A stretch of 64,000 bases of DNA from Chryseobacterium aureum (GTDB lineage Bacteria; Bacteroidota; Bacteroidia; Flavobacteriales; Weeksellaceae). The stretch covers positions 1,116,001 to 1,180,000 of the forward strand of contig NZ_CP034661.1 in NCBI RefSeq assembly GCF_003971235.1, read 5' to 3'. The notes beneath the pieces were generated by a model. That model saw nothing but the letters and a program-made list of their open reading frames with translations. It was not told the DNA's origin and ran no database searches. A program made the translations under genes and the position numbers. Below, one piece after another: positions 1 through 64,000 of the stretch (positions are counted from its first letter, which is position 1; each line of letters starts with the position of its first letter).

Positions 1-2
1 AA

Positions 3-206
3 GAATTATATGCACAGGCCGTTGAATTCAACACAACCTACAGACGGTTATTAGATGCCATACAAAGTGCTGTAGAAGGAAATCAAAGGGAGCTTGAAAA
101 ATCTGTTATGTATATGTATGCCCTGAAAGAACAGGCTGTCAATCTGATGAAACAGCCTTTGGATGCCCAAACGAATGCGGGCCCCACTTTCGAATACATC
201 AATTAA
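3..206 (+). CDS. C-terminal end of a ferritin-like protein (partial)
   Basis: An open frame runs from the window edge to a TAA at 204-206 and gives 67 residues, so the start lies upstream. The end reads AGPTFEYIN, preceded by a helical stretch with MYALKEQAVNLMKQPL. I associate this ending with the ferritin-like family that includes the C-terminal part of VioB (iminophenyl-pyruvate dimer synthase). The call rests on that resemblance only. The next gene starts 21 bases downstream on the same strand, so the two are probably cotranscribed. The metal-binding residues would be in the missing part, so iron binding cannot be judged here. Confidence 0.5.
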   Translation, partial: ELYAQAVEFNTTYRRLLDAIQSAVEGNQRELEKSVMYMYALKEQAVNLMKQPLDAQTNAGPTFEYIN

Positions 207-227
207 TAACCATAAAAACGATATATC

Positions 228-1757
228 ATGTTAAAAAGAAAAAAAGAAAGTGCCCAGGCAGGAGGTGAACAGTTATTCCGTAGAATGCCAGGCCAAACTG
301 AAGTAAATCTGGCTGAGCTTATGGACGGCTATTCAAAACTTCTTATTGATGATCCGGTAAGACCTTTCAGAGAAGAAAACCTGCAGGCAATTGAGAATAA
401 TGTAGATTATGGAATCCTTGCCGCGTTAGACGGGACATGGGTAAGCTATAATGTAAACTACAATAAAGAGATTGGCAAACCTTCATTAGCAAGCGGTGTG
501 CATACTACCATTATGCCATCCCCCGGAACCAATTCCGGAACGATACCCGGTAAATTTGCCTTTGACTGTGAAGAATATATTGAGAAGCTTACCTTCTCCA
601 TCGTTCCCGGCGGAGTTCGTAACCGTGGCGGGGCAAGTGAACTTTTCTGCGGCGCTGTGAAATATGAGCAGAGCATTAAAAGTGTTACTCCTGTTCAGGG
701 GCAGAATGCTTTAAAATACACGCCTATTCATGAAGAAAACGGGATGTATCTGTGGCTGAGTGATGTCTACAACCATGCTGCAACCAAAGAGTCTATCAAA
801 AGAGACCGCGGCATCCACGCAGTTTCCACAGAAGATGCCAAAAAATATGGGTACACAGGAGAATACAGGGATGAACCTTTGGTAAGAATAACACCGGACG
901 GACAGGAAAACCCTCAATATATTCTTCAAAGTCAGCTGCAGCCGGGGCAGCCTTATTATGAAATTATTCCGGCGCAGGAAATAAAACCGGGAGCAGGGCT
1001 GGACGGACCTTATTTTATCCCGGACTACTCTATCTCGCGAAGCGGGGTGATTCCTCATGGAAGTACCATTACTTTGCTTGGAGATATTATTCCTCAAACT
1101 AAAGATAACACAACCTTTTATCTGGTTGAAGGATCCCCAAAATTCCCATATGGTAAAGAAGCATGGGAAACCAATCATCTTTCTATTTCCCGTACCATGG
1201 GGAATGCAGGGGTAACACCTGATAATATTATTGATCTTGACAAACCGGCTCCGGAATGGGTTCATGAAACTTTAAATGACGAAAATGACCCGGGGTCAAA
1301 CAAAATTTATACTCAGAGAATTCTTGCAGACAACTTATATCCATATTCTGTAAGGCCGGATCTGAGGCTCAGAGATACTTTAAGAGGTCAGGAGGTCAGC
1401 AATTATGTTCATATAAGAATGTCTTCCAAGATGAAAACCGGAGCCCAGGGAGGAATTCTAAATGTTCCTTTTGTCAACCGCTTTGTTCCGACAGTTGAGG
1501 TAGATATGGATATGTGGATTGAAACCGTTATAGAAGACGGAAAAGAGATTCTTCAGCTTCAATACGAGCAGATCGTATTCTTTGAATTTGATTTCGGGAA
1601 TGACGGGGGCACTACCAGCTGGCCACACATCCAGGTGAATACCCTTCGCAAAATACAGGATATCCCTGAGGATCAGAGAAAGGTTATTGAAGAGCAGTTC
1701 TACAATACTTCCGGAAGCTCAGAGGCTGCTTCAGGATGCCCTTACCACAAAGGATAA
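228..1757 (+). CDS. Conserved hypothetical protein, partner of the ferritin-like gene
   Basis: A 509-residue protein with no signal peptide or membrane segment. I do not recognise a family with confidence. It has a Gly/Pro-rich core (residues about 90-145), a region with HIRMSSKMKTG near residue 395, an acidic stretch VEVDMDMWIETVIEDG near 425, and a C-terminal SGCPYHKG. The Cys-Pro and His near the end could bind heme or metal, but that is a guess. It follows the ferritin-like gene closely and ends at a strong terminator, so the two probably form the end of one operon, perhaps in secondary metabolism or redox chemistry. Confidence 0.6.
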   Translation: MLKRKKESAQAGGEQLFRRMPGQTEVNLAELMDGYSKLLIDDPVRPFREENLQAIENNVDYGILAALDGTWVSYNVNYNKEIGKPSLASGVHTTIMPSPGTNSGTIPGKFAFDCEEYIEKLTFSIVPGGVRNRGGASELFCGAVKYEQSIKSVTPVQGQNALKYTPIHEENGMYLWLSDVYNHAATKESIKRDRGIHAVSTEDAKKYGYTGEYRDEPLVRITPDGQENPQYILQSQLQPGQPYYEIIPAQEIKPGAGLDGPYFIPDYSISRSGVIPHGSTITLLGDIIPQTKDNTTFYLVEGSPKFPYGKEAWETNHLSISRTMGNAGVTPDNIIDLDKPAPEWVHETLNDENDPGSNKIYTQRILADNLYPYSVRPDLRLRDTLRGQEVSNYVHIRMSSKMKTGAQGGILNVPFVNRFVPTVEVDMDMWIETVIEDGKEILQLQYEQIVFFEFDFGNDGGTTSWPHIQVNTLRKIQDIPEDQRKVIEEQFYNTSGSSEAASGCPYHKG

Positions 1758-1780
1758 ATATACATCAGCAGGATATGATG

Positions 1781-1810
1781 AAGGGGCAGCAATCTGCCCC
1801 TTTTATTTTT
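1781..1810 (+). terminator. Rho-independent terminator after the 509-residue gene
   Basis: AAGGGGCAG, loop CAAT, then CTGCCCC followed by TTTTATTTTT. It runs into the last codons of the convergent tetR gene (stop at 1809). Confidence 0.85.
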
Positions 1811-2456
1811 AGTCTTTTAACAGTCCTTCATATGTCTGATCTACCATAAAGGATATTGCTTTTTTAATTTTGTCTCGTCCTTCCGGTGTATTCACATCTA
1901 TTCCGCAAAAAATACTGCCATTCAGAGAAGCAAACATATTCAGGTAATAGAGCCCGGAAACCATGATGGCCATGATAGAACGGTAAACGTCCATCTTTTC
2001 CTTGAAGTGGGATTCCATTAATAAGTTAAAAATATATTCCCCGTTTTCTTCCTGAGTATCAATCAGTTTTTTTAATGACTTACGGGGTTCGGAAATCGTC
2101 CATAAAAGGAGTTTCTGTGCTTCTTTATTGGTGTATACGTAATCAAACTGTGAGAGCAGCATATGGCGGATAAATTCCTGTCCTCCGTCTTCAAGGTTAG
2201 GTTTCATTTTTTCTACCTCTTCACTGGTAACTTTTACCCAGAAATCCTGTGTACGGACATATTCATCCATCAGCCCATCCATACCGCCAAAATAGGTATA
2301 GATCATTTTCTTATCTACTCCGGCTGTTGCAGCGATATCATTAATCTTCAACCCTGCATATCCTTTCGTTTTCAGAATCTTCCCAACCGCATCTAAAAAC
2401 TTTTTCTTACTGCGTTCCTTGTTCCTAATACTTCCTGATGCTGACTTTCTTTCCAT
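1809..2456 (-). CDS. TetR/AcrR-type regulator, copy 1 of a paralogous pair
   Basis: A 215-residue regulator starting MERKSASGS. I chose this start, not the one 7 codons upstream, because the paralog at 3182-3820 begins in the same way. The N-terminal helix-turn-helix (about residues 15-65) shows INDIAATAGVDKKMIYTYF, a typical TetR recognition helix. The all-helical C-terminal part would bind a ligand or form the dimer. A basic N-terminal tail (RNKERSKKK) precedes the DNA-binding domain. It faces away from the first small-RNA unit. An inverted repeat (2501-2522) lies about 45 bases upstream of its start, so it probably represses itself and the RNA. The ligand is unknown. Confidence 0.88.
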   Translation of the reverse strand: MERKSASGSIRNKERSKKKFLDAVGKILKTKGYAGLKINDIAATAGVDKKMIYTYFGGMDGLMDEYVRTQDFWVKVTSEEVEKMKPNLEDGGQEFIRHMLLSQFDYVYTNKEAQKLLLWTISEPRKSLKKLIDTQEENGEYIFNLLMESHFKEKMDVYRSIMAIMVSGLYYLNMFASLNGSIFCGIDVNTPEGRDKIKKAISFMVDQTYEGLLKD

Positions 2457-2500
2457 GACTAAACATTCAATATACAAGTTTAAGAAATTTTTTTATCATT

Positions 2501-2546
2501 TTAGACACTAATTGGTGTCTAATATTAACTATTTATATATATTTGC
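2501..2546 (+). promoter_or_regulatory. TetR-type operator and TAnnTTTG promoter of small RNA 1
   Basis: TTAGACAC (2501-2508) and GTGTCTAA (2515-2522) form a perfect inverted repeat with 8-bp arms. A -7 box TATATTTG follows at 2538-2545. The gap from the GTGTCT half-site to the -7 box is 17 bp, against 7 bp in the other three units, about one helical turn more. A nearby T-rich segment (TAAACTTG on the minus strand, near 2475-2482) may be the -7 region of the divergent tetR gene, since tetR copy 2 has the same string. Confidence 0.75.
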
Positions 2547-2549
2547 AAA

Positions 2550-2710
2550 AACTAAAACCATTTTATATAAAAACACTACCGGGGCTGAAAAATTAAAAAT
2601 GATTCAGATTGTATCGCTAGTTCCCTCAGTTTAAAATATTTCGACATCAAACTATTGAGGGAAAAACACCACCTGACAGCATCATTTTTCATCGTGATGC
2701 TGTTTTTATT
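2550..2710 (+). ncRNA. Candidate small RNA 1 of the TetR-linked family
   Basis: The predicted transcript is about 160 nt, from a few bases after the -7 box to the terminator T-run. It shares with the other units an early AACTAAAACCATTTTATATA-like segment, an AACACT/GGNTGA segment, AGTTCCCTCAGTTT, a TGAGGGAAAAACAC-like segment and a terminator. TTCCCTCA (2621-2628) can pair with TGAGGGAA (2656-2663), and GTTT (2629-2632) with AAAC (2649-2652), giving a long internal hairpin. The terminator stem is ACAGCATCA (2676-2684) with TGATGCTGT (2695-2703), then T5. The only ATG frame is 11 codons and is not kept in the other copies, so the unit is probably untranslated. Confidence 0.7.
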
Positions 2711-2944
2711 TCTTAAAAACGACCTCTTTGGTCCCTGAAATACTTTTACAGATATTTTTTATCCTGTTCATTATTATTTATTCCAAATAAGGTTTTTACT
2801 CCTGAACAAAACCTGGTGGCTTTGTTCTATAGTCCAAAATATACGATAACTCTAATAAAAGGAGACTATTTATTACTAATTACAAAAAATAAATAAACTG
2901 ATAATCAGTTATTTAAATAAAATTAACAAAAATTTAATCTTTTT

Positions 2945-2977
2945 ACACACTTTACAGTGTCTTATTTTATATATTTG
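2945..2977 (+). promoter_or_regulatory. Operator and promoter of small RNA 2
   Basis: ACACT (2947-2951) and AGTGT (2956-2960) form the centre of a degenerate version of the operator seen in the other units. TATATTTG (2970-2977) is the -7 box. The half-site-to-box distance is 7 bp, as in units 3 and 4. The operator has mismatches in its outer arms, so binding may be weaker. Confidence 0.6.
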
Positions 2978-2981
2978 TGGA

Positions 2982-3155
2982 AACTAAAAACCATCTATAT
3001 ATTTAAAAACACTTTTTAGGTTGAAAAAAATAAAACAATTCAGGTTGTATTATTTCAGTTCCCTCACTTTAAGACCATTTCGAATATGAAAATGCTAAGG
3101 TAGAAACACAACTTACAAACAACAGCCATTAGATTTTCTAATGGTTTTGTTTTTA
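2982..3155 (+). ncRNA. Candidate small RNA 2 of the TetR-linked family
   Basis: The predicted transcript is about 174 nt. It carries the shared blocks in the same order: AACTAAAAACCATCTATATA, AAAACACT, GGTTGA, CAGGTTGTAT, AGTTCCCTCACTTT, CTAAGGTAGAAACAC, and a terminator with stem CCATTAG (3126-3132) and CTAATGG (3138-3144) followed by TTTTGTTTTT. Pairing between CCCTCA and GGTAG is weaker than in copy 1. No start codon begins a frame shared with the other copies. It lies in the same orientation behind small RNA 1, with about 230 bp of AT-rich DNA between them. Confidence 0.65.
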
Positions 3156-3181
3156 AATTCAATAGCCTGCCAACCGATGCC

Positions 3182-3820
3182 CTATAAATTTTCATAGGTA
3201 TGATTCAACAGAAAAGAAACCGCTTTCTTTATCTTGTCTCTTCCCCTGGTAGTGCTGATGTCTATTCCACAAAAAATACTCCCGTTCATGGCCGCATACA
3301 TATTCAGATAATACAATCCAGAAACCAGAATCGCCATAATGGAACGGAATTCCTGTGCTTTTTCTTTAAAATGAGAATCCATCAGCAGCTTAAAGAGATG
3401 TTCTCCGCTTTCTTGCTGGGTATCCGTTAATTTTTTTAAAGCTTTACGTGATTCTGATAAACGCCATAAAAGTAATTTTTGAGCTTCCTTATGGGTATGT
3501 ACATAATCAAATTGTGATACCAGCATTTCTTCCATAAAAGATTTTCCTCCGTCATCCCATTTTGGTTTTATCTTTTCTACTTCTTCAATAGGCGTCCTGT
3601 TCCAGTAATCCTGCGAACGGAGATATTCATCTATCAGACCGTCTATTCCTCCAAAATAAGAATAAATCATTTTCTTGTCTACCCCAGCCATATCAGCAAT
3701 GCTATTCACCCTCAGAGCGGTATATCCTTTTGTTCTCAGTATTTTGCCCACTGCATCTAAAAACTTTTTCTTACTGCGTTCTTTATTCCGGATACTCCCA
3801 GCCGCTGATTTTCTTTCCAT
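3182..3820 (-). CDS. TetR/AcrR-type regulator, copy 2 of the pair
   Basis: A 212-residue paralog of the regulator at 1809-2456, nearly identical in the DNA-binding half (MERKSAAGSIRNKERSKK, then ADMAGVDKKMIYSYF) and more diverged in the C-terminal half. The two probably bind the same operator but could sense different ligands or form heterodimers. It faces away from small RNA 3, and a perfect palindromic operator (3862-3885) lies about 40 bases upstream of its start. The duplicated unit appears to be tetR plus two RNA units. Confidence 0.88.
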   Translation of the reverse strand: MERKSAAGSIRNKERSKKKFLDAVGKILRTKGYTALRVNSIADMAGVDKKMIYSYFGGIDGLIDEYLRSQDYWNRTPIEEVEKIKPKWDDGGKSFMEEMLVSQFDYVHTHKEAQKLLLWRLSESRKALKKLTDTQQESGEHLFKLLMDSHFKEKAQEFRSIMAILVSGLYYLNMYAAMNGSIFCGIDISTTRGRDKIKKAVSFLLNHTYENL

Positions 3821-3861
3821 GGTAAACTTTCAATCGTACAAGTTTAAGAATTTTTTTTCAA

Positions 3862-3897
3862 TTTAGACACTTTTTAGTGTCTAAATGTTTATATTTG
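3862..3897 (+). promoter_or_regulatory. Perfect palindromic operator and promoter of small RNA 3
   Basis: TTTAGACACT (3862-3871) and AGTGTCTAAA (3876-3885) are perfect 10-bp arms around TTTT. This is the best form of the operator in the window and probably close to the consensus. TATATTTG (3890-3897) is the -7 box. The operator fills the space where the -33 element should lie, so a bound TetR dimer would block RNA polymerase. Confidence 0.82.
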
Positions 3898-3901
3898 CAC
3901 C

Positions 3902-4060
3902 AACTAATAACCTTTTTTTTATCAACAGATCATCTGGGTTGTGAGATTGTGAAGATCAAGTTGCAAAGTTAGTTCCCTCAGTTTGAATGCATTTGTACAG
4001 CAGGCTGAGGTAAAACATTACTCAAACAGCATTGTTAGGAAACTAATGATGCTGTTTTTA
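3902..4060 (+). ncRNA. Candidate small RNA 3 of the TetR-linked family
   Basis: The predicted transcript is about 158 nt with the family blocks AACTAATAACC, GGGTTGTGAGA, AAGTTAGTTCCCTCAGTTT and GGCTGAGGTAAAAC. CCTCAG (3976-3981) can pair with CTGAGG (4005-4010), the counterpart of the copy 1 hairpin with changed flanking bases. The terminator is long: AAACAGCAT (4024-4032) pairs with ATGCTGTTT (4049-4057) and the inner stem closes on a GAAA loop (4039-4042). No conserved reading frame is present. Confidence 0.68.
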
Positions 4061-4237
4061 CCCGCAAAAAGATTTTTTTGACGTTGATAGATGAAAAAAG
4101 AAACCAGGATTTAAGATTTCACCTGATTAAAACCAAAATTTTCAAATTTTATTTACACTTGAAAACACTCTCTGACAAAGGGTTTGAACAAAATTGAAAA
4201 ACTTTAACAATTTTTTTTTGAAACTTTTTTGAATTTT

Positions 4238-4270
4238 AGACACCTCATAGTGTCTTATTTTGTATATTTG
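4238..4270 (+). promoter_or_regulatory. Operator and promoter of small RNA 4
   Basis: AGACAC (4238-4243) and GTGTCT (4250-4255) form the inverted repeat. TATATTTG (4263-4270) is the -7 box, again 7 bp after the half-site. There is no divergent tetR gene here. As with unit 2, the operator serves only the RNA unit. Confidence 0.68.
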
Positions 4271-4274
4271 CTCC

Positions 4275-4407
4275 AAACTAATAACCATTTTACATAGCAG
4301 CACTATTTGAGTTGAGAAAAATGAAAAGTTTTCGAAAACAAGCAACTAAGGTAAAAGCACTAAATGCAACAGTATCGTTAACAGTTTTAATGATACTGTT
4401 TTTTTAT
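4275..4407 (+). ncRNA. Candidate small RNA 4, shortened member of the TetR-linked family
   Basis: The predicted transcript is about 131 nt. It starts like the others (AAACTAATAACCATTTTACATA, then GAGTTGAGAAAA) and keeps the late block CTAAGGTAAAAGCAC. It lacks the AGTTCCCTCAGTTT block, so the internal hairpin of copies 1 and 3 cannot form. The terminator is AACAGTATC (4368-4376) with GATACTGTT (4392-4400) and a long T-run. An ATG at 4321 opens a frame that runs through the terminator. I do not think it is coding. Confidence 0.6.
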
Positions 4408-4457
4408 TACAAAAGACTGTATATACCGATGATTCGGTTTTTAGAATAGTTGATATG

Positions 4458-4483
4458 AAAAGAGACTGTCCCAGGACAGTCTC
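4458..4483 (-). terminator. Terminator of the gnd-zwf-pgl operon
   Basis: GAGACTGTCC and GGACAGTCTC pair almost without a loop. On the minus strand the stem is followed by TTTTCAT. It lies 25 bases after the pgl stop. Confidence 0.75.
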
Positions 4484-4507
4484 ATCTATTTTAAAGCGTA
4501 CAGAACA

Positions 4508-5218
4508 TCAGCCCTTCGCTTTTCCGTCTGTGAAAAACTGAAAGCCTTCTTTTCTTTCGATAAGCTGCATGGGATATAACGCAGGGTTATACGCACCGTT
4601 CATCACCTCATTCAGAGCATGTTTTTTGGATTCTCCGAATGCTACTACAAGAATATTTTCAGCTTTGTTAATCAATGGTGCTGTCAGGGTGATTCTGAAC
4701 ATTTCCTGAGGCTTCAGATAATAAGCAGATACCCATTTTTCTTTTTCATTTAACACTTCTTCACCCGGAAATAATGAAGCGGTGTGACCATCATCCCCCA
4801 TTCCCAGAAGAATAAAATCAAATACGCCTTCGTCTCCAAGAACACTTCTGATCTGTTGTTCATAGGTCTTGGCATAGTCTTCGGGAAGAATTCCGTCACT
4901 ATACATAGGGAAAATATGGTTTTTATCCACAGGAACCTGGCTCAGAAGTGCTTCATCCGTCATCCGGAAGTTGCTTTTATCATCATTCAAAGGCACCCAT
5001 CTTTCGTCTACCCAAAAGAAATAGATTTTATTCCATTCTATCTGTTCTGCATATTCCGGGGTGGCCAATAGCCTGAAAATAGCTTTAGGAGAAGAACCTC
5101 CGCTTAAAGCCACCACAAAACGGTCTTTTTTCTGAATAGATTTTTTTGAAAGGTCAACAAAAGTGTCTGCTGCCTCTGTGTACAGTTTTTCCAGATCGTC
5201 AAATACTGTAATATTCAT
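4508..5218 (-). CDS. pgl: 6-phosphogluconolactonase
   Basis: A 236-residue cytosolic enzyme that hydrolyses 6-phosphogluconolactone to 6-phosphogluconate, the second step of the oxidative pentose phosphate pathway. The family motifs are clear: LSGGSSPK (residues 38-45), WVDERWVP (69-76) and LLGMGDDGHTASLFPG (about 136-151). The length is usual for the family. It is the last gene of an operon with gnd and zwf, 26 bases after the zwf stop, and supplies the step between their two products. Confidence 0.95.
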   Translation of the reverse strand: MNITVFDDLEKLYTEAADTFVDLSKKSIQKKDRFVVALSGGSSPKAIFRLLATPEYAEQIEWNKIYFFWVDERWVPLNDDKSNFRMTDEALLSQVPVDKNHIFPMYSDGILPEDYAKTYEQQIRSVLGDEGVFDFILLGMGDDGHTASLFPGEEVLNEKEKWVSAYYLKPQEMFRITLTAPLINKAENILVVAFGESKKHALNEVMNGAYNPALYPMQLIERKEGFQFFTDGKAKG

Positions 5219-5244
5219 TTTTTTCTGTTTAAATTTATATTGTT

Positions 5245-6726
5245 TTATACCCAGCTGTGCCCTTGTCTTTCTACCAAAGCATTAACGTCTTCCGGGCCCC
5301 AGGTTCCTGCTTTATAATTCGGGAAAGACAGGTCTTTATTATTTTCCCAGGCTTCCTGTATTGTGGTAACAACATCCCAGGCTTCTTCCACCTGATCGGA
5401 ACGCATAAACAGGGTAAGATCTCCCAGAAGAGCATCCTGTAACAGGGTTTCATAAGCTTCAGGAGTATCATCCTGGCAGGCAAAATTGTCAAAAATCATT
5501 TCTGCAGGCTTAAGATCCAGGGTCAGTCCAGGTTTTTTTGTCATGAACTGCAGTCTGATATCCATCATTGGCTGAATATTAATTATCAAACGGTTGGCCG
5601 ACAAAAGGTGCGGACTGTCTGAGAATGTGGAATGAGGAAGCGGCTTAAACTGAATGGTAATATAAGAGTGCTTTTCTTTCATTTTCTTTCCTGTGCGAAC
5701 ATAGAAAGGAACATCCTGCCATCTTTCATTATCCAGATAAAACTTTATTGCGGCAAAGGTCTCGGTATTGGAATCTGGCGCAATTCCGTCTTCCTGGCGG
5801 TACCCTTTCACTTCTACTCCGTTGATGGTTCCTTTTCCATACTGGCCTCTTACAGCGTAATGATCTACCTGATCAGAAGAAATTCTGCGAATGCACTTCA
5901 GCACATCTACTTTCCGGTCTCTTATCTCCCCGGACTCCAGCGAAGCTGGCGGTTCCATAGCGACCATGCAAAGAATTTGTAAAAGATGATTCTGAATCAT
6001 ATCTCTTAAAGCTCCCGTCTGTTCATAGAACGCGCCTCTGGTTTCAACACCTACTTCTTCGGCTACGGTGATCTGCACAGATTCTATGTATTTATGCTTC
6101 CATAAAGGTTCGAAAATAGAATTTCCGAATCTGAACGCCAATATATTCTGTACGGTTTCTTTTCCAAGATAGTGATCAATACGGTAGATCTGCTCTTCTT
6201 CAAATGTTTTTGCCAGAAGACTGTTCAGCTCAATCGCAGACTGTTTATTGTGTCCAAAAGGCTTTTCAATAATAATACGGTCTTTTTTTGGATCTGAAGC
6301 TAATGATGTAGTTTTGATATGATTGGAAATCGCAGTAATAAAATTAGGTCCTATAGACAGGTAAAATAACCGGTTGGCTCTAACTCCGTAAACAGCATCA
6401 AAATCCTGCAGCTTTTGCTGTAGATTCTGATAAGAGGCTTCTTCATCCAGCTGGTGCTGGAAATAAGTAATATGAGCCTGAAAGCCTGCCCAGTCTTCAG
6501 AAGTGACTTTCTTTCTGGAGAAACTTTCAAGGTTTTCTTTGATGTAATTTCTGAAATTTTCGTTGGTATTTTCTGATCTTCCCAATGCTACAATATTGAA
6601 GCCTTTGGGCATTCTGCCATCGATATATAAGTTATAAAATGCCGGGAAAAGTTTTCTTTTTGCCAGATCTCCTGTCGCACCAAAAATAACAATAGTTGTT
6701 GGCTGCAAGATTCTATTTTGATTCAT
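5245..6726 (-). CDS. zwf: Glucose-6-phosphate 1-dehydrogenase
   Basis: A 493-residue enzyme that oxidises glucose 6-phosphate to 6-phosphogluconolactone with NADP (or NAD), the entry step of the oxidative pentose phosphate pathway. The nucleotide-binding motif GATGDLA is at residues 16-22, IIIEKPFGH at 151-159, and the active-site signature RIDHYLGKE at 182-190. A longer frame exists upstream, but the start MNQNRILQPT fits the family length and lies 13 bases after the gnd stop. The gene order gnd-zwf-pgl keeps the three NADPH-forming and linking steps together. Confidence 0.96.
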   Translation of the reverse strand: MNQNRILQPTTIVIFGATGDLAKRKLFPAFYNLYIDGRMPKGFNIVALGRSENTNENFRNYIKENLESFSRKKVTSEDWAGFQAHITYFQHQLDEEASYQNLQQKLQDFDAVYGVRANRLFYLSIGPNFITAISNHIKTTSLASDPKKDRIIIEKPFGHNKQSAIELNSLLAKTFEEEQIYRIDHYLGKETVQNILAFRFGNSIFEPLWKHKYIESVQITVAEEVGVETRGAFYEQTGALRDMIQNHLLQILCMVAMEPPASLESGEIRDRKVDVLKCIRRISSDQVDHYAVRGQYGKGTINGVEVKGYRQEDGIAPDSNTETFAAIKFYLDNERWQDVPFYVRTGKKMKEKHSYITIQFKPLPHSTFSDSPHLLSANRLIINIQPMMDIRLQFMTKKPGLTLDLKPAEMIFDNFACQDDTPEAYETLLQDALLGDLTLFMRSDQVEEAWDVVTTIQEAWENNKDLSFPNYKAGTWGPEDVNALVERQGHSWV

Positions 6727-6739
6727 TTTTTTCCGAATT

Positions 6740-8158
6740 TTAGTTGTTTGCACTTTGCCAGGAAGTATGAAAAACGCCTTCTCTGTCAATACGTTGATAA
6801 GTATGAGCTCCGAAATAATCACGCTGAGCCTGAATAAGATTCACGGGAAGAGATTCTGTGGTATAAGCATCAAAATATCCTAAAGCAGTCTGAATTCCTA
6901 AGCTGGAAATTCCGTTGGTAACGGCATATCCGGCAGTTTTTCTTAAAGCCTTGATTTTTGATTTTACCAGTTCAGAAATATCCTGATCAAGAAGAATATT
7001 AGAAAGATGAGGATTCTGAGTATATGCTGAATAGAATTTTTCCAGCAATACAGAACGGATGATACATCCTCCTCTCCATATTTTCACAACATCTTTTAAC
7101 GGAATTTCAAAACCGTATTCTTCAGAGGCTTTTACCAGCAAAGATAAACCTTGGGCATAGCTGATTAATGTTGAAAGGAAAAGGGCATCCCCCACTTCCT
7201 GAATAAAAAGTTCTGTGTTTTCCGGTTTTGTGATTTCTTTTTCAGCGTATATTTTTGAGGCGTTTACCCTTTCTTCTTTATAGGCTGATAAAATTCTTGA
7301 TGTCACCGCAATATCAATATTAGGAATGGAAACTCCGATTTCCATGGCCTGTTCGGAAGTCCATTTTCCGGTTCCTTTTGCGCCAGCTTTATCCAAAATC
7401 TGATCTACCAGATAGTTGTCTGTAAAAGTATCTTTCTGTGTAAAAATATCTCTGGTAATTTCAATAAGGAAAGAATTCATCTCGCCGTTATTCCAGTCTC
7501 TGAACACCTGATACAGCTGTTCGTTGCTAAGGCCAGCTCCTCTTTTAAGAAGATCATACGCTTCACTGATGAGCTGCATAATGGCGTATTCAATACCGTT
7601 GTGCACCATTTTTACATAGTTTCCGGCAGATCCTTTGCCCATATAAGCGGTACATGCTTCGTTATCTACTTTGGCTGCAATGGCTTCCAGCATTGGTTTT
7701 AGAAGTTTGAAAGCTTCAAGGTCTCCTCCGGGCATGATACTCGGGCCTCTTCTGGCTCCTTTTTCTCCGCCAGAGACTCCCATTCCCATAAAGTGGAGTT
7801 TTTTGGATGCCAGATCAGCAACACGCCTGTTGGTATCTTCAAAATAAGAGTTTCCTGCATCTATGACAATATCACCTTCACTTAAAAGTGGTGTGATGTT
7901 TTCCAGTACGGCATCTACAGGTTTTCCGGCAGGAACCATCAGAATAATTTTCCTTGGGGTTTCTAATGCGGATACAAAATCTTCTAAAGAGCCTGTACCT
8001 TTCACTTTCATTGCTGAAGCGGCTTCTTTTTCCAGTTCTTTAACTTTCTCCTGATCAAGGTCAAATCCTGTAATTGAAAAACCATTGTCAGCGATATTAT
8101 AAAGCAGATTCCGCCCCATTACTCCAAGGCCAACCATCCCATAACTATATCTTTCCAT
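6740..8158 (-). CDS. gnd: 6-phosphogluconate dehydrogenase (decarboxylating)
   Basis: A 472-residue enzyme that converts 6-phosphogluconate to ribulose 5-phosphate and CO2, making NADPH. The Rossmann motif GLGVMG is at residues 10-15. The substrate and catalytic motifs MGMGVSGGEKGARRGPS (124-140), KMVHNGIEY (183-191) and KGTGKW (261-266) are all present. Its length matches the NADP-dependent homodimeric type. It is the first gene of the operon. I saw no clear promoter in the 250 bases upstream. Confidence 0.96.
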   Translation of the reverse strand: MERYSYGMVGLGVMGRNLLYNIADNGFSITGFDLDQEKVKELEKEAASAMKVKGTGSLEDFVSALETPRKIILMVPAGKPVDAVLENITPLLSEGDIVIDAGNSYFEDTNRRVADLASKKLHFMGMGVSGGEKGARRGPSIMPGGDLEAFKLLKPMLEAIAAKVDNEACTAYMGKGSAGNYVKMVHNGIEYAIMQLISEAYDLLKRGAGLSNEQLYQVFRDWNNGEMNSFLIEITRDIFTQKDTFTDNYLVDQILDKAGAKGTGKWTSEQAMEIGVSIPNIDIAVTSRILSAYKEERVNASKIYAEKEITKPENTELFIQEVGDALFLSTLISYAQGLSLLVKASEEYGFEIPLKDVVKIWRGGCIIRSVLLEKFYSAYTQNPHLSNILLDQDISELVKSKIKALRKTAGYAVTNGISSLGIQTALGYFDAYTTESLPVNLIQAQRDYFGAHTYQRIDREGVFHTSWQSANN

Positions 8159-8384
8159 TATATTGGTATTAATATGAATTTTGTTATACAGAGAATAAAA
8201 TTACGGAAATGCCGATAAGGAAAAAAATAAAGCATGGAAAAAATTCTATAGCTCATGATTATTACTCTATTTATAAGGATCTAATGTCCACATTTTCACA
8301 TAATTTTGGTCTTATAGAATAAAATTCAATTATTATTATGCGAATGATCTATTAAAACAGTCTGTTTTTTGGCATAATTAAACT

Positions 8385-8392
8385 TATATTTG
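8385..8392 (+). promoter_or_regulatory. -7 box before the 119-residue gene
   Basis: TATATTTG with an A/T-rich upstream, 17 bases before the ATG at 8410. A TTG lies at 8369-8371, closer than the usual -33 spacing. Confidence 0.5.
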
Positions 8393-8409
8393 CCAAAATT
8401 TATAAAGTA

Positions 8410-8769
8410 ATGAACTATAAACTTGAACTCAACACTCAGGAGCCTAATTCTAAAATTGTTTTTAATACCATCAAATTTGATTCGTTCAAGATTAATATAG
8501 TTGAAAGATATATCGGGTCAATGAAGGCTCGTCCTACATTGTGTGAAGTTCTCTTTAAAGTAAGAACTTTAGATGATGTACTCATCAACAGAAGGGACGG
8601 TAATATAAGAGTAAAGATTAAAGGGGATGATTTTGAAACCTATCAGAAATTATCCAGAGATCTTAATTCTTATGAATACAAAAACAAACTGATCAACAGA
8701 AAAGAGGTTGAAGAAAACTATGTACACTTCATTCTGAGTCTTGTAATTGCCAATTATCAGCTTAATTAA
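8410..8769 (+). CDS. Hypothetical protein, 119 residues
   Basis: A small soluble protein, not recognised. It has no signal peptide or membrane segment and is rich in Lys, Asn and Ile. Beta-strand-like segments fill the first half and a charged helix (about residues 77-107) the second. It has its own promoter (8385-8392) and no cotranscribed neighbour. A hairpin (8782-8791 with 8804-8813) follows the stop but lacks a T-run after the stem. It could be a lineage-specific cytosolic protein. Confidence 0.65.
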   Translation: MNYKLELNTQEPNSKIVFNTIKFDSFKINIVERYIGSMKARPTLCEVLFKVRTLDDVLINRRDGNIRVKIKGDDFETYQKLSRDLNSYEYKNKLINRKEVEENYVHFILSLVIANYQLN

Positions 8770-8899
8770 GCTGTTCCGGGTATTGCTCCTTTCTATTTTT
8801 GTGAAGGAGCAATGCTCCCCAATAGGATGGCAAAGGGAAGCAGGGTTTTCGATCGTCTGAGAACTGCGGTGATCCGGAAAACATTTCAAATTGTATCAT

Positions 8900-9658
8900 T
8901 TAAATCAAATTATTTGATATTACGTAGGAAATGGCTTCAATAATATTTTTCACCCCGATTCTTTCAAACAATTTGCTCCTGTGAAACTTTATGGTACTGG
9001 GAGACACAAACAACTGCTCTGCAATTTCTTCAATCGTTAATCCCTGAAGATAGAGCCTTATAATTTCAATTTCCCTTATTTTCAAGGTAATTTTACATTC
9101 TTCCACCCATTTTCCGGTAAAAAGATTATACTTCCAATAGGAATCTGACAGGTTGGAAATGATCCGGATATTTCCTGCATTACGGCTCATGGAATAAGAT
9201 ACTACACAGACTATTTTAGAAATTTCTCCCTGATCACATATTTCTACAGGGGTGATTTTGTGATTCACAAGAACATCTACGCTATTAGCATATTTCACAT
9301 GGAAATCATACGTAAGGGTATGCACTTTTTTTTCTTCCGGTGAAAGACACTCAAAAAACTTCAGCCCATGAGTGCTTACTTTTTTTAATATCTCGAGATC
9401 TTCTTTCTTGGTGTATTTACGGAAAAAGTTATAACCCATTTTTTCAACCTCTGTACAACTCAGTCCTGAAAAAAGTAAAGGATTTTCTGAAATGAATTCC
9501 AGTTTTCTTGTTTTGAGGTCTGCAATATACATACAACCTAAGCTGGTGTTCGATACGGCTTTCAACACATTAAAGTATTTATTGGCGTTCTTTTCTTCAG
9601 AAAAAGGTACATTACCCGTTCTTTTCCTCGTATGTAACGAATTTATTATATCGCTCAT
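8900..9658 (-). CDS. LuxR-type transcription regulator with an N-terminal sensor-like region
   Basis: A 252-residue protein. The C-terminal 60 residues form a LuxR/GerE helix-turn-helix with IEEIAEQLFVSPSTIKFH and the usual final helix containing the ERIGVKN motif. The N-terminal 170 residues resemble a PAS-like sensory domain (NTSLGCMYIADLKTRKLEFI near residues 36-55), but I cannot assign it firmly. No receiver domain is visible, so it is not a classical response regulator. It is divergent from the large surface-protein gene at 10425, with 766 bases of AT-rich DNA between them, so it may control that gene. Confidence 0.78.
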   Translation of the reverse strand: MSDIINSLHTRKRTGNVPFSEEKNANKYFNVLKAVSNTSLGCMYIADLKTRKLEFISENPLLFSGLSCTEVEKMGYNFFRKYTKKEDLEILKKVSTHGLKFFECLSPEEKKVHTLTYDFHVKYANSVDVLVNHKITPVEICDQGEISKIVCVVSYSMSRNAGNIRIISNLSDSYWKYNLFTGKWVEECKITLKIREIEIIRLYLQGLTIEEIAEQLFVSPSTIKFHRSKLFERIGVKNIIEAISYVISNNLI

Positions 9659-10424
9659 ATTGTTGATATGATAATGGGGTGGTAAAACTATTTTATCAGA
9701 CTATTTTTTGCAAACATATCCATAATTAAGCTAAATAAAAAATCCATCAAAACTTAATTTTAATTAAATTTAAAACTACAAAGTATTTATTTTGATAATA
9801 AAATAATCTAAAATTTATCATTTTGTTGATTTTTTAATATAATCTTAAAAATAAATTTTCCCTTCCTCAGAGGCCTACAATCTCAATGACCACATAAAAA
9901 AATACTGATGCTTAAATAAAAATCCGGGTAAGGTATCCTCTTAAAGCATTTTTTAAAGACTGCTCTCATTTAATTCATCAGATCATGAGTTAAAACTATA
10001 CAAAAGTATAGCACTATTACATTTTTATTAAATTATTTTTACCCCAATCAAAATAACAAAATTAATATGTAAGAAATCTCTTAGAAAAAATGAAAGAAAC
10101 TAAAACAAATTAAACCATTTCAAACTTCAACGCAGGCTGGTGAATGTTTTTTATCATCTGAAAAATTTAAAAAACTCCTAACCTGAACGTAAATCTACTC
10201 TCACTTACTTACACCCTACTACTTCTGTTACCCATCCTTCACTTTTATAAAAGTGTGGTGGTAATACAGTACTATACTCTAATACGCTCATCGTCTCTGT
10301 GAACTTAAAACCGGAGCATATTTTCTTTGGATTTACCCATAAATCCAAAGGAAGAACTCTGCATATCAGTCTTAAGAAACGTTTAAGCAATTGAACTTCG
10401 AAGTCTAACTTAAAATGAAACTAT
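9659..10424. other. Long AT-rich noncoding region between the LuxR-type gene and the surface-protein gene
   Basis: No convincing gene. Three symmetric sites stand out: CTATAC-AAAA-GTATAG at 9996-10011, the 16-bp palindrome CACTTTTATAAAAGTG at 10240-10255, and a hairpin at 10325-10350 (CTTTGGATTTA, loop CCCA, TAAATCCAAAG) with no T-run. The first two look like dimeric regulator sites. The hairpin would lie in the 5' leader of the 1503-residue gene. I could not place a clear TAnnTTTG box for that gene. Confidence 0.5.
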
Positions 10425-13400
10425 ATGAGAAAAATTCTACCCTATATCTTATTTTTTCTGATTTTCACATCCTATGCGGAGGGACAGACCTGTGCTCCTG
10501 TTCCGGTGCCTTTCTTACAGTCATTCGGCACGGGCGCACTTCCGGCATGCTGGACCAGTCAGAATCCCACCTCAGCTTCTACAAACGCCAATGTGAAATG
10601 GAAATTTTCCGGAACAGCCGGATATGGAGTGACCGGAAACGGTGGAAAAGCGGCAGGAACTTTTGCCTGGGTTGATGCCTCTACACCCTATGCTTCTGAA
10701 CATACTGTGGAGCTTATAAGCCCACAGATCAACTTAGCCGGATTAACGAATCCTTATATCAAATTCGAATGGCTTAAGGATCATTTAACCGCTCTTAACG
10801 GAACGGTGCCTGCTGCTGACAATAACGCATTAAAACTTGCTGTAAATGATGGTTCCGGATGGGTCCAGATCTGGTCCGGCGACACAAACTCCCCGGAATG
10901 GAGAACGGTAGGTGTACCTTTGGCTGCCAGCTATGTGGGCGCAACCATTCAGTTAAGGTTTACAGTTGATAAGGATGTTGCAGGAAACGGAAATTTCTAT
11001 GATGATATCCTGTTAGACGAAGTTCAGGTCATTCAGGCACCTACCTGTTTTGAGCCTGCTGTTCTGCCGGCAAGCAATATCGCCCCTGCTTCTGCTACAC
11101 TTAACTGGATACCCCCGCTTTCTCCGGCACCGGCACCAGCCAATGGTTACGAATATTATTACAGCACCAGCAATACCCCGCCTGGTGCGGCTACTGTCGG
11201 AACAGCCAATCCGGGAACAAGTGCCAATATCGGTTCCCTTACTTCCGGAGCTGCTTATTATTGGTGGGTAAGATCTGTATGCTCTTCTACCGACAAATCG
11301 CCATGGGTTGCAGGTGCTCCTTTCATCCCGGGGCAGATTGGAGGGGGAACAGCTACCCATGCATTTTTACCCGTTTATTCCTGTTCAGGATTCAGTTATT
11401 CTCAGCAGATTTATTTAGCTCCAGAAATCGGAGCTGCCGTAGGAACAAATAATTATATAACCGCTATCCGTTTTTTTGTTTCCAGTACAGGAACTGTTCA
11501 AGCCAATTATAACCAATGGACAGTATATATGGGAAATACTGCACAAACGGACTTTGCCACAACGACAAGCTGGGTTCCATCTTCTTCGCTAACACAGGTA
11601 TACTCCGGTACTTTGCCGGCAATGACACCAGGTACATGGGTTGAAATCCCTTTAAGCACTCCTTTCTTATGGGATGGAACAAGTAATGTGGTCATAGGGG
11701 TGGATGAAAATTCCAGCGGAACATCATGTACTGCCAACTGGGGAAGCTATTCTGCAGGAAACAACCGTGGAATGATCTACTATAACAGCACTACCAACCC
11801 TGATCCGGCAAGCCCTCCTGTAGGAATAAGCAGATATGCTGTTTTACCGAGGCTACAGTTAGCAGGTACAACATTACCAAGCTGTACCAATACTCCTCCG
11901 GCTAATATTGCTGTGAACAATATTACAGCTGCCTCAGCCAATGTTACGTGGACGGCTGCAGCGAATGCTACTTACGTTATAAGATACAGAATACCCCCGT
12001 CACTCACCTGGCAGACGGTTAATATAACAACACCTTTTACCAATAGTATAACGCTTACTTCTCTGACTGAACAAACTCAGTATGAGGTACAGATTGCAAC
12101 AGTCTGCGGAACACAGGGGGCTTTTTCTGCACCAGTAAGTTTTACGACTCCAGCACTTACTTATTGTAATGCAGCAACGGCAACCGTTACGAACGGTTAT
12201 ATCAATAATGTAACGATGACCGGCACCAGTGTACCGTTAACAAGCAACGATTCCGGAGCCACCCCGTATACAGATTATTCCCTGGATGCTACAAAGACCA
12301 TTACTCTTTTGAGAAATTCAGTAAATAATACATTGTCTGTAGGAAGATCTATCATATCAGGTACCTACTCTACCAATGCATGGATAGATTTTAACGGAGA
12401 CGGTATTTTTGATAATAACCCGACAACAACTCCCGGGGGAGAAAGAATTATGAATCTTGGCTATTCCAGTACTACACCCGTTACTGCTGTTTTTCCGGTT
12501 CCGGCTAATGCTTATTCAGGAACCAGTAAAATAAAAATGCGTGTCATCGTATATTCTGCCACTCCGGCCAATGCCTGTGGTCCTTTAACGGGGAACGGAG
12601 AAGTTGAAGATTATTATGTGAAATTTATAGATCTTCAGCCTTGTACTACTGCTGCCCCTGCCAATATCGCCGTGAATAACATTACTCATAATTCTGCCTA
12701 TGTATCATGGATTCCAGCTTCCAATGCTTCTTATAGTATCAGATGGAGACAGGGAAGCGCAGGAGCATGGCTTCCAAGTAACGCAGGACAAAGTCTTCCG
12801 GCGGGGCAAAGTTTTTATACGATTACAGGTCTTGCTGAACAGACAGGATATCAGGTACAAATTGCCACCACCTGTAATGGAAGCCAGGGGGCATTCTCTC
12901 CAAGTGTAAACTTTACCACCAGTCCGTTAACGCATTGCAGTATGACCGGAACAGGTACCAATGACTTCATCTCAAATGTAAAAGTAACACCTGTAAATTT
13001 CCCGGTAATGGGTAATGCTTCTGTTCAGACGAATTATATCAGCTATACATCACCCGCTACGCTTATTAATCTTGAAATCGGTTCCCAGGGGAATCAGTTA
13101 TCTGTTTCTAAAGAATGGGCAGGAACTCAATATGCTGATGCAGTAAATGCGTGGATCGACTGGAACAGAGACGGAGTTTTCACAGATGCTGAAAAAATAA
13201 TGACCTCCGCTGCGAGTACTACAACTCCAATCACAGCAAACTTTGATGTTCCGGCCACGGGAATTTATACAGGACCTTTAACCACTACTATGAGAGTGGT
13301 TCTGAAAAGAACCAGCGCTCCTGCTCTGTGTGCAGATGCAGCCAATGGAGAAGTGGAAGATTATGCTGTACGATTAAAACCCTGCAGCAATGCCACACCA

Positions 13401-14936
13401 GGAAATCCGGCATTCACCAATATTACACATAATTCTGTAAATATCAGCTGGGCTGCAGCCACCAATAATAATGCTTTTATTCTGGAATACAGGCCTGTTA
13501 CCAATCCTGTTTCTGCATGGACCCCTTTAAACCTGTCTGTTTTAGGAGGAAATCCCCCTGTAACAATCAGTGCTTTAACGCCTGCTACAACTTATGAGGT
13601 AAGAATTGCAGCAATTTGTGGCGGCAACGGAATAGGAATTTATACCCCAGTTACCACCTTTACAACAAGGTGTGACCCCACACCCCCATTTGTAACGATA
13701 AGCAATGTAACGTCCAGCTCAGCAGTAATTACCTGGAGCCCGGTGGTTCCGAGTGCGTCCTATATTTTAAGATGGAGAGAAGTAGGCAGTACTCCCTGGA
13801 ATACTCCTATAGTTCCTCAGCCTCCGGCTAATTCATATACGATTCAGAATCTTGATTCATTCAAAATGTATGAAGTACAGGTAGCCAATATCTGTAATGG
13901 AGAATCTACAGCGAATCCGTGGTCTAATCCGAAGGTATTTACCACAGAAAGAATCTGCGAAATACCTCCTCCGGGATTGATGATTACTCAAATTTCCCCA
14001 ACAACGGCAGAGATTTTATGGGATCCGTTTCCGGGAGCCACTTATATCCTGAAATACAGAAAAGTAGGAATTCCGAGCTGGACTGATGTGGTGGTAACCA
14101 CCAATACTTATACCATCACAGGTTTACTGGAGCTTACAAAATATGAAATGCAGGTGGCTAATATCTGTAACGGAGCAGCCGGAAATTTCACAAAACTATA
14201 TTATTTCACGACTCCTACAGTCATCTACTGCCCGATGTCGGCAGCGAATTCTACAACAGAATTTATTTCAAAAGTGACTGTAAAGCCTGCTGGTAATAAG
14301 GAAATGATCAATGAATCTCCGGCCTCTACCTATTCAGATTTCACCGGGAATCCTTTACAATTTATTGAACTGACTCAGGGATCAAAAGGAAATCAGATAA
14401 TTATTGATAAAACTTTAAGCTCAGGAATCAGTGCAGGAGTTGCTGTCTGGATTGACTTCAACAGAAACGGTGAATTTGACATCAATGAAAGAATTCTGGC
14501 AGACGGACCTAACGGGAACCCAACAGCAGGTACCATCTTCTCTGTTCCGGACAATGCCTTTATCAGCATGACAGATTATAAATACGTGGTAATGAGAGTC
14601 GCTTTACAGAAAGATGGCATTCCTGTGAACTGCACCACCTTCAAAGATGGCGAAGTGGAAGATTATACGGTAAGAATATCCAAACAGCCGGTACCGAATT
14701 CTCTCAACCCAACAGATATTCACATTTATCCTAATCCGGTACGCTCAGTATTGTATGTAAAAAATATAAGTTTCAAAGCGCAGTATAAAATTTACAGCGC
14801 TGCCGGAAGATTGATATCCACCGGAATCATCCTGAACAATGCCATAGATGTCAGCAATCTTATCCACGGTATATACATGATAGAGATAGAAGATGGAGGG
14901 GTAACTGTTCAGAAGAAATTTATCAAAGAATCCTAA
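10425..14936 (+). CDS. Large T9SS-secreted surface protein with fibronectin III and GEVED domains
   Basis: A 1503-residue exported protein. The signal peptide ends near residue 20 (SYAEGQ). Next come a MAM-like beta domain (about 20-205), a fibronectin III domain (about 205-300), a beta domain of unknown type (305-480), and then alternating fibronectin III and GEVED domains. Three GEVED units carry the acidic motifs WIDFNGDGIFD, WIDWNRDGVF and WIDFNRNGEF, and each ends with GEVEDY, which suggests calcium binding. The last 75 residues (IHIYPNPVRSVLYVKN onward) are a T9SS type A sorting domain, so the protein should be anchored to or released from the cell surface. It is probably an adhesin or polymer-binding protein, and heads a three-gene surface cluster. 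Confidence 0.88.
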   Translation: MRKILPYILFFLIFTSYAEGQTCAPVPVPFLQSFGTGALPACWTSQNPTSASTNANVKWKFSGTAGYGVTGNGGKAAGTFAWVDASTPYASEHTVELISPQINLAGLTNPYIKFEWLKDHLTALNGTVPAADNNALKLAVNDGSGWVQIWSGDTNSPEWRTVGVPLAASYVGATIQLRFTVDKDVAGNGNFYDDILLDEVQVIQAPTCFEPAVLPASNIAPASATLNWIPPLSPAPAPANGYEYYYSTSNTPPGAATVGTANPGTSANIGSLTSGAAYYWWVRSVCSSTDKSPWVAGAPFIPGQIGGGTATHAFLPVYSCSGFSYSQQIYLAPEIGAAVGTNNYITAIRFFVSSTGTVQANYNQWTVYMGNTAQTDFATTTSWVPSSSLTQVYSGTLPAMTPGTWVEIPLSTPFLWDGTSNVVIGVDENSSGTSCTANWGSYSAGNNRGMIYYNSTTNPDPASPPVGISRYAVLPRLQLAGTTLPSCTNTPPANIAVNNITAASANVTWTAAANATYVIRYRIPPSLTWQTVNITTPFTNSITLTSLTEQTQYEVQIATVCGTQGAFSAPVSFTTPALTYCNAATATVTNGYINNVTMTGTSVPLTSNDSGATPYTDYSLDATKTITLLRNSVNNTLSVGRSIISGTYSTNAWIDFNGDGIFDNNPTTTPGGERIMNLGYSSTTPVTAVFPVPANAYSGTSKIKMRVIVYSATPANACGPLTGNGEVEDYYVKFIDLQPCTTAAPANIAVNNITHNSAYVSWIPASNASYSIRWRQGSAGAWLPSNAGQSLPAGQSFYTITGLAEQTGYQVQIATTCNGSQGAFSPSVNFTTSPLTHCSMTGTGTNDFISNVKVTPVNFPVMGNASVQTNYISYTSPATLINLEIGSQGNQLSVSKEWAGTQYADAVNAWIDWNRDGVFTDAEKIMTSAASTTTPITANFDVPATGIYTGPLTTTMRVVLKRTSAPALCADAANGEVEDYAVRLKPCSNATPGNPAFTNITHNSVNISWAAATNNNAFILEYRPVTNPVSAWTPLNLSVLGGNPPVTISALTPATTYEVRIAAICGGNGIGIYTPVTTFTTRCDPTPPFVTISNVTSSSAVITWSPVVPSASYILRWREVGSTPWNTPIVPQPPANSYTIQNLDSFKMYEVQVANICNGESTANPWSNPKVFTTERICEIPPPGLMITQISPTTAEILWDPFPGATYILKYRKVGIPSWTDVVVTTNTYTITGLLELTKYEMQVANICNGAAGNFTKLYYFTTPTVIYCPMSAANSTTEFISKVTVKPAGNKEMINESPASTYSDFTGNPLQFIELTQGSKGNQIIIDKTLSSGISAGVAVWIDFNRNGEFDINERILADGPNGNPTAGTIFSVPDNAFISMTDYKYVVMRVALQKDGIPVNCTTFKDGEVEDYTVRISKQPVPNSLNPTDIHIYPNPVRSVLYVKNISFKAQYKIYSAAGRLISTGIILNNAIDVSNLIHGIYMIEIEDGGVTVQKKFIKES

Positions 14937-14984
14937 CCTTTTATATATGAAAATTAAATTTTTAGAATCAAAACTCTGCAATTC

Positions 14985-17810
14985 ATGAAAAACATTATAT
15001 TCAGTTTACTATTTATCTTATTGAGTATCACTATTTCAGCTCAAAGAGACACGGATCATTGGTTTGCTCCTTATTATGCCTCCACAAGTTATACGCAGGC
15101 ATTATACCTGTCTACTGATTCCGCAACTCCTTTTACAGTTACTGTAAACAGTAATAATATTGCGATTGGTACTGTAACGATCAGTAAAAATGCTCCACAG
15201 ATATTTGTTGTCCCTATTGCGGCCATTGCAGCAAATGTAACTTCAGATGCATTCAATATTATCAATAAAGGGCTGCATGTACAGGGAACCCAACCATTTT
15301 ACTGCTCATTAAGAATTGTAAGCAGCACCACACACGCTGAAATTATAACCAGTAAAGGAAAGGCCGGAATTGGAAAAGAATTTTATGTAGCCGGAACCCC
15401 TTCCACAGCAACATCAACTGGGAATAACTTCACAGCCGGGGTATTGGCAACAGAAAACAATACGATAGTCACGGCTACATGGAGTGGAAATGTGGCATTC
15501 TTTGGAGCAGCACCGGCAGGAACCAACACCCATACGGTTACTTTGAATAAAGGACAGTCTTTTATTTTTGCAGGAGGTCCGGGAACGGGAGGACAAAACC
15601 AATCGGCTTTTATTGGGGCTAAAATTGTTTCGGATAAACCCATTACGCTTACCAACGGAAATGTTAACGGAAACTTCGGAAACAATACGGGCTCAGGATC
15701 AGATGCTATTCTCGATCAGTCTGTGCCCACAGATAGGCTTGGAAGTACTTTTGCCATGGTAAGAACCAGATCTACGGCAGCTGATCTGGAAGGGGGAATC
15801 ATTGTGGCAACTGAAGATCATACCCAGATATTCATCAATGGATCCAATACCCCTATTGCGACCATCAACAGCGGTGATTTTTACAGAATTTCAGGGAATA
15901 ATTATGTACAGCAGGGAACTTCGGGACACTTTAATATGTTTATTACAACCTCAAAAAATGTTTATTTGTATCAGTTGGTTTCAGTAGGAGACAGCAGTGC
16001 AACGTGTGGTTATAATTATATTCCGCCATTAAACTGTTTTCTGCCCAGAAAAATTGACGAGATTGGAAAAATTAATGAAATGCCTACCGGAACAGGAACT
16101 TCAAGTACCGTCCCGAACGGAACGATAGTAAAACTAAATATTCTGACTGAAGCCGGAGCCAATGTAACCGTCAACGGAGTTCAGCCACTCGCTTCAGAAG
16201 GTCCATTTCCATTAACGGGAAATAACAGCTGGGTCACCTACGCCATCCCTTCTATCACCGGAAATGTGACGGTTATTTCTGACAAAGCGGTAACCGCCGG
16301 TATCAATGGTGGATACAGTACTTCCGGATATGGTGGGTATTTTGCCGGGTTCTCTTCTATTCCATTGATTGCAAAACAGACGGGAGAATGCATCCCTGGT
16401 ATTGTTCTGGAGGTTGATGACAGCTATGATACCTACCAGTGGTTTCTGAATGGAAATCCTATTACCGGTGCAAATGCCAATACTTTCACGCCGCTGGTTT
16501 CTGGAAACTATACGGTAAGAATTGCTGTAGGCTCATGTACTCCGGCGGTTACTCCGGTGTATAAAGTATTTACCTGTCTTGAAGAATCTACGAAAGCAAT
16601 GACGGTGTGTGAAGGCTATCAGGCTATTGTTCCTGAGTTTACTAATTCCACCCAAAGCTATGTTCCGAGTACAGTAACAATCCTGACCCCTCCGGTAAAC
16701 GGTACCGCTACTGTGGATCCGGCTGGAGTTATTAATTATACGCCGAACTTCGGTTACATGGGAACAGATACTGTTGTTTATAAATTCTGTGGTAACAACC
16801 CGGATTTTACAGATTGTGAACAGGTTACTTTAACTTTAACGGTTTCTGAAAGCCCAATCGTTAAAGATGCAGCCTTAAGATCATGTTTCGAACCTTCTAA
16901 TCCTGTACTTGGTAAATTTGATCTCACCTCTGCCGGAGTAAATGTGCAGCCGGGAACGATTAAACAATATTATCCCTCTCCTACTGATGCTCAGAATGGA
17001 ACCAATGAAATTCTGACTCCAGCCAACTATATTGCTCCAGACGGGGTAGTTTACATCAAAGTAAGTAACGCCAACGGCTGTTACAGAATTGCCGAAGTAA
17101 CGCTTACTGTGATCCCTCCGGTTTATTCAGATGTATTAAAAGATCAGATTATCTGTATGGAAAATACCACCACACTGGATGCCGGACCTGGATTTACTTC
17201 TTACCTGTGGAGTACCGGAGCCACCACACAATCCATCAAAAATGCAGGGGTTGGAACGTACTGGGTAGATCTTAAAAACAGAGAATGTACCACCAGGCAG
17301 ACTGTAAAGGTTTATGCTTCTGAAAACCCTGTTATTGCAGCTATTAATATCAGCAACAATACTGTTACTCTTACTGTAATTGCAGGAAGCTCCCCTTATC
17401 AGTATTCAATGGATAATGTCAACTGGCAGAATGAAAATGTATTCACCAATGTTCCCCGCGGAAGCCATACTTTCTATGTGAAAGATGGATACCACTGTAC
17501 GCCTGTAGAAGTAGAAATCACGGTTCCGAATCTGATTAACATCATCACTCCCAACGGAGACGGAATTAATGATGTCCTGGATTATTCCGCTTTGTCAGGG
17601 AAGACCAATTTCACCTTCAGCATTTATGACAGATATGGAACTAAAATCCATGAGGGAGGTAAAGTAAACGGATATCAGTGGGACGGAAGTATTGGCGGCA
17701 AGAAAGTCTCTACCGGAAATTACTGGTTTGATATGGGCTGGAATGAAACGAACCAAAAGCAGACTCCAATAAAGTATACAGGATGGATCATGGTAAAAAA
17801 CAGAAATTAA
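14985..17810 (+). CDS. T9SS type B surface protein with an IgGFc-binding-like N-terminal region
   Basis: A 941-residue exported protein with a signal peptide ending near ITISAQ (residue 19). Residues about 20-465 resemble the IgGFc-binding protein N-terminal domain, with segments such as NIINKGLHVQGTQPFYCSLR and EIITSKGKAGIGKEF. Ig-like and cadherin-like stretches follow (VDDSYDTYQWFLNG near 480; PPVNGTATVDPAGVINYTP near 565). The last 90 residues begin NIITPNGDGINDVLDY, the hallmark of the gliding-motility-associated type B T9SS sorting domain. It starts 48 bases after the previous gene and is probably in the same operon. Substrate or partner is unknown. Confidence 0.87.
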   Translation: MKNIIFSLLFILLSITISAQRDTDHWFAPYYASTSYTQALYLSTDSATPFTVTVNSNNIAIGTVTISKNAPQIFVVPIAAIAANVTSDAFNIINKGLHVQGTQPFYCSLRIVSSTTHAEIITSKGKAGIGKEFYVAGTPSTATSTGNNFTAGVLATENNTIVTATWSGNVAFFGAAPAGTNTHTVTLNKGQSFIFAGGPGTGGQNQSAFIGAKIVSDKPITLTNGNVNGNFGNNTGSGSDAILDQSVPTDRLGSTFAMVRTRSTAADLEGGIIVATEDHTQIFINGSNTPIATINSGDFYRISGNNYVQQGTSGHFNMFITTSKNVYLYQLVSVGDSSATCGYNYIPPLNCFLPRKIDEIGKINEMPTGTGTSSTVPNGTIVKLNILTEAGANVTVNGVQPLASEGPFPLTGNNSWVTYAIPSITGNVTVISDKAVTAGINGGYSTSGYGGYFAGFSSIPLIAKQTGECIPGIVLEVDDSYDTYQWFLNGNPITGANANTFTPLVSGNYTVRIAVGSCTPAVTPVYKVFTCLEESTKAMTVCEGYQAIVPEFTNSTQSYVPSTVTILTPPVNGTATVDPAGVINYTPNFGYMGTDTVVYKFCGNNPDFTDCEQVTLTLTVSESPIVKDAALRSCFEPSNPVLGKFDLTSAGVNVQPGTIKQYYPSPTDAQNGTNEILTPANYIAPDGVVYIKVSNANGCYRIAEVTLTVIPPVYSDVLKDQIICMENTTTLDAGPGFTSYLWSTGATTQSIKNAGVGTYWVDLKNRECTTRQTVKVYASENPVIAAINISNNTVTLTVIAGSSPYQYSMDNVNWQNENVFTNVPRGSHTFYVKDGYHCTPVEVEITVPNLINIITPNGDGINDVLDYSALSGKTNFTFSIYDRYGTKIHEGGKVNGYQWDGSIGGKKVSTGNYWFDMGWNETNQKQTPIKYTGWIMVKNRN

Positions 17811-17838
17811 TCTCAACATTTAAATACCTATCGTAAGC

Positions 17839-18276
17839 ATGAAAAAGCTATTCTATATATTCCTGGTACTTTTCTCAGGAGTACTTTTTGCCCAAAAAAA
17901 CAGCAATGTAAAATTTGCAGTCTACAACAATGCAGTCGGAACGGCTGATATGTTTGATCTTTACAAGGACAGTATTGAAAAAGCAACTGTTTTTAAAACC
18001 AAAGCCAGCCTGCCTTCTCATTTAAAGAAATTTGATTATCTGGCTGATAACGGTTTAATGGAAATCAAGTTTAAGAAAAATGCAGGTTATCCTGACAGTT
18101 TATCTCTTGAAATGCTGAATGAGCAGAATAACCTTCCCAAAGAAAGGCCCGTATTTATTGAAGGATATCAGTTCAATGATACGGCTACCCTTGTGTATAA
18201 TGAAATGATCAGCAATATTGAATTGAAAGATTCTAACGGACAGAAAAACATCCATATTTCAACCATAAGAAATTAA
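17839..18276 (+). CDS. Small exported protein of the surface cluster
   Basis: A 145-residue protein with a clear signal peptide (MKKLFYIFLVLFSGVLFAQ). The mature part is mixed alpha/beta and charged, with no domain I recognise and no sorting tail. It starts 28 bases after the type B surface protein and ends just before a strong terminator, so it closes the operon. It may be a periplasmic accessory to the two large secreted proteins. That is inferred from position only. Confidence 0.7.
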   Translation: MKKLFYIFLVLFSGVLFAQKNSNVKFAVYNNAVGTADMFDLYKDSIEKATVFKTKASLPSHLKKFDYLADNGLMEIKFKKNAGYPDSLSLEMLNEQNNLPKERPVFIEGYQFNDTATLVYNEMISNIELKDSNGQKNIHISTIRN

Positions 18277-18309
18277 TGACCTGTTTTGACGGAAATTAAT
18301 TCGAATTCC

Positions 18310-18342
18310 GGGACTATTTCGTTTTGAAATAGTCCCTTTTTT
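18310..18342 (+). terminator. Terminator of the surface-protein operon
   Basis: GGGACTATTTC (18310-18320), loop GTTTT, GAAATAGTCCC (18326-18336), then TTTTTT. Confidence 0.92.
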
Positions 18343-18576
18343 AACCATATTCCATTTCCTTCTTACAGTAACATGGTATGGGCTGGCTGAAAAGCTTCAT
18401 GAAAGATATTCCGGGTTTCATCTCAAATCCGGTAAATTCAATTATAAAATCCCTACTACGTTGCTACTACACCCGCCTGAAATCATCTAAAATACCTACA
18501 TATCACATACTACACATGGTAAAACAGCCATGCTATGTTATTTAAATTAAAAAATTTGCTACTACTTTTGAATATC

Positions 18577-18784
18577 GGATTGTATGTCAGATTCAGGCTG
18601 CTTGTAAAACAGATATGAATACTTTAATGTACTAATAATAAAAAAAAGGAAAAAACAAGGCATTGGCAACAGCCCCAAAAGGAACTGAAAAAAGACCATC
18701 ATAAACTAACGTAATAATAAGAGAGTTAATCATTTATGTACCGTGTACCTGTAGGAAAAATACGCTTCCTGCAGGTACTTTTTT
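18577..18784 (+). ncRNA. Candidate intergenic RNA ending in a GTACCTG hairpin
   Basis: A TAnnTTTG box (TACTTTTG, 18563-18570) is followed about 210 nt later by a strong terminator: GTACCTGTAGGAA (18745-18757) with TTCCTGCAGGTAC (18766-18778), then TTTTTT. No reading frame longer than a few codons lies between. No gene follows on this strand before 19305. The transcript is therefore probably noncoding. No clear -33 element is visible, so confidence is limited. Confidence 0.4.
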
Positions 18785-18845
18785 AAGCCTTATCAAACAA
18801 AGATCACAATCACTCATCATATGCATTTTTAATCATTCTAGTAGA

Positions 18846-18884
18846 GTACCTGCAACAAGCACTTATATTGCAGGTACCTTTTTA
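18846..18884 (+). terminator. Second terminator, sharing its stem sequence with the previous one
   Basis: GTACCTGCAA (18846-18855) pairs with TTGCAGGTAC (18868-18877), followed by CTTTTT. The stem core GTACCTGCA is shared with the hairpin 100 bases upstream. Confidence 0.65.
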
Positions 18885-18984
18885 AAATTGCCTTAAAAAA
18901 AGATATTAAAAGTAAGTTTCTGCTTTACAGTCATCAGTAAAAACCGGGCCGCTCACCATAAAGACAACCCGATAACATGCTAAA

Positions 18985-19188
18985 TCAAAAATTGTTTTTC
19001 CACTTGGCAACTGTATTCCGGCTCAATGCAAAATGCCTCGCCCATTCGGAGTTATTAAGTTGGTTCTTGGTCTGATAATCCAGCATTTCCAGAATAGATG
19101 CCTTGTCATAAGAACGATACCTCTGATTGGCAACCTGGGTTTTCTGATCAGCTTCGGAGAAAATAAAGAGCCAAATAAAATCCTGCAT
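18985..19188 (-). pseudogene. Helix-turn-helix fragment, probable remnant of a longer protein
   Basis: A 67-residue frame whose last 40 residues form a helix-turn-helix (SYDKASILEMLDYQTK, then EWARHFALSRNTVAKWKNNF). Similar C-terminal segments close larger hypothetical or transposase-associated proteins in Chryseobacterium, from memory. The first 20 residues look like read-through of unrelated sequence, an in-frame stop lies about 11 codons upstream of the ATG, and no ribosome-binding site is obvious. It could instead be a genuine small DNA-binding protein. Confidence 0.4.
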
Positions 19189-19260
19189 TATTGCTGTACC
19201 AGAACGTTTAAAGGCTGTTATCTAAATTTACTTTAAAAAAAATCATATAAAATTTGTTTT

Positions 19261-19284
19261 TATGACCAATCGGTCATATATTTG
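19261..19284 (+). promoter_or_regulatory. Operator and promoter of the TetR gene at 19305
   Basis: TATGACC (19261-19267) and GGTCATA (19272-19278) form an inverted repeat that overlaps the -7 box TATATTTG (19277-19284). This placement predicts autorepression. Confidence 0.78.
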
Positions 19285-19304
19285 TACCGTTATTTAGCTT
19301 CATC

Positions 19305-19892
19305 ATGGCAAAAGGAGAAGAAACCAGACAATTCATTATAGAAAAAGCAGCCCCTATTTTTAATACAAAAGGGATTGCAGCTACTTCTATGAGTGATATT
19401 ATGGAAGCAACCAAACTGTCTAAAGGCAGCATGTATGTTCACTTTGAGAATAAAGAGGTTCTGGCATGCGCTGCTGTGGAACATAATATGAAGATGCTTA
19501 ATGAAAGACTTCAGAGAACTTTAAGTCAATATACCACTTCCAAAGAGCAGTTATTCGCTTATATAGATTTTTTTAGTGATCCCAATCATCCTCCGGTTGT
19601 GGGTGGCTGCCCTTTACTGAATTTCGGAACGGAAGCGGATGACACCAACCCTGTTGTAAAAGAAAAAGTAAACCGGGCCATTCAGCAAAGTCAGCTATTG
19701 CTTTCCGGGATGATTGAAAAGGGAATTTCCAATAAAGAGTTCAAAGCAGACTGGAATTCCGCAGATTTTGCAACGGCCTTATTTGCTATGCTTGAAGGTG
19801 GACATTTAATGGCTAGAATGTCCGGTAATAATGATAGAATGCAAGTTATAGGCAATACTCTAAAAAAAATAATTGAGGAAAACAGCATATAA
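19305..19892 (+). CDS. TetR/AcrR-type regulator of the SDR gene
   Basis: A 195-residue regulator. The N-terminal DNA-binding domain shows MSDIMEATKLSKGSMYVHF (about residues 28-46). The C-terminal half contains VVGGCPLLNFGTEADDTNP, typical of a TetR subfamily that often sits beside oxidoreductase genes. The single Cys in GGCPLLN could sense electrophiles or oxidants. A palindrome of the same core (ATGACC-GGTCAT) lies in front of this gene and of the next one, so it probably represses both. It is unrelated in detail to the two TetR genes at 1.8-3.8 kb. Confidence 0.88.
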   Translation: MAKGEETRQFIIEKAAPIFNTKGIAATSMSDIMEATKLSKGSMYVHFENKEVLACAAVEHNMKMLNERLQRTLSQYTTSKEQLFAYIDFFSDPNHPPVVGGCPLLNFGTEADDTNPVVKEKVNRAIQQSQLLLSGMIEKGISNKEFKADWNSADFATALFAMLEGGHLMARMSGNNDRMQVIGNTLKKIIEENSI

Positions 19893-19907
19893 ATTTTTTT
19901 GCTTCAA

Positions 19908-19927
19908 AAATGACCGAACGGTCATTT
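19908..19927 (+). promoter_or_regulatory. Palindromic operator before the SDR gene
   Basis: AAATGACCG (19908-19916) and CGGTCATTT (19919-19927) are perfect 9-bp arms around AA. The core matches the operator upstream of the TetR gene. It lies 55 bases before the SDR start. Confidence 0.8.
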
Positions 19928-19982
19928 AAATTAAAAATAAAAGTGTTACAATAAAATCATAACAATCAAAAAAAACAAAACA

Positions 19983-20789
19983 ATGTCAAAAACAGTTTTA
20001 ATTACAGGTGCGTCAAAAGGTTTCGGAAAAGCATGGGCAGAAGCTTTTCTTGCAAAAGGTTACCAGGTAGCGGCAACCGCCAGAAATGTAGAAACCCTTC
20101 ATTCTCTAAAAGAAAAATATGGAGATTCCGTATTAACGTTAACTTTAGATGTAGATCAACGAGAAGAATCTTTAGCAGTGGTTCAGAAAGTGCATCAGCA
20201 TTTCGGCAGCATTGATATTCTGATCAACAACGCGGGCTATGCCTTAACCGGAGCCATTGAAGAAACCAATGAACAGGAAGCCAGAGCACAGTTCGAAACA
20301 AATTTTTTTGGAACATTATGGCTTACGCAGGCGGTACTTCCTATCATGAGAGATCAGAAAAGCGGTCATATTATCCAGGTTTCTTCCATCCTGGGATTGG
20401 CTACTTTACCTACTATGGGACTTTACAATGCTTCTAAGTTTGCACTGGAAGGGCTAAGCGAAACGCTGGCTACGGAAGTGAAGGAATTCGGAATCCATGT
20501 TACTTTGGTAGAGCCTAATGGTTATGCGTCCAACATCTGGCATACAGGAATCCATACTCAAAGCAATCCGGTTTACGATGGGGTTAAAAAAGCTTTCTCG
20601 GAGGCAGAAACTTCTTTTGGCGATGTAGAAGCTACGGTACCGGCACTGATTAAATTGGCGGAAACAGAAAACCCTCCATTGCGTTTATTACTTGGTAAAG
20701 TGGCGCTTCCGTTTGTAAAACAGAATTATGAGCAGCGCCTGAAAGTATGGGAAGAGTGGAAGGATGTATCTGTAGAAGCTCACGGATAA
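19983..20789 (+). CDS. SDR-family oxidoreductase
   Basis: A 268-residue short-chain dehydrogenase/reductase. The NAD(P)-binding motif TGASKGFG (residues 7-14) and an Arg after strand 2 (ATARN) suggest NADP use. NNAG appears near 82, the active-site Ser near 137 (VSSILG) and the YNASK catalytic pair near 149-153. The substrate is unknown. An operator for the upstream TetR regulator lies before it, so it is probably induced by the TetR ligand, perhaps an aldehyde or ketone. A terminator follows. Confidence 0.9.
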   Translation: MSKTVLITGASKGFGKAWAEAFLAKGYQVAATARNVETLHSLKEKYGDSVLTLTLDVDQREESLAVVQKVHQHFGSIDILINNAGYALTGAIEETNEQEARAQFETNFFGTLWLTQAVLPIMRDQKSGHIIQVSSILGLATLPTMGLYNASKFALEGLSETLATEVKEFGIHVTLVEPNGYASNIWHTGIHTQSNPVYDGVKKAFSEAETSFGDVEATVPALIKLAETENPPLRLLLGKVALPFVKQNYEQRLKVWEEWKDVSVEAHG

Positions 20790-20808
20790 AATCCCAAGCC
20801 AATACTGC

Positions 20809-20848
20809 AAAAAATAAGCTCCGTTTTCTAAAACAGAGCTTATTTTTT
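20809..20848 (+). terminator. Terminator after the SDR gene
   Basis: AAAAAATAAGCTC (20809-20821) pairs with GAGCTTATTTTTT (20836-20848). An inner GTTTT/AAAAC stem extends it. Confidence 0.85.
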
Positions 20849-20991
20849 GTTTTCAACTCTAAGAATTGTTTATTTCTCCCTGTATGTATTTCATAACGAT
20901 CAGTTTCAGGTTTACCTCCTGCAATGTCTAATTCACAAACGAATATGACTGCTTGAACAAAATAACGGTTTAACAACTCCTTTTCTGAATC

Positions 20992-20999
20992 TAATTTTG
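20992..20999 (+). promoter_or_regulatory. -7 box before the epoxide hydrolase gene
   Basis: TAATTTTG, 46 bases before the ATG at 21046. No clear -33 element. Confidence 0.45.
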
Positions 21000-21045
21000 T
21001 CTCATCAAAAAAGAAAACAGATTAAAAATCTAATACAACAAAGCA

Positions 21046-22344
21046 ATGAAAACAACAATTTCAACCTTATTTTTAGCTACGGCTTTTACCCTGAATATTC
21101 CGGCAATTTCTAAAGCCCAGACCAATCCCAGGGATGCTGTCTCCTCTCATTCTGACACCAGTATCCGTCCTTTTCACATCAATATTCCACAGACTCAGCT
21201 GGATGAGCTTAAAAGACGGATCTCTGAAACGCGTTTTCCGGATAAAGAAACGGTAAAAGATGCTTCCCAGGGAATTCAGCTTGCCCAGTTAAAAGAACTG
21301 ATCACCTATTGGGGTAACGGATACGACTGGAGAAAGGTGGAAACTCAGCTGAATGCGCTTCCGCAGTTTGTAACAAAAATTGACGGTCTTGATATCCAGT
21401 TTATCCATGTTCGTTCAAAAGAGTCTAACGCATTACCGGTAATTCTTACCCATGGCTGGCCGGGATCTCCCCTGGAATTTATTAACGCTATAGATCCTCT
21501 GACAGATCCCGTAAAATATGGAGGAAAAGCAAGTGATGCCTTTGATGTAATTATTCCGGCTATTCCCGGCTATGGGTTTTCAGAAATTCCAACTGAAACG
21601 GGTTGGGATCCTGACCGTGTAGCCCGTGCGTGGGATATTCTCATGAAAAGACTTGGTTATAAGAAATATGTTTCTGAAGGAGGCGATCATGGCTCTGTAA
21701 TATCTGATGCTTTGGCAAAACAGGCTCCTTCCGGTCTTCTGGGAATCCATCTTACGATGCCTGCTACTATTCCGGCCGGGCTTGTAAAACCCATTAATGC
21801 AGGAGATCCTCCTCCATCCGGGCTTTCAGCTTCTGAAACCCAGGCTTATCATGCCATGAGTACATTCTTTGGAAGAAATGCAGCGTATGGAGGCATGATG
21901 GTGACACGCCCTCAGACAACAGGATATCTTCTTTCCGATTCTCCGGTTGCTTTAGCCGCTTTCCTTTATGAAAAGATTGCAGAATGGAGTGAAAGTGATC
22001 TTCATCCTGAGAAGGTGATCGGACGGGATGCCATTCTGGATGATATTACCCTTTACTGGCTTACCAATACAGGAGCTTCTTCATCCCGTTTTTATTGGGA
22101 AAATAACAAAAATAATTTCAGTGCAGATGCCCAGAAAACCAAGGATATTAAAGTTCCAGTAGCAATTTCTGTATTTCCTCATGAGATCTACCAGGCTCCT
22201 GAAAGCTGGTCAAAACTTGCTTATCCTACTTTATACTATTATCATAGAGCTCCAAAAGGCGGACATTTTGCAGCATGGGAACAGCCGCAAGTTTTCACAG
22301 AAGAGCTTAGAGCAGCTTTTAAAGATCTAAGAAAAAAGCTTTAA
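21046..22344 (+). CDS. Exported epoxide hydrolase-type alpha/beta hydrolase
   Basis: A 432-residue protein with a signal peptide (ending near ISKAQT, residue 26). An epoxide-hydrolase N-terminal domain follows (IRPFHINIPQTQLDELKRR, then RFPD, about residues 40-145). The alpha/beta-hydrolase core shows the oxyanion motif HGWPGSP (near 142-148) and the nucleophile region EGGDHGS (near 209-215), where Asp is the expected nucleophile. The catalytic His probably lies in GGHFAAWEQP near the C-terminus. It should open epoxides to diols in the periplasm. The Ohr-type gene follows 47 bases later, so the two may share a transcript. Confidence 0.9.
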   Translation: MKTTISTLFLATAFTLNIPAISKAQTNPRDAVSSHSDTSIRPFHINIPQTQLDELKRRISETRFPDKETVKDASQGIQLAQLKELITYWGNGYDWRKVETQLNALPQFVTKIDGLDIQFIHVRSKESNALPVILTHGWPGSPLEFINAIDPLTDPVKYGGKASDAFDVIIPAIPGYGFSEIPTETGWDPDRVARAWDILMKRLGYKKYVSEGGDHGSVISDALAKQAPSGLLGIHLTMPATIPAGLVKPINAGDPPPSGLSASETQAYHAMSTFFGRNAAYGGMMVTRPQTTGYLLSDSPVALAAFLYEKIAEWSESDLHPEKVIGRDAILDDITLYWLTNTGASSSRFYWENNKNNFSADAQKTKDIKVPVAISVFPHEIYQAPESWSKLAYPTLYYYHRAPKGGHFAAWEQPQVFTEELRAAFKDLRKKL

Positions 22345-22391
22345 CAATATAATAATGTCAACAATATCATTTAATCTAAAATAAAAAAATT

Positions 22392-22850
22392 ATGGAATCA
22401 AATAACATCCATGAGATAGAAAACTCTCAGGTAATATCTGTCAGCAAAGTACTTTATTCCGGAAAAGTAACCGTAACAGGAGGACGTGACGGAAAAGCTA
22501 AAAGTAATGACGGAAAATTAGATATTGAACTGACCTCTCCCGGGGCCACTGGAAACGGAACAAATCCGGAGCAGCTACTGGCGGCAGGCTGGTCTGCATG
22601 CTTTATCGGAGCTATGCATTTGGGAGCGGCTGAATTGAAAATTGTCCTTCCCGCTGATCTGTCTGTTAATACGTCTGTAGATCTGGTAAAGAATGATGAA
22701 GGATTTTTCCTTCAGGCCCATTTGGAAATCCATTTACCAGGTATGTCAACAGGTAAAGCGAGAAAAGTGGTGGAAAAAGCACATGCCACATGTCCTTATT
22801 CAAAGGCGACAAGGGGAAATATTAAGGTAAAAACAGATATAGTAGTATGA
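22392..22850 (+). CDS. OsmC/Ohr-family organic hydroperoxide resistance protein
   Basis: A 152-residue peroxidase of the OsmC/Ohr family. The two reactive cysteines are in WSACFIGA (near residue 73) and HATCPYSKATRGN (near 135), and PEQLLAAG precedes the first. Length and motifs fit Ohr, which reduces organic hydroperoxides with lipoyl or thiol donors. It lies behind the epoxide hydrolase gene, which gives a small detoxification group with the SDR gene upstream. There is no OhrR-type regulator beside it. Confidence 0.9.
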   Translation: MESNNIHEIENSQVISVSKVLYSGKVTVTGGRDGKAKSNDGKLDIELTSPGATGNGTNPEQLLAAGWSACFIGAMHLGAAELKIVLPADLSVNTSVDLVKNDEGFFLQAHLEIHLPGMSTGKARKVVEKAHATCPYSKATRGNIKVKTDIVV

Positions 22851-23017
22851 AGCCCTGGGGTCTTATCCCTTTTGACTGAAAGTCTTCTTTAGATTTTACA
22901 GTAAAAACGCAACCCAAAATGGCATTTACCGCATAACAAAAGGAGAAATTTTGTATAAAAGTCAAAAAAAAACAGAAAAATATAATTCAAAATAACGAGA
23001 TTTTGAATCTTTTTCAA

Positions 23018-23025
23018 TACATTTG
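23018..23025 (+). promoter_or_regulatory. -7 box of a short intergenic transcript
   Basis: TACATTTG followed by C. A TTTTG lies at 23001-23005. The spacing is shorter than usual. Confidence 0.5.
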
Positions 23026-23029
23026 CGGC

Positions 23030-23098
23030 TTGATTATCTCATTAATTTGAGTTTCATGGTTATTAGTTTTTATCCCCAGGATTACTGGGGATTTTTTT
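23030..23098 (+). ncRNA. Candidate very short RNA (about 70 nt)
   Basis: The -7 box at 23018-23025 is followed only about 70 nt later by a strong terminator: ATCCCCAG (23072-23079), loop GATTA, CTGGGGAT (23085-23092), then T6. Between them is AT-rich sequence without a useful reading frame. It could be an attenuated leader for the 55-residue gene at 23144 or a free small RNA. Confidence 0.42.
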
Positions 23099-23143
23099 AT
23101 GTAATCCCACCCTGTATATTAAACTTATAGAAATCAATTCTGT

Positions 23144-23311
23144 ATGCTCAGGAGATTCAGATGCAACCGGATTATTTCCTGTTCAGTCTATCTGTTTTCA
23201 CTTCTTTGTATAGCGTTTTTTTTATGCCATAATATAGCTCAAAATAAAAAGTCCATTCCCGGAGAACCGGAAATGGACGCACCACTTGATCATCATCCAA
23301 ATCACAACTAA
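23144..23311 (+). CDS. Small exported protein, 55 residues
   Basis: An ATG-started frame of 55 residues: a basic start (MLRRFRCNR), a hydrophobic segment (about residues 10-28, VYLFSLLCIAFFLC), and a short polar tail with PGEPEMDAPLDHHPNHN. Small proteins with a hydrophobic start and a Pro/Asp/His-rich tail of this kind are common in Chryseobacterium, as far as I recall. The tail could bind metal. Its TAA (23309-23311) overlaps the TAG of the convergent ferritin-like gene. No function can be assigned. Confidence 0.55.
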   Translation: MLRRFRCNRIISCSVYLFSLLCIAFFLCHNIAQNKKSIPGEPEMDAPLDHHPNHN

Positions 23312-24123
23312 ACTATGAATAGTGAAGCAATGGCCTGTGCATCGCTGCCACTTAAAATTTCATCATACGCAGCAGAACCTGCTGCTGCTCCAAATAAAGT
23401 TCCCGTATTGTATCCGGCCTGATTAACATTGTCTTCTCCGGCGTATACAGGATTGGTTGCTGAAGGCATATTACCTCCATTAGCAAGCTCAATCCATCCT
23501 TTATTGGCTCTCATTCTTCTTACCTGCGAAGCATGTCTGGCTTCCACAGAGTGAATCTGTAGTGCCGCCTGAAGCACTACTTTGTTAGACATTACATTTC
23601 CTGCCTGTCCTTTATACGCTCTTACCCCCGTGTCTTCAAAGGCCTGAGCAAGGACAAGAAACTGGCTGTAATCTGTAAAAGGCATAAAACTTCCGTTGGC
23701 TGTAAAGTCAAACGTAGGTTTGCTTCCCGGGGTCGTTCCTAAAGAAGTAAGGGTACTTTTCAGAAAGCTGACGTGGGCAGATTCATGTTTGGAGATCTGC
23801 ATAAAAACAGTTCTGTCTCCGTTGGGAATTAATCCTGGAGTGGATAGTCCTATGCTGTAATATTCATTTTCAAGATATTCCAGTACAAGAGCCAGTTGTA
23901 AGGCATCAGTAAGGGCGCTTTTCATGGCGCTTCCTGTTAGTTTTGTTTCTGTAGTTTCTGCTTTGGCAGTGGTAGTCATTAATGCTCCCAAGCCAAGCGG
24001 CACCGCTGCTGCAGCTGCTTTTTTTCCGAATAATGACATATTCGTAATGGTTTCCAGTCTTGAAGCTTCTGTGGTGAAAAATTTATCATGAGAAAGCTTA
24101 TCCAGTAATTTAAGAATATTCAT
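23308..24123 (-). CDS. Ferritin-like domain protein, second of a pair
   Basis: A 271-residue protein with a four-helix ferritin-like domain (about residues 65-210) of the type found in exported or stress proteins. Metal-ligand candidates are the Glu/His residues in LVLEYLENEYYSIG, SKHESAHVSFLK, QAFEDTGVRAYKG and IHSVEARHASQVRR. There is no classical signal peptide. A moderately hydrophobic Ala-rich segment near residues 32-52 (KKAAAAAVPLGLGALMTT) could serve export. It starts 25 bases after the other ferritin-like gene, so they form an operon. The role may be iron or oxidant handling in the envelope. Confidence 0.85.
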   Translation of the reverse strand: MNILKLLDKLSHDKFFTTEASRLETITNMSLFGKKAAAAAVPLGLGALMTTTAKAETTETKLTGSAMKSALTDALQLALVLEYLENEYYSIGLSTPGLIPNGDRTVFMQISKHESAHVSFLKSTLTSLGTTPGSKPTFDFTANGSFMPFTDYSQFLVLAQAFEDTGVRAYKGQAGNVMSNKVVLQAALQIHSVEARHASQVRRMRANKGWIELANGGNMPSATNPVYAGEDNVNQAGYNTGTLFGAAAGSAAYDEILSGSDAQAIASLFIV

Positions 24124-24147
24124 AATGCAATTTTTTAAGGTGAATGA

Positions 24148-24858
24148 TTAGTTAATGCCTCTTTCTTTCCAGGTAAAAGGTGTTTTTATAAATGCTCCGG
24201 CTGCCGCTACAATATCTTTAGGTTCTTTGGCAAGGTCAAGCCCGTTGGCATCGATGACATCGTCTCCTGAAAAATCAGCAGATCCGGGATTGATTAAGTT
24301 TCTGATGGCAGAAGCGTGTCTGGCTTCCACAGAAACTATTTTACCGGCAATCACAAGATAGGCAGCATTGGTAATATACTTTCCGGCACCGTTATAGGCT
24401 GCTACTCCCGTGTCCTCCAATGCTTTTGCTGTAGCCAGCACAGAATTACGGTCGTTAAAATTCACATTAGGATACTGGAATTCAAGCTTAGGAAGCACAT
24501 GATCTGTAGCTCCGCTAATGGCTGCTTTAAAGAAATCCCGGTGAATTACTTCATGGTGATAGAGATCTGTAAACACTTCTTTTTCAATACTGGAGATTCC
24601 CGTATAAAAATTGTTAACCACTTTAGTGTAGAAATCAGCTTCCAGCTGTTCCAATGCATAGGCATAATTCAAGACACCTACATCGCCTGTTCCAAGGTCA
24701 TATTTGGATTCTTCTATGATCTGAAAATCATCATCATCATTACATCCAATGATGGTAAGGCCTGCAACAGCCAATCCTACTCCACCTAATTTTAAAAAGT
24801 TTCTTCTGCTGGTATCAAGGGTAGCTCCCTGATTAGAAACCTGAATTGGTTTTTTCAT
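24148..24858 (-). CDS. Ferritin-like protein with a Tat signal
   Basis: A 236-residue protein. The N-terminus has a twin-arginine motif (TSRRNFLKLGG, near residues 16-26), a hydrophobic segment and IIGCNDDDD, so it may be a Tat-exported lipoprotein with Cys near residue 39. The ferritin-like four-helix domain follows, with YALEQLEADFYTKV, YHHEVIHRDFFKA, KALEDTGVAAYNG and VSVEARHASAIRN supplying candidate metal ligands. Tat export fits folding with a metal in the cytosol. It is first of the two-gene operon and is separated from the fasciclin gene by a terminator. Confidence 0.87.
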   Translation of the reverse strand: MKKPIQVSNQGATLDTSRRNFLKLGGVGLAVAGLTIIGCNDDDDFQIIEESKYDLGTGDVGVLNYAYALEQLEADFYTKVVNNFYTGISSIEKEVFTDLYHHEVIHRDFFKAAISGATDHVLPKLEFQYPNVNFNDRNSVLATAKALEDTGVAAYNGAGKYITNAAYLVIAGKIVSVEARHASAIRNLINPGSADFSGDDVIDANGLDLAKEPKDIVAAAGAFIKTPFTWKERGIN

Positions 24859-24893
24859 AATATTAATTTTTTTTAGTGTTAGGATAAAGAAAG

Positions 24894-24922
24894 AAAAACA
24901 GCATATCCGGTATGCTGTTTTT
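24894..24922 (-). terminator. Terminator between the fasciclin and ferritin-like genes
   Basis: AAAAACAGCATA (24894-24905), loop TCCGG, TATGCTGTTTTT (24911-24922). Symmetric, with A/T runs on both sides. It serves the fasciclin gene on the minus strand. Confidence 0.85.
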
Positions 24923-24937
24923 ACATCTTATAAATTA

Positions 24938-25507
24938 TTAAGGCATTAAAACAGTATCTATTACATGGATCACCCCGTTAGACTGGTTTACGTCTGCAAT
25001 GGTCACTTTTGCACTATTTCCTTTTGCATCTTTTATGTAAAGGTCTTTTCCTTTAGTCCAGAAAGTAAGATCTTCTCCCTGTACTGTTTTCATCATGCTT
25101 TTTCCGTTTCCGGCTTTTACAGCAGCCCAGATTTCTTTAGCACTGTATTTTCCAGGAAGAACATGATAGGTCAATATGCTGGTAAGCGTGGCTTTGTTTT
25201 CAGGTTTTACAAGATTTTCTACGGTTCCTTTCGGAAGTTTTGCAAAGGCAGCATCTGTAGGTGCTAATACGGTAAAAGGTCCGGCACTCTGTAGAGTTTC
25301 TACCAAACCGGCTGCTTTTACTGCTGCAACCAGTGTTTTGTGATCTTTTGAATTGACCGCGTTTTCAATAATATTTTTGGATGGGTACATAGGAGCTCCT
25401 CCTACCATTACTGTTTTTTCTTTCATCGTCTGTGCAGTTACCTTTCCGCTGAAAGCAAATGATAAAGCTACCATTGCTAAAACTGTGATTTTTGAATGTG
25501 TGTTCAT
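24938..25507 (-). CDS. Exported fasciclin-domain protein
   Basis: A 189-residue protein with a signal peptide (ending near GKVTAQT, residue 26) and a single fasciclin (FAS1) domain (about residues 45-188). Typical FAS1 segments are FTVLAPTDAAFAKLP and the C-terminal NGVIHVIDTVLMP. Such proteins act in cell-surface adhesion. It is monocistronic with its own terminator. It belongs to the same group of exported proteins as the ferritin-like pair and MsrB, possibly under the nearby ECF sigma factor, though I see no shared promoter motif. Confidence 0.92.
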   Translation of the reverse strand: MNTHSKITVLAMVALSFAFSGKVTAQTMKEKTVMVGGAPMYPSKNIIENAVNSKDHKTLVAAVKAAGLVETLQSAGPFTVLAPTDAAFAKLPKGTVENLVKPENKATLTSILTYHVLPGKYSAKEIWAAVKAGNGKSMMKTVQGEDLTFWTKGKDLYIKDAKGNSAKVTIADVNQSNGVIHVIDTVLMP

Positions 25508-25621
25508 TGCGTTAATTTTTAGTTAATTATATTGAATGTGTTTTAAAATCATTTACGAGGTTGGTTTTATTTTAGATTGAAAAAAAGTAAAATAAATTTT
25601 AAAACACTGATTTACAGTTAA

Positions 25622-26137
25622 TTATTTTTTATCCGGTACAAATTCAAGGCAGACAGAATTCATACAGAATCTTTTCCCGGTTGGTTTCGGACCATCATCA
25701 AAGACATGCCCCAGGTGAGAATCGCATCTTCCGCAAAGGACTTCTGTACGCTCCATGTGATAAGAGGTATCTTTTCTGTATCTGACACTGTTTTTTCGGA
25801 TAGGCTGATAAAAAGAGGGCCAGCCGCAGGTGGTTGCGAATTTGGAGGTAGAAATGAAAAGAGGGTTTCCACAGACAGCACAGTAATAGGTTCCTTTCTC
25901 ATCAAATTCATAATATTTACCGGTAAAAGCAGTTTCTGTGGCTCCTTCTCTGGCCACCTGATAGAGTTCCGGCTTTAAAATCTTTTTCCATGCACTGTTG
26001 CTTACTTTCAGGGTATTTTCTGAGGTGCGTGAGTAATAGGGATTTTTAGTTTTAAAAAGTGTGCTTTGTGCTTTACAGGTGCCAAAAGACAGGGCTGTAC
26101 AAAAAACAAGTATGGTTTTTGAAACAAGTGTTTTCAT
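25622..26137 (-). CDS. msrB: Exported peptide-methionine (R)-S-oxide reductase
   Basis: A 171-residue MsrB with a signal peptide (ending near GTCKAQS, residue 24). It repairs R-methionine sulfoxide in proteins, here probably in the periplasm. Zinc-binding pairs are CAVCG and CGRCDSHLGH. The catalytic motif RFCMNSVCLEF is near the C-terminus, and FATTCGWPSFYQP is the usual core motif. It is divergent from the ECF sigma gene. With the fasciclin and ferritin-like genes it suggests a locus for oxidative stress in the envelope. Confidence 0.94.
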   Translation of the reverse strand: MKTLVSKTILVFCTALSFGTCKAQSTLFKTKNPYYSRTSENTLKVSNSAWKKILKPELYQVAREGATETAFTGKYYEFDEKGTYYCAVCGNPLFISTSKFATTCGWPSFYQPIRKNSVRYRKDTSYHMERTEVLCGRCDSHLGHVFDDGPKPTGKRFCMNSVCLEFVPDKK

Positions 26138-26226
26138 ATTGACTTTTTTTTAATTATTCTTCATCATTATGTACGAAATAAAAGTTGTTAGAGTTTTTTT
26201 TGGAAATATGTTTTATTTTATTACAT

Positions 26227-26796
26227 TTGAATAGAAAAATAAAAGCTATTAAAACAACCTATTCGGAAGAGGAACTTATCGTTTTATTACAAGAAAAAAA
26301 CGAAACTGGTTTTCATTATCTGTATGACCACTATTCTGGTGCGCTGTACGGAATCATTCTCCGAATTGTTCAGTCTAAAGAATATACTGAAGAAGTTATT
26401 CAGGATGTCTTTGTTAAAATCTGGAATTCTATTCATCAATACGATGCTTCTAAAGGAAGATTTTATACCTGGATACTTAATATTGCAAGAAATACAGCTA
26501 TTGATTATTTAAAATCAAAAGGATTTCAGAACGAACTTAAAAACCAATCACTTCCAGATTTCGTATATAATTCTGCAGCGCTTTCAACGACCAATAATTC
26601 TTCCGATTATATCGGATTTAATAATGTACTTGAAGGTCTGGAGAGTGACAAGCAGGAGCTTATTGACCTTGCTTATTATCAGGGATATACCCAGCACGAA
26701 ATATCCGAAAAACTGAAGATTCCACTGGGAACGGTAAAAACGAAAATGCGGAATGCACTGATGAAATTAAAAGATTTGCTAAAAGATTATCAATAA
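26227..26796 (+). CDS. ECF-type RNA polymerase sigma factor
   Basis: A sigma-70 family factor of the extracytoplasmic type. Region 2 shows YTEEVIQDVFVKIWNS and FYTWILNIARNTAIDYL. Region 4 has TQHEISEKLKIPLGTVKTKM. The start is uncertain: no ATG precedes region 2, and the frame extends up to a TTG at 26185. I prefer TTG 26227, which gives a 189-residue protein of usual size. A TAnnTTTG string (26222-26229) overlaps this TTG, so either it is not a promoter or the start differs. The anti-sigma gene follows after 6 bases. Confidence 0.88.
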   Translation: MNRKIKAIKTTYSEEELIVLLQEKNETGFHYLYDHYSGALYGIILRIVQSKEYTEEVIQDVFVKIWNSIHQYDASKGRFYTWILNIARNTAIDYLKSKGFQNELKNQSLPDFVYNSAALSTTNNSSDYIGFNNVLEGLESDKQELIDLAYYQGYTQHEISEKLKIPLGTVKTKMRNALMKLKDLLKDYQ

Positions 26797-26802
26797 AATA
26801 AA

Positions 26803-27624
26803 TTGAACACTAAAGAATACATATCATCCGGAATTATAGAATCTTATATTCTAGGCCATGCTTCTCCTGAGGAGGCGGGGATTTTGGAGTGTGTGATGAA
26901 AAATAATGCTGAAGTAAAAGCTGCTTTTGAAGAAGCCCAACAAACTTTGGAACATCTGGCTACAGCCCAGGCTGTAACACCTCCAAGTGATTTGAAATCT
27001 AAGATCTGGAATAAAATTCAGCAGGAGCAGACTTTTGAAAAGGCAGCTTCTACTCTTTCCGTGGATATTCCTGAAACAAAAAATCGTACAGAAACCGCAG
27101 AAAGAGTGATAATTAGGGAGAACAGCAGCTGGAAACCCTATGCAATAGCAGCTTCTGTATTATTCCTGATCAGTGTTGCCGGAAACGTATTCATGATGAA
27201 TACCCAATCATCTGATAAAAAACAGATGGCTTTACTGGCTGCAGAGACTAAGCATCAGAATGAGCAGATGAAAAAGATGAATCAGAAGCTTGATATGTTC
27301 TCGAATCCTGATATGAAGATGGTAATGCTGAACGGTGTAGAAAAGCACGCCGACGCAAAAGCAATGGTTTTTTGGGATAAAAAGACAAAAGAAGTCTATC
27401 TGAATGCAGAAAAACTGCCGAAAGCTCCTGAAGGAATGCAATATCAGCTTTGGGCTATCGAAGACGGAAAACCTGTGAATGCAGGAATGTATACCGAGGA
27501 AAAGGACAGCCACATTGCTTTGGCCAATATCCCTAATGCTCAGGCTTTTGCCATTACGCTTGAAAAAGAAGGAGGAAGTAACGTTCCTACTATGGAAAAT
27601 ATGTTTGTAATGGGAGGAGTTTAA
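26803..27624 (+). CDS. Anti-sigma factor, RskA-type
   Basis: A 273-residue single-pass membrane protein starting at a TTG. The N-terminal cytosolic part (about residues 1-105) has a zinc-less anti-sigma form with SYILGHASPEEAGILE. One membrane segment (about 108-126, AIAASVLFLISVAGNVFM) leads to an outer domain of the anti-sigma-K (RskA) C-terminal type, with VYLNAEKLPKAPEGMQYQLWAI and FAITLEKEGGS. It should hold the sigma factor encoded just upstream. The release signal is unknown. Confidence 0.88.
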   Translation: MNTKEYISSGIIESYILGHASPEEAGILECVMKNNAEVKAAFEEAQQTLEHLATAQAVTPPSDLKSKIWNKIQQEQTFEKAASTLSVDIPETKNRTETAERVIIRENSSWKPYAIAASVLFLISVAGNVFMMNTQSSDKKQMALLAAETKHQNEQMKKMNQKLDMFSNPDMKMVMLNGVEKHADAKAMVFWDKKTKEVYLNAEKLPKAPEGMQYQLWAIEDGKPVNAGMYTEEKDSHIALANIPNAQAFAITLEKEGGSNVPTMENMFVMGGV

Positions 27625-27637
27625 ACTCTTCCCATTA

Positions 27638-29437
27638 TCAGTTCCCAAAATTCACAAAGTGCGGAACATCTGTTGCAAAATTATTCATTGGTAAAAGATT
27701 ATTCCTGTTGCTGTTAAAATCAAAAACCGAATTATTATCAAAAGGTACCCGCGGATAGTACATGAATGAAATCTGAATTCTGTTGAAAACCAGATAAGGG
27801 TTGTTAATTAAAACACCTATTCCTACTTTGGTATTTGCTTTTGTTTTAAAAAGCTTATCATCCGGCATTCCCAGCCATCCTACAGCAGCGGTTAAGTAAG
27901 GACTGAAATGGAAATTTTTCCACGTTTTGTTTACAAAAAGCTGAAGCTGATATCTTAAAACCAGTTTTTTAGTTCCAATATAATCAGCGTTGTAAACAGG
28001 AAATTCATCTGCGGAAGAAAGATTGATTCTGTCTTTATAAGAATAGTTATGCTGGGGATTTCCCAGTGCTAAAGTAGGGGAAAAGAAATGTCTTACCTTA
28101 GCAAATTTCCAGTCCATTAGGTTCGTAAAATAGGTGGCGTCAAAACGGAAAGATTCCCTGTTCTGGCTGTCTTCGTTAAAAAATCTTCCAAACTGTCCTT
28201 TCACGGTAAAGTAGCCCAGCTTTGTAAAAGTACCGTATGAGGCGGAAATTCCCACATAAGGATTCACTTCTTTATTTCTGGATAAACCTCCTCCGATAAT
28301 ATTTACAGAATTACCGTAAGCAATATCTTCAGGCAGATCATATTGGAAAATATTTCTCTGGACCGAAAAGTTTCTCTGGATAAACCCAACAGACATCAGA
28401 AAGCTATTGTAAGAGCTGAAATACTTATACTGATCAATCCCGGGACTGTCTTTGTACTGGTAATTCTGAAACCTTCCTATAATGGCAATATTGCTGGATA
28501 CTCTTTCGCTTGTATCTGATGAAACAGGAATCTGGTAACCTCCCCATAAATCCTGATTATACACTTTGATCTGAACTTCCGGAAAAGTAGTATCTGTTTC
28601 TGTGGGAAGCAAAACATGACGCATAAAATATTCAAAAGTAAAGCCGCCCGCCCATTTTGTCAATGGCGAGAAAAAGTCTCTTCTTACATTGAAATTGATT
28701 CTTTCATTTCTATAAAAATCCCTTTCCCCCAAAAGCTGGGCATTGATATAAGTGCCGAATAGATTATAAGTTGTATAACTTCCTAAAAGATAATTCTGGT
28801 GTTCTTTGGAATCATTTCTGTAGAGGAAATCTAATGTATGCCCCAGACCCAGCACATTTTCTTCAGTCACTCCTAAACCGATCTTACTTCCGGAATAGCT
28901 GATTCTCGGCTTCAGACTCCAGGAATCGAGCACCTTTACGACTACATCTATAGAATCTCTGCTTGAAGTACTGTCTGAAACGCTTATATTCACTCTGTTT
29001 ATAAAAGGCATGGTTCTCAGCAGACGTTCAGATTCATAGAGCTTCTGCGCGTTGTATTCTTCTCCTTCCTTAAAAAGCAGGTAGTTATCAACTGTTGATT
29101 TTTTGGTACTGGCGTGAAGATGATCAGCCACCCAGTCATACCATCTCGATCTTTCTTTGCTGTCTCTGGAATTATATCCAAAAGGATCAATGGTTTCTAT
29201 CCTGATATTTCTGATATGCTTTTTATTGTAGGCCTCCTGCGATAGTTTCTCCGTTCTGGAGCTTACAGAAGTTGAATCCGGCTCCCTGCGGAATATAAAG
29301 CGATGAATGAATTTCGTCACTTTTCTCTTGTCTGAAAATTCTTCTATTTTGTAGTACAGAGAGTCTTTCTTTTCCTGGGCATTTAAAAAAGAAAAACTAC
29401 TTAAAAGGAAAATCAGAGTTACAGTCGTTCTAGTCAT
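27638..29437 (-). CDS. BamA/TamA-like outer-membrane barrel protein
   Basis: A 599-residue exported protein (signal peptide ending near FLNAQE). A single POTRA-like region (about residues 75-175) shows RNIRIETIDPFG and RTMPFINRVNISVSD, followed by VVVKVLDSWSLKPR. The rest (about 180-599) is a predicted 16-strand barrel with alternating aromatic strands, ending in VPHFVNFGN, not a classical terminal Phe strand. This resembles the surface-antigen/BamA superfamily but with fewer POTRA domains than true BamA. The role could be insertion of outer-membrane proteins or lipids. It converges with the anti-sigma gene, with 13 bases between the stops. Confidence 0.78.
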   Translation of the reverse strand: MTRTTVTLIFLLSSFSFLNAQEKKDSLYYKIEEFSDKRKVTKFIHRFIFRREPDSTSVSSRTEKLSQEAYNKKHIRNIRIETIDPFGYNSRDSKERSRWYDWVADHLHASTKKSTVDNYLLFKEGEEYNAQKLYESERLLRTMPFINRVNISVSDSTSSRDSIDVVVKVLDSWSLKPRISYSGSKIGLGVTEENVLGLGHTLDFLYRNDSKEHQNYLLGSYTTYNLFGTYINAQLLGERDFYRNERINFNVRRDFFSPLTKWAGGFTFEYFMRHVLLPTETDTTFPEVQIKVYNQDLWGGYQIPVSSDTSERVSSNIAIIGRFQNYQYKDSPGIDQYKYFSSYNSFLMSVGFIQRNFSVQRNIFQYDLPEDIAYGNSVNIIGGGLSRNKEVNPYVGISASYGTFTKLGYFTVKGQFGRFFNEDSQNRESFRFDATYFTNLMDWKFAKVRHFFSPTLALGNPQHNYSYKDRINLSSADEFPVYNADYIGTKKLVLRYQLQLFVNKTWKNFHFSPYLTAAVGWLGMPDDKLFKTKANTKVGIGVLINNPYLVFNRIQISFMYYPRVPFDNNSVFDFNSNRNNLLPMNNFATDVPHFVNFGN

Positions 29438-29603
29438 TAGTCGTCAAAATTCAATTCAGTTTGTAGTATCAATTTATACGCCAACAGCCGCACAACACCT
29501 ACCACATTTAGAAAATTTTTCCATGTAAAGCTCAATTTATGGACTATTTTAATTTTCAGAATAAAATCATCGTTCAATAATGGCTGTCATTTATAAAAAC
29601 CTC

Positions 29604-30011
29604 CTACAGCTTAAAAAAGAAATACACCACCGCGGCCCATTCCTTCTGAATGCCTCTTGCATAACCTATCGTACTACGGCTCGCGTTTTCTACAGTTCCA
29701 TCATCTTTAATATAGCCTAAAGTAGAACGGCTGCTGTTTTCTACGGTTCCGTCCTTTTTCACATACCCTATTGTTGAACGGCTGCTGTTTTCAATGGTTC
29801 CGTCACTTTTTATATAACCAATCGTTGAATGGCTGCTGTTTTCAATAGTACCATCGCTTTTGATATAGCCTACCGTTGAACGGCTGCTGTTTTCAATGGT
29901 TCCGTCACTGGTAATGTAGCCAATGGTGCTTCTGCTTCCAGATTCTATTGTTTGTGCTTTAGTCAACATCACTACTGTAAATGTAATGACAGCAAATACT
30001 ATTTTTCTCAT
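29604..30011 (-). CDS. Exported tandem-repeat protein (beta-flower type)
   Basis: A 135-residue protein with a signal peptide (ending near TKAQT, residue 20), then six near-identical 17-residue repeats of the form IENSSRSTIGYIKSDGT, and a C-terminal hydrophobic tail (EWAAVVYFFFKL). I associate such repeats with 5-fold beta-flower or WG-like folds. The DNA repeat is 51 bp (repeat phases at 29677, 29728, 29779, 29830, 29881 and 29932 on the plus strand), so copy number could change by slippage. The function is unknown. Confidence 0.8.
   Translation of the reverse strand: MRKIVFAVITFTVVMLTKAQTIESGSRSTIGYITSDGTIENSSRSTVGYIKSDGTIENSSHSTIGYIKSDGTIENSSRSTIGYVKKDGTVENSSRSTLGYIKDDGTVENASRSTIGYARGIQKEWAAVVYFFFKL
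29677..29983 (-). repeat. Six 51-bp tandem repeats inside the beta-flower gene
   Basis: The string GCTGCTGTTTTC and its variants recur every 51 bp. The frame is kept. Units 2-5 are most alike and the outer units are more diverged. Confidence 0.85.
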
Positions 30012-30102
30012 GGCCCTGGTATTTTAGCTCTAATGTAAGATTCTATTTTGTTTTTTTGAATTTAAATGGTGTAAAATCATTGAATATTTTAGGGTATACA
30101 AC

Positions 30103-30131
30103 AAAAAAAGCCCCTTAAAAAAGGAGCTTTT
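30103..30131 (-). terminator. Terminator of the tRNA-Arg gene
   Basis: AAAAGC-CCTT (30106-30116), loop AAAA, AAGG-GCTTTT (30121-30131), with a run of T on the minus strand. Confidence 0.75.
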
Positions 30132-30133
30132 AG

Positions 30134-30205
30134 TGACCGCAGAAGGATTCGAACCCTCACTGTCGGAGCCGAAATCCGAAGTTCTATCCATTAAACTATG
30201 CAGCC
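30134..30205 (-). tRNA. tRNA-Arg (anticodon TCG)
   Basis: On the minus strand the gene begins GGCTGCA and ends TGCGGTCA. The acceptor stem pairs with two G-U pairs. The anticodon arm is TCGGA-TTTCGGC-TCCGA, with anticodon TCG for CGA codons. The T arm has GGTTCGAATCC. The CCA end is not encoded. It stands alone between the beta-flower gene and the barrel gene. Confidence 0.95.
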
Positions 30206-30265
30206 GTATTCATCAGTGATGAATGATTAATAATGAGTAATACCTGATTACTAACCATTTATATG

Positions 30266-32026
30266 TTAGAAAGTAATTTTCACCCCTCCCAGAATCTGTG
30301 CACCCAGGACTTTGTAGCCTTTGTACGTCTGGTATTTTGAGCTCAGAAGATTATTTCCGAGTGCGAAAATACTGAAATTTTTGTGAATTTTATACTCTGC
30401 GGAAAGATTTAAATCAGCATATCCTCCTACTTTATCATTGGTATTCTCTGTAGACTGGTAGATTACGTTCGGAGCGCCTACCCCTTCAATCGCATAAGAG
30501 TTTGTCGTTCTGTCACTTGCGAAGATTCCTTTAAATCCAAGCAATAGCTTTTTATCAAGCATGGTATATTTTGCCCCGATGCTCGCATTGAATAAAGGAA
30601 CGTTATAAATATTGTCGTAAGTCTTCAGATCATACTTTGTGAACCTTAATTCTCCATCAATAATAAGGTTGGCCAACGGGAAATACTGTACACTCCCTTT
30701 TATATCACTTACATTTCCGTCATCATAAACCGCAGAGAAGGTATTGGCAAAATTATAGGCAGAACGGTTTACAGAGGTATTATCAAAAAGGCCATTGGCT
30801 TTAAAGAACATAATATCCCGCATCTTTCCATAGCCTGCAGAGAAGTCATATTTCAGCGTTTCATCAATATCTCCTCTCAATCCTACATAAAAGTGATATT
30901 TAGTCTGTGTAGGTGTTAAATACTGGTCAGAAAGGATAAAAGGGTTAGTCTGTAACATATCTCCATAGGTATTCAGCTTCAGACCTCCGTCTACCCCTCC
31001 GTAGAATTTAAATTCGTTCGCTGCTGCAAACTGGAACTCCGCCTGTGGGAACCAATAGGTTTTATTATTTTTCTGAGAAAAGAGTTCCGCAGCATTTTTA
31101 GCATTCAGGAAAGAGAATGAAGAACCTAACATCAAATAAGAGTCTCCTTTTCTGAACGTCACTTTCGGAGTAAGGCTTGTATTGAAGAAATTGGAAGAGT
31201 TTTTATCCCTGATCGCAAAATCGGTCTTTACCGCATCCAATCCTACTCCCAGATCAGCATTCAGGTTAATTCCTGACTTTCCTAATTCAACAGCATGCTT
31301 GGAGAAATTGGCAAGGATCGAGACCTGGTTTTCCTGAGCATCAAAATGGTCTTTCAGGAATGATGATTTTACCCTTACATCATTTAAGATTTCATTGGAA
31401 TAAAAATCATAGTACCCATTTACTTTAAACTGATTGACTTTTTGCTTCAGATCAAGCTCTCCCGTAGGCTGCATGGCGTAGATTCCATAGTAATTATAGC
31501 TGTCAAGGCCATATTCAGCATTAAGGTTGAATTTCCCTTTTTCTCCATAAGAGTTTAAGAAAGCACCAACATTGGCTGAAGTCTGTCCGGATTTCCAATC
31601 ATACTCTTTTTTAAGACCATTGGTGGAAAGCACATGAACATCGGCTCCTACTTCAAGCTTATTTTCAAGAGTTTTTGAAACATTTCCGTCTACCAGCACT
31701 TTCCCGTAATTCCCCATTCCAAACTGGAAATAGTTATTCTGAGCCGTTCCGTCAAATTTTGGAGCTACGTCCTCCCCCTGGATCGTTGAAGTTTTGAAAT
31801 CAGAAACAGCAGGAACATCCGTGATGGTATATTTCACAGGATTCTGCGATTTCTCTTCCGGTGGATAGTTTTTAATGGTTTCCACAGAAGTTTTCTTCTT
31901 TTCGATCTTCTTCACTTCCGGTTCTCTCTTTTTGTTAAGGACCAGTTTTTCCTCCTTGATCTGGGAAAACGCCACGGACGAAACCCCTAAAAATAATATG
32001 GATAATATTTGAATCTTCTTGTTCAT
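30266..32026 (-). CDS. TonB-dependent-receptor-like outer-membrane barrel
   Basis: A 586-residue exported protein (signal peptide ending near VAFSQI). After a Lys/Glu-rich linker (about residues 25-60) and a short conserved strand (KYTITDVPAVSDF), most of the protein is barrel, ending in LLSSKYQTYKG and ILGGVKITF, the usual last strands of TonB-dependent receptors. The plug domain seems to be missing or minimal, so it is not a complete receptor. It is third in an operon after a TPR protein and a lipoprotein. This arrangement suggests an outer-membrane complex, perhaps for transport or assembly. Confidence 0.78.
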   Translation of the reverse strand: MNKKIQILSILFLGVSSVAFSQIKEEKLVLNKKREPEVKKIEKKKTSVETIKNYPPEEKSQNPVKYTITDVPAVSDFKTSTIQGEDVAPKFDGTAQNNYFQFGMGNYGKVLVDGNVSKTLENKLEVGADVHVLSTNGLKKEYDWKSGQTSANVGAFLNSYGEKGKFNLNAEYGLDSYNYYGIYAMQPTGELDLKQKVNQFKVNGYYDFYSNEILNDVRVKSSFLKDHFDAQENQVSILANFSKHAVELGKSGINLNADLGVGLDAVKTDFAIRDKNSSNFFNTSLTPKVTFRKGDSYLMLGSSFSFLNAKNAAELFSQKNNKTYWFPQAEFQFAAANEFKFYGGVDGGLKLNTYGDMLQTNPFILSDQYLTPTQTKYHFYVGLRGDIDETLKYDFSAGYGKMRDIMFFKANGLFDNTSVNRSAYNFANTFSAVYDDGNVSDIKGSVQYFPLANLIIDGELRFTKYDLKTYDNIYNVPLFNASIGAKYTMLDKKLLLGFKGIFASDRTTNSYAIEGVGAPNVIYQSTENTNDKVGGYADLNLSAEYKIHKNFSIFALGNNLLSSKYQTYKGYKVLGAQILGGVKITF

Positions 32027-32062
32027 ATTTTCTTTATTTGAAAAAAATATATAACGGGTTTT

Positions 32063-32554
32063 TTATTTATTGGAAGCTATATAACTGCCTAATAAAGCTT
32101 TGCCCGACTGTTTTGAAAAAGTTCTCCCCAGTCTGAATATATTAAACAGCCAAAGGCTTTGATAAACTTGTAATTTGTATTGATAATTTTTCGTTGTACT
32201 GTTCTCTGCCAGATCATAGCTGTAAGCAATATCGTAAGGAAATCCGGAAGGCAGTAATCCTACGGTGAGCATACTTCCAATCATTGGGTTTCCGCAGGGA
32301 GGTGTACGCTTCATCATGGGATGCAGGGTGATCTTAGCTGCATGGGTACTGTCTTCTACAATTTCATAGATATCAGAATGTTTTAAAATTTTAAATTCCC
32401 TTTCAAGATCCTTATTCACGACAAAAACTCTCTGCTTTTTAAAATCAGCTTTTGCATGGTTATACTCCCTGGGATATGCACTGTACGATGGAATGCAGCT
32501 CCAGAGAGAGCCGGAAATCAAAAAAGAGTATATGGCAATTTTAAATACTTTCAT
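32063..32554 (-). CDS. Putative lipoprotein between the TPR and barrel genes
   Basis: A 163-residue protein with a signal sequence and a Cys at the end of ISGSLWSC (residue 20), so it is probably lipid-anchored. The body shows no domain I know; it includes PPCGNPMIGSMLTVGLLPSG near residue 88. Its start lies 3 bases after the stop of the TPR gene, so translation is probably coupled. It may be part of the same envelope complex as the barrel and the TPR protein. Confidence 0.75.
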   Translation of the reverse strand: MKVFKIAIYSFLISGSLWSCIPSYSAYPREYNHAKADFKKQRVFVVNKDLEREFKILKHSDIYEIVEDSTHAAKITLHPMMKRTPPCGNPMIGSMLTVGLLPSGFPYDIAYSYDLAENSTTKNYQYKLQVYQSLWLFNIFRLGRTFSKQSGKALLGSYIASNK

Positions 32555-32557
32555 CCC

Positions 32558-35521
32558 CTATTTCTTAATCTGCTTTTTAACTTCTTTTGCTTCGGCTACA
32601 ATTTCAGGGAAATCTTTATAGTTTGCGATAATCTGATCACAGGTATAACTTGCCTGATAGTTGTCTTTCAGACCGATGTAGTTTTTCGCCATCAATACCA
32701 AGGCTTTTGCTCCCCAGAATTCTTCCGATGCATAGTTATTGGCAAGCTTGAAGATCGTTTCATTAGACGACTTAAATGCTTTTCCTTTGTTCTGATAGTA
32801 TGCTTTAGCATATAAAGCTTCCGCAGCTACCGAAGTATTGGATGATTTTTCAAGAGAAACATAAGCAGTCTGCGCCTCTTTATCCTTTCCTGAGTTCATC
32901 AGACTTCTTGCTTTGATCACTTTTGCGGTTTCAATAACGGCCGCTGAGTTTTTAGAATTCGCAATTACTGCGTTGGCTAATTTTTCAGCTTCTGAGAAAT
33001 TATTTTCTTCTGCGTATAGTTTCATTAACTCTACATTCGCATAGTTTTTAATGCTGATGTTGGAAGAGTTTTTAATGCCTTCAAGGTACTTTTTAGCTTC
33101 TGTAGTATTTCCCTGTGCAATAAAGATTTGAGCTAAACGAGTTTGTGCATCATCCTGGTAATCATTCTGAATTCCAGCCACTTCCTGAAGAACAAGTAAA
33201 GCTTTGGTTGAATTGTTAGTCTGATAGTAACTTTCTCCCAATTCATATTTAGCCTGGTACAATCCTTCACCTGTTGGGTTCTGTGTCAGATACTTTTCGT
33301 AGTAAGAAATTGCACTTTTATAATCTTTCTTCGCAAAGAACTGCTTAGCGGTTGAAAGGTTGATTTCATCAATTTCAGCAGTGTCTACATTTACACCGAC
33401 ATTTCTTGCGAAGTTTTCATATCCGGAAACATCTCCGTTCTTCGTGAAGATCGGTTTGGCTGCCTGCACCACTTTTTGGGCATAGGCCGTATTTTTATAC
33501 TGCTCTCCCAAGGATTTCAGTTCAGCAAGCGCTTTATCATTCTGGTTCTGATCAATATAATTCTGAGCTCTGTAAATAGATGCGTTGGCTATCAGATCTT
33601 TGTCGGACGAACCTTTTATTACTTTTCCAAAATAATCATTGGAGTTCCCAAAATCATCCTGAGCGGCGTAAGCTGTTCCGATTTCATATTGAGCGTCATC
33701 ATAATATTCGGAATCCGGATATTTTGATAAAAGATTTTTAAGATTGGTGATTTTCGCCTGGGTATCCCCTTTGAATCCTAAAGCCATCGCTTTCTGGTAC
33801 AAAGTGTAATCCGTAGCATCTTCATTTTTATCATAGATAGCGATAGCTTCGTTCAGATCATTGTTGGCATAATGAATATCAGCAAGACGAAGTTCTGCAT
33901 CATTTTTAAATTCCGGTTTCGGGTTGGCAAGATATTGTTTGAAATAAGTAGCCGCCTGATCAAATTTCTTAGATTTAAAATAGGCATATCCCAAATCATA
34001 CGGAAGCTGCTGTTTTTCAGGGAAGCTTTCGTTCAGAAGCTTTTCATAACGGACAATGGCAGACGGATAATTTCCTTTCTGATAATACACCTGTGCCAGC
34101 CAGTATAAAGCTCTGCTGTTAAATTCCTTATTGATATTAAAACCAAGGCTTCTTAAGAAATATTTCTCAGCCTCATCGTAATTTCCTTTGTTGAACTCTT
34201 CGGTCCCTAATAAATAAGAAACCTCCTGATCTACTTTGTTGATCTCAGGAGTGGAACTCTGCAGCCTGTCAATAGCATTCAGCGTTTCCTTATAATTTCC
34301 GGAATACAGATAAGATTTCACCAATAATGACCTCATTTCTGTGGCATTGGCTCCATTCTGATTTTCGTTGATATAGCTTTGGATTACCGCTGATGGACTT
34401 TCAAACGGGTTACCGATATCGTAACTAAGTTTAGCATACTGCTCATGAGCCAGCTTTTTCACCTTTGCATCATAATCCATCTGGTAAGAAGAACGGAATG
34501 CGGAAAGTGCTTCCTGCTTTTTATCTACTGCCAGATAAGCATTTCCTAGCTGATAGTACGCATTTTGTGCTAAAGCAGAATTGCTGTTAAGAAGCTGGTT
34601 GTAATAAGAAACCGCTTCATCATATTTTTTAAGCTGTGCCGCTACAAATCCCATCTCATACAAATCGTTTTCGGATGGATTCTGCTGTACGCTCAGGTAA
34701 TCTTTCAGATGTGGGTAGGCAGAACTGTAATCATTTTTCATGAAATAACTCTCCCCAATGATCTTATGAACTTCTGCTTTATAAGAATCCGAAATATTTT
34801 CTTTTAACAGGGCATTTCCTTCTGTAATGGCCTGATCGTAGTTCTTATCATTATAATACATCTGTACATAATAAGGACGAACCAGCTTTGAGAATTTATC
34901 CTGATCTTTTATAGAATCAAAATACTGAAACGCTTTATCATTTTGTCTGTTGCTGTAATATAAATGCCCCAGCATGTATGCAATATCCCCTTTCTGAGAC
35001 TGATCTGCAGTTTTATAAGCTTCTTCAAGAGCATCAATAGCTCCTTTAGAATCACCCGTCATGAATTTTGCATATCCAAGCTTCAGAATATACTGTGTAT
35101 TTTCCTCTTTGGAAAGCTGATACTGGTTCACTTTTTTCAGAGTTTCCAGCGCTTTGTCAAAGTCTTTTTTTGCCAAATAGTAATCCGCCAGCGGAAGATT
35201 AGCCTGAGCAAAATAAGCAGAATTAGGATATTCTCTGATGAAAGCCGTTAACCCCTCTTCGGCATGATTTTTCTGTAGAATCACACCAATGACATTATCA
35301 AAAAACTGCGCAGCCTCCTTCTTCGAACGCGACAAATTCTGATTGTAGAAATATTGTCTTGCATATTCGTATTGTGAAGCGTTGTAAATTTTAGTCTGAT
35401 AAAGATTTTCGGCTAGATTAAACCTGTAATTTTCTTTCTGGGTAAAATATTGAGACTGCTGAGCATCGGAGATTCCGAAATAAATGACCGCAGCCGCTAA
35501 AAGTATTTTTTTTGATTTCAT
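32558..35521 (-). CDS. Large exported TPR-repeat protein
   Basis: A 987-residue protein with a signal peptide (ending near ISDAQQ, residue 21) and tetratricopeptide repeats over almost its whole length (for example YFLRSLGFNINKEF, AYFKSKKFDQAATYFKQYL, YEKYLTQNPTGEG). At least 15 repeat-like units are visible. Such solenoids bind peptides or hold complexes together. In Bacteroidetes, large periplasmic TPR proteins of this kind lie beside TonB-type barrels and are annotated as TonB-system components. It is first in a three-gene operon. Confidence 0.9.
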   Translation of the reverse strand: MKSKKILLAAAVIYFGISDAQQSQYFTQKENYRFNLAENLYQTKIYNASQYEYARQYFYNQNLSRSKKEAAQFFDNVIGVILQKNHAEEGLTAFIREYPNSAYFAQANLPLADYYLAKKDFDKALETLKKVNQYQLSKEENTQYILKLGYAKFMTGDSKGAIDALEEAYKTADQSQKGDIAYMLGHLYYSNRQNDKAFQYFDSIKDQDKFSKLVRPYYVQMYYNDKNYDQAITEGNALLKENISDSYKAEVHKIIGESYFMKNDYSSAYPHLKDYLSVQQNPSENDLYEMGFVAAQLKKYDEAVSYYNQLLNSNSALAQNAYYQLGNAYLAVDKKQEALSAFRSSYQMDYDAKVKKLAHEQYAKLSYDIGNPFESPSAVIQSYINENQNGANATEMRSLLVKSYLYSGNYKETLNAIDRLQSSTPEINKVDQEVSYLLGTEEFNKGNYDEAEKYFLRSLGFNINKEFNSRALYWLAQVYYQKGNYPSAIVRYEKLLNESFPEKQQLPYDLGYAYFKSKKFDQAATYFKQYLANPKPEFKNDAELRLADIHYANNDLNEAIAIYDKNEDATDYTLYQKAMALGFKGDTQAKITNLKNLLSKYPDSEYYDDAQYEIGTAYAAQDDFGNSNDYFGKVIKGSSDKDLIANASIYRAQNYIDQNQNDKALAELKSLGEQYKNTAYAQKVVQAAKPIFTKNGDVSGYENFARNVGVNVDTAEIDEINLSTAKQFFAKKDYKSAISYYEKYLTQNPTGEGLYQAKYELGESYYQTNNSTKALLVLQEVAGIQNDYQDDAQTRLAQIFIAQGNTTEAKKYLEGIKNSSNISIKNYANVELMKLYAEENNFSEAEKLANAVIANSKNSAAVIETAKVIKARSLMNSGKDKEAQTAYVSLEKSSNTSVAAEALYAKAYYQNKGKAFKSSNETIFKLANNYASEEFWGAKALVLMAKNYIGLKDNYQASYTCDQIIANYKDFPEIVAEAKEVKKQIKK

Positions 35522-35722
35522 TCTTCTTGATATAAGAAAATTAGTCTAAATAAGTTAACGAAAATATTAAAAACTTATTGTTTAAGCAAGTTTTAACAGA
35601 GTTAATGGTTGTTAATACTTATTCATGGCCACGAAAAATTTCTCACGTTGCAATGATAAAATTTACTACTTTCGTCTGATAAAATGTAAACAATTTTAAT
35701 TAACTGTTATCAAAAACGTATT

Positions 35723-35730
35723 TAAATTTG
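35723..35730 (+). promoter_or_regulatory. -7 box before the first CocE-type gene
   Basis: TAAATTTG, 48 bases before the ATG. The stretch GATACTTTTTC ... AAAACATACCAT that follows is repeated in front of the second CocE-type gene (near 38164-38200). Confidence 0.5.
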
Positions 35731-35777
35731 ATACTTTTTCAACAGCAGCTAAAAACATACCATAAACACGCCATTCC

Positions 35778-38018
35778 ATGAAATTTAAGATTCTTTTAGC
35801 ATTAATTTGTGTAAACCTTCTGCAGGCACAAAAATTTTACTTTCCAAAAACCGCTGTAACTGACTCTGTTCTATTGGAAAAACAAATGCCCGGCCTTGCA
35901 CAGCAGGTAATTCCTCATCTTCAGTCTGCCAAGTATAAGCCGGAAAATACGGTTGACCTTATGGACAATCTTTTCCGTTTGCAGATGGTAGCTCAGGATT
36001 ATAAAAATTCACTAACTTCTCTTTCCGAAAACCGCAATTTGTTTGCAGATCACAATATGGGAGGATACAGATTTATCGGATTTGAACTGTACAGCCTTGC
36101 GAAAATGGAACAAAAAGAAAGCGGCACTTCTTTTTCCCAGGCACTTCAGAAAGTATTTAATCAGAAATACGAAAGCCTTCCGGAAAAACTGATTCCCAGG
36201 CTCGGGATTGCTCTTGACGGAGATGTACGAGAATCCAGAAAACAGCTGAAAAAAATCCTGGACAGGCAAAAAGGTAAAGACAGTATTGATTACCGGACAG
36301 CCCTTGCCCTGTGCAAAAGCTATCTAAGCTATAAGGCCTATTCGGGAATCAAACCTCAGGTGATGCAGCTTCTGGCTTCAAAAGACAGAGAAAGATTCAT
36401 TATGGAGACCAAAGATCTTAGCCTAAAAAACGGAAATACCCTAACAATTACTCTTGTTCGGAAAAAGGAGAATACGGCACCACTTCCTGTTATTCTTACC
36501 AATAATATCTATGCAGGTTCATTTGATGAGTTCTTCGGAAAAAGGGCTGCTGTTTATAATTACGTAGGTGCTGTGGTCAATACCCGTGGTAAAAGAAATA
36601 GCAATAATATCAACGAACCTTTCGAGCATGAATCGGAGGATATTTACGAAGTGATAGACTGGGTAAGCAAACAGCCCTGGTGCAACGGGAAAGTGGGAAT
36701 GGTCGGTGGAAGTTACCTAGGTTTCAGTCAATGGGCAGCCGTAAAAAAACTGCATCCGGCATTAAAAACCATCGTTCCTCAGGTTGCAGTAGGCATCGGA
36801 ATTGATTATCCTGCCCAGAATAATATCTTCATGAGCTATATGGTGCAGTGGATTCAATATGTAACCAACAACAAATTTACAGATGAAGCTGATTTTGCCA
36901 ATGCGGTAAAATGGGATTCGATTTATACAAAGTGGTACAAAAGCGGAAAATCATTCAGATCTTTGGATGCGATAAGCGGAAAACCAAGCAAAATATTCCA
37001 GCGATGGCTGGATCACCCGGGATACGACCAGTACTGGCAGAAAATGGTTCCTTACAAAGAGGATTTCTCTAACATCAATATTCCTATTCTGACGACAACA
37101 GGTTATTATGATGATGATCAGATTGGTGCATTGTATTATTTTAAACAGCATCATCTGTATAATAAAAATGCCAACCATTATCTTGTGATAGGTCCCTATA
37201 ATCACGGAGGAGCACAAAGTTTCGGATTTACTTACGTGAACGGAAATCCTATTGATCCTGTGGCCAGAATAAGCATTGACGATCTTGCTTTCTCGTGGTT
37301 CGATTATATTCTTAAAGGAGGCCAAAAACCGGAAATATTAAAAGACAGAATTAATTTTCAGGTCATGAATACCAATACATGGAAGCATGTAGCCGATCTT
37401 GATAAAATGCATAATTCTTCTTTGAAATTCTACCTTCAGGACAAAAAAAATTCACCGTCTGTATTTAATAAACCGGAAAACAAAGCCTTCACAAAACAAA
37501 CTGTAGATTTAAAAAACAGGAATCAGAAAGACATTTACTACAAAGCCGGCAAAAAGGACAGCATAAAAATGACCAATTCTATTGCTTTTGAAAGTGAGGT
37601 GCTTGACAAGGATATCATCATCAGCGGAAATCTATCCGGAATTTTCAATGTATCTCTTAATAAAAAGGATTTTGATACAGATACTTATCTGTACCAGATT
37701 TCTCCGAATGGAAAATACTATTTACTATCAACTCACATTGTGAGAGCCAGCTATGCGAAGAACAATGAAAAACGACAGCTTCTTGAACCGAACAAAATGG
37801 AACAAATCCCGATTAACAATTCCTATTTCATAAGTAAAAAGATAGAGAAAGGAAGCAAACTTCTTTTATTGGTCGGAGTGAATAAAAGTCCTAACTGGCA
37901 GATCAATTATGGTTCCGGTAAAGATGTAAGTGATGAAACAGTAAAGGATTCCGGTGAACCCATGGAGATAAAATGGTACAATGACAGCTATGTGGAAATT
38001 CCTGTTTATAAAGACTAA
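35778..38018 (+). CDS. CocE/NonD-family hydrolase, copy 1
   Basis: A 746-residue exported protein (signal peptide ending near NLLQAQK, residue 18). After an N-terminal helical region (about 20-205) comes an alpha/beta-hydrolase of the CocE/X-Pro dipeptidyl-peptidase type (about 210-520): the nucleophile motif GGSYLGFSQW with Ser 312, a likely catalytic Asp in TTTGYYDDDQIGALYY and His in GPYNHGGAQSF. A C-terminal jelly-roll follows (about 540-746). It probably cleaves peptides or esters in the periplasm. The extra N-terminal helical domain is unusual among simple CocE enzymes. A close paralog follows. Confidence 0.9.
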   Translation: MKFKILLALICVNLLQAQKFYFPKTAVTDSVLLEKQMPGLAQQVIPHLQSAKYKPENTVDLMDNLFRLQMVAQDYKNSLTSLSENRNLFADHNMGGYRFIGFELYSLAKMEQKESGTSFSQALQKVFNQKYESLPEKLIPRLGIALDGDVRESRKQLKKILDRQKGKDSIDYRTALALCKSYLSYKAYSGIKPQVMQLLASKDRERFIMETKDLSLKNGNTLTITLVRKKENTAPLPVILTNNIYAGSFDEFFGKRAAVYNYVGAVVNTRGKRNSNNINEPFEHESEDIYEVIDWVSKQPWCNGKVGMVGGSYLGFSQWAAVKKLHPALKTIVPQVAVGIGIDYPAQNNIFMSYMVQWIQYVTNNKFTDEADFANAVKWDSIYTKWYKSGKSFRSLDAISGKPSKIFQRWLDHPGYDQYWQKMVPYKEDFSNINIPILTTTGYYDDDQIGALYYFKQHHLYNKNANHYLVIGPYNHGGAQSFGFTYVNGNPIDPVARISIDDLAFSWFDYILKGGQKPEILKDRINFQVMNTNTWKHVADLDKMHNSSLKFYLQDKKNSPSVFNKPENKAFTKQTVDLKNRNQKDIYYKAGKKDSIKMTNSIAFESEVLDKDIIISGNLSGIFNVSLNKKDFDTDTYLYQISPNGKYYLLSTHIVRASYAKNNEKRQLLEPNKMEQIPINNSYFISKKIEKGSKLLLLVGVNKSPNWQINYGSGKDVSDETVKDSGEPMEIKWYNDSYVEIPVYKD

Positions 38019-38040
38019 AACCCTTTTCCAAATACATTTC

Positions 38041-38114
38041 AGCGGGCTATATGCAATACAATAATAATAAGATCATTTCATTCTTTACTGATAAAATTCT
38101 TAATTTAGCCCGCT
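38041..38114. other. Spaced inverted repeat between the two CocE-type genes
   Basis: AGCGGGCTA (38041-38049) and TAGCCCGCT (38106-38114) are 9-bp arms separated by 56 bases. No T-run follows, so it is not a typical terminator. Confidence 0.45.
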
Positions 38115-38200
38115 AAAAAAATAACCAATTGAGCAATATGAAGATCAAGAACATTTTTTGATGTGATACTTTTTCATCGCCAGCTCAAAACATACCATTA

Positions 38201-40465
38201 ATGAAATTTAAGATACTCTTAGCATTATTCTTTGTCAATATAATGCAGGCCCAGAAGTTTTACTTTCCGAAAGCAGCAACAACGGATTCTGTGATTTTGG
38301 AAAAACAAATTCCCGAACTCGCTTTAAAGGTGATCACTGAATATCAGTCTCCTAAGAACAAACCGAAGTATGTACTCACATTTTTAGATAACCTGTTTCG
38401 TTTACAGCTCGCGGCAAAGGATTACAAAAGTTCAATTGCAAGTGTAACCGCTTACCGCAAGGAATATGCAGATCATAACATGGCAGGGAACAAACATCTT
38501 GCTCATGAAATCTATAGTATGGCCAGGCTGATGGAAAAAGATAAAAATATTCCGTTTCCAGATGCTCTTCAAGCGGCTTTTACTACAAGATATGAAAGTT
38601 TATCCGAGCCACTGACTGCCAAAGTAGGACCTACCCTGGATATTGATTCAGATGTAAGGGATCATAAAAAAAGGCTGAAAGCAGCACTTGACAAACAAAA
38701 AGATAAGGATAGTATAGACTATGCTTCCGCTCTGGCTTTATGTAAAAACTATGTCAATTATAAGACCTACTCAAGCATCAAACCCCAGATTATGCAGCTT
38801 TTTAAAGTAAAGGAGCAGGAGAAATTCATCATCGAATCCAAAATACTTACTTTAAAAAAAGGAACTAAACTCACCATTACGATTGTACGAAAAAAAGAAA
38901 ACACCTCTCCTCTTCCCGTTATACTTACCAATAATATTTATGCCGGAGAATTTGTAGATGCAGGGATGGGGAAAAGAGCAGCTGTTTACAATTATGTAGG
39001 AGCCGTGGTTAATACCCGTGGAAAAAAAGACAGCAATGACCCCAATCATCCATTTGAAGACGAAGCGCAGGATCTTTATGAAGTCATAGACTGGGTAAGC
39101 AAGCAACCGTGGAGCAATGGTAAAGTAGGAATGATAGGCGGAAGTTATTTAGGATTCAGCCAATGGGCAGCTGCCAAAAAACTGCACCCGGCTTTGAAAA
39201 CCATTGTGCCTCAGGTTTCGGTAGGAATCGGAATAGATTATCCTTCTCAGAATAATGTCTTCAAGGGCTATATGCTCCAGTGGATTCAGTATGTCACCAA
39301 TAATAAGCTGACTGATGAAGCAAGCTTCAATAATGATACAAAATGGGACTCTATCAATACAGCATGGTACAAAAGCGGCAGATCATTCAGAGCCCTTGAT
39401 TCTTTAAGCGGGAAGCCCAATACAATATTCCAAAGATGGCTGGATCATCCCGGTTATGATAAATACTGGCAAAGCATGGTTCCTTACAAAAAAGAATTTG
39501 CCAAAATAAACATTCCTGTTTTAACGACTACAGGCTATTATGATGCTGATCAGATCGGAGCATTGTATTATTATAAAGAACATTACAAATACAACAGAAA
39601 TCCTAATCATTATTTGGTGATAGGGCCTTATGATCATGCAGCAGCTCAAAGCTATGGAAACAATTATGTTTATGTTTTCGGTTATGGGAATCTACTCATA
39701 GATCCTGTAGCCAGAATAAGTATTGATCAACTTGCTTTTTCATGGTTCGATTATATTCTGAAGGATGGCAAAAAACCGGAACTTCTGAAGGATAAAGTCA
39801 ATTTTCAGATCATGAACTGTAATACATGGAAACATGTTCCTACTCTTGATAAAATGCACTCATCTTCACTTAAATTTTATCTTAAGGATCTTAAAAACGG
39901 TTCTTCAGTTTTTGAGAAACCCGGAACTGAACAATTTACCCAGCAGACCGTTGACTTTAAAGACAGAAATCCGAAATATCTTTATCATACAGTAAGCAAA
40001 CAGGATAGTGTATATGTAACCAATTCTGTTTATTTTGAAAGTGAAATTCTGGAAAAGGATATTACAATAAGCGGAAATTTATCCGGAATATTCAACGTTT
40101 CCATCAACAAAAAGGATTTTGATCCCAAAACCTTATTATATCAGGTACAGCCTGATGGTAAGGTATTTTTACTGTCTACCCATCTTACCCGAGCCAGCTA
40201 TGCAAAAAACAAGTCCAAACGTCATCTGCTTAAACCTGGCAAAAAGGAGCAGATCCAAATCAAAAACTCATTTTTCATCAGCAAAAAAATAGAAAAAGGA
40301 AGTAAACTGGTCTTACTGGTAGGAGTTAATAGAAATAAGAACTGGCAGGTCAATTATGGCACAGGGAAAAATGTAAGTGATGAAACTATAAAAGATGCAG
40401 GTGAGCCATTGGAAATAAAATGGTACAACGACAGTTATGTGGAAATTCCCATTTATAAAGAGTAA
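38201..40465 (+). CDS. CocE/NonD-family hydrolase, copy 2
   Basis: A 754-residue paralog of the preceding gene with the same signal peptide (MKFKILLALFFVNIMQAQK), helical N-terminal region, alpha/beta-hydrolase and jelly-roll. The nucleophile motif GGSYLGFSQW places Ser at residue 315. The Asp and His motifs are TTGYYDADQIGALYY and GPYDHAAAQSYG. The gene and its 5' flank are duplicated, so the pair arose by tandem duplication. Divergence in the N-terminal domain is larger than in the hydrolase core, which suggests changed specificity or binding. Confidence 0.9.
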   Translation: MKFKILLALFFVNIMQAQKFYFPKAATTDSVILEKQIPELALKVITEYQSPKNKPKYVLTFLDNLFRLQLAAKDYKSSIASVTAYRKEYADHNMAGNKHLAHEIYSMARLMEKDKNIPFPDALQAAFTTRYESLSEPLTAKVGPTLDIDSDVRDHKKRLKAALDKQKDKDSIDYASALALCKNYVNYKTYSSIKPQIMQLFKVKEQEKFIIESKILTLKKGTKLTITIVRKKENTSPLPVILTNNIYAGEFVDAGMGKRAAVYNYVGAVVNTRGKKDSNDPNHPFEDEAQDLYEVIDWVSKQPWSNGKVGMIGGSYLGFSQWAAAKKLHPALKTIVPQVSVGIGIDYPSQNNVFKGYMLQWIQYVTNNKLTDEASFNNDTKWDSINTAWYKSGRSFRALDSLSGKPNTIFQRWLDHPGYDKYWQSMVPYKKEFAKINIPVLTTTGYYDADQIGALYYYKEHYKYNRNPNHYLVIGPYDHAAAQSYGNNYVYVFGYGNLLIDPVARISIDQLAFSWFDYILKDGKKPELLKDKVNFQIMNCNTWKHVPTLDKMHSSSLKFYLKDLKNGSSVFEKPGTEQFTQQTVDFKDRNPKYLYHTVSKQDSVYVTNSVYFESEILEKDITISGNLSGIFNVSINKKDFDPKTLLYQVQPDGKVFLLSTHLTRASYAKNKSKRHLLKPGKKEQIQIKNSFFISKKIEKGSKLVLLVGVNRNKNWQVNYGTGKNVSDETIKDAGEPLEIKWYNDSYVEIPIYKE

Positions 40466-40532
40466 ATTCTTTTGTTTGAGCATTTTTACCCAAATGTTTT
40501 TAACAACTGTTAACATCAAAATAAAAAATCAT

Positions 40533-40540
40533 TACATTTG
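40533..40540 (+). promoter_or_regulatory. -7 box before the permease gene
   Basis: TACATTTG followed by C, 30 bases before the ATG. Confidence 0.65.
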
Positions 40541-40569
40541 CTTTTTTTCAAATCAAATATAGTTATTGA

Positions 40570-42252
40570 ATGAGTCAACTTTTTAGAAGAAAAATCTATT
40601 CAGATACAGATACGTCAACGGGGCTTCTAAGAGTCTTAGGGGTGTGGGACATCGTATTTTTTGGTATTGCGGCCATTATTGGAGCTGGAAGCTTCAGCAG
40701 TTTGGGAGAAGCCGTTTTCAGAGGTGGTCCCGGTGTAATACTACTCTATTTGATTTGTGGCTTTGCCTGTGGATTTACGGCTTTATGCTATGCTGAGTTT
40801 GCCAGCAGAATTCCTACTGCAGGTTCTGCGTACACCTATGCTTATGCCAGTTTTGGAGAATTAATTGCATGGGTCATCGGCTGGGCCCTGATTATGGAAT
40901 ATTCTTTCGGGAATATCTATGTAGCCTTTTCGTGGTCGGATTATTTTACAAGCTTCCTGGGACGTCTCGGCATGCATATCCCGGATTATCTTACCTGCAG
41001 CTATACCGAAGCCAGGAAAGCCGTTCAATACGGTTCAGAAAACAAAGAATTACTGAATGCCTGGAAAACAGCTCCTTTAATAGGAAGTTTGAAATTTATT
41101 GTAGATATTCCGGCTTTGGTGATCAATGGTTTGATTACATGGCTTTGCTATGTAGGAGTAAAAGAAAGTAAAAACTTCAATAACTCCCTTGTTATCCTGA
41201 AACTTGGAGTAATTATATTGGTTATACTGGTTGGTTTTGCGTATATTAATACTGAAAACTGGACCCCCGTAAGCCCTGCAACGGGAACTCCGTCCTTTAT
41301 GCCGAATGGTTTTGCCGGGGTAATGAGCGCTGTATCCGGAGTTTTCTTCGCTTATATCGGGTTTGATGCTTTAAGTGTACTTTCTGAAGAGACCAAAGAT
41401 CCACAAAAGACTTTACCCAAAGGGATGATCATTTCCCTTGTCCTGTGTACGGTCATCTATATCGCTTTGACACTGGTATTAACCGGAATGGTAGATTATA
41501 AGAAATTTGACGGTGTGGGAGATCCGCTTTCCTTCATCTTTGAAAAAACAAATGCCAATGTAGCGTGGATGGAGCTTGTGGTTTCTTTCGTAGCGATTGT
41601 TGCCATTACTACCGTATTATTGGTTTTCCAGATGGGACAGCCGAGAATCTGGTATGCCATGAGCCGTGACGGGCTGATGCCTGCCAGGTTTCAAAAGGTA
41701 CACCCTAAATACAAAACACCTTCTTATGCAACCATTGTTACGGGGATTGTAGTAGGAATTCCCATCCTGTTTACAGATAAAACATTCATCCTGGATTTTA
41801 CAAGTATCGGAACTATTTTTGCATTTGTCTTGGTATGTGCAGGGGTGCTTATGCTGCCGGCTAAAGAAAAGATCAAGGGTAGATTTCACCTTCCGTATGT
41901 GAATGGTAAAATCATTTTCCCTGTGGTTTTCATCGGCAGTCTGCTGGTATTCTACAAATGGCAGCCAGAGTTTTTTGATAATCTGATGAACTGGTCTGAT
42001 CCTAATGAGGGAGAATTCAGAGCTTCTATTTTCTTCTTTATTATCATCAACCTGATCTTATGTGTGGTAGCTTTTATCAAAAACCTGTCATTAATTCCAT
42101 TGGTTGGATTAAGCTCATGCCTGTACCTTCTTACCGGAATGAGCCATGAGAACTGGTTCTGGTTCGGAATGTGGTTCCTGATCGGTATGGTTATTTATTT
42201 CTGCTACGGATACAAAAACAGCAAGCTTGGAAAAGAATTAAAGAATAGCTAA
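40570..42252 (+). CDS. APC-family amino acid permease
   Basis: A 560-residue integral membrane protein with about 12-14 hydrophobic segments. The first membrane segment holds the unwound motif GIAAIIGAGSF (about residues 32-42) of the amino acid-polyamine-organocation superfamily, and AFIGFDALSVLSEETKDPQKTLP-type segments (about 265-285, read as YIGFDALSVLSEETKDPQ) are typical of cationic amino acid transporters. It lies alone behind its own promoter. The substrate is inferred: an amino acid, most likely a cationic one. Confidence 0.92.
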   Translation: MSQLFRRKIYSDTDTSTGLLRVLGVWDIVFFGIAAIIGAGSFSSLGEAVFRGGPGVILLYLICGFACGFTALCYAEFASRIPTAGSAYTYAYASFGELIAWVIGWALIMEYSFGNIYVAFSWSDYFTSFLGRLGMHIPDYLTCSYTEARKAVQYGSENKELLNAWKTAPLIGSLKFIVDIPALVINGLITWLCYVGVKESKNFNNSLVILKLGVIILVILVGFAYINTENWTPVSPATGTPSFMPNGFAGVMSAVSGVFFAYIGFDALSVLSEETKDPQKTLPKGMIISLVLCTVIYIALTLVLTGMVDYKKFDGVGDPLSFIFEKTNANVAWMELVVSFVAIVAITTVLLVFQMGQPRIWYAMSRDGLMPARFQKVHPKYKTPSYATIVTGIVVGIPILFTDKTFILDFTSIGTIFAFVLVCAGVLMLPAKEKIKGRFHLPYVNGKIIFPVVFIGSLLVFYKWQPEFFDNLMNWSDPNEGEFRASIFFFIIINLILCVVAFIKNLSLIPLVGLSSCLYLLTGMSHENWFWFGMWFLIGMVIYFCYGYKNSKLGKELKNS

Positions 42253-42275
42253 ATAAAAAAGATATACCATTGCGG

Positions 42276-42340
42276 AAAGGCAAAATGGCAAAAAGGTCAA
42301 ACTTATAGAGAGACTGATTTGTTGTTTTGCCTTTTTCTTT
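42276..42340 (+). terminator. Possible long-loop terminator after the permease gene
   Basis: AAAGGCAAAA (42276-42285) can pair with TTTTGCCTTT (42325-42334), followed by TTCTTTTTTT-like sequence. The 39-base loop makes it uncertain. Confidence 0.4.
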
Positions 42341-42408
42341 TTTTACCTTCTCATAAAAATCGGCAAAATTCTTGCTATAGCTTCATAAGAACCCATAAAC
42401 TAACCGCC

Positions 42409-42747
42409 ATGGCAGAAAGAATTAAAACATACAGAGAGTTTTACCAATTTTACCTTACTGAACATAGCAAAACAGGAACCCGCATATTTCATTTTATCGG
42501 AACGTTTCTCGTATTCTTTGTTATCGGATATGTCATCAGCTCCGGAAAAGAGCGGTTTCTATGGTATATTCCCATTGTAGGTTATGGGTTTGCCTGGTTC
42601 AGTCATGCTGTGATTGAGAGAAATAAACCGGCTACTTTTAAATATCCTCTATGGTCTTTAATTTCAGATTTCAGACTGTTCTTCGAATTGCTTATTGGTA
42701 AACAGAAATTCTTTACCTCCAATAATCAGCCTCAGAATCAGGGTTAG
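42409..42747 (+). CDS. Mpo1-like (DUF962) membrane protein
   Basis: A 112-residue protein starting MAERIKTYREF. An upstream extension of the frame is AT-rich and lacks family sequence, so I chose the internal ATG. The motifs FYQFYLTEHSKTGTRIFHFIGT and GYGFAWFSHAVIERNKPATFKYP are those of the DUF962/Mpo1 family. The yeast member is a dioxygenase that shortens 2-hydroxy fatty acids, and the conserved His residues bind iron. It has two membrane segments. This would fit turnover of sphingolipid or hydroxy fatty acids, known in related bacteria. Confidence 0.88.
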   Translation: MAERIKTYREFYQFYLTEHSKTGTRIFHFIGTFLVFFVIGYVISSGKERFLWYIPIVGYGFAWFSHAVIERNKPATFKYPLWSLISDFRLFFELLIGKQKFFTSNNQPQNQG

Positions 42748-42754
42748 CCAATGA

Positions 42755-43219
42755 CTATAACTGTGTGGAATTTTGCTTGTCCGGATGAAGTTTCTGCCCT
42801 ATCATATAGCCCAATGAAGGCAGAATAAATGACAATACAACAGGAACGATCAATGCCAGTCCTGAACCCTCAAGAACAATCGTTAAAGGAAAAAGATATG
42901 CGTTATACACAATAAGTGCGAGCGAAAAAAGAAAGCTGTCACTATTGCTTGTAGATAGGATATTGAAATCACTTCCAAACTGATCAAACAAACCGGAACA
43001 GGCAAATAAAAACACATTCACAAAAAACACCCACAAAACAGTTCTGTAGATCATTCCTTTTTTTGCATTCAGATAGCCGGCAAAAAGCAAAAAAAGAGAT
43101 AAGATCCCTGAGACAAAAAAATCCGCACCGGAAATGTCAGATTCACCACCAGTCTTCCCAAAGAAATACATGGCATACAGCACAATATTGAGAAGATAGA
43201 TTGCCGTTACATAATTCAT
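42755..43219 (-). CDS. Small membrane protein of unknown function
   Basis: A 154-residue protein with about four hydrophobic segments (for example residues 1-20, 32-48, 55-75 and 108-140) and a hydrophilic C-terminus. No motif is recognised. It converges with the Mpo1-like gene, with 7 bases between the stops. Confidence 0.65.
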   Translation of the reverse strand: MNYVTAIYLLNIVLYAMYFFGKTGGESDISGADFFVSGILSLFLLFAGYLNAKKGMIYRTVLWVFFVNVFLFACSGLFDQFGSDFNILSTSNSDSFLFSLALIVYNAYLFPLTIVLEGSGLALIVPVVLSFILPSLGYMIGQKLHPDKQNSTQL

Positions 43220-43282
43220 ACATCAAAAATTTTACGTTTCACAATCAGAAATAACTGTGAATGAATATAATTAGAATAAAGA

Positions 43283-43317
43283 AGTTACGGCGGGCGGCTG
43301 CGCCGCCCGCCGTAACT
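43283..43317. repeat. GC-rich perfect palindrome
   Basis: AGTTACGGCGGGCGGC (43283-43298), TGC, and its exact reverse complement (43302-43317). The 16-bp arms are mostly G/C in a low-GC region. It lies between two minus-strand genes (upstream of the 154-residue gene's start and downstream of the transglutaminase gene). No T-run follows, so it is not an ordinary terminator. Confidence 0.85.
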
Positions 43318-43350
43318 CTAAATTTTAAACTTTGAATCTAAATTCAGCTA

Positions 43351-45372
43351 TTATTTGAATTTTTTCTTAAAACTGAATTTAAGCATGTTCATCAGTCCTG
43401 GTTCAATGATATCAATTCCCAGTCCGAAATTACTGTCTGCTACCGTATGATGGTCTGTTCTGAACTGTTCGAATTCACTTTGCGGAATTTCAAGATTAAC
43501 GAGAGGACTGTATTCAATAGATACGCTTGCCCCATTCTTGTTTACCTTTTTACGGCTTTTATAATCAAAATATGGATTAGCGATGGTGCATTCCTGAATG
43601 GTATATTTTTCTTCTGTATCAATTTTCTGATCCGTATGCAGATTGATTTCATATTTCTCGCTGTCGAAATTATGCCAGAACGGTAAATCTTTATGGATGA
43701 AATCCCTTGCACTTGCTTTGATAACATTCCGGTCAAAATACATCAGGAAACGGTTTTTCTGCGGATCTACAAAATAAGGGTTCTCAACGATAGCGGTGTA
43801 TTGAATCTTTACTTCGTTCAGTCTTTTATCATCACTTACCACATCAATCGCAGCATCTTTAAATACGTTTCGGACATCGGTACCGTTTCTGTCCCCAGAG
43901 TAATTAAGTGCATAGAAAAGAAAACCGTTCCAGCTGTCTATGATTTCTCTTTTATTGGTGCTTTTAAAATATCTGCGCATTGCATTGGCTCTGTTTCCTT
44001 TGTAGGTGGTTGACAAAGTAAGTTTTCCCGTGTTGCCCTGGGCATTCATATCTACTTTTTCATCAATACAGAAATAAGGGAATTTATAGGATTTTCTTAC
44101 CTGAAGTTCCTGGTCTTTTTTCACTTCCAGATAGTGCATAAAATACATAAAACCTCTGTTTTCAATTAATCCGAACTCATCACGGATGGTAGCATCTATA
44201 AAATATTCCCCACCTTTATAATTCACTTTTACAACCACGTGATTAAAGCTTAATAATGACGGCAGATAATATTTAATATAATAATCTGTATTAAAATTCA
44301 CCAGCACTACAGAAGCCTCCACTCCTATATAATCAAGGATTACTTTTAACAACACTGATTTTGCCTTACAGTCTCCCTGTTTGTTTTCATAGGTTACTGA
44401 AGGTTCCTGGGGCTTATGCCCATTCATCTCATCAGCATTGAAGATGTAGTAGATATGATTCTGAACATATTCTATGGCAAACTGCAGCTTTTCGTCCTGA
44501 TTGGTAATGGCATCCAGCTTTTCTATAAGATTCGGAGCGAAATCCTTTAAGGAAGATTTATTGAAAATGTCTTCATAAATGGGCACAATATAATTGGAAA
44601 GTTCTTTCCAGTTGCTTTCGGTAGCAAAATCGATATAAGGAAAAATCTCACGGCCGGAATCTACGGGATTAATGTAATTTTCTTCTTCAATCACAAATCT
44701 TTCCCCTTTTTTCAGGTGATTGATTTCGGGCTCAAGAACATTGCCCTGTTCATCTCTGAAAAATGTTTTTTTGTAGGCAATGGTTTCTTCACGTTCATTG
44801 ATGAATGTAAATTTAAAACTGCCATACGCCCAGTAATTATCAGGACTTACCCAGACATACTTTGAGAATTCCTTTCTCAGAAAATCGCGGTCTGTAAATT
44901 CTTTGATTCTTGAATCCTCTAAAATCAGCACATCATACAGCCTGAGATCCTTAATGGTAATATTGATTTTCTTGTTACTGCTCAGCACCCCGCCGCTGCT
45001 CTGGTTTTCACTGTCAAGAACCTTGATTTTCGTATCCGGAATCTTATCAATCAGTACCCCGTCTCTCAAAACACTGATCCTGTGAATCTGATAGACTTCA
45101 TTTTCCTCTACGATTACATCAGAAACAGAAGCCCTTTCGAGGTTTCCCGGTTCGTTCAGCGTATAGGCCATGCAGACATATTCACTGTTTTCTGTGTTGC
45201 TGGTGTAGTATTTTTTTTCTAAAAAGTAGCAGTAATCGCGGCCTTCATCTATTTGTCTTTTGGCAAATTCGGAGTCCTGGATCCGGCTTTTTATTTCTTC
45301 ATCTTCGATAGTTCCTGCCCACATTTCAGGTTTTTGAATCCTGTAATTTTCAACTTGCATTTGATTTTCCAT
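43351..45372 (-). CDS. DUF3857/transglutaminase-like protein
   Basis: A 673-residue protein. The N-terminal half (about residues 60-250) resembles DUF3857. A transglutaminase-like core follows, with the catalytic Cys in QGDCKAKS (near 335), His in FNHVVVKVNY (near 379) and Asp in YFIDATIRDE (near 394). The C-terminal part is beta-rich. There is no signal peptide, whereas related Bacteroidetes proteins are commonly exported. Homologs have a protease-like or crosslinking fold, but the activity of this group is unproven. It lies alone. Confidence 0.85.
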   Translation of the reverse strand: MENQMQVENYRIQKPEMWAGTIEDEEIKSRIQDSEFAKRQIDEGRDYCYFLEKKYYTSNTENSEYVCMAYTLNEPGNLERASVSDVIVEENEVYQIHRISVLRDGVLIDKIPDTKIKVLDSENQSSGGVLSSNKKINITIKDLRLYDVLILEDSRIKEFTDRDFLRKEFSKYVWVSPDNYWAYGSFKFTFINEREETIAYKKTFFRDEQGNVLEPEINHLKKGERFVIEEENYINPVDSGREIFPYIDFATESNWKELSNYIVPIYEDIFNKSSLKDFAPNLIEKLDAITNQDEKLQFAIEYVQNHIYYIFNADEMNGHKPQEPSVTYENKQGDCKAKSVLLKVILDYIGVEASVVLVNFNTDYYIKYYLPSLLSFNHVVVKVNYKGGEYFIDATIRDEFGLIENRGFMYFMHYLEVKKDQELQVRKSYKFPYFCIDEKVDMNAQGNTGKLTLSTTYKGNRANAMRRYFKSTNKREIIDSWNGFLFYALNYSGDRNGTDVRNVFKDAAIDVVSDDKRLNEVKIQYTAIVENPYFVDPQKNRFLMYFDRNVIKASARDFIHKDLPFWHNFDSEKYEINLHTDQKIDTEEKYTIQECTIANPYFDYKSRKKVNKNGASVSIEYSPLVNLEIPQSEFEQFRTDHHTVADSNFGLGIDIIEPGLMNMLKFSFKKKFK

Positions 45373-45521
45373 ATTTATTATAAGAATTATGTTTTGTGGT
45401 TAGTGTTTAAGAAGTTCAAATTAAATGATTAAAAATATAAAAAGCAATAGCAGAAGTACTACAAATTCATAGGAGCCATTTCGGCATGGTAATTGCGAGG
45501 TATGGGAAAAAAATAGAGTTT

Positions 45522-46136
45522 ATGAAAAGTATAGCAACAATTCTAAAAGGGGCAGCACCCGCATTAGCATTATTCGCAATGACGCAATGTACAACCAGAG
45601 CCAACGCATCCTCAGGTGATGAAAAAACATTCATTGTAGGACCACAAACAGCAGATTGTACAGGCGTAGCTCCTATGAAATGTCTGCAGGTAAAAGAAAA
45701 CGCTTCAGAAAACTGGACGAATTTCTACAGCAATATCGAAGGATTTACTTATGAGCCGGGGTATGAATATGTTTTAAAGGTAAAAACGGAAAAAATTGCC
45801 AATCCGCCGGCTGATGCTTCTTCCATAAAATACACCCTGGTAAAACAGGTTTCTAAGACCAAAAAGAAAGAAATGGCAGCCAATGAGAAAACCATTATCG
45901 TAGGACCTCAAACCGTAGACTGCTCTGCCGGAGCCGGCCGTATGAAATGCATGCAGGTCAAAGAAAGTGCTTCTGCAGACTGGACGAATTTCTACAGCAG
46001 CATTGAAGGTTTCACCTATGAGCCGGGTTATGAATATGTTTTAAAAGTAAAAACAGAAAAAATAGAAAATCCTCCGGCCGATGCTTCTTCAATCAAATAT
46101 ACATTGGTAGAACAGGTTTCTAAAACGAAGAAATAA
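45522..46136 (+). CDS. Exported protein with two DUF4377 domains
   Basis: A 204-residue protein starting MKSIATILKG (the upstream extension of the frame is unlikely). The N-terminal signal segment ends in MTQC, so a lipoprotein is possible although the lipobox is not classical. Two nearly identical domains follow (about residues 40-115 and 125-204), each with VGPQT-DC, a Met-Lys-Cys motif, WTNFYS-IEGFTYEPGYEYVL and IKYTLV, typical of DUF4377. The DNA of the two halves is also very similar, so the duplication is recent. Function unknown. Confidence 0.87.
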   Translation: MKSIATILKGAAPALALFAMTQCTTRANASSGDEKTFIVGPQTADCTGVAPMKCLQVKENASENWTNFYSNIEGFTYEPGYEYVLKVKTEKIANPPADASSIKYTLVKQVSKTKKKEMAANEKTIIVGPQTVDCSAGAGRMKCMQVKESASADWTNFYSSIEGFTYEPGYEYVLKVKTEKIENPPADASSIKYTLVEQVSKTKK

Positions 46137-46137
46137 T

Positions 46138-46176
46138 AAAAACCCGCTTCTGAAAATTCAGAAGCGGGTTTTTATT
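46138..46176 (+). terminator. Terminator after the DUF4377 gene
   Basis: AAACCCGCTTCTGAA (46140-46154), loop AA, TTCAGAAGCGGGTTT (46157-46171), then T-rich sequence. Confidence 0.92.
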
Positions 46177-46296
46177 ATTAAGGTGTGAAGCTGGAAGAAT
46201 GAAGTCCGAAGTTACTTTTAGACGATGGGGACAAAGTCTGCTCTCGATTTATTTTTAAATTTTCATTTCTCTCTTCTTAGTTACCTTGCAGCTACC

Positions 46297-47235
46297 TTAA
46301 AATCCGGTTTCTTTTTGAGGAGGATCCGGATATTTTCCTTTTGTAGCCTCTCCTACTGTATTTGCCGTTGTCATGGCCACCACCAAATCATTCAGCATTC
46401 CGCTTGCTGCGGTAGGTGAATTCGGGAGAAGCACAAGATTACTTCTGTTGCTTGCTCCCACAGAATGTAAGGTATCATAATGTTGCGTTACCACAATAAG
46501 CGCTGAGGCTTCATGGGAATTGATATCTACATTATTCAGCATTCTTACAGACTCTTCAAGTCCCTTTGCAATCTCTCTTCTCTGGTCAGCAATTCCCTGT
46601 CCCTGTAGTTTTTTAGATTCAGCTTCTGCTTTTGCGACCGCTACAATACGGATTCTCTGTGCTTCGGATTCATATTCTGCCGCTGTTTTTTCTCTTTCTG
46701 CTGCATTGATTCTGTTCATGGCATGTTTCACCTGCTCATCAGGATCAATATCAGTGACCAAAGCTTTGATAATATCATAGCCGTAACTGTTCATGGCTTC
46801 CTGAAGTTCACTTTTTACCGCAATCGCTACATCATCTTTTCTGACAAAAACATCATCCAGTTTTAGTTTCGGAACCTCAGCACGCACTACGTCAAATACA
46901 AAAGAAGTAATCTGATTTTCCGGATTTTCCAAACGATAATAAGCGTCTCCTACCTGGCTTCTGATGACCTGATACTGAACAGAAATTTTCATTTTGATGA
47001 AAACGTTATCCAATGTTTTCGTATCAATCATTACATCCAGCTGCTGAATTCTCAAATTCAGCCTTTTCGCAATCTGATCTATAATTGGCAGCTTCAGATG
47101 AAGACCTGAATGTTTTACTGCACGGAATTTTCCGAAACGCTCAATAATAGCCGCTGTTTCCTGTTTAACCACAAAAAACGAAGCAAATAAAATGATAAGC
47201 CCGAAGAAAATAACGGGCGCTAAATATATACCCAT
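46297..47235 (-). CDS. SPFH/band 7 membrane protein
   Basis: A 312-residue protein with one N-terminal membrane segment (about residues 4-23) and a band 7 (SPFH) domain (about 25-205), including IIERFGKFRAVKHSGLHLKLP and LDDVFVRKDDVAIAVKSELQ. A charged coiled-coil follows (EREKTAAEYESEAQRIRIVA). It resembles the plant hypersensitive-induced-response type. Such proteins organise membrane microdomains. No NfeD-like partner gene is adjacent. Confidence 0.92.
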   Translation of the reverse strand: MGIYLAPVIFFGLIILFASFFVVKQETAAIIERFGKFRAVKHSGLHLKLPIIDQIAKRLNLRIQQLDVMIDTKTLDNVFIKMKISVQYQVIRSQVGDAYYRLENPENQITSFVFDVVRAEVPKLKLDDVFVRKDDVAIAVKSELQEAMNSYGYDIIKALVTDIDPDEQVKHAMNRINAAEREKTAAEYESEAQRIRIVAVAKAEAESKKLQGQGIADQRREIAKGLEESVRMLNNVDINSHEASALIVVTQHYDTLHSVGASNRSNLVLLPNSPTAASGMLNDLVVAMTTANTVGEATKGKYPDPPQKETGF

Positions 47236-47389
47236 AGTTTTAATTTTTATTAATAAGTCGTTGTAAATTCTGTTTTGTTAAAAATATTTTGGTGAGGTTT
47301 GTTTAAATATAGGAAAAATAAATAGAAGATCCGGATTATACCCCCTCAGAAAATCCTGCGGAGCATTATCAGATTATTTTGAAAACACT

Positions 47390-47397
47390 TACTTTTG
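47390..47397 (+). promoter_or_regulatory. -7 box of the Crp-type gene
   Basis: TACTTTTG, 18 bases before the ATG at 47415. This supports the internal ATG over the earlier TTG frame start at 47379. Confidence 0.6.
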
Positions 47398-47414
47398 AAT
47401 ATTCATTCCACAAC

Positions 47415-47987
47415 ATGGTTAATTCTAAAGAAATATTAAAAGATCACATCTCTAAGTTCACGGCTCTTACTGAAAAACAATTTGATTATGTCTTCGGACA
47501 TTTTAACCTGATCAGTTTAAAGAAAGGGCAAAGCCTGATCTCGGAAGGTGATTTCGTAAACCATGAATATTTTGTTCTTGACGGCTGTTTAAAAGCTTTT
47601 TACCTTAATGACAGCATGAAAATGTTTATCATCCAGTTTGCCATGCCTACGTGGTGGGTGACAGATTTTGATGCGCTTTACAGTAAAACAAGAGCCACCA
47701 TTAATGTAGACTGCATTACCAATGCCACAATTCTTTCTATTTCAAATGAAGACAGAGAAAAGATCTGTAATGAAATTCATGAAGTGGAACATTTTTTCAG
47801 GTGGAGAACCAACAAAGGATATGTAGCTGCACAAAAACGGTTGCTTTCTTTCATGAATAATGATGCTAAATTCCGATATGAAGAACTTTTATCCATGTAC
47901 CCACAGCTGTACAACCTGGTTCCCAAACATCTGATTGCTTCTTATCTGGGAGTAACCCGAGAAACGCTGAGCAGACTGCATCAATAA
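47415..47987 (+). CDS. Crp/Fnr-family transcription regulator
   Basis: A 190-residue protein starting MVNSKEILKDHI (start chosen because of the -7 box at 47390-47397). A cyclic-nucleotide-binding-type beta barrel (about residues 12-125) includes FNLISLKKGQSLISEGDF and EYFVLDGCLKAFY. The C-terminal helix-turn-helix ends in LIASYLGVTRETLSRLHQ. The barrel lacks an obvious cAMP-binding signature, so the signal is unknown. It precedes the YceI-tautomerase-SDR-NTF2-nitronate monooxygenase row and is the likely regulator. Confidence 0.85.
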   Translation: MVNSKEILKDHISKFTALTEKQFDYVFGHFNLISLKKGQSLISEGDFVNHEYFVLDGCLKAFYLNDSMKMFIIQFAMPTWWVTDFDALYSKTRATINVDCITNATILSISNEDREKICNEIHEVEHFFRWRTNKGYVAAQKRLLSFMNNDAKFRYEELLSMYPQLYNLVPKHLIASYLGVTRETLSRLHQ

Positions 47988-48094
47988 TCAATCTCTTCAG
48001 GAGCAATTGATCACCTCCTCTATTTTGTGAGGTACATCACGTAACTTTTTCTTTCGATCGGCTGAACTTTGTGTCAATATTTAAACCCAATACA

Positions 48095-48628
48095 ATGGAC
48101 ACAAAAAATTTTAAAGTCAATACATTAAACAGTACAATTGACTGGACCGGAAGAAAAGTAATCGGTGCTCATAACGGAACGATTGGTATAAAAGACGGAA
48201 ACTTCATCTTTGAAGAAGGAAAATCTATATCAGGAAAGTTTGTCATTGACACCCGTTCTATCAAAATCCTTGATATCGAAGATCCTGAAACCAATGCACA
48301 GTTTGCCAGTCATCTGGCTTCTGATGATTTTTTCAGCTCTGAAAAGTTTCCTGAAGCTTATTTCGAAATCACGCATGCTGAACCGGGTGATGAAAATCTT
48401 TATTACGTAAAAGGAGATCTTACGATTAAAGGAATTACCCATTCTGTCGATACCGGCCTTCAGATCGTAAAAACGGGAAACAGGGCTGTTTTAGATACTA
48501 AAATAGTGGTCGACAGAACGAAATTCAACATCCAGTTCAGATCATCTAACTTCTTTACCCATCTGGGCGACACGCTGATCTATAACAATTTTGATCTCAA
48601 TATCCATCTCGTTGCAGATGCTTATTAA
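48095..48628 (+). CDS. YceI-family protein
   Basis: A 177-residue cytosolic YceI/lipocalin-like protein (no signal peptide) starting MDTKNFKVNTL. Typical features are STIDWTGRKVIGAHNGTIGIKDG, SGKFVIDTRSI and GDLTIKGITH. YceI proteins bind isoprenoid-like lipids, and family members are linked to stress. It is the first gene of the row that follows the Crp-type regulator, which suggests a stress role. Confidence 0.9.
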   Translation: MDTKNFKVNTLNSTIDWTGRKVIGAHNGTIGIKDGNFIFEEGKSISGKFVIDTRSIKILDIEDPETNAQFASHLASDDFFSSEKFPEAYFEITHAEPGDENLYYVKGDLTIKGITHSVDTGLQIVKTGNRAVLDTKIVVDRTKFNIQFRSSNFFTHLGDTLIYNNFDLNIHLVADAY

Positions 48629-48667
48629 ATTCACTCAAATATCCATTAATCTTAAAAATTTACCATC

Positions 48668-48886
48668 ATGCCATTCATCAAAGTAGATGTGCTTCGCGAA
48701 GATCTTAACCGCGAAACAAAACAACAATTACTCAGAAAAATAAGTGCAGCTGTGACTTCGGTTTTAAATAAAGATCCTCACTTAACGCATATTGTCATCA
48801 ATGAAATTGAAGATGATAACTGGGGCTATGCCGGAGAGCAGGTTTCAGTATTAAAAGAACAGGGATTTTCAACAGAAAAAAAATAA
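48668..48886 (+). CDS. 4-oxalocrotonate tautomerase-family protein
   Basis: A 72-residue protein with the catalytic Pro right after the initiator Met (MPFIKVDVL), a 4-OT hallmark. The sequence HIVINEIEDDNWGYAGEQVS is the usual later half. The likely role is tautomerisation of a small keto-enol compound. It lies 39 bases after the YceI gene and 7 bases before the SDR gene. Confidence 0.88.
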   Translation: MPFIKVDVLREDLNRETKQQLLRKISAAVTSVLNKDPHLTHIVINEIEDDNWGYAGEQVSVLKEQGFSTEKK

Positions 48887-48893
48887 ATCAGTT

Positions 48894-49628
48894 ATGAAAA
48901 AACAAACTGTAATTGTAACTGGGGCATCTTCCGGAATAGGATTGGAAACAGCCCGTTATTTCTTAGACAGAGGCGATAATGTGATCATTAATTCACAAAC
49001 AGCATCCAAACTTGAAGAAGTGTATCATGAATTGGGAGCTGGAGAACATCTGACGATGGTTGCCGGGGATGTTGCTGACAAAGCAACAGGAGAAGCATTG
49101 GTACAAAAAGCTTTAGAAAGGTTTGGAAATATTGATATCCTGATCAATAATGCAGGAATCTATGAGAATAAAGCATTCCTGGAGGTTACCGAAGACTATC
49201 TGGATCGTTTTTTAACAACAAATTTAAAAGGGACATTCTTCACTACGCAGGCTGTTATTCCTCAAATGATCCGGCAAAAAGACGGAGTGGTGATCAATGT
49301 AGGCACACCATTAGTATACCATGCCATTGCACAGTCTCCTTCTACAGCGCCTGTTTCCAGCAAGGGAGCTATTCATGCGCTCACTTTACAGCTGGCGGCA
49401 GAATTTGGAAAAGACAATATCAGAGTCAATACCGTGGCTCCCGGATTAATCAGAACGCCAATGCATGGTGCGGATCTTGACAATAATTCGGGACTCCATC
49501 TGATCAACCGTATCGGTGAACCGCAGGAAGTTGCTCAGATGATTCATGCAATTGCCAAGAATAAGTTAATTTCCGGAGCCATCATCAATGTTGATGGAGG
49601 AATGGGTGCCGGGCATCATTTATCATGA
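48894..49628 (+). CDS. SDR-family oxidoreductase
   Basis: A 244-residue short-chain dehydrogenase. The cofactor motif TGASSGIG (about residues 9-16), NNAG (near 86) and the C-terminal NVDGGMGAGH are family features. The usual catalytic Tyr/Lys pair is not obvious: the segment STAPVSSKGAIHAL has Ser-Lys where YxxxK is expected, so activity may be changed. The stop overlaps the next start by 4 bases. Confidence 0.87.
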   Translation: MKKQTVIVTGASSGIGLETARYFLDRGDNVIINSQTASKLEEVYHELGAGEHLTMVAGDVADKATGEALVQKALERFGNIDILINNAGIYENKAFLEVTEDYLDRFLTTNLKGTFFTTQAVIPQMIRQKDGVVINVGTPLVYHAIAQSPSTAPVSSKGAIHALTLQLAAEFGKDNIRVNTVAPGLIRTPMHGADLDNNSGLHLINRIGEPQEVAQMIHAIAKNKLISGAIINVDGGMGAGHHLS

Positions 49629-50077
49629 AACTATCATTAATTATAGCATGGCTGCTCAGCTTTCCGTTGAGCGGCCATGCACAAAATATAAAAGATATGA
49701 AAATCAATCAGACCTCAGAAACTGAAATAAGAAATGTCATAGAGAATTATTATTTCAAAGGAATTTATGAAGGCGATACTGAACTTCTTACAAAAGTTTT
49801 CTATAAAGATGCTTTACTTTTTGGAGACGTTAACGGGGTTCCTTATTTCAAAACTTCAGAGCAGTATATTGAAGGAGTGGGAAGCCGTGTAAGCCCGAAA
49901 AAATCAGGAAAAGAGTTTAAAGCTGAAATTATTTCCATAGATATCATTAATTCAATTGCTGTTGCAAAATTGAACGTCAAAATGTATGATTTTAATTATT
50001 ATAATTTCATAACTTTCAATCACATAGACGGAAAATGGCTAATCATAAACAAGACCTTAACCAATGTACAGCCTTAA
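49625..50077 (+). CDS. Exported NTF2/SnoaL-like protein
   Basis: A 150-residue protein with a signal peptide (ending near LSGHAQNI, residue 20). The mature part (about residues 27-148) has a cone-shaped NTF2-like fold, with VIENYYFKGIYEGDTELLTK and FYKDALLFGDVNG. It resembles the putative lumazine-binding/SnoaL-like group. It begins 4 bases inside the SDR gene (ATGA overlap), so the two are cotranslated. A ligand or substrate is not apparent. Confidence 0.85.
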   Translation: MKLSLIIAWLLSFPLSGHAQNIKDMKINQTSETEIRNVIENYYFKGIYEGDTELLTKVFYKDALLFGDVNGVPYFKTSEQYIEGVGSRVSPKKSGKEFKAEIISIDIINSIAVAKLNVKMYDFNYYNFITFNHIDGKWLIINKTLTNVQP

Positions 50078-50107
50078 TTTGTATTTTTAATTAAAACCAG
50101 TACAATC

Positions 50108-51181
50108 ATGTGGAATAAAAACAGAATTACGGAATTATTAGGGATTGAATATCCTATCCTGCAAGGTCCATTTGGCGGAGGTCTTTCCACCGCTGAACTC
50201 ACAGCCACAGTGAGCAATCTTGGCGGATTGGGAGGTTTCGGAGCATATACCCTGTCACCCCAGGAAATCTATGATATTCACAAAGCCATACAATCCAAAA
50301 CGGATAAACCTTACAATCTTAATCTTTGGGTAAATGATCATGATATCATTAGCGCAGAACATACAAAAGCGCAATATCAAAAGGCAGCTGAGACTTTCAG
50401 GCCTTACTTTGATCTTTTGCAAACGGATATTCCTGCTCCGCCGCTTTCATTTGAATCAAAATTTCAAAATCAGCTGAATGTCATTTTTGATATAAAGCCT
50501 AAAGTCTTCAGCTTCATGTTTGGACTATTAGATGAAAATATCATTGAAAACCTTCACCGGAATGGAACTGTTGTGCTGGGAAATGCCACTACACTGGATG
50601 AAGCAGTAGCTCTGGAAAGAACTGGTGTGGATATTATTGTAGCTTCCGGTTTTGAAAGTGGCGGGCACAGACCTTCTTTTCTGGATCAGGCAGAACTTTC
50701 TACAACGGGAACTTTTGCTTTGATTCAATTAATTAAAGATCGTGTAAAAATCCCTGTAGTGGCTGCCGGAGGAATTGCCAGCGGCCGCGGAATAGCAGGT
50801 GCTTTCAAACTGGGAGCTGATGCCGTACAGATCGGAACTGCTTTTCTGGCGACTGAAGAATCCGGCGCGCTCCCTATACACAAAGAATTTTTATTTTCTG
50901 ATGCCGCTAAATCTACTACACTTTCCAGAGCGTATACAGGCAGATTAGGACGTGGGATTACTACAAAAATTACAAGAGATGTATTGGCTGGAACGGACCA
51001 GATACTCCCTTTCCCTTTGCAGACTCATTTTATGGGAGCATTGAGAAAAGCGGCTTTGGAACAGCACAAGAATGAGCTGGTATTCTTCTGGTGTGGCCAG
51101 ATAGCTCCGCTTTTAAAGCATAAAAAAGCCTCTGCTTTAATGAGATCATTAATAGAAGAGGCTTCTGAATTATTACGGTAA
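50108..51181 (+). CDS. Nitronate monooxygenase
   Basis: A 357-residue FMN-dependent TIM-barrel enzyme of the nitronate monooxygenase family. The N-terminal PILQGPFGGGLSTAELTATVS, the glycine-rich GGIASGRGIAGAF and GADAVQIGTAFLATEES are the flavin-binding parts. It oxidises alkyl nitronates, such as those made from toxic nitro compounds. It closes the Crp-linked row. The enzymes point to detoxification. Confidence 0.92.
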   Translation: MWNKNRITELLGIEYPILQGPFGGGLSTAELTATVSNLGGLGGFGAYTLSPQEIYDIHKAIQSKTDKPYNLNLWVNDHDIISAEHTKAQYQKAAETFRPYFDLLQTDIPAPPLSFESKFQNQLNVIFDIKPKVFSFMFGLLDENIIENLHRNGTVVLGNATTLDEAVALERTGVDIIVASGFESGGHRPSFLDQAELSTTGTFALIQLIKDRVKIPVVAAGGIASGRGIAGAFKLGADAVQIGTAFLATEESGALPIHKEFLFSDAAKSTTLSRAYTGRLGRGITTKITRDVLAGTDQILPFPLQTHFMGALRKAALEQHKNELVFFWCGQIAPLLKHKKASALMRSLIEEASELLR

Positions 51182-51188
51182 TCGGAAT

Positions 51189-52547
51189 TTACACGGTCAT
51201 ACCGATGTCTATTCCTTTAATTTTTCGATACAAATCGGTGGCGTAATTGTCTGTCATTCCTGAGACAAAATCAATCACTCCGAGAACTTTCTGATAATCT
51301 GTTCCGTCATTATAAATGAATTGCTTGGGGATAAGTTTCAACGCTTTTTCATCATAGGATTTTCTGTTTTCATCCGGTTTCAGAATAGAAGGAATGAAAT
51401 GATCCAGCAGCTCATACATTACGTTGTACCCCGCATTTTCAATTTCAACAACGGCTTTGTGATTGTAAATTTTTTCTACCGAGAAACTGGCAATATCCTG
51501 TAATGCTTTATTTTCTTTTTTATAAATATCAAGCAGGCCGTTCCCAAGATTTCCTTCAAGAATTGTTTCAAAGTTATGCTTATACATTTCAATAGATTTA
51601 TTGATTAATGCATTGATTACTTTTGCTCTCAAATAAGAAATCTGCTCATTTTCATTAGAGATGGAGCTTAATTTTGTTTCAATTCTCTGAACATCATCTG
51701 TTTCGGATTTTACCAGTTCAAAAAATAAGTTTTTGCAGTCCGCAGTTGAGACAATTCCCAATCTGTGAGCGTCTTCCATATCAATAATGTTGTAGCAGAT
51801 ATCATCAGCCGCTTCCACAAGCCATACAAAAGGATGTCTTTTGAAAATATGAGGTTCTTCACATTCAGAAATAAGCTGGGTTCCTTTGGCAATTTCCAGG
51901 AAAATATCTTTCTCATTCTGGAAAAACCCGAATTTCTTTCTGTGAATAATCCCTTTTTTCTTCGCAACCGCCTCACACGGATATTTGGCAATACTTGCCA
52001 GCGTAGAAAAAGTAAGTTGAATTCCCCCTGCATCTTTCCCTTGCTGCTGCTGTGCCAGAACTCTGATCGCGTTGGCATTTCCTTCAAAATTAACCAGATC
52101 GGCCCACTCCTTTTCATTGAATTTTGATTTCAGATCTTTTTCGTTTCTTTCAAAATAGCTTGCAATGGCATCTTCACCGGAATGTCCGAATGCAGGATTT
52201 CCCACATCATGGCACAAACATGCTGCGGCAATCACATTTCCTAAATTATAGAGATAAAAATTCTTAGAATCTTCAGTAAGTTCACCTTTAAAATCTTCAG
52301 CAATAAATTCACCGATAATACTTCCTAAACTTCTTCCCACAGAGGATACTTCCAAAGAATGCGTAAGTCTGTTATGTACAAAAACACTTCCCGGAAGAGG
52401 AAAAACCTGCGTCTTATTCTGCAGCCTTCTGAAGGCAGAAGAGAAAATAATTCTGTCGAAATCCCTTTGAAAATCAGTTCGTGAAGCTTTGGTCTGTGGA
52501 TTGTTTCCTGTACGTTGATTGGTGAAAATCTGGTTTAAATTCATCAT
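51189..52547 (-). CDS. dgt: Deoxyguanosinetriphosphate triphosphohydrolase-like protein
   Basis: A 452-residue HD-domain enzyme that hydrolyses dGTP (and perhaps other dNTPs) to nucleoside and triphosphate. The metal-binding HD motifs are RLTHSLEV (residues 60-67) and CHDVGNPAFGH (112-122), and WLVEAADDICYNIID is the later Asp motif. It controls dNTP pools. The start could be Met 1 or Met 2 (adjacent). It converges with the nitronate monooxygenase gene, with 7 bases between the stops. Confidence 0.92.
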   Translation of the reverse strand: MMNLNQIFTNQRTGNNPQTKASRTDFQRDFDRIIFSSAFRRLQNKTQVFPLPGSVFVHNRLTHSLEVSSVGRSLGSIIGEFIAEDFKGELTEDSKNFYLYNLGNVIAAACLCHDVGNPAFGHSGEDAIASYFERNEKDLKSKFNEKEWADLVNFEGNANAIRVLAQQQQGKDAGGIQLTFSTLASIAKYPCEAVAKKKGIIHRKKFGFFQNEKDIFLEIAKGTQLISECEEPHIFKRHPFVWLVEAADDICYNIIDMEDAHRLGIVSTADCKNLFFELVKSETDDVQRIETKLSSISNENEQISYLRAKVINALINKSIEMYKHNFETILEGNLGNGLLDIYKKENKALQDIASFSVEKIYNHKAVVEIENAGYNVMYELLDHFIPSILKPDENRKSYDEKALKLIPKQFIYNDGTDYQKVLGVIDFVSGMTDNYATDLYRKIKGIDIGMTV

Positions 52548-52572
52548 TTTTCAAAATTACTCCAAATTTTAA

Positions 52573-52830
52573 TTGTATGGAATAGTATTTAGATTTTTAT
52601 TAGAGAGTTCTTTCATTCAAAAAATCTATTACAGTAAACGTTTTTCAGGAACCGAAAGACTTAAAGAAATATTTGATATTGAGTCTTTATTTTCCATTGA
52701 AGAAATCAGAGCTGATTTCCCCGGTTATGATATTATTGAATTGGAAGAAACAGAAATTGAGCTCAACGGGGGACTGTTCCACAACGGGACAGGTTCCGTG
52801 ATTCGTTTTGTGGGACAAAAGCGGGTATAA
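52573..52830 (+). pseudogene. C-terminal remnant of a SAM-dependent methyltransferase
   Basis: An 85-residue frame whose last 45 residues ([20 protein letters not shown], then [17 protein letters not shown]) match the C-terminal end of class I SAM-dependent methyltransferases of flavobacteria, from memory. The SAM-binding part (GxGxG) is missing, and the first 25 residues are unlike the family. The frame has lost its 5' half, so it is probably a decayed gene. Confidence 0.55.
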
Positions 52831-52905
52831 AGATATTCTAAGTGGCTTGTCCGGGATAAGGTTTATAATGGAATACTATTTGAATCTTTATCTCAAAATA
52901 AAACT

Positions 52906-53640
52906 ATGCCTGAAGGTCCCTCCATCCTATTAATGAAAGAAAGCCTGCAGCCATTTGCAGGCCAGCAAGTAACAGAAATTTCGGGAAATGCCCCATTTGA
53001 AAAAGACTCTTTTATCGGGCAGCTTCTTGTAGAAATCCGTACATTCGGAAAGCAGACTTATCTTGTTTTCGAAAAAGCAGCGATCCGTATCCATTTATTA
53101 ATGTTTGGCTCTTACAGTATTAATGAACAGACCAAACCGGATAAAAGTTTACGCTTAGCCTTGTTTTTTTCCACCGGAAGCATGTATTTCTACACCTGTT
53201 CTGTAAAAGCAGTAGACCTTGAATACCTCTCTGCAATTGACTGGGAAGCGGATATTATGAGCGATCTTTGGAATCCGAAAAAAGCTGAAGAGAAACTAAA
53301 ATCCAATCCGGAAATGATGGTTTGTGATGCATTGATGAATCAGGATATTTTTTCAGGTGTTGGAAATATTATAAAAAATGAGGTTCTTTTCAGAATAGGG
53401 GTTCAGCCTGAAAGTTTGCTGGGTAATCTTCCTTCTCCCAAAAGAAAAGAACTTATCGCAGAAGCCAGAAATTACAGTTTTGATTTTCTGAAATGGAAAA
53501 GAGAATCTGTTTTGAAAAAGCACTGGCTGGCTCACACGAAATCTGTCTGCCCCATATGTGGTCAGAAGCTTATTAACAAACAGACAGGTCGGGGCAAAAG
53601 AAGAAGTTTCTTTTGTGAAAGAGACCAGAAACTTTATTAG
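52906..53640 (+). CDS. Fpg/Nei-family DNA glycosylase
   Basis: A 244-residue DNA repair enzyme. It starts MPEGPS, where the residues after Met form the catalytic Pro-Glu of the family. The helix-two-turn-helix region is near residues 140-165 (DALMNQDIFSGVGNIIKNE), and the C-terminal zinc finger has CPICGQ and the pair ending in FFCERDQKLY. It removes oxidised bases and cuts the strand. The short C-terminus and motif are closer to Nei-like enzymes than to classical Fpg, but I cannot decide. Confidence 0.9.
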   Translation: MPEGPSILLMKESLQPFAGQQVTEISGNAPFEKDSFIGQLLVEIRTFGKQTYLVFEKAAIRIHLLMFGSYSINEQTKPDKSLRLALFFSTGSMYFYTCSVKAVDLEYLSAIDWEADIMSDLWNPKKAEEKLKSNPEMMVCDALMNQDIFSGVGNIIKNEVLFRIGVQPESLLGNLPSPKRKELIAEARNYSFDFLKWKRESVLKKHWLAHTKSVCPICGQKLINKQTGRGKRRSFFCERDQKLY

Positions 53641-53751
53641 ATTTTGATTCTGACAAAGGAAAACTAACAAAGAGGTGCACAGATAATGCTTTTTTAGTTT
53701 ACACCATAAACCCGGATTATTACTCATTGCTGATTACTTACTACTCATGCA

Positions 53752-54477
53752 TCAGTCTGAATTAAGAAGTCCTCCGGCAAATTTTGTAAAGAACTCAGCT
53801 CTGTAAACTTCTCCGAGAGGAATCTCAGAATCTCCTATGTATACACTATGATTATCAAAGGAATCAATAAAATTCATATTTACAACGTAGGATTTGCTGA
53901 CTCTGATGAAAGTTTCTCCGGATATTTTCTGGTGAATGGTTTTCAAATTCATGGCCGTGATCAGCTTTTGCTGCTTTGTGTGAATAACCACATAATCTTT
54001 AAGCCCCTCTATAAACTTAATATCTGAAAAACTGATCTTATAGAATCTTCGCTCTGCTTTAATGAACAGAAAGTCTGCTGTATTGGATTCCACTGTATTT
54101 TTCACTGTATCTTTAGACAAAAGTTCTGTATAAAGGACGGCTTTATCAATCGCTTTTTCCAGTCTTTGGGGATCAATGGGCTTCAGGAGATAATCAACGG
54201 CTTCCAGTTCATAGCTCTTCAGGGCATATTGGGAATAGGCGGTCGTAAAAATAATCAGGGATTTTTTAGGAAGCATTTCTGCAAACTCAAGACCTGTTAC
54301 CATAGGCATTTCGATATCCAGAAAAATAATATCTGCTTCATTATCTTTAAGAAACTCCAGGGCAGAGGGAGCATTGGAAAATTCACCAAGCACATCAATA
54401 CCTGAGATTTCGGAAATCAGTGATCTCATTTCGGATCTTGCCAGGGGTTCATCATCTATTATAATACAATTCATCAC
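53752..54477 (-). CDS. LytTR-family response regulator
   Basis: A 241-residue regulator. A receiver domain (about residues 1-120) has the phospho-acceptor Asp in ADIIFLDIEMPMVTG and a Lys in DYLLKPID. The C-terminal LytTR domain (about 135-235) has FIKAERRFYKISFSDIKFIEGLKDY-type sequence and FIRVSKSYVVN. It overlaps the kinase gene by 4 bases and would be phosphorylated by it. Target genes are unknown. Confidence 0.93.
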   Translation of the reverse strand: MMNCIIIDDEPLARSEMRSLISEISGIDVLGEFSNAPSALEFLKDNEADIIFLDIEMPMVTGLEFAEMLPKKSLIIFTTAYSQYALKSYELEAVDYLLKPIDPQRLEKAIDKAVLYTELLSKDTVKNTVESNTADFLFIKAERRFYKISFSDIKFIEGLKDYVVIHTKQQKLITAMNLKTIHQKISGETFIRVSKSYVVNMNFIDSFDNHSVYIGDSEIPLGEVYRAEFFTKFAGGLLNSD

Positions 54478-55550
54478 ACGGGAATTTTTACATTTACACT
54501 ATATTCTTTGTCACCGGACGCTATCTGAAGGTCAAAAGTACCATTATAAAGAAGCTCAAGTCTTCTGGTGATATTGGCGAGTCCCAAACCGCTGTTTTTA
54601 CTGTCTGAAACTGCATACTGCTCACTTCTGGAATTGATGCATCTGAAATGAAGCTGCCTGTTCTCAATACGGATTTCTATTTTCACATAAGACGCTCCCC
54701 CACTAAGATCCACACTGTGTTTTACTGCATTTTCTACAAAGGTGGTAAATAAATTGGGCGGAATAAAAGTACTGCTAACGATTCTTTTATCAACATTTGT
54801 ATGGATATCAAAAGAGAAATTATCGCGTCTTATCTTTTCAAGGTTTAAAAAATTGGAAAGAAAATCAATCTCGGAAGTGAGTAAGGTTTTTTCTTCACTG
54901 TTTTCATAAAGCTGATACCTGAGAAATTCTGAGAGCTTTACAATCACCACGGAAGCTTTTGCCGGATCTGTTCGTATCAGTGCTTTTACATTATTGAGCA
55001 TATTGAACAGAAAATGAGGGTTGATCTGGTTTCTCAGCTCATTCAGTTCCATATTCAGGGTAAGATTGCTCAGTTCGTTGATCTTTTTATTATCACTAAT
55101 CCATTTTTGCAGCAGTTTTATGGTAGTGGTGGTCATGATAATCGGAATGCACATCAGGACACCTTCATAAATTCCTCCTTTTTCATTTTCTCTAAGAATA
55201 TTTTTCACTCTGAATTCTTCGAAGAACAGCTTAAAACCATATCCTATAAAATTAAGCCCCACCACTCCCATCAGAACGAGCAAAGCAAGATAGGTGACAT
55301 ATTTTGTTTTAAAGAAAAACCGAGGAACCAATACATAGATATTAATATAAACCATCGTAATAAGAACGATGTACACAAAAAATAAAACATAGTATTGGTA
55401 TATTCCCGAATACCAATGCCAGAACCTCGCGCTGTACATCAAAAAGAAAAAGAAAATAAGAAACAGCAGATGCCTCCGGAATCCATACTTCGCTTCCACC
55501 AAAAAATCCATGACGAAGGTTTCTTCAAATTTCCACGGGCTGTATTTCAT
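54474..55550 (-). CDS. LytS-like histidine kinase
   Basis: A 358-residue kinase. I chose the ATG at 55550 (MKYSPWKFEE) over the longer frame. The N-terminal half has about four membrane segments. The C-terminal half has the phospho-acceptor motif NQINPHFLFNMLNN and an ATPase region with PPNLFTTFVENAVKHS and GLGLANITRRL. This is the His_kinase family that pairs with LytTR regulators. The stop overlaps the start of the regulator gene. Confidence 0.92.
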   Translation of the reverse strand: MKYSPWKFEETFVMDFLVEAKYGFRRHLLFLIFFFFLMYSARFWHWYSGIYQYYVLFFVYIVLITMVYINIYVLVPRFFFKTKYVTYLALLVLMGVVGLNFIGYGFKLFFEEFRVKNILRENEKGGIYEGVLMCIPIIMTTTTIKLLQKWISDNKKINELSNLTLNMELNELRNQINPHFLFNMLNNVKALIRTDPAKASVVIVKLSEFLRYQLYENSEEKTLLTSEIDFLSNFLNLEKIRRDNFSFDIHTNVDKRIVSSTFIPPNLFTTFVENAVKHSVDLSGGASYVKIEIRIENRQLHFRCINSRSEQYAVSDSKNSGLGLANITRRLELLYNGTFDLQIASGDKEYSVNVKIPV

Positions 55551-55740
55551 TCGGTAAACGTATTTTATGATAACAAAAATAGACAATAACGTAAATTACA
55601 ATTATTTTATTATACAAAACCCTTATTTTATTATACCAATTTTCAGTCTTCCGGATTTTGTATAAAATACCGGCCGTTTCGTATAAAAACAAATTCCTGT
55701 ACTCTTTTTCTCTATTCCTTTGTTCCGTAAAATAACCCCT

Positions 55741-56190
55741 ATGGAATTGAACGCTTTTCAGGAACTGGCTCAGGAAATATCATTAGAATGCTTTTTTATG
55801 ACGGAATCCCAACAGGAAGAAAAAGTAATACAGCTCATTGATTTACATCATTTTGTAGAATGTTTTGATCTGAAAATAAAAATTATCAGCTACCTCCATC
55901 ACCCTATTAATATTGTGGAACACGAAGGTGAGAAGAAAGGAATCCTTTTTTGTGATCTTAAGCATTCCGCTGTTCCGGACTGCAATGCTTCCGAAGAGTT
56001 CAGAAGAAGATACGGACTTTCAGAGCTATGGTTTGTTTTTGTAGAGGAGACTTTTGTTCCGGATACGGCATGCTATACAGAGGTGATTATTGAAAACAGC
56101 CTGGATATCTTCTATGACCGGATTTTCACATTCAATTTTTTCCAATCTGCCATTTTACCCTTAACATCAACTTCCCATAAAAAACATTGA
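55741..56190 (+). CDS. Hypothetical protein, 149 residues
   Basis: A soluble protein starting MELNAFQELAQEISLEC. An upstream extension begins at a TTG and is not needed. No motif is recognised. It is rich in Phe, Ile and Glu with alternating strands and a C-terminal basic tail. It is divergent from the kinase gene and could be co-regulated by that system. This is inferred only from position. Confidence 0.6.
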   Translation: MELNAFQELAQEISLECFFMTESQQEEKVIQLIDLHHFVECFDLKIKIISYLHHPINIVEHEGEKKGILFCDLKHSAVPDCNASEEFRRRYGLSELWFVFVEETFVPDTACYTEVIIENSLDIFYDRIFTFNFFQSAILPLTSTSHKKH

Positions 56191-56428
56191 GAAGAATGTT
56201 TTTACTTGTACCATCTGAACCCATTCTCAAAGGCCTGAATCAAAATATTAAAAAAAAATTAAAATTTCTTTCCTCCGGGATTTAACCATTCATCTAAAAT
56301 ACAATCAAAACTTCAGAAAAACACAGATTCTGAGAATGCTCATTCATGAAAAATCTTATTACTCCTTAATGCAAATGATTGATGAAAATGATTCGAATTC
56401 CCCAGCAAGAATTGAATAAATATTGAAT

Positions 56429-57085
56429 ATGGCAGTACCCAAACAGATATTTCAGACTTTTATAACGAAAAAACTTCCTTTGATAACGCGTTATCATATC
56501 TGGAATATGAAAAGAAAAAATCCGGAATACGAATATTACTTTTATGATGATGATGATATAGAAGAATTTCTCACCGCAGAGTTTCCGCCCCAATATATTG
56601 AAACTTATCGTAAACTGAGGATTGGTGCTGCAAAAGCTGATTTTTTCAGATATGCAGTTTTATATAAGAAAGGAGGCGTATATCTGGATATCGACAGCAG
56701 TATTATCAAGCCATTCAGAAAACTGATTAAGGATCATGACGAAGCCGTGATCAGCGTAGAAAGGCATGAGAATCTATATGTTCAGTGGGCACTTATTTTC
56801 AATAAAAATCATCCTTTTCTAAAGAAAACGTTAGAATTGATGATGGATAATATCAACACCCACCGCTATCCAAACAACATCCATGCTACTACAGGTCCTA
56901 CTGTATTCAGCAATGGAATAAGACAGTCCTTAGAGGAAAATCCCACCATACCCTTTACCCTGTTTAACGGTATTGAGTTCCGCGGGTACTTAAAATTCAA
57001 ATATAAACTCGGAAAGTTTTTTTTATATAAAACAAGATCTCAACACTGGAAACAGATGCAAAAGCATCAGGAGATTATTTTTTAA
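56429..57085 (+). CDS. Glycosyltransferase family 32-like protein
   Basis: A 218-residue protein starting MAVPKQIFQTF (the longer frame begins at a TTG). The family features are IPK-type start, HxxWxxxNP-like segment (YHIWNMKRKNPEYEYYFYDD) and the DXD sugar-nucleotide motif in KKGGVYLDIDSSII (near residues 82-95). These fit the OCH1/capsular polysaccharide group (GT32). It lacks a membrane segment. It may add a sugar to a surface polymer. Its stop overlaps the stop of the convergent efflux gene by 4 bases. Confidence 0.88.
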   Translation: MAVPKQIFQTFITKKLPLITRYHIWNMKRKNPEYEYYFYDDDDIEEFLTAEFPPQYIETYRKLRIGAAKADFFRYAVLYKKGGVYLDIDSSIIKPFRKLIKDHDEAVISVERHENLYVQWALIFNKNHPFLKKTLELMMDNINTHRYPNNIHATTGPTVFSNGIRQSLEENPTIPFTLFNGIEFRGYLKFKYKLGKFFLYKTRSQHWKQMQKHQEIIF

Positions 57086-57417
57086 TGGGTACCCATTTTT
57101 GAAAACACATTAATAATAATCACTCCGATAATAATCAAAGCAATTCCCAGAACGGCAGGAAGGTCCGGAACCTGCCTGAATGCTACGACACCTATTACGG
57201 TTATAAAAACAATTCCTACTCCGGACCAGATGGCATAGGTAATTCCTACCGGAATCTGGCGAAGGGTGAGGCTCAGAAAATAAAACGCACAGGCATATCC
57301 TGTCACGGTTACCACAGACGGCCATAGCTTGGAGAATTCTTCAGATTTCTTCAGAAAAGTGGTGGCAATGATCTCAAATATAATAGCCAAAGCAAGAAAA
57401 ACATAACTGCGTCCCAT
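57082..57417 (-). CDS. SMR-family multidrug efflux protein
   Basis: A 111-residue protein with four membrane helices of the small multidrug resistance family. The essential membrane Glu is in ALAIIFEIIATTFLK (near residue 14), and YAIWSGVGIVFI is the family motif of helix 3. It exports cationic compounds by exchange with protons as a dimer. It overlaps the convergent glycosyltransferase gene by 4 bases. Confidence 0.93.
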   Translation of the reverse strand: MGRSYVFLALAIIFEIIATTFLKKSEEFSKLWPSVVTVTGYACAFYFLSLTLRQIPVGITYAIWSGVGIVFITVIGVVAFRQVPDLPAVLGIALIIIGVIIINVFSKMGTH

Positions 57418-58019
57418 AAAAATTCATTCTTTATACAAAAGTAATGAAAGGACCTTGGTAATTCCAAAAGCGAAAATATGAGATCGGCTCTTTGTTATAA
57501 AAAACATATATTTTTCTGCCTAATAATGCTTTATCAATCAGTTTATATTTCTATTCATTAGCTGTTTATCCCTTCCACAGAACTCAAGTGAGTGTAAGTA
57601 ATTTATTTTCAACTACATTAATCATATATATCTGTTTAAAATAGTTCATCATCTGTACTGATTCTTCCGCCGTGGCAGAGAAACATGATCTCCTTATGTC
57701 ATGAAATGTGACGGCTGACAAAAATTCCGAGGGAAAAATCCGGTTGAAAAATAAGTTTTCTTAACATAAAAACTCATTTCAGGTGAAAAATTTACATTCA
57801 AAAAAGACGCATTACGAAAATATTATGTCAAGCATTCTTTATTGTTTGTTTTATCAACTCCAATATAGAAGGCAGAAAACGGTTACCGTTTTCACATAAT
57901 TTTACAGATAGAGTAATAAAAGTATTAATAAATTCCTAATAATACATTAATTTAATATAAACAAAAGTTCACTGATAAATGAACAAAAACCTGCGTAATA
58001 CACTGATATACATCATAAC
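57418..58019. other. AT-rich region without visible genes
   Basis: About 600 bases before the 26-residue gene. No reading frame of interest, no RNA motif and no strong hairpin seen. Confidence 0.5.
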
Positions 58020-58106
58020 TATTTACTTTGGCACATGATTTGAAAGTAGTAATATTGCAATTGAAAAATTGATAAAAATAATCCAAATAATTAAAAATAA
58101 TACAAA

Positions 58107-58187
58107 ATGGTAACTTATATCGGTATCGCAACAGGTTTAGTAGTAATCGCTTCCTATTTCATGACAGTAAGAAGAGAAAGAAACTAA
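58107..58187 (+). CDS. 26-residue single-pass membrane peptide
   Basis: A very small gene: MVTYIGIATGLVVIASYF, then MTVRRERN. It has one membrane segment (residues 4-20) and a basic tail, so it would orient with the tail inside. The A/T-rich leader and an AAAATAATACAAA-type upstream are compatible with translation, but no strong ribosome-binding site is visible, which is normal in Bacteroidetes. A structured RNA and terminator follow, and these could be its 3' UTR. The conserved hydrophobic core and charged tail support a real gene. Confidence 0.55.
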   Translation: MVTYIGIATGLVVIASYFMTVRRERN

Positions 58188-58230
58188 TTTCGAAATAAAG
58201 AAAGCCTATAGAATATCTATACACATTATA

Positions 58231-58305
58231 TTGTTTTATGTTTTTAGTCTGAGAGATCAGATTGCTCTTTTACCATCGGGTAAAAGGGCCCAAAAACATA
58301 AACAG
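58231..58305 (+). ncRNA. Candidate structured RNA: compact three-way junction
   Basis: Three helices account for nearly every base. P1 is TTTATGTTTTT (58235-58245) with AAAAACATAAA (58292-58302). P2 is AGTCTGA (58246-58252) with TCAGATT (58257-58263) closing on a GAGA tetraloop. P3 is GCTCTTTTACC (58264-58274) with GGTAAAAGGGC (58279-58289) closing on ATCG. Only CC (58290-58291) is unpaired at the junction. P2 includes one G-T pair and P3 one. It lies between the 26-residue gene and a terminator at 58345-58380. It resembles a riboswitch architecture but matches none that I know. It may act in 3' UTR control, attenuation or as a small RNA. Confidence 0.6.
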
Positions 58306-58344
58306 AAAGATCTTAGTTTCATAACAAATTTTAATATCCAAATG

Positions 58345-58380
58345 AGATAAGCCGGTCGTAAGTCTGGCTTATCTTTTTTA
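58345..58380 (+). terminator. Terminator after the structured RNA
   Basis: AGATAAGCC (58345-58353) pairs with GGCTTATCT (58366-58374), followed by TTTTTT. Confidence 0.88.
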
Positions 58381-58523
58381 TTAGGGTATTTTCTGGAAGA
58401 TTTTTTTTTGACCACAGATTTTCACAGATTGTTTTCTAATACCTACATCTATTCATCATTCACTTTACACTGGACCAGATGTTTATTGTTATTCAGGATC
58501 TGTTCCGGCATGTAATAAAGCTT

Positions 58524-58531
58524 TATCTTTG
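58524..58531 (+). promoter_or_regulatory. -7 box of the AAA-ATPase gene
   Basis: TATCTTTG followed by C, 29 bases before the ATG at 58561. Confidence 0.6.
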
Positions 58532-58560
58532 CCTATCCAATAATCCTTTTAAACTTCATT

Positions 58561-59280
58561 ATGAATCTGTACAACCTCATTATTCAAGATAAAGAACAGG
58601 TAAGCCTTAACGAGGTATTTCTCAATGCGAATAACAGAGATCAGCTTGTACAGTTGGTTAAGGAACATACATACAGCAAAGAGCTGCTGGAGTACGGCCT
58701 TCCGGTTAATAATAAGATTTTGCTTCAGGGAAGTTCAGGATGTGGAAAAACTATGACCGCAAAGGCTATTGCCAACACCTTGGGAAAAAACATCATGATT
58801 CTGAATCTGAGCAATATTGTTTCATCCCGTATCGGCGAAACGTCTCAGAATATTAAAATGATCTTTGATAAAGCAGGCCGGGAAAGATCTGTACTTTTTT
58901 TGGATGAGCTGGACCAGATCGGCAAAGCAAGAGGCAGTGATGATAAGGATGTGGGTGAAATGAGAAGACTGGTGAATACATTAATTCAACTCATTGATTA
59001 TTATCCGGAAAATTCGCTTTTACTCTGCGCTACCAATCATCCTGAGATTATTGACACGGCGTTGTTAAGACGCTTTCAGCTGAAAATCAATTACGAAATG
59101 CCTTCCGACGAAATTCTGGATACATTCTATGATCGATTACTGACACAATTTCCTGAAGAGATTAAAACGGTTGAAAGAAAATATTCCATTTCTTTTGCAG
59201 AGGCTAAAGATCATGCTTTAACAACTGTGAAAGCGAATTTAATCAAAAAACTGGAAACCCAGGAAACCATTTTATCATGA
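58561..59280 (+). CDS. Single-domain AAA-family ATPase
   Basis: A 239-residue protein with one AAA domain: Walker A GSSGCGKT (residues 57-64), Walker B VLFLDELD (111-118), a sensor near CATNHPE and arginines in TALLRRFQLK. There is no substrate-binding domain and the small helical lid is short, so it may work with a partner. It overlaps the YggS-type gene by 4 bases. It could remodel a protein complex. Its partner cannot be inferred from this window. Confidence 0.9.
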   Translation: MNLYNLIIQDKEQVSLNEVFLNANNRDQLVQLVKEHTYSKELLEYGLPVNNKILLQGSSGCGKTMTAKAIANTLGKNIMILNLSNIVSSRIGETSQNIKMIFDKAGRERSVLFLDELDQIGKARGSDDKDVGEMRRLVNTLIQLIDYYPENSLLLCATNHPEIIDTALLRRFQLKINYEMPSDEILDTFYDRLLTQFPEEIKTVERKYSISFAEAKDHALTTVKANLIKKLETQETILS

Positions 59281-60011
59281 AAGAAGATATCCTCCATAAC
59301 CTCGCTCTCATTCATGAACGGATAAAAAACGCCTGTGAAAAATCCGGCAGGAAAACTGATGAAGTTCAATTATTACTAGCTACAAAAACGGTTTCCGCAG
59401 AGCGTATCAAAATTGCACTGGAACACGGACAAACTTTAATTGCCGAGAACAAAGTGCAGGAGCTGAAGGAGAAATATGAAGAGCTGAAAGGCATTCCTCA
59501 TGAAAACCATTTTATTGGCCATCTTCAGACCAATAAAATCAAAGATATTCTGAAATATGAGGTTTCCTGTATTCAGTCTTTAGATCGGCTGGAACTGGCC
59601 GAGAAACTTCATCAGCGGTTATCAGCAGAAAACAAAACGATGGATGTTTTAATCCAGGTGAATACGTCCAGTGAAGAAAGCAAATTCGGAGTTGAGCCCA
59701 ATAAAGCCATTGAACTTATCCGAAAGGTTTCCCACTACTCTACTCTGAAGATAAAAGGACTGATGACGATTGGTTTATTCAGTGCCGAGACGGAAAAAGT
59801 AAGAACATGCTTTAAAATCCTGAAAAACCTTCAGCAGGATATTATCCGCGAAAATATTCCTAACGTATCAATGAAAGAACTTTCCATGGGCATGAGCGGA
59901 GATCTGGAAACAGCCATTGAAGAGGGCGCTACCATCGTACGGGTGGGAACTGCTGTTTTTGGCGCAAGGATCTATCCTGACAGCTATTATTGGGATGAAA
60001 GTAAAGCCTGA
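59277..60011 (+). CDS. YggS-family PLP-binding protein
   Basis: A 244-residue TIM-barrel protein of the YggS/PROSC family, which controls pyridoxal phosphate. LLATKTVSAERI (near residues 33-44) contains the PLP Lys. FIGHLQTNKIKDIL, QVNTSSEESKFGV and SMGMSGDLETAIEEGATIVRVGTAVFG are the family motifs. It is slightly longer than usual (about 220-235). Its start overlaps the ATPase gene. The pairing with an AAA ATPase is unusual for YggS. Confidence 0.93.
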   Translation: MKEDILHNLALIHERIKNACEKSGRKTDEVQLLLATKTVSAERIKIALEHGQTLIAENKVQELKEKYEELKGIPHENHFIGHLQTNKIKDILKYEVSCIQSLDRLELAEKLHQRLSAENKTMDVLIQVNTSSEESKFGVEPNKAIELIRKVSHYSTLKIKGLMTIGLFSAETEKVRTCFKILKNLQQDIIRENIPNVSMKELSMGMSGDLETAIEEGATIVRVGTAVFGARIYPDSYYWDESKA

Positions 60012-60131
60012 ATAATTTATTAAAGCCTGGCAAAAGAAAATCAAATTCCAAGCTTTACGAGTTCATTTTCACAGTCTACAAATCCGGTATACTTTTTGAT
60101 ATAAACATTTCATAACCAAACAAATGCATTT

Positions 60132-60305
60132 ATGAATAAAAAATTACTATCGGCCTGTCTGCTCATGACAGTATTATTCTTTTTTTCATGTGAAAAAGAA
60201 AACACACAGATGAAAAGTGGAATTTCCATTGAAACGATTTCAATTATAACCTGCGTTACGATGGGCTTAGCAATTTTGCTGGCTTATACCGTTAAAAGAA
60301 GATAA
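60132..60305 (+). CDS. 57-residue small lipoprotein with a C-terminal membrane segment
   Basis: A short gene with a signal sequence ending in a Cys (FFFSCEKE, Cys near residue 20), then a polar linker and a second hydrophobic segment (about residues 38-52, ISIITCVTMGLAILLAYT), ending VKRR. A protein with a lipidated N-terminus and a membrane tail would be held at two points. The tail resembles that of the 26-residue gene at 58107. It lies alone and ends before a terminator. Confidence 0.5.
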   Translation: MNKKLLSACLLMTVLFFFSCEKENTQMKSGISIETISIITCVTMGLAILLAYTVKRR

Positions 60306-60329
60306 CAAACCGGAATTTAAATACTAAGA

Positions 60330-60363
60330 CACCTCTCAGTTTTTGAGAGGTGATTTTGTTTTT
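60330..60363 (+). terminator. Terminator after the 57-residue gene
   Basis: CACCTCTCA (60330-60338), loop GTTTT, TGAGAGGTG (60344-60352), then ATTTTGTTTTT. Confidence 0.85.
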
Positions 60364-60434
60364 AAAACATTAATTAACTGTTATTTCATTAAAATATGAT
60401 AAATTTCAAAAAAGTTTCCTTTCCAACTTACCCT

Positions 60435-61268
60435 ATGAAAAAAACACTCCTGTCATCACTTTTACCTTTACTCATTTTGAACTGTACCCACAAAAAAGAA
60501 AATGTTCAACAGGTAAATAAAGAAAATCCAAATCTTTTAATGTCTATCCCACTTAAATATCTTGCAGATTATCCGGCTATTAAGGATTCTTCGTTGTTTA
60601 TCAGAAATCTCCAGCAGGCTTTTAATCTCCATGTTCATGAAAGCCCTGCTCAGCAGGAAAGTGAAAAAATAATGGCCTTTAAAAAGGTAAAGATTTATGG
60701 TTCAGATGAGGAGTACTACTTTATTGAATATGACTGGAAAACGGGTTCCAATGCTGAATATCCGTGGAAAAATCAACTCTTGCTAACCCAAGAAGGGAAG
60801 CTGGTTAAAAAATTATCAGCAGCACGGTATCAATTTGTTTCTATTTTCCCCAAACAAAATCCACACTTACTAACAACCTTAGTTACAGGACATGGAAACG
60901 GAGGTCATGAAATTTACAGGCTAACAGCAGATTCTTTAGAAGATATTTATGGGGGTGATGTCAGAACATATGACGCTCATGAAGATAATAAAGTGTATGA
61001 ACCTCATGAGCTACAGTTAAAAATTAAAGACTACAATAATGACGGGTTTAACGATATTGCCTTTGTGGGAAAACTTGTATTGATCCAGAGGCGAACACCG
61101 GATGGATTCTGGTATAACAATACAACAATAGATGGAAGGGAAATCAAATATTCTGTTGATAATCCTTACAAAAAAATTCCTGTAGAATATATTTTTCTTT
61201 ACGATCAAAAAACAGGACATTTTAAACCAAAAGGAGATTATAGAGAGAAATATAAAATAGATGAATAG
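60435..61268 (+). CDS. Putative lipoprotein with an FG-GAP-like motif
   Basis: A 277-residue protein starting MKKTLLSSLLPLLILNC, with a possible lipidated Cys at residue 17. The body has a beta-rich region. KDYNNDGFNDIAFVGK (near residue 200) resembles an FG-GAP/calcium-binding loop. Similar proteins in Bacteroidetes are annotated as XAC2610-related or hypothetical. The longer frame that begins upstream lacks a signal sequence at its start, so I use this ATG. Function unknown. Confidence 0.7.
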   Translation: MKKTLLSSLLPLLILNCTHKKENVQQVNKENPNLLMSIPLKYLADYPAIKDSSLFIRNLQQAFNLHVHESPAQQESEKIMAFKKVKIYGSDEEYYFIEYDWKTGSNAEYPWKNQLLLTQEGKLVKKLSAARYQFVSIFPKQNPHLLTTLVTGHGNGGHEIYRLTADSLEDIYGGDVRTYDAHEDNKVYEPHELQLKIKDYNNDGFNDIAFVGKLVLIQRRTPDGFWYNNTTIDGREIKYSVDNPYKKIPVEYIFLYDQKTGHFKPKGDYREKYKIDE

Positions 61269-61275
61269 AAATTTT

Positions 61276-61578
61276 AGATTGCTTCGCTACGCTCGCAATG
61301 ACAATGACCATACAAATCTCATAAGTTGCAGAATAAAGCACATCGTTTAAGCTTAGCTGAGTGCAACGCCTTTGCAAACATTGAAACAATCAGTAGCCGG
61401 AAAATCTTTGCGCCATTTGCGTTAAAGAGATTGCTTCGCTACGCTCGCAATGGCAATGGCCGTACAAGTCTCGCAATTTGTCGGAAAAATACATTGTTTA
61501 AGCTTTGCTGAGTGGAACGCCTTCGCGAACCTTGAAACAATTAGTAGTCGAAAAATCCTTGCGAATTTTGCGTTAAAG
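61276..61578. repeat. Two-copy tandem repeat, 152-bp unit
   Basis: Copy A (61276-61427) and copy B (61428-61578) align over their whole length with scattered differences. Each starts AGATTGCTTCGCTACGCTCG and ends TTTGCGTTAAAG. The unit includes an ATTGC ... GCAAT self-pairing stretch. A 61-codon frame over part of it is not likely to be a gene. The region is more GC-rich than its surroundings and lies between the lipoprotein gene and gcvP. Confidence 0.9.
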
Positions 61579-61631
61579 AAATATATCTTGGAGCTAAGTC
61601 AAAAACGCTCAACTTTTTACTCACAGTGACC

Positions 61632-61668
61632 ATAAAAAACAAAATCCCTCTCATCGCTGAAAGGGATT
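61632..61668 (-). terminator. Terminator of gcvP
   Basis: AATCCCT (61643-61649) pairs with AGGGATT (61662-61668). On the minus strand the stem is followed by TTTTGTTTTTTA. Confidence 0.75.
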
Positions 61669-61693
61669 GATTTATTATACTTTAACACTAAGA

Positions 61694-64000
61694 TTACATA
61701 TAAGCTTCAATAGGCTCACAAGTACATACCAAGTTTCTGTCTCCGTAAGCTTCGTCTACTCGTGATACAGAAGCGAAGAATTTGTGGTCTCTTACCCACT
61801 CCAGCGGATAAGCTGCCTTTTCTCTGCTGTATGGCTTATCCCAGGAATCAGAGATCACCAGCTGCTCTGTATGAGGAGCATTTTTCAATACGTTATTGGT
61901 AGCATCTGCTTCTCCATTGGCAATTTCATCAATTTCTTTTTTGATAGAAATCAATGCTTCTGCAAAACGGTCTATTTCAGCTTTGCTTTCAGATTCTGTA
62001 GGCTCAATCATCAGGGTACCTGCAACCGGGAAAGAAACGGTAGGAGCATGGAAACCATAATCCATTAATCTCTTCGCCACATCAGCTACTTCAATTCCTA
62101 AAGATTTGAACTGACGGAAATCTACGATACATTCGTGCGCTACTCTTCCGTTTTCGTTTGAATATAAGATCGGGAAATGTTCTGCTAACAATTCTTTAAG
62201 GTAGTTGGCATTCATAATAGCATGCCCTGTAGCCTTTTTAAGACCTTCAGTTCCTAACATTTTGATGTAAGAATAAGAAATGTTAAGGATCAGTCCTGAA
62301 CCGTATGGTGCAGCAGAAATACCTTCAATAGCTTCTTTAGACCCGATTCTGATATTCGCGTTAGAAGGAAGGAAAGGTACTAAGTGCTTAGCAACGCAAA
62401 TTGGACCTACTCCAGGACCTCCACCTCCGTGAGGAATAGCGAATGTTTTATGAAGGTTAAGGTGGCAGACGTCAGCTCCGATGTTTCCAGGACTTGTAAA
62501 TCCTACCTGAGCGTTCATGTTCGCACCATCCATATATACTTGTCCGCCGTGCTCGTGGATCAGGTTAGTGATCTCTTTAATGTTTGCATCAAAGAATCCA
62601 TAAGTAGACGGATAAGTGATCATTACAGCGGATAAGTTGGCTGAATGAAGTTCTGTTTTAGTTTTAAGATCTTCGAAGTCGATTTCACCGTTTTCAAGGT
62701 TTTTCACGACTACGATTTTCATTCCTGCCATGGCTGCAGAAGCCGGGTTGGTACCGTGAGCAGACTGAGGAATCAATACTACATTTCTGTGGTGGTCTCC
62801 TCTTGAAATGTGATATTCTCTGATCACCATTAATCCTGCATATTCTCCCTGAGCTCCTGAGTTGGGCTGAAGAGAAGTTCCTGCAAAACCTGTAATTTCT
62901 GCTAAGTCTTTCTCTAATTCACGGATCATTTCCTGATACCCTTCAGCCTGGTTAACTGGTACGAATGGGTGAATAGCTCCCCAGTTTTCCCATGAAAGCG
63001 GTAACATCTGAGTGGCTGCATTCAGTTTCATCGTACAAGATCCTAAAGAAATCATTGAGTGTGTCAATGATAAGTCTTTTCTCTCCAGACGCTTGATGTA
63101 ACGCATCAACTCTGTTTCCGTATGGTATTTGTTGAATACTGATTCTGTAAGAATTTCGTCTTTTCTTAAGTTTTCTTCCGGAATGCTGTATCCTTCTTTG
63201 ATTTCCAGTTTGAAAGTCTGCTTGTCTTTAAACTGAGCGAAAGAGGCCATCAGATAGTTTAATTTCTCTAATGTTGTGCTTTCGTTAATCGCAATGCTTA
63301 CCACTCCTTCTGTGAAGTAGTTAAGGTTAAGTCTGTGATCAAGCATCAGTCTTACTAATCTTGACTTTTCTTCTTCCGGCATCGTGATCTTTACCGTATC
63401 GAAGATAGGTTCTTCTACGACCTGATATCCTAATGCTTTAAGACCTCCTTTCAAAGCATTTGCTTTAAAATGGATCTGGTCTGCGATATAGTTTAATCCT
63501 TTTGGACCGTGGTAAACAGCATACATTCCTGCCATTACTGCCAAAAGAACCTGAGCTGTACAGATGTTTGAAGTAGCTTTTTCTCTTTTGATGTGCTGCT
63601 CTCTCGTCTGTAATGCCATTCTTAATGCACGTCTTCCGTACATATCCTGAGAAACCCCGATAATTCTTCCCGGGATATCTCTTTTATAATCTTCTCTACA
63701 AGCAAAGAAGGCTGCGTGAGGACCTCCGTATCCTAATGGAATACCGAATCTTTGGGTAGTTCCTACCGCACAGTCGGCACCCATTTCTGCCGGAGACTTT
63801 AGTTTAACCAAAGCCATTGGATCACAGGCAACAGCTACCTGAAGATCAAGCTTTTTGTATTCTACAATATCTTCAGTGTAATCCAGAACGATTCCGTTTT
63901 TACCAGGATATTGTAATAAAACGCCATAATAAGAACCATCAAACTGATGCGTTTTATGGTCTCCCACTACGATTTGGATCTCTAAACCTTCAGCTTTTGT
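61694..64000 (-). CDS. gcvP: Glycine dehydrogenase (decarboxylating), partial
   Basis: The P-protein of the glycine cleavage system. It decarboxylates glycine on PLP and passes the aminomethyl group to H-protein. The frame runs through the window edge without a stop, so about 180 N-terminal residues are missing (768 residues present, about 950 in the full protein). The first Met given by a GTG near 63967 is internal. The PLP-Lys motif NLHKTFAIPHGGGGPG and the segment GSCTMKLNA are typical. The C-terminal end is complete. Gene order of gcvT and gcvH cannot be seen. Confidence 0.96.
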   Translation of the reverse strand, partial: TKAEGLEIQIVVGDHKTHQFDGSYYGVLLQYPGKNGIVLDYTEDIVEYKKLDLQVAVACDPMALVKLKSPAEMGADCAVGTTQRFGIPLGYGGPHAAFFACREDYKRDIPGRIIGVSQDMYGRRALRMALQTREQHIKREKATSNICTAQVLLAVMAGMYAVYHGPKGLNYIADQIHFKANALKGGLKALGYQVVEEPIFDTVKITMPEEEKSRLVRLMLDHRLNLNYFTEGVVSIAINESTTLEKLNYLMASFAQFKDKQTFKLEIKEGYSIPEENLRKDEILTESVFNKYHTETELMRYIKRLERKDLSLTHSMISLGSCTMKLNAATQMLPLSWENWGAIHPFVPVNQAEGYQEMIRELEKDLAEITGFAGTSLQPNSGAQGEYAGLMVIREYHISRGDHHRNVVLIPQSAHGTNPASAAMAGMKIVVVKNLENGEIDFEDLKTKTELHSANLSAVMITYPSTYGFFDANIKEITNLIHEHGGQVYMDGANMNAQVGFTSPGNIGADVCHLNLHKTFAIPHGGGGPGVGPICVAKHLVPFLPSNANIRIGSKEAIEGISAAPYGSGLILNISYSYIKMLGTEGLKKATGHAIMNANYLKELLAEHFPILYSNENGRVAHECIVDFRQFKSLGIEVADVAKRLMDYGFHAPTVSFPVAGTLMIEPTESESKAEIDRFAEALISIKKEIDEIANGEADATNNVLKNAPHTEQLVISDSWDKPYSREKAAYPLEWVRDHKFFASVSRVDEAYGDRNLVCTCEPIEAYM

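Follow-up and report, generated by a model that had tools for sequence, protein, structure and literature searches.

What does a compact three-way-junction RNA do behind the gene of a 26-residue membrane peptide? This question is raised by a locus in a 64,000-nucleotide stretch of the Chryseobacterium aureum genome (hereafter the window), in which a promoter, a very small open reading frame, a folded RNA and a terminator follow one another on the same strand. The reading we favour, at a rough probability of 45%, is that of a genus-specific structured 3' UTR which acts in cis on a regulated small-membrane-protein mRNA. The features of the locus are as follows.

58003..58016, + strand: Crp/Fnr-like box CTGATATACATCAT (TGAT-N4-ATCA at 58004-58015)
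58027..58057, + strand: predicted promoter, conserved in the alignment (-33 element TTTG at 58027-58030, 19 bp, -7 element TAATATTG at 58050-58057)
58107..58187, + strand: gene of a 26-aa single-helix membrane peptide, MVTYIGIATGLVVIASYFMTVRRERN, found in every one of the 99 same-genus genomes sampled
58234..58302, + strand: three-way-junction RNA (P1, P2, P3), from folding, covariance model, covariation and pair probabilities
58235-58245/58292-58302: helix P1, 11 bp
58246-58252/58257-58263: helix P2, 7 bp, loop GAGA
58264-58274/58279-58289: helix P3, 11 bp, loop ATCG
58290-58291: unpaired junction bases, CC
58303..58345, + strand: A/U-rich linker from junction to terminator, from the alignment, conserved among close relatives
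58346..58379, + strand: terminator-like hairpin with T run, from the sequence

The region 58225-58310 folds with an energy of -28.9 kcal/mol (shuffled mean -13.2, sd 2.6), corresponding to a z-score of -6.0 that was equalled or bettered in 0 of 200 shuffles. Folding matched base for base the three helices, loops and unpaired CC proposed in an earlier sequence-only reading of this DNA, and the 26-residue peptide gene and the terminator that it had placed on either side of the RNA are found as the 26-aa ORF at 58107-58187 and the terminator-like hairpin with its T run. The core pairs have probabilities of 0.9-1.0 within a predicted transcript of 319 nt, the outermost 1-3 pairs of P1 being less firm (0.35-0.8), and the three-way junction is the minimum free energy structure in 91 of 93 copies. 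An ATTG-containing stretch directly 5' of P1 is conserved in the alignment and can pair with CAA behind P1, giving an extended P1 in many species. Of 87 distinct relatives, 50 have, by a strict script, a perfect-stem hairpin with T run at 37-56 nt 3' of the junction. Between the peptide stop and P1 there is also a small inverted repeat (58204-58222, GCCTATAGAATATCTATAC), whose conservation is limited to the more closely related half of the genus. An ORF with its start inside P1 (ATGTTTTTAGTCTGA) was rejected, its frame, read by eye, differing between species.

Among 86 distinct copies, 96.9% of cells are paired and double-sided changes are seen in 15 of the 27 pairs (93 cells in all); none of 500 shuffles reached any of the pairing or covariation measures, and sliding the partners lowers pairing to about 50%. 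Alignment A4 was preferred over the MAFFT alignment A1, where P2 is misaligned in distant species, and A3 antisense matches were taken out before the counts. As A4 is fitted to the structure, and hence biased toward it, changes were counted also on an independent tree built from promoter and peptide DNA only: 33 double pair-keeping changes were found there, with 0-4 for the slid versions. P2 is the most variable helix; P3 is nearly never broken, and its arms change jointly in two lineages (CUC/GGG to CUG/CAG in one, to CAC/GUG in the other). This excess of compensatory changes over both shuffled and slid controls marks the element as a structured RNA under selection. The covarying pairs that the sequence-only reading had named as a check are thus present on alignment and tree alike, and its proposal of a functional RNA gains comparative evidence from strong covariation and genus-wide conservation. 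Further to that, G-U outnumbers A-C in the pairs by 138 to 19 (77 to 19 when the one pair that most often wobbles as U-G is left out), so that it is the + strand that folds, as RNA.

The mean share of the commonest base over copies is 0.93 in P1, 0.94 in P3, 0.75 in P2 and 0.56 at unpaired positions, and 0 of the 19 unpaired junction columns are conserved at 97% or more. From a ligand-binding junction or a target-pairing loop one would expect the opposite pattern. The simplest reading is that the helices P1 and P3, or one strand of them, are recognised.

The RNA is specific to the genus Chryseobacterium in the material searched. R1, a covariance model made from 19 copies, matched 84 of 246 family genomes, in single copy each and all among 99 same-genus genomes; with a second model 3 of 395 genomes of the class gave a junction, these too all of the same genus, and neither set yielded a junction outside Chryseobacterium by covariance models. 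An independent DNA pattern searched against ~85,000 species matched 85 stretches, of which the 80 listed by title comprise 78 from Chryseobacterium, 1 from a Weeksellaceae MAG and 1 from Methylotenera. The Methylotenera copy (L280), which scores 14 bits at E 0.49 and has no peptide, was set aside as matching the pattern by chance. BLASTN with the whole locus gave a match in most same-genus genomes. The C. aureum genome (5.07 Mb) has one copy of the element, and searches of plasmid and phage collections gave no match. With a single copy per genome and absence from these collections, a mobile or repeated element is not supported, and the terminator-associated repeat that the earlier reading had considered as an outcome against itself did not materialise.

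The peptide is present in all 15 same-genus genomes without a genome match to R1. Diverged junctions were recovered in 4 of these (L027/L115, L123 and L124 with R1, L109 with R2), and in 3 more (L112-L114) the junction is doubtful; in 8 of the 99 Chryseobacterium genomes covariance models found no recognisable junction, the peptide being kept there. L112, L113 and L114, which are related species, retain a P1-like helix around another inner structure, in one of them with UAUGCUUUC/GAAAGCAUA; a remodelled junction is possible.

The peptide was found by tblastn in 30 of 30 fetched loci, and its 64 distinct versions, of 25-27 residues, follow the fixed pattern M....G..T......SY..T...E. From its sequence it reads as one hydrophobic helix that is basic at one end. 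Comparison points to selection on the peptide sequence (mean pN/pS 0.32, median dN/dS about 0.21). Pfam and NCBIfam hold no family match for it, and searches for homologues outside the genus gave weak, unconvincing matches alone. The junction starts 37-68 nt behind a 26-27-residue membrane peptide in 79 of 79 named-genome copies, and none of the named-genome loci has the RNA without the peptide. That peptide and RNA form one control unit, as had been proposed, therefore stands as regards the unit (same promoter and terminator, RNA never without peptide), with control as a possible role. In no fewer than 8 of 99 genomes the peptide is kept with no recognisable junction, so that the peptide can do without the RNA.

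The promoter is conserved as well. A TGA[TC]A[TA]ACATCA-type box (TGAYAWACATCA) occurs in 105 of 105 distinct promoters, 99 strictly and 6 with one base changed, and lies 45-46 bp 5' of the -7 element in the 95 regions with both strict motifs. The -7 box itself, TA-N2-[AT]TTGC, is present in 101 of the 105, some with the full TAnnTTTG consensus, and the -33/-7 elements of the peptide gene match the Bacteroidetes promoter consensus; transcription would start near 58062. A sigma-54 promoter (TTGGCAC-N5-TTGA, ~58029-58044) was rejected, being lost in the diverged L020, L025 and L030 with box and -7 element kept.

The consensus of Fnr-type regulators is TTGAT-N4-ATCAA. The symmetrical TGAT-N4-ATCA site at a fixed distance from the promoter is what a Crp/Fnr-regulated promoter should carry, and the putative Crp/Fnr assignment of the TGATATACATCA box is one of symmetry only. 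The genome has 8 Crp-family HTH matches, 7 of them above the curated cut-off. Loose box patterns fall mostly in coding sequence, the strict pattern combined with conservation being alone informative for the regulon; the strict box occurs 7 times in the genome. One such site, outside the window, is the yceI box TTGATATACATCAA at G000:C1:4737516-4737527 (L242). All 22 species that were compared have it, most of them in the form TTGAT[AG]TACATCAA, and it is followed about 36 bp downstream by a TACATTTG-type -7 element. Sharing this box with yceI across 22 species, the peptide transcript probably belongs to a Crp/Fnr-type regulon together with yceI.

Taken together, these observations suggest the following model. 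Positions 58062-58380 would make up one short Chryseobacterium transcription unit, whose promoter may be controlled by a Crp/Fnr-type regulator at the box. The resulting mRNA of ~320 nt would encode the 26-aa inner-membrane peptide, probably oriented N-out, C-in as judged from its basic C-terminus, and would end in the three-way junction as a structured 3' UTR followed by the intrinsic terminator. An RNA-binding protein or nuclease could recognise the long helices P1 and P3, conserved in sequence and pairing, and thereby determine how long the peptide mRNA lasts or how it is translated. A cis-acting 3' UTR fits best because the constant part of the locus is peptide gene and box, with a junction that can be lost; its loss in 8 peptide-keeping genomes is what is expected of an accessory cis element. 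Pairing between leader and junction is no better than chance by duplex energies compared with shuffles (median z +0.5), so a direct block of translation is unlikely. The comparison does not directly favour a cis over a trans role.

The main rival to the cis reading, and a tentative one, is a dual-function RNA. Besides coding for the peptide, the transcript would then have a role in trans, through base pairing or through a regulatory protein that it binds; the active form could be the whole transcript or a junction cleaved off as a stable 3'-UTR-derived small RNA. The compact conserved fold with a terminator at the 3' end is in its favour, as is the overall layout, which is that of the Crp-controlled dual RNAs VcdRP and AzuCR (PMC8672173). 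Base pairing in trans would call for a seed; however, no conserved seed loop is visible among the 19 unpaired junction columns, the linker is A/U-rich and hence a poor seed, and some species have lost the junction and kept the peptide. We regard as slightly less probable still the narrower form of this idea, a Bacteroidota genus-specific dual-function RNA whose Crp/Fnr-controlled transcript gives both the peptide and a stable junction that binds a protein in trans via P1/P3.

It is unlikely that the junction is an independent non-coding RNA with its own promoter between the peptide and P1. The conserved ATTG-containing stretch directly 5' of P1 could belong to such a promoter, but the ATTG can be accounted for by its pairing with CAA behind P1, a TTTG at the right distance was not found by eye, and the RNA is never seen apart from the peptide. 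A type I toxin-antitoxin system, in which the peptide would be a membrane toxin and the RNA its antitoxin, would suit a peptide of this size and hydrophobicity with a basic C-terminus, yet we consider it very improbable: the RNA lies on the same strand and is not complementary to the leader (duplex energies no better than shuffles), there is one copy per genome with the peptide kept in all genomes, some species have lost the RNA and kept the supposed toxin, and no plasmid or phage copy was found.

Behind the terminator, at 58561-59280 on the + strand, lies a stand-alone AAA ATPase gene that is a syntenic neighbour in most Chryseobacterium species. Its best NCBIfam match is the anti-phage ATPase IteA, at 171 bits against a cut-off of 510, and membership of that family was rejected on this score. 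A riboswitch or attenuator for this gene is suggested by the terminator behind the junction and by the same-strand, mostly syntenic position of the gene, but we consider it very improbable: a conserved unpaired core is lacking (0 of 19 columns), the junction sits behind its own gene and before the terminator, and the distance between the peptide start and the AAA start varies, from about 300 to 1350 bp. In addition, directly upstream of the AAA gene in the window lies a -7-like box of its own, TATCTTTG, and 11 sister-genus AAA loci have neither box, peptide nor junction upstream. Equally improbable are DNA-level palindromes for protein binding, or a repeat, in place of an RNA: P1 and P3 are near-perfect inverted repeats of conserved sequence, but the element is single-copy and the G-U/A-C asymmetry (138 vs 19) argues for selection on the folded + strand RNA.

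Two further observations concern the downstream part of the window. At 60132-60305 (+ strand) there is a lipoprotein-like ORF of 57 aa, for which a search for families gave no match; it has a second hydrophobic stretch that ends in TVKRR. At 61222-61550, ASVAKQSK and CERSEAIS occur in translations of several frames and have the look of short dispersed repeats.

In Bacteroidota outside the gut genera, little work has been done on small proteins and structured RNAs. The structured 3' UTR that we favour would be part of a small unit whose promoter box is defined and whose peptide is conserved, and the junction, conserved in sequence and pairing, has no curated family. Species that have naturally lost the RNA but retain an intact peptide gene offer a ready comparison for RNA function, and the box common to yceI is a first handle on when the unit is expressed.

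How does the locus compare with known systems? Covariance-model scores against Rfam (release 15) gave no family at the gathering threshold in the window or in 12 relatives, the best sub-threshold scores lying far under gathering (e.g. SpF39_sRNA, 23 vs 60 bits), in agreement with the earlier statement that the layout belongs to no known class; no description in Chryseobacterium was found in the open-access literature. The junction RNA fits no known RNA family, and hence is a new RNA. We know of no sequence relation between VcdRP and the Chryseobacterium RNA, and of no three-way junction in AzuCR, whose small protein is membrane-associated. VcdRP of Vibrio cholerae is a CRP-repressed dual RNA that encodes a 29-aa peptide and whose VcdR part pairs with mRNAs through four cytosines (PMC8672173). 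The likeness lies in a short Crp-controlled transcript with a small peptide and an RNA part, the box here being assigned by symmetry; in contrast to the four-cytosine pairing motif of VcdR, the Chryseobacterium junction has no such conserved unpaired motif, and whereas VcdRP is repressed by Crp, the Chryseobacterium side is known from its box alone. AzuCR of Escherichia coli is likewise Crp-repressed and encodes a small protein (PMC8672173), thus sharing the combination of small protein and RNA on one Crp-controlled transcript, although base pairing with mRNAs has been shown for AzuCR, whereas the Chryseobacterium RNA is known from sequence comparison. Within the same class, Flavobacteriia, the sRNA Rfp18 of Flavobacterium psychrophilum affects protease expression (PMC9723704). 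Rfp18 and the other independent F. psychrophilum RNAs are, like the junction, genus-conserved and strongly folded; Rfp18 is set apart by its description, in which no peptide is reported with it (PMC9723704). By analogy, then, it is in its overall layout that the Chryseobacterium locus resembles known small-protein transcripts.
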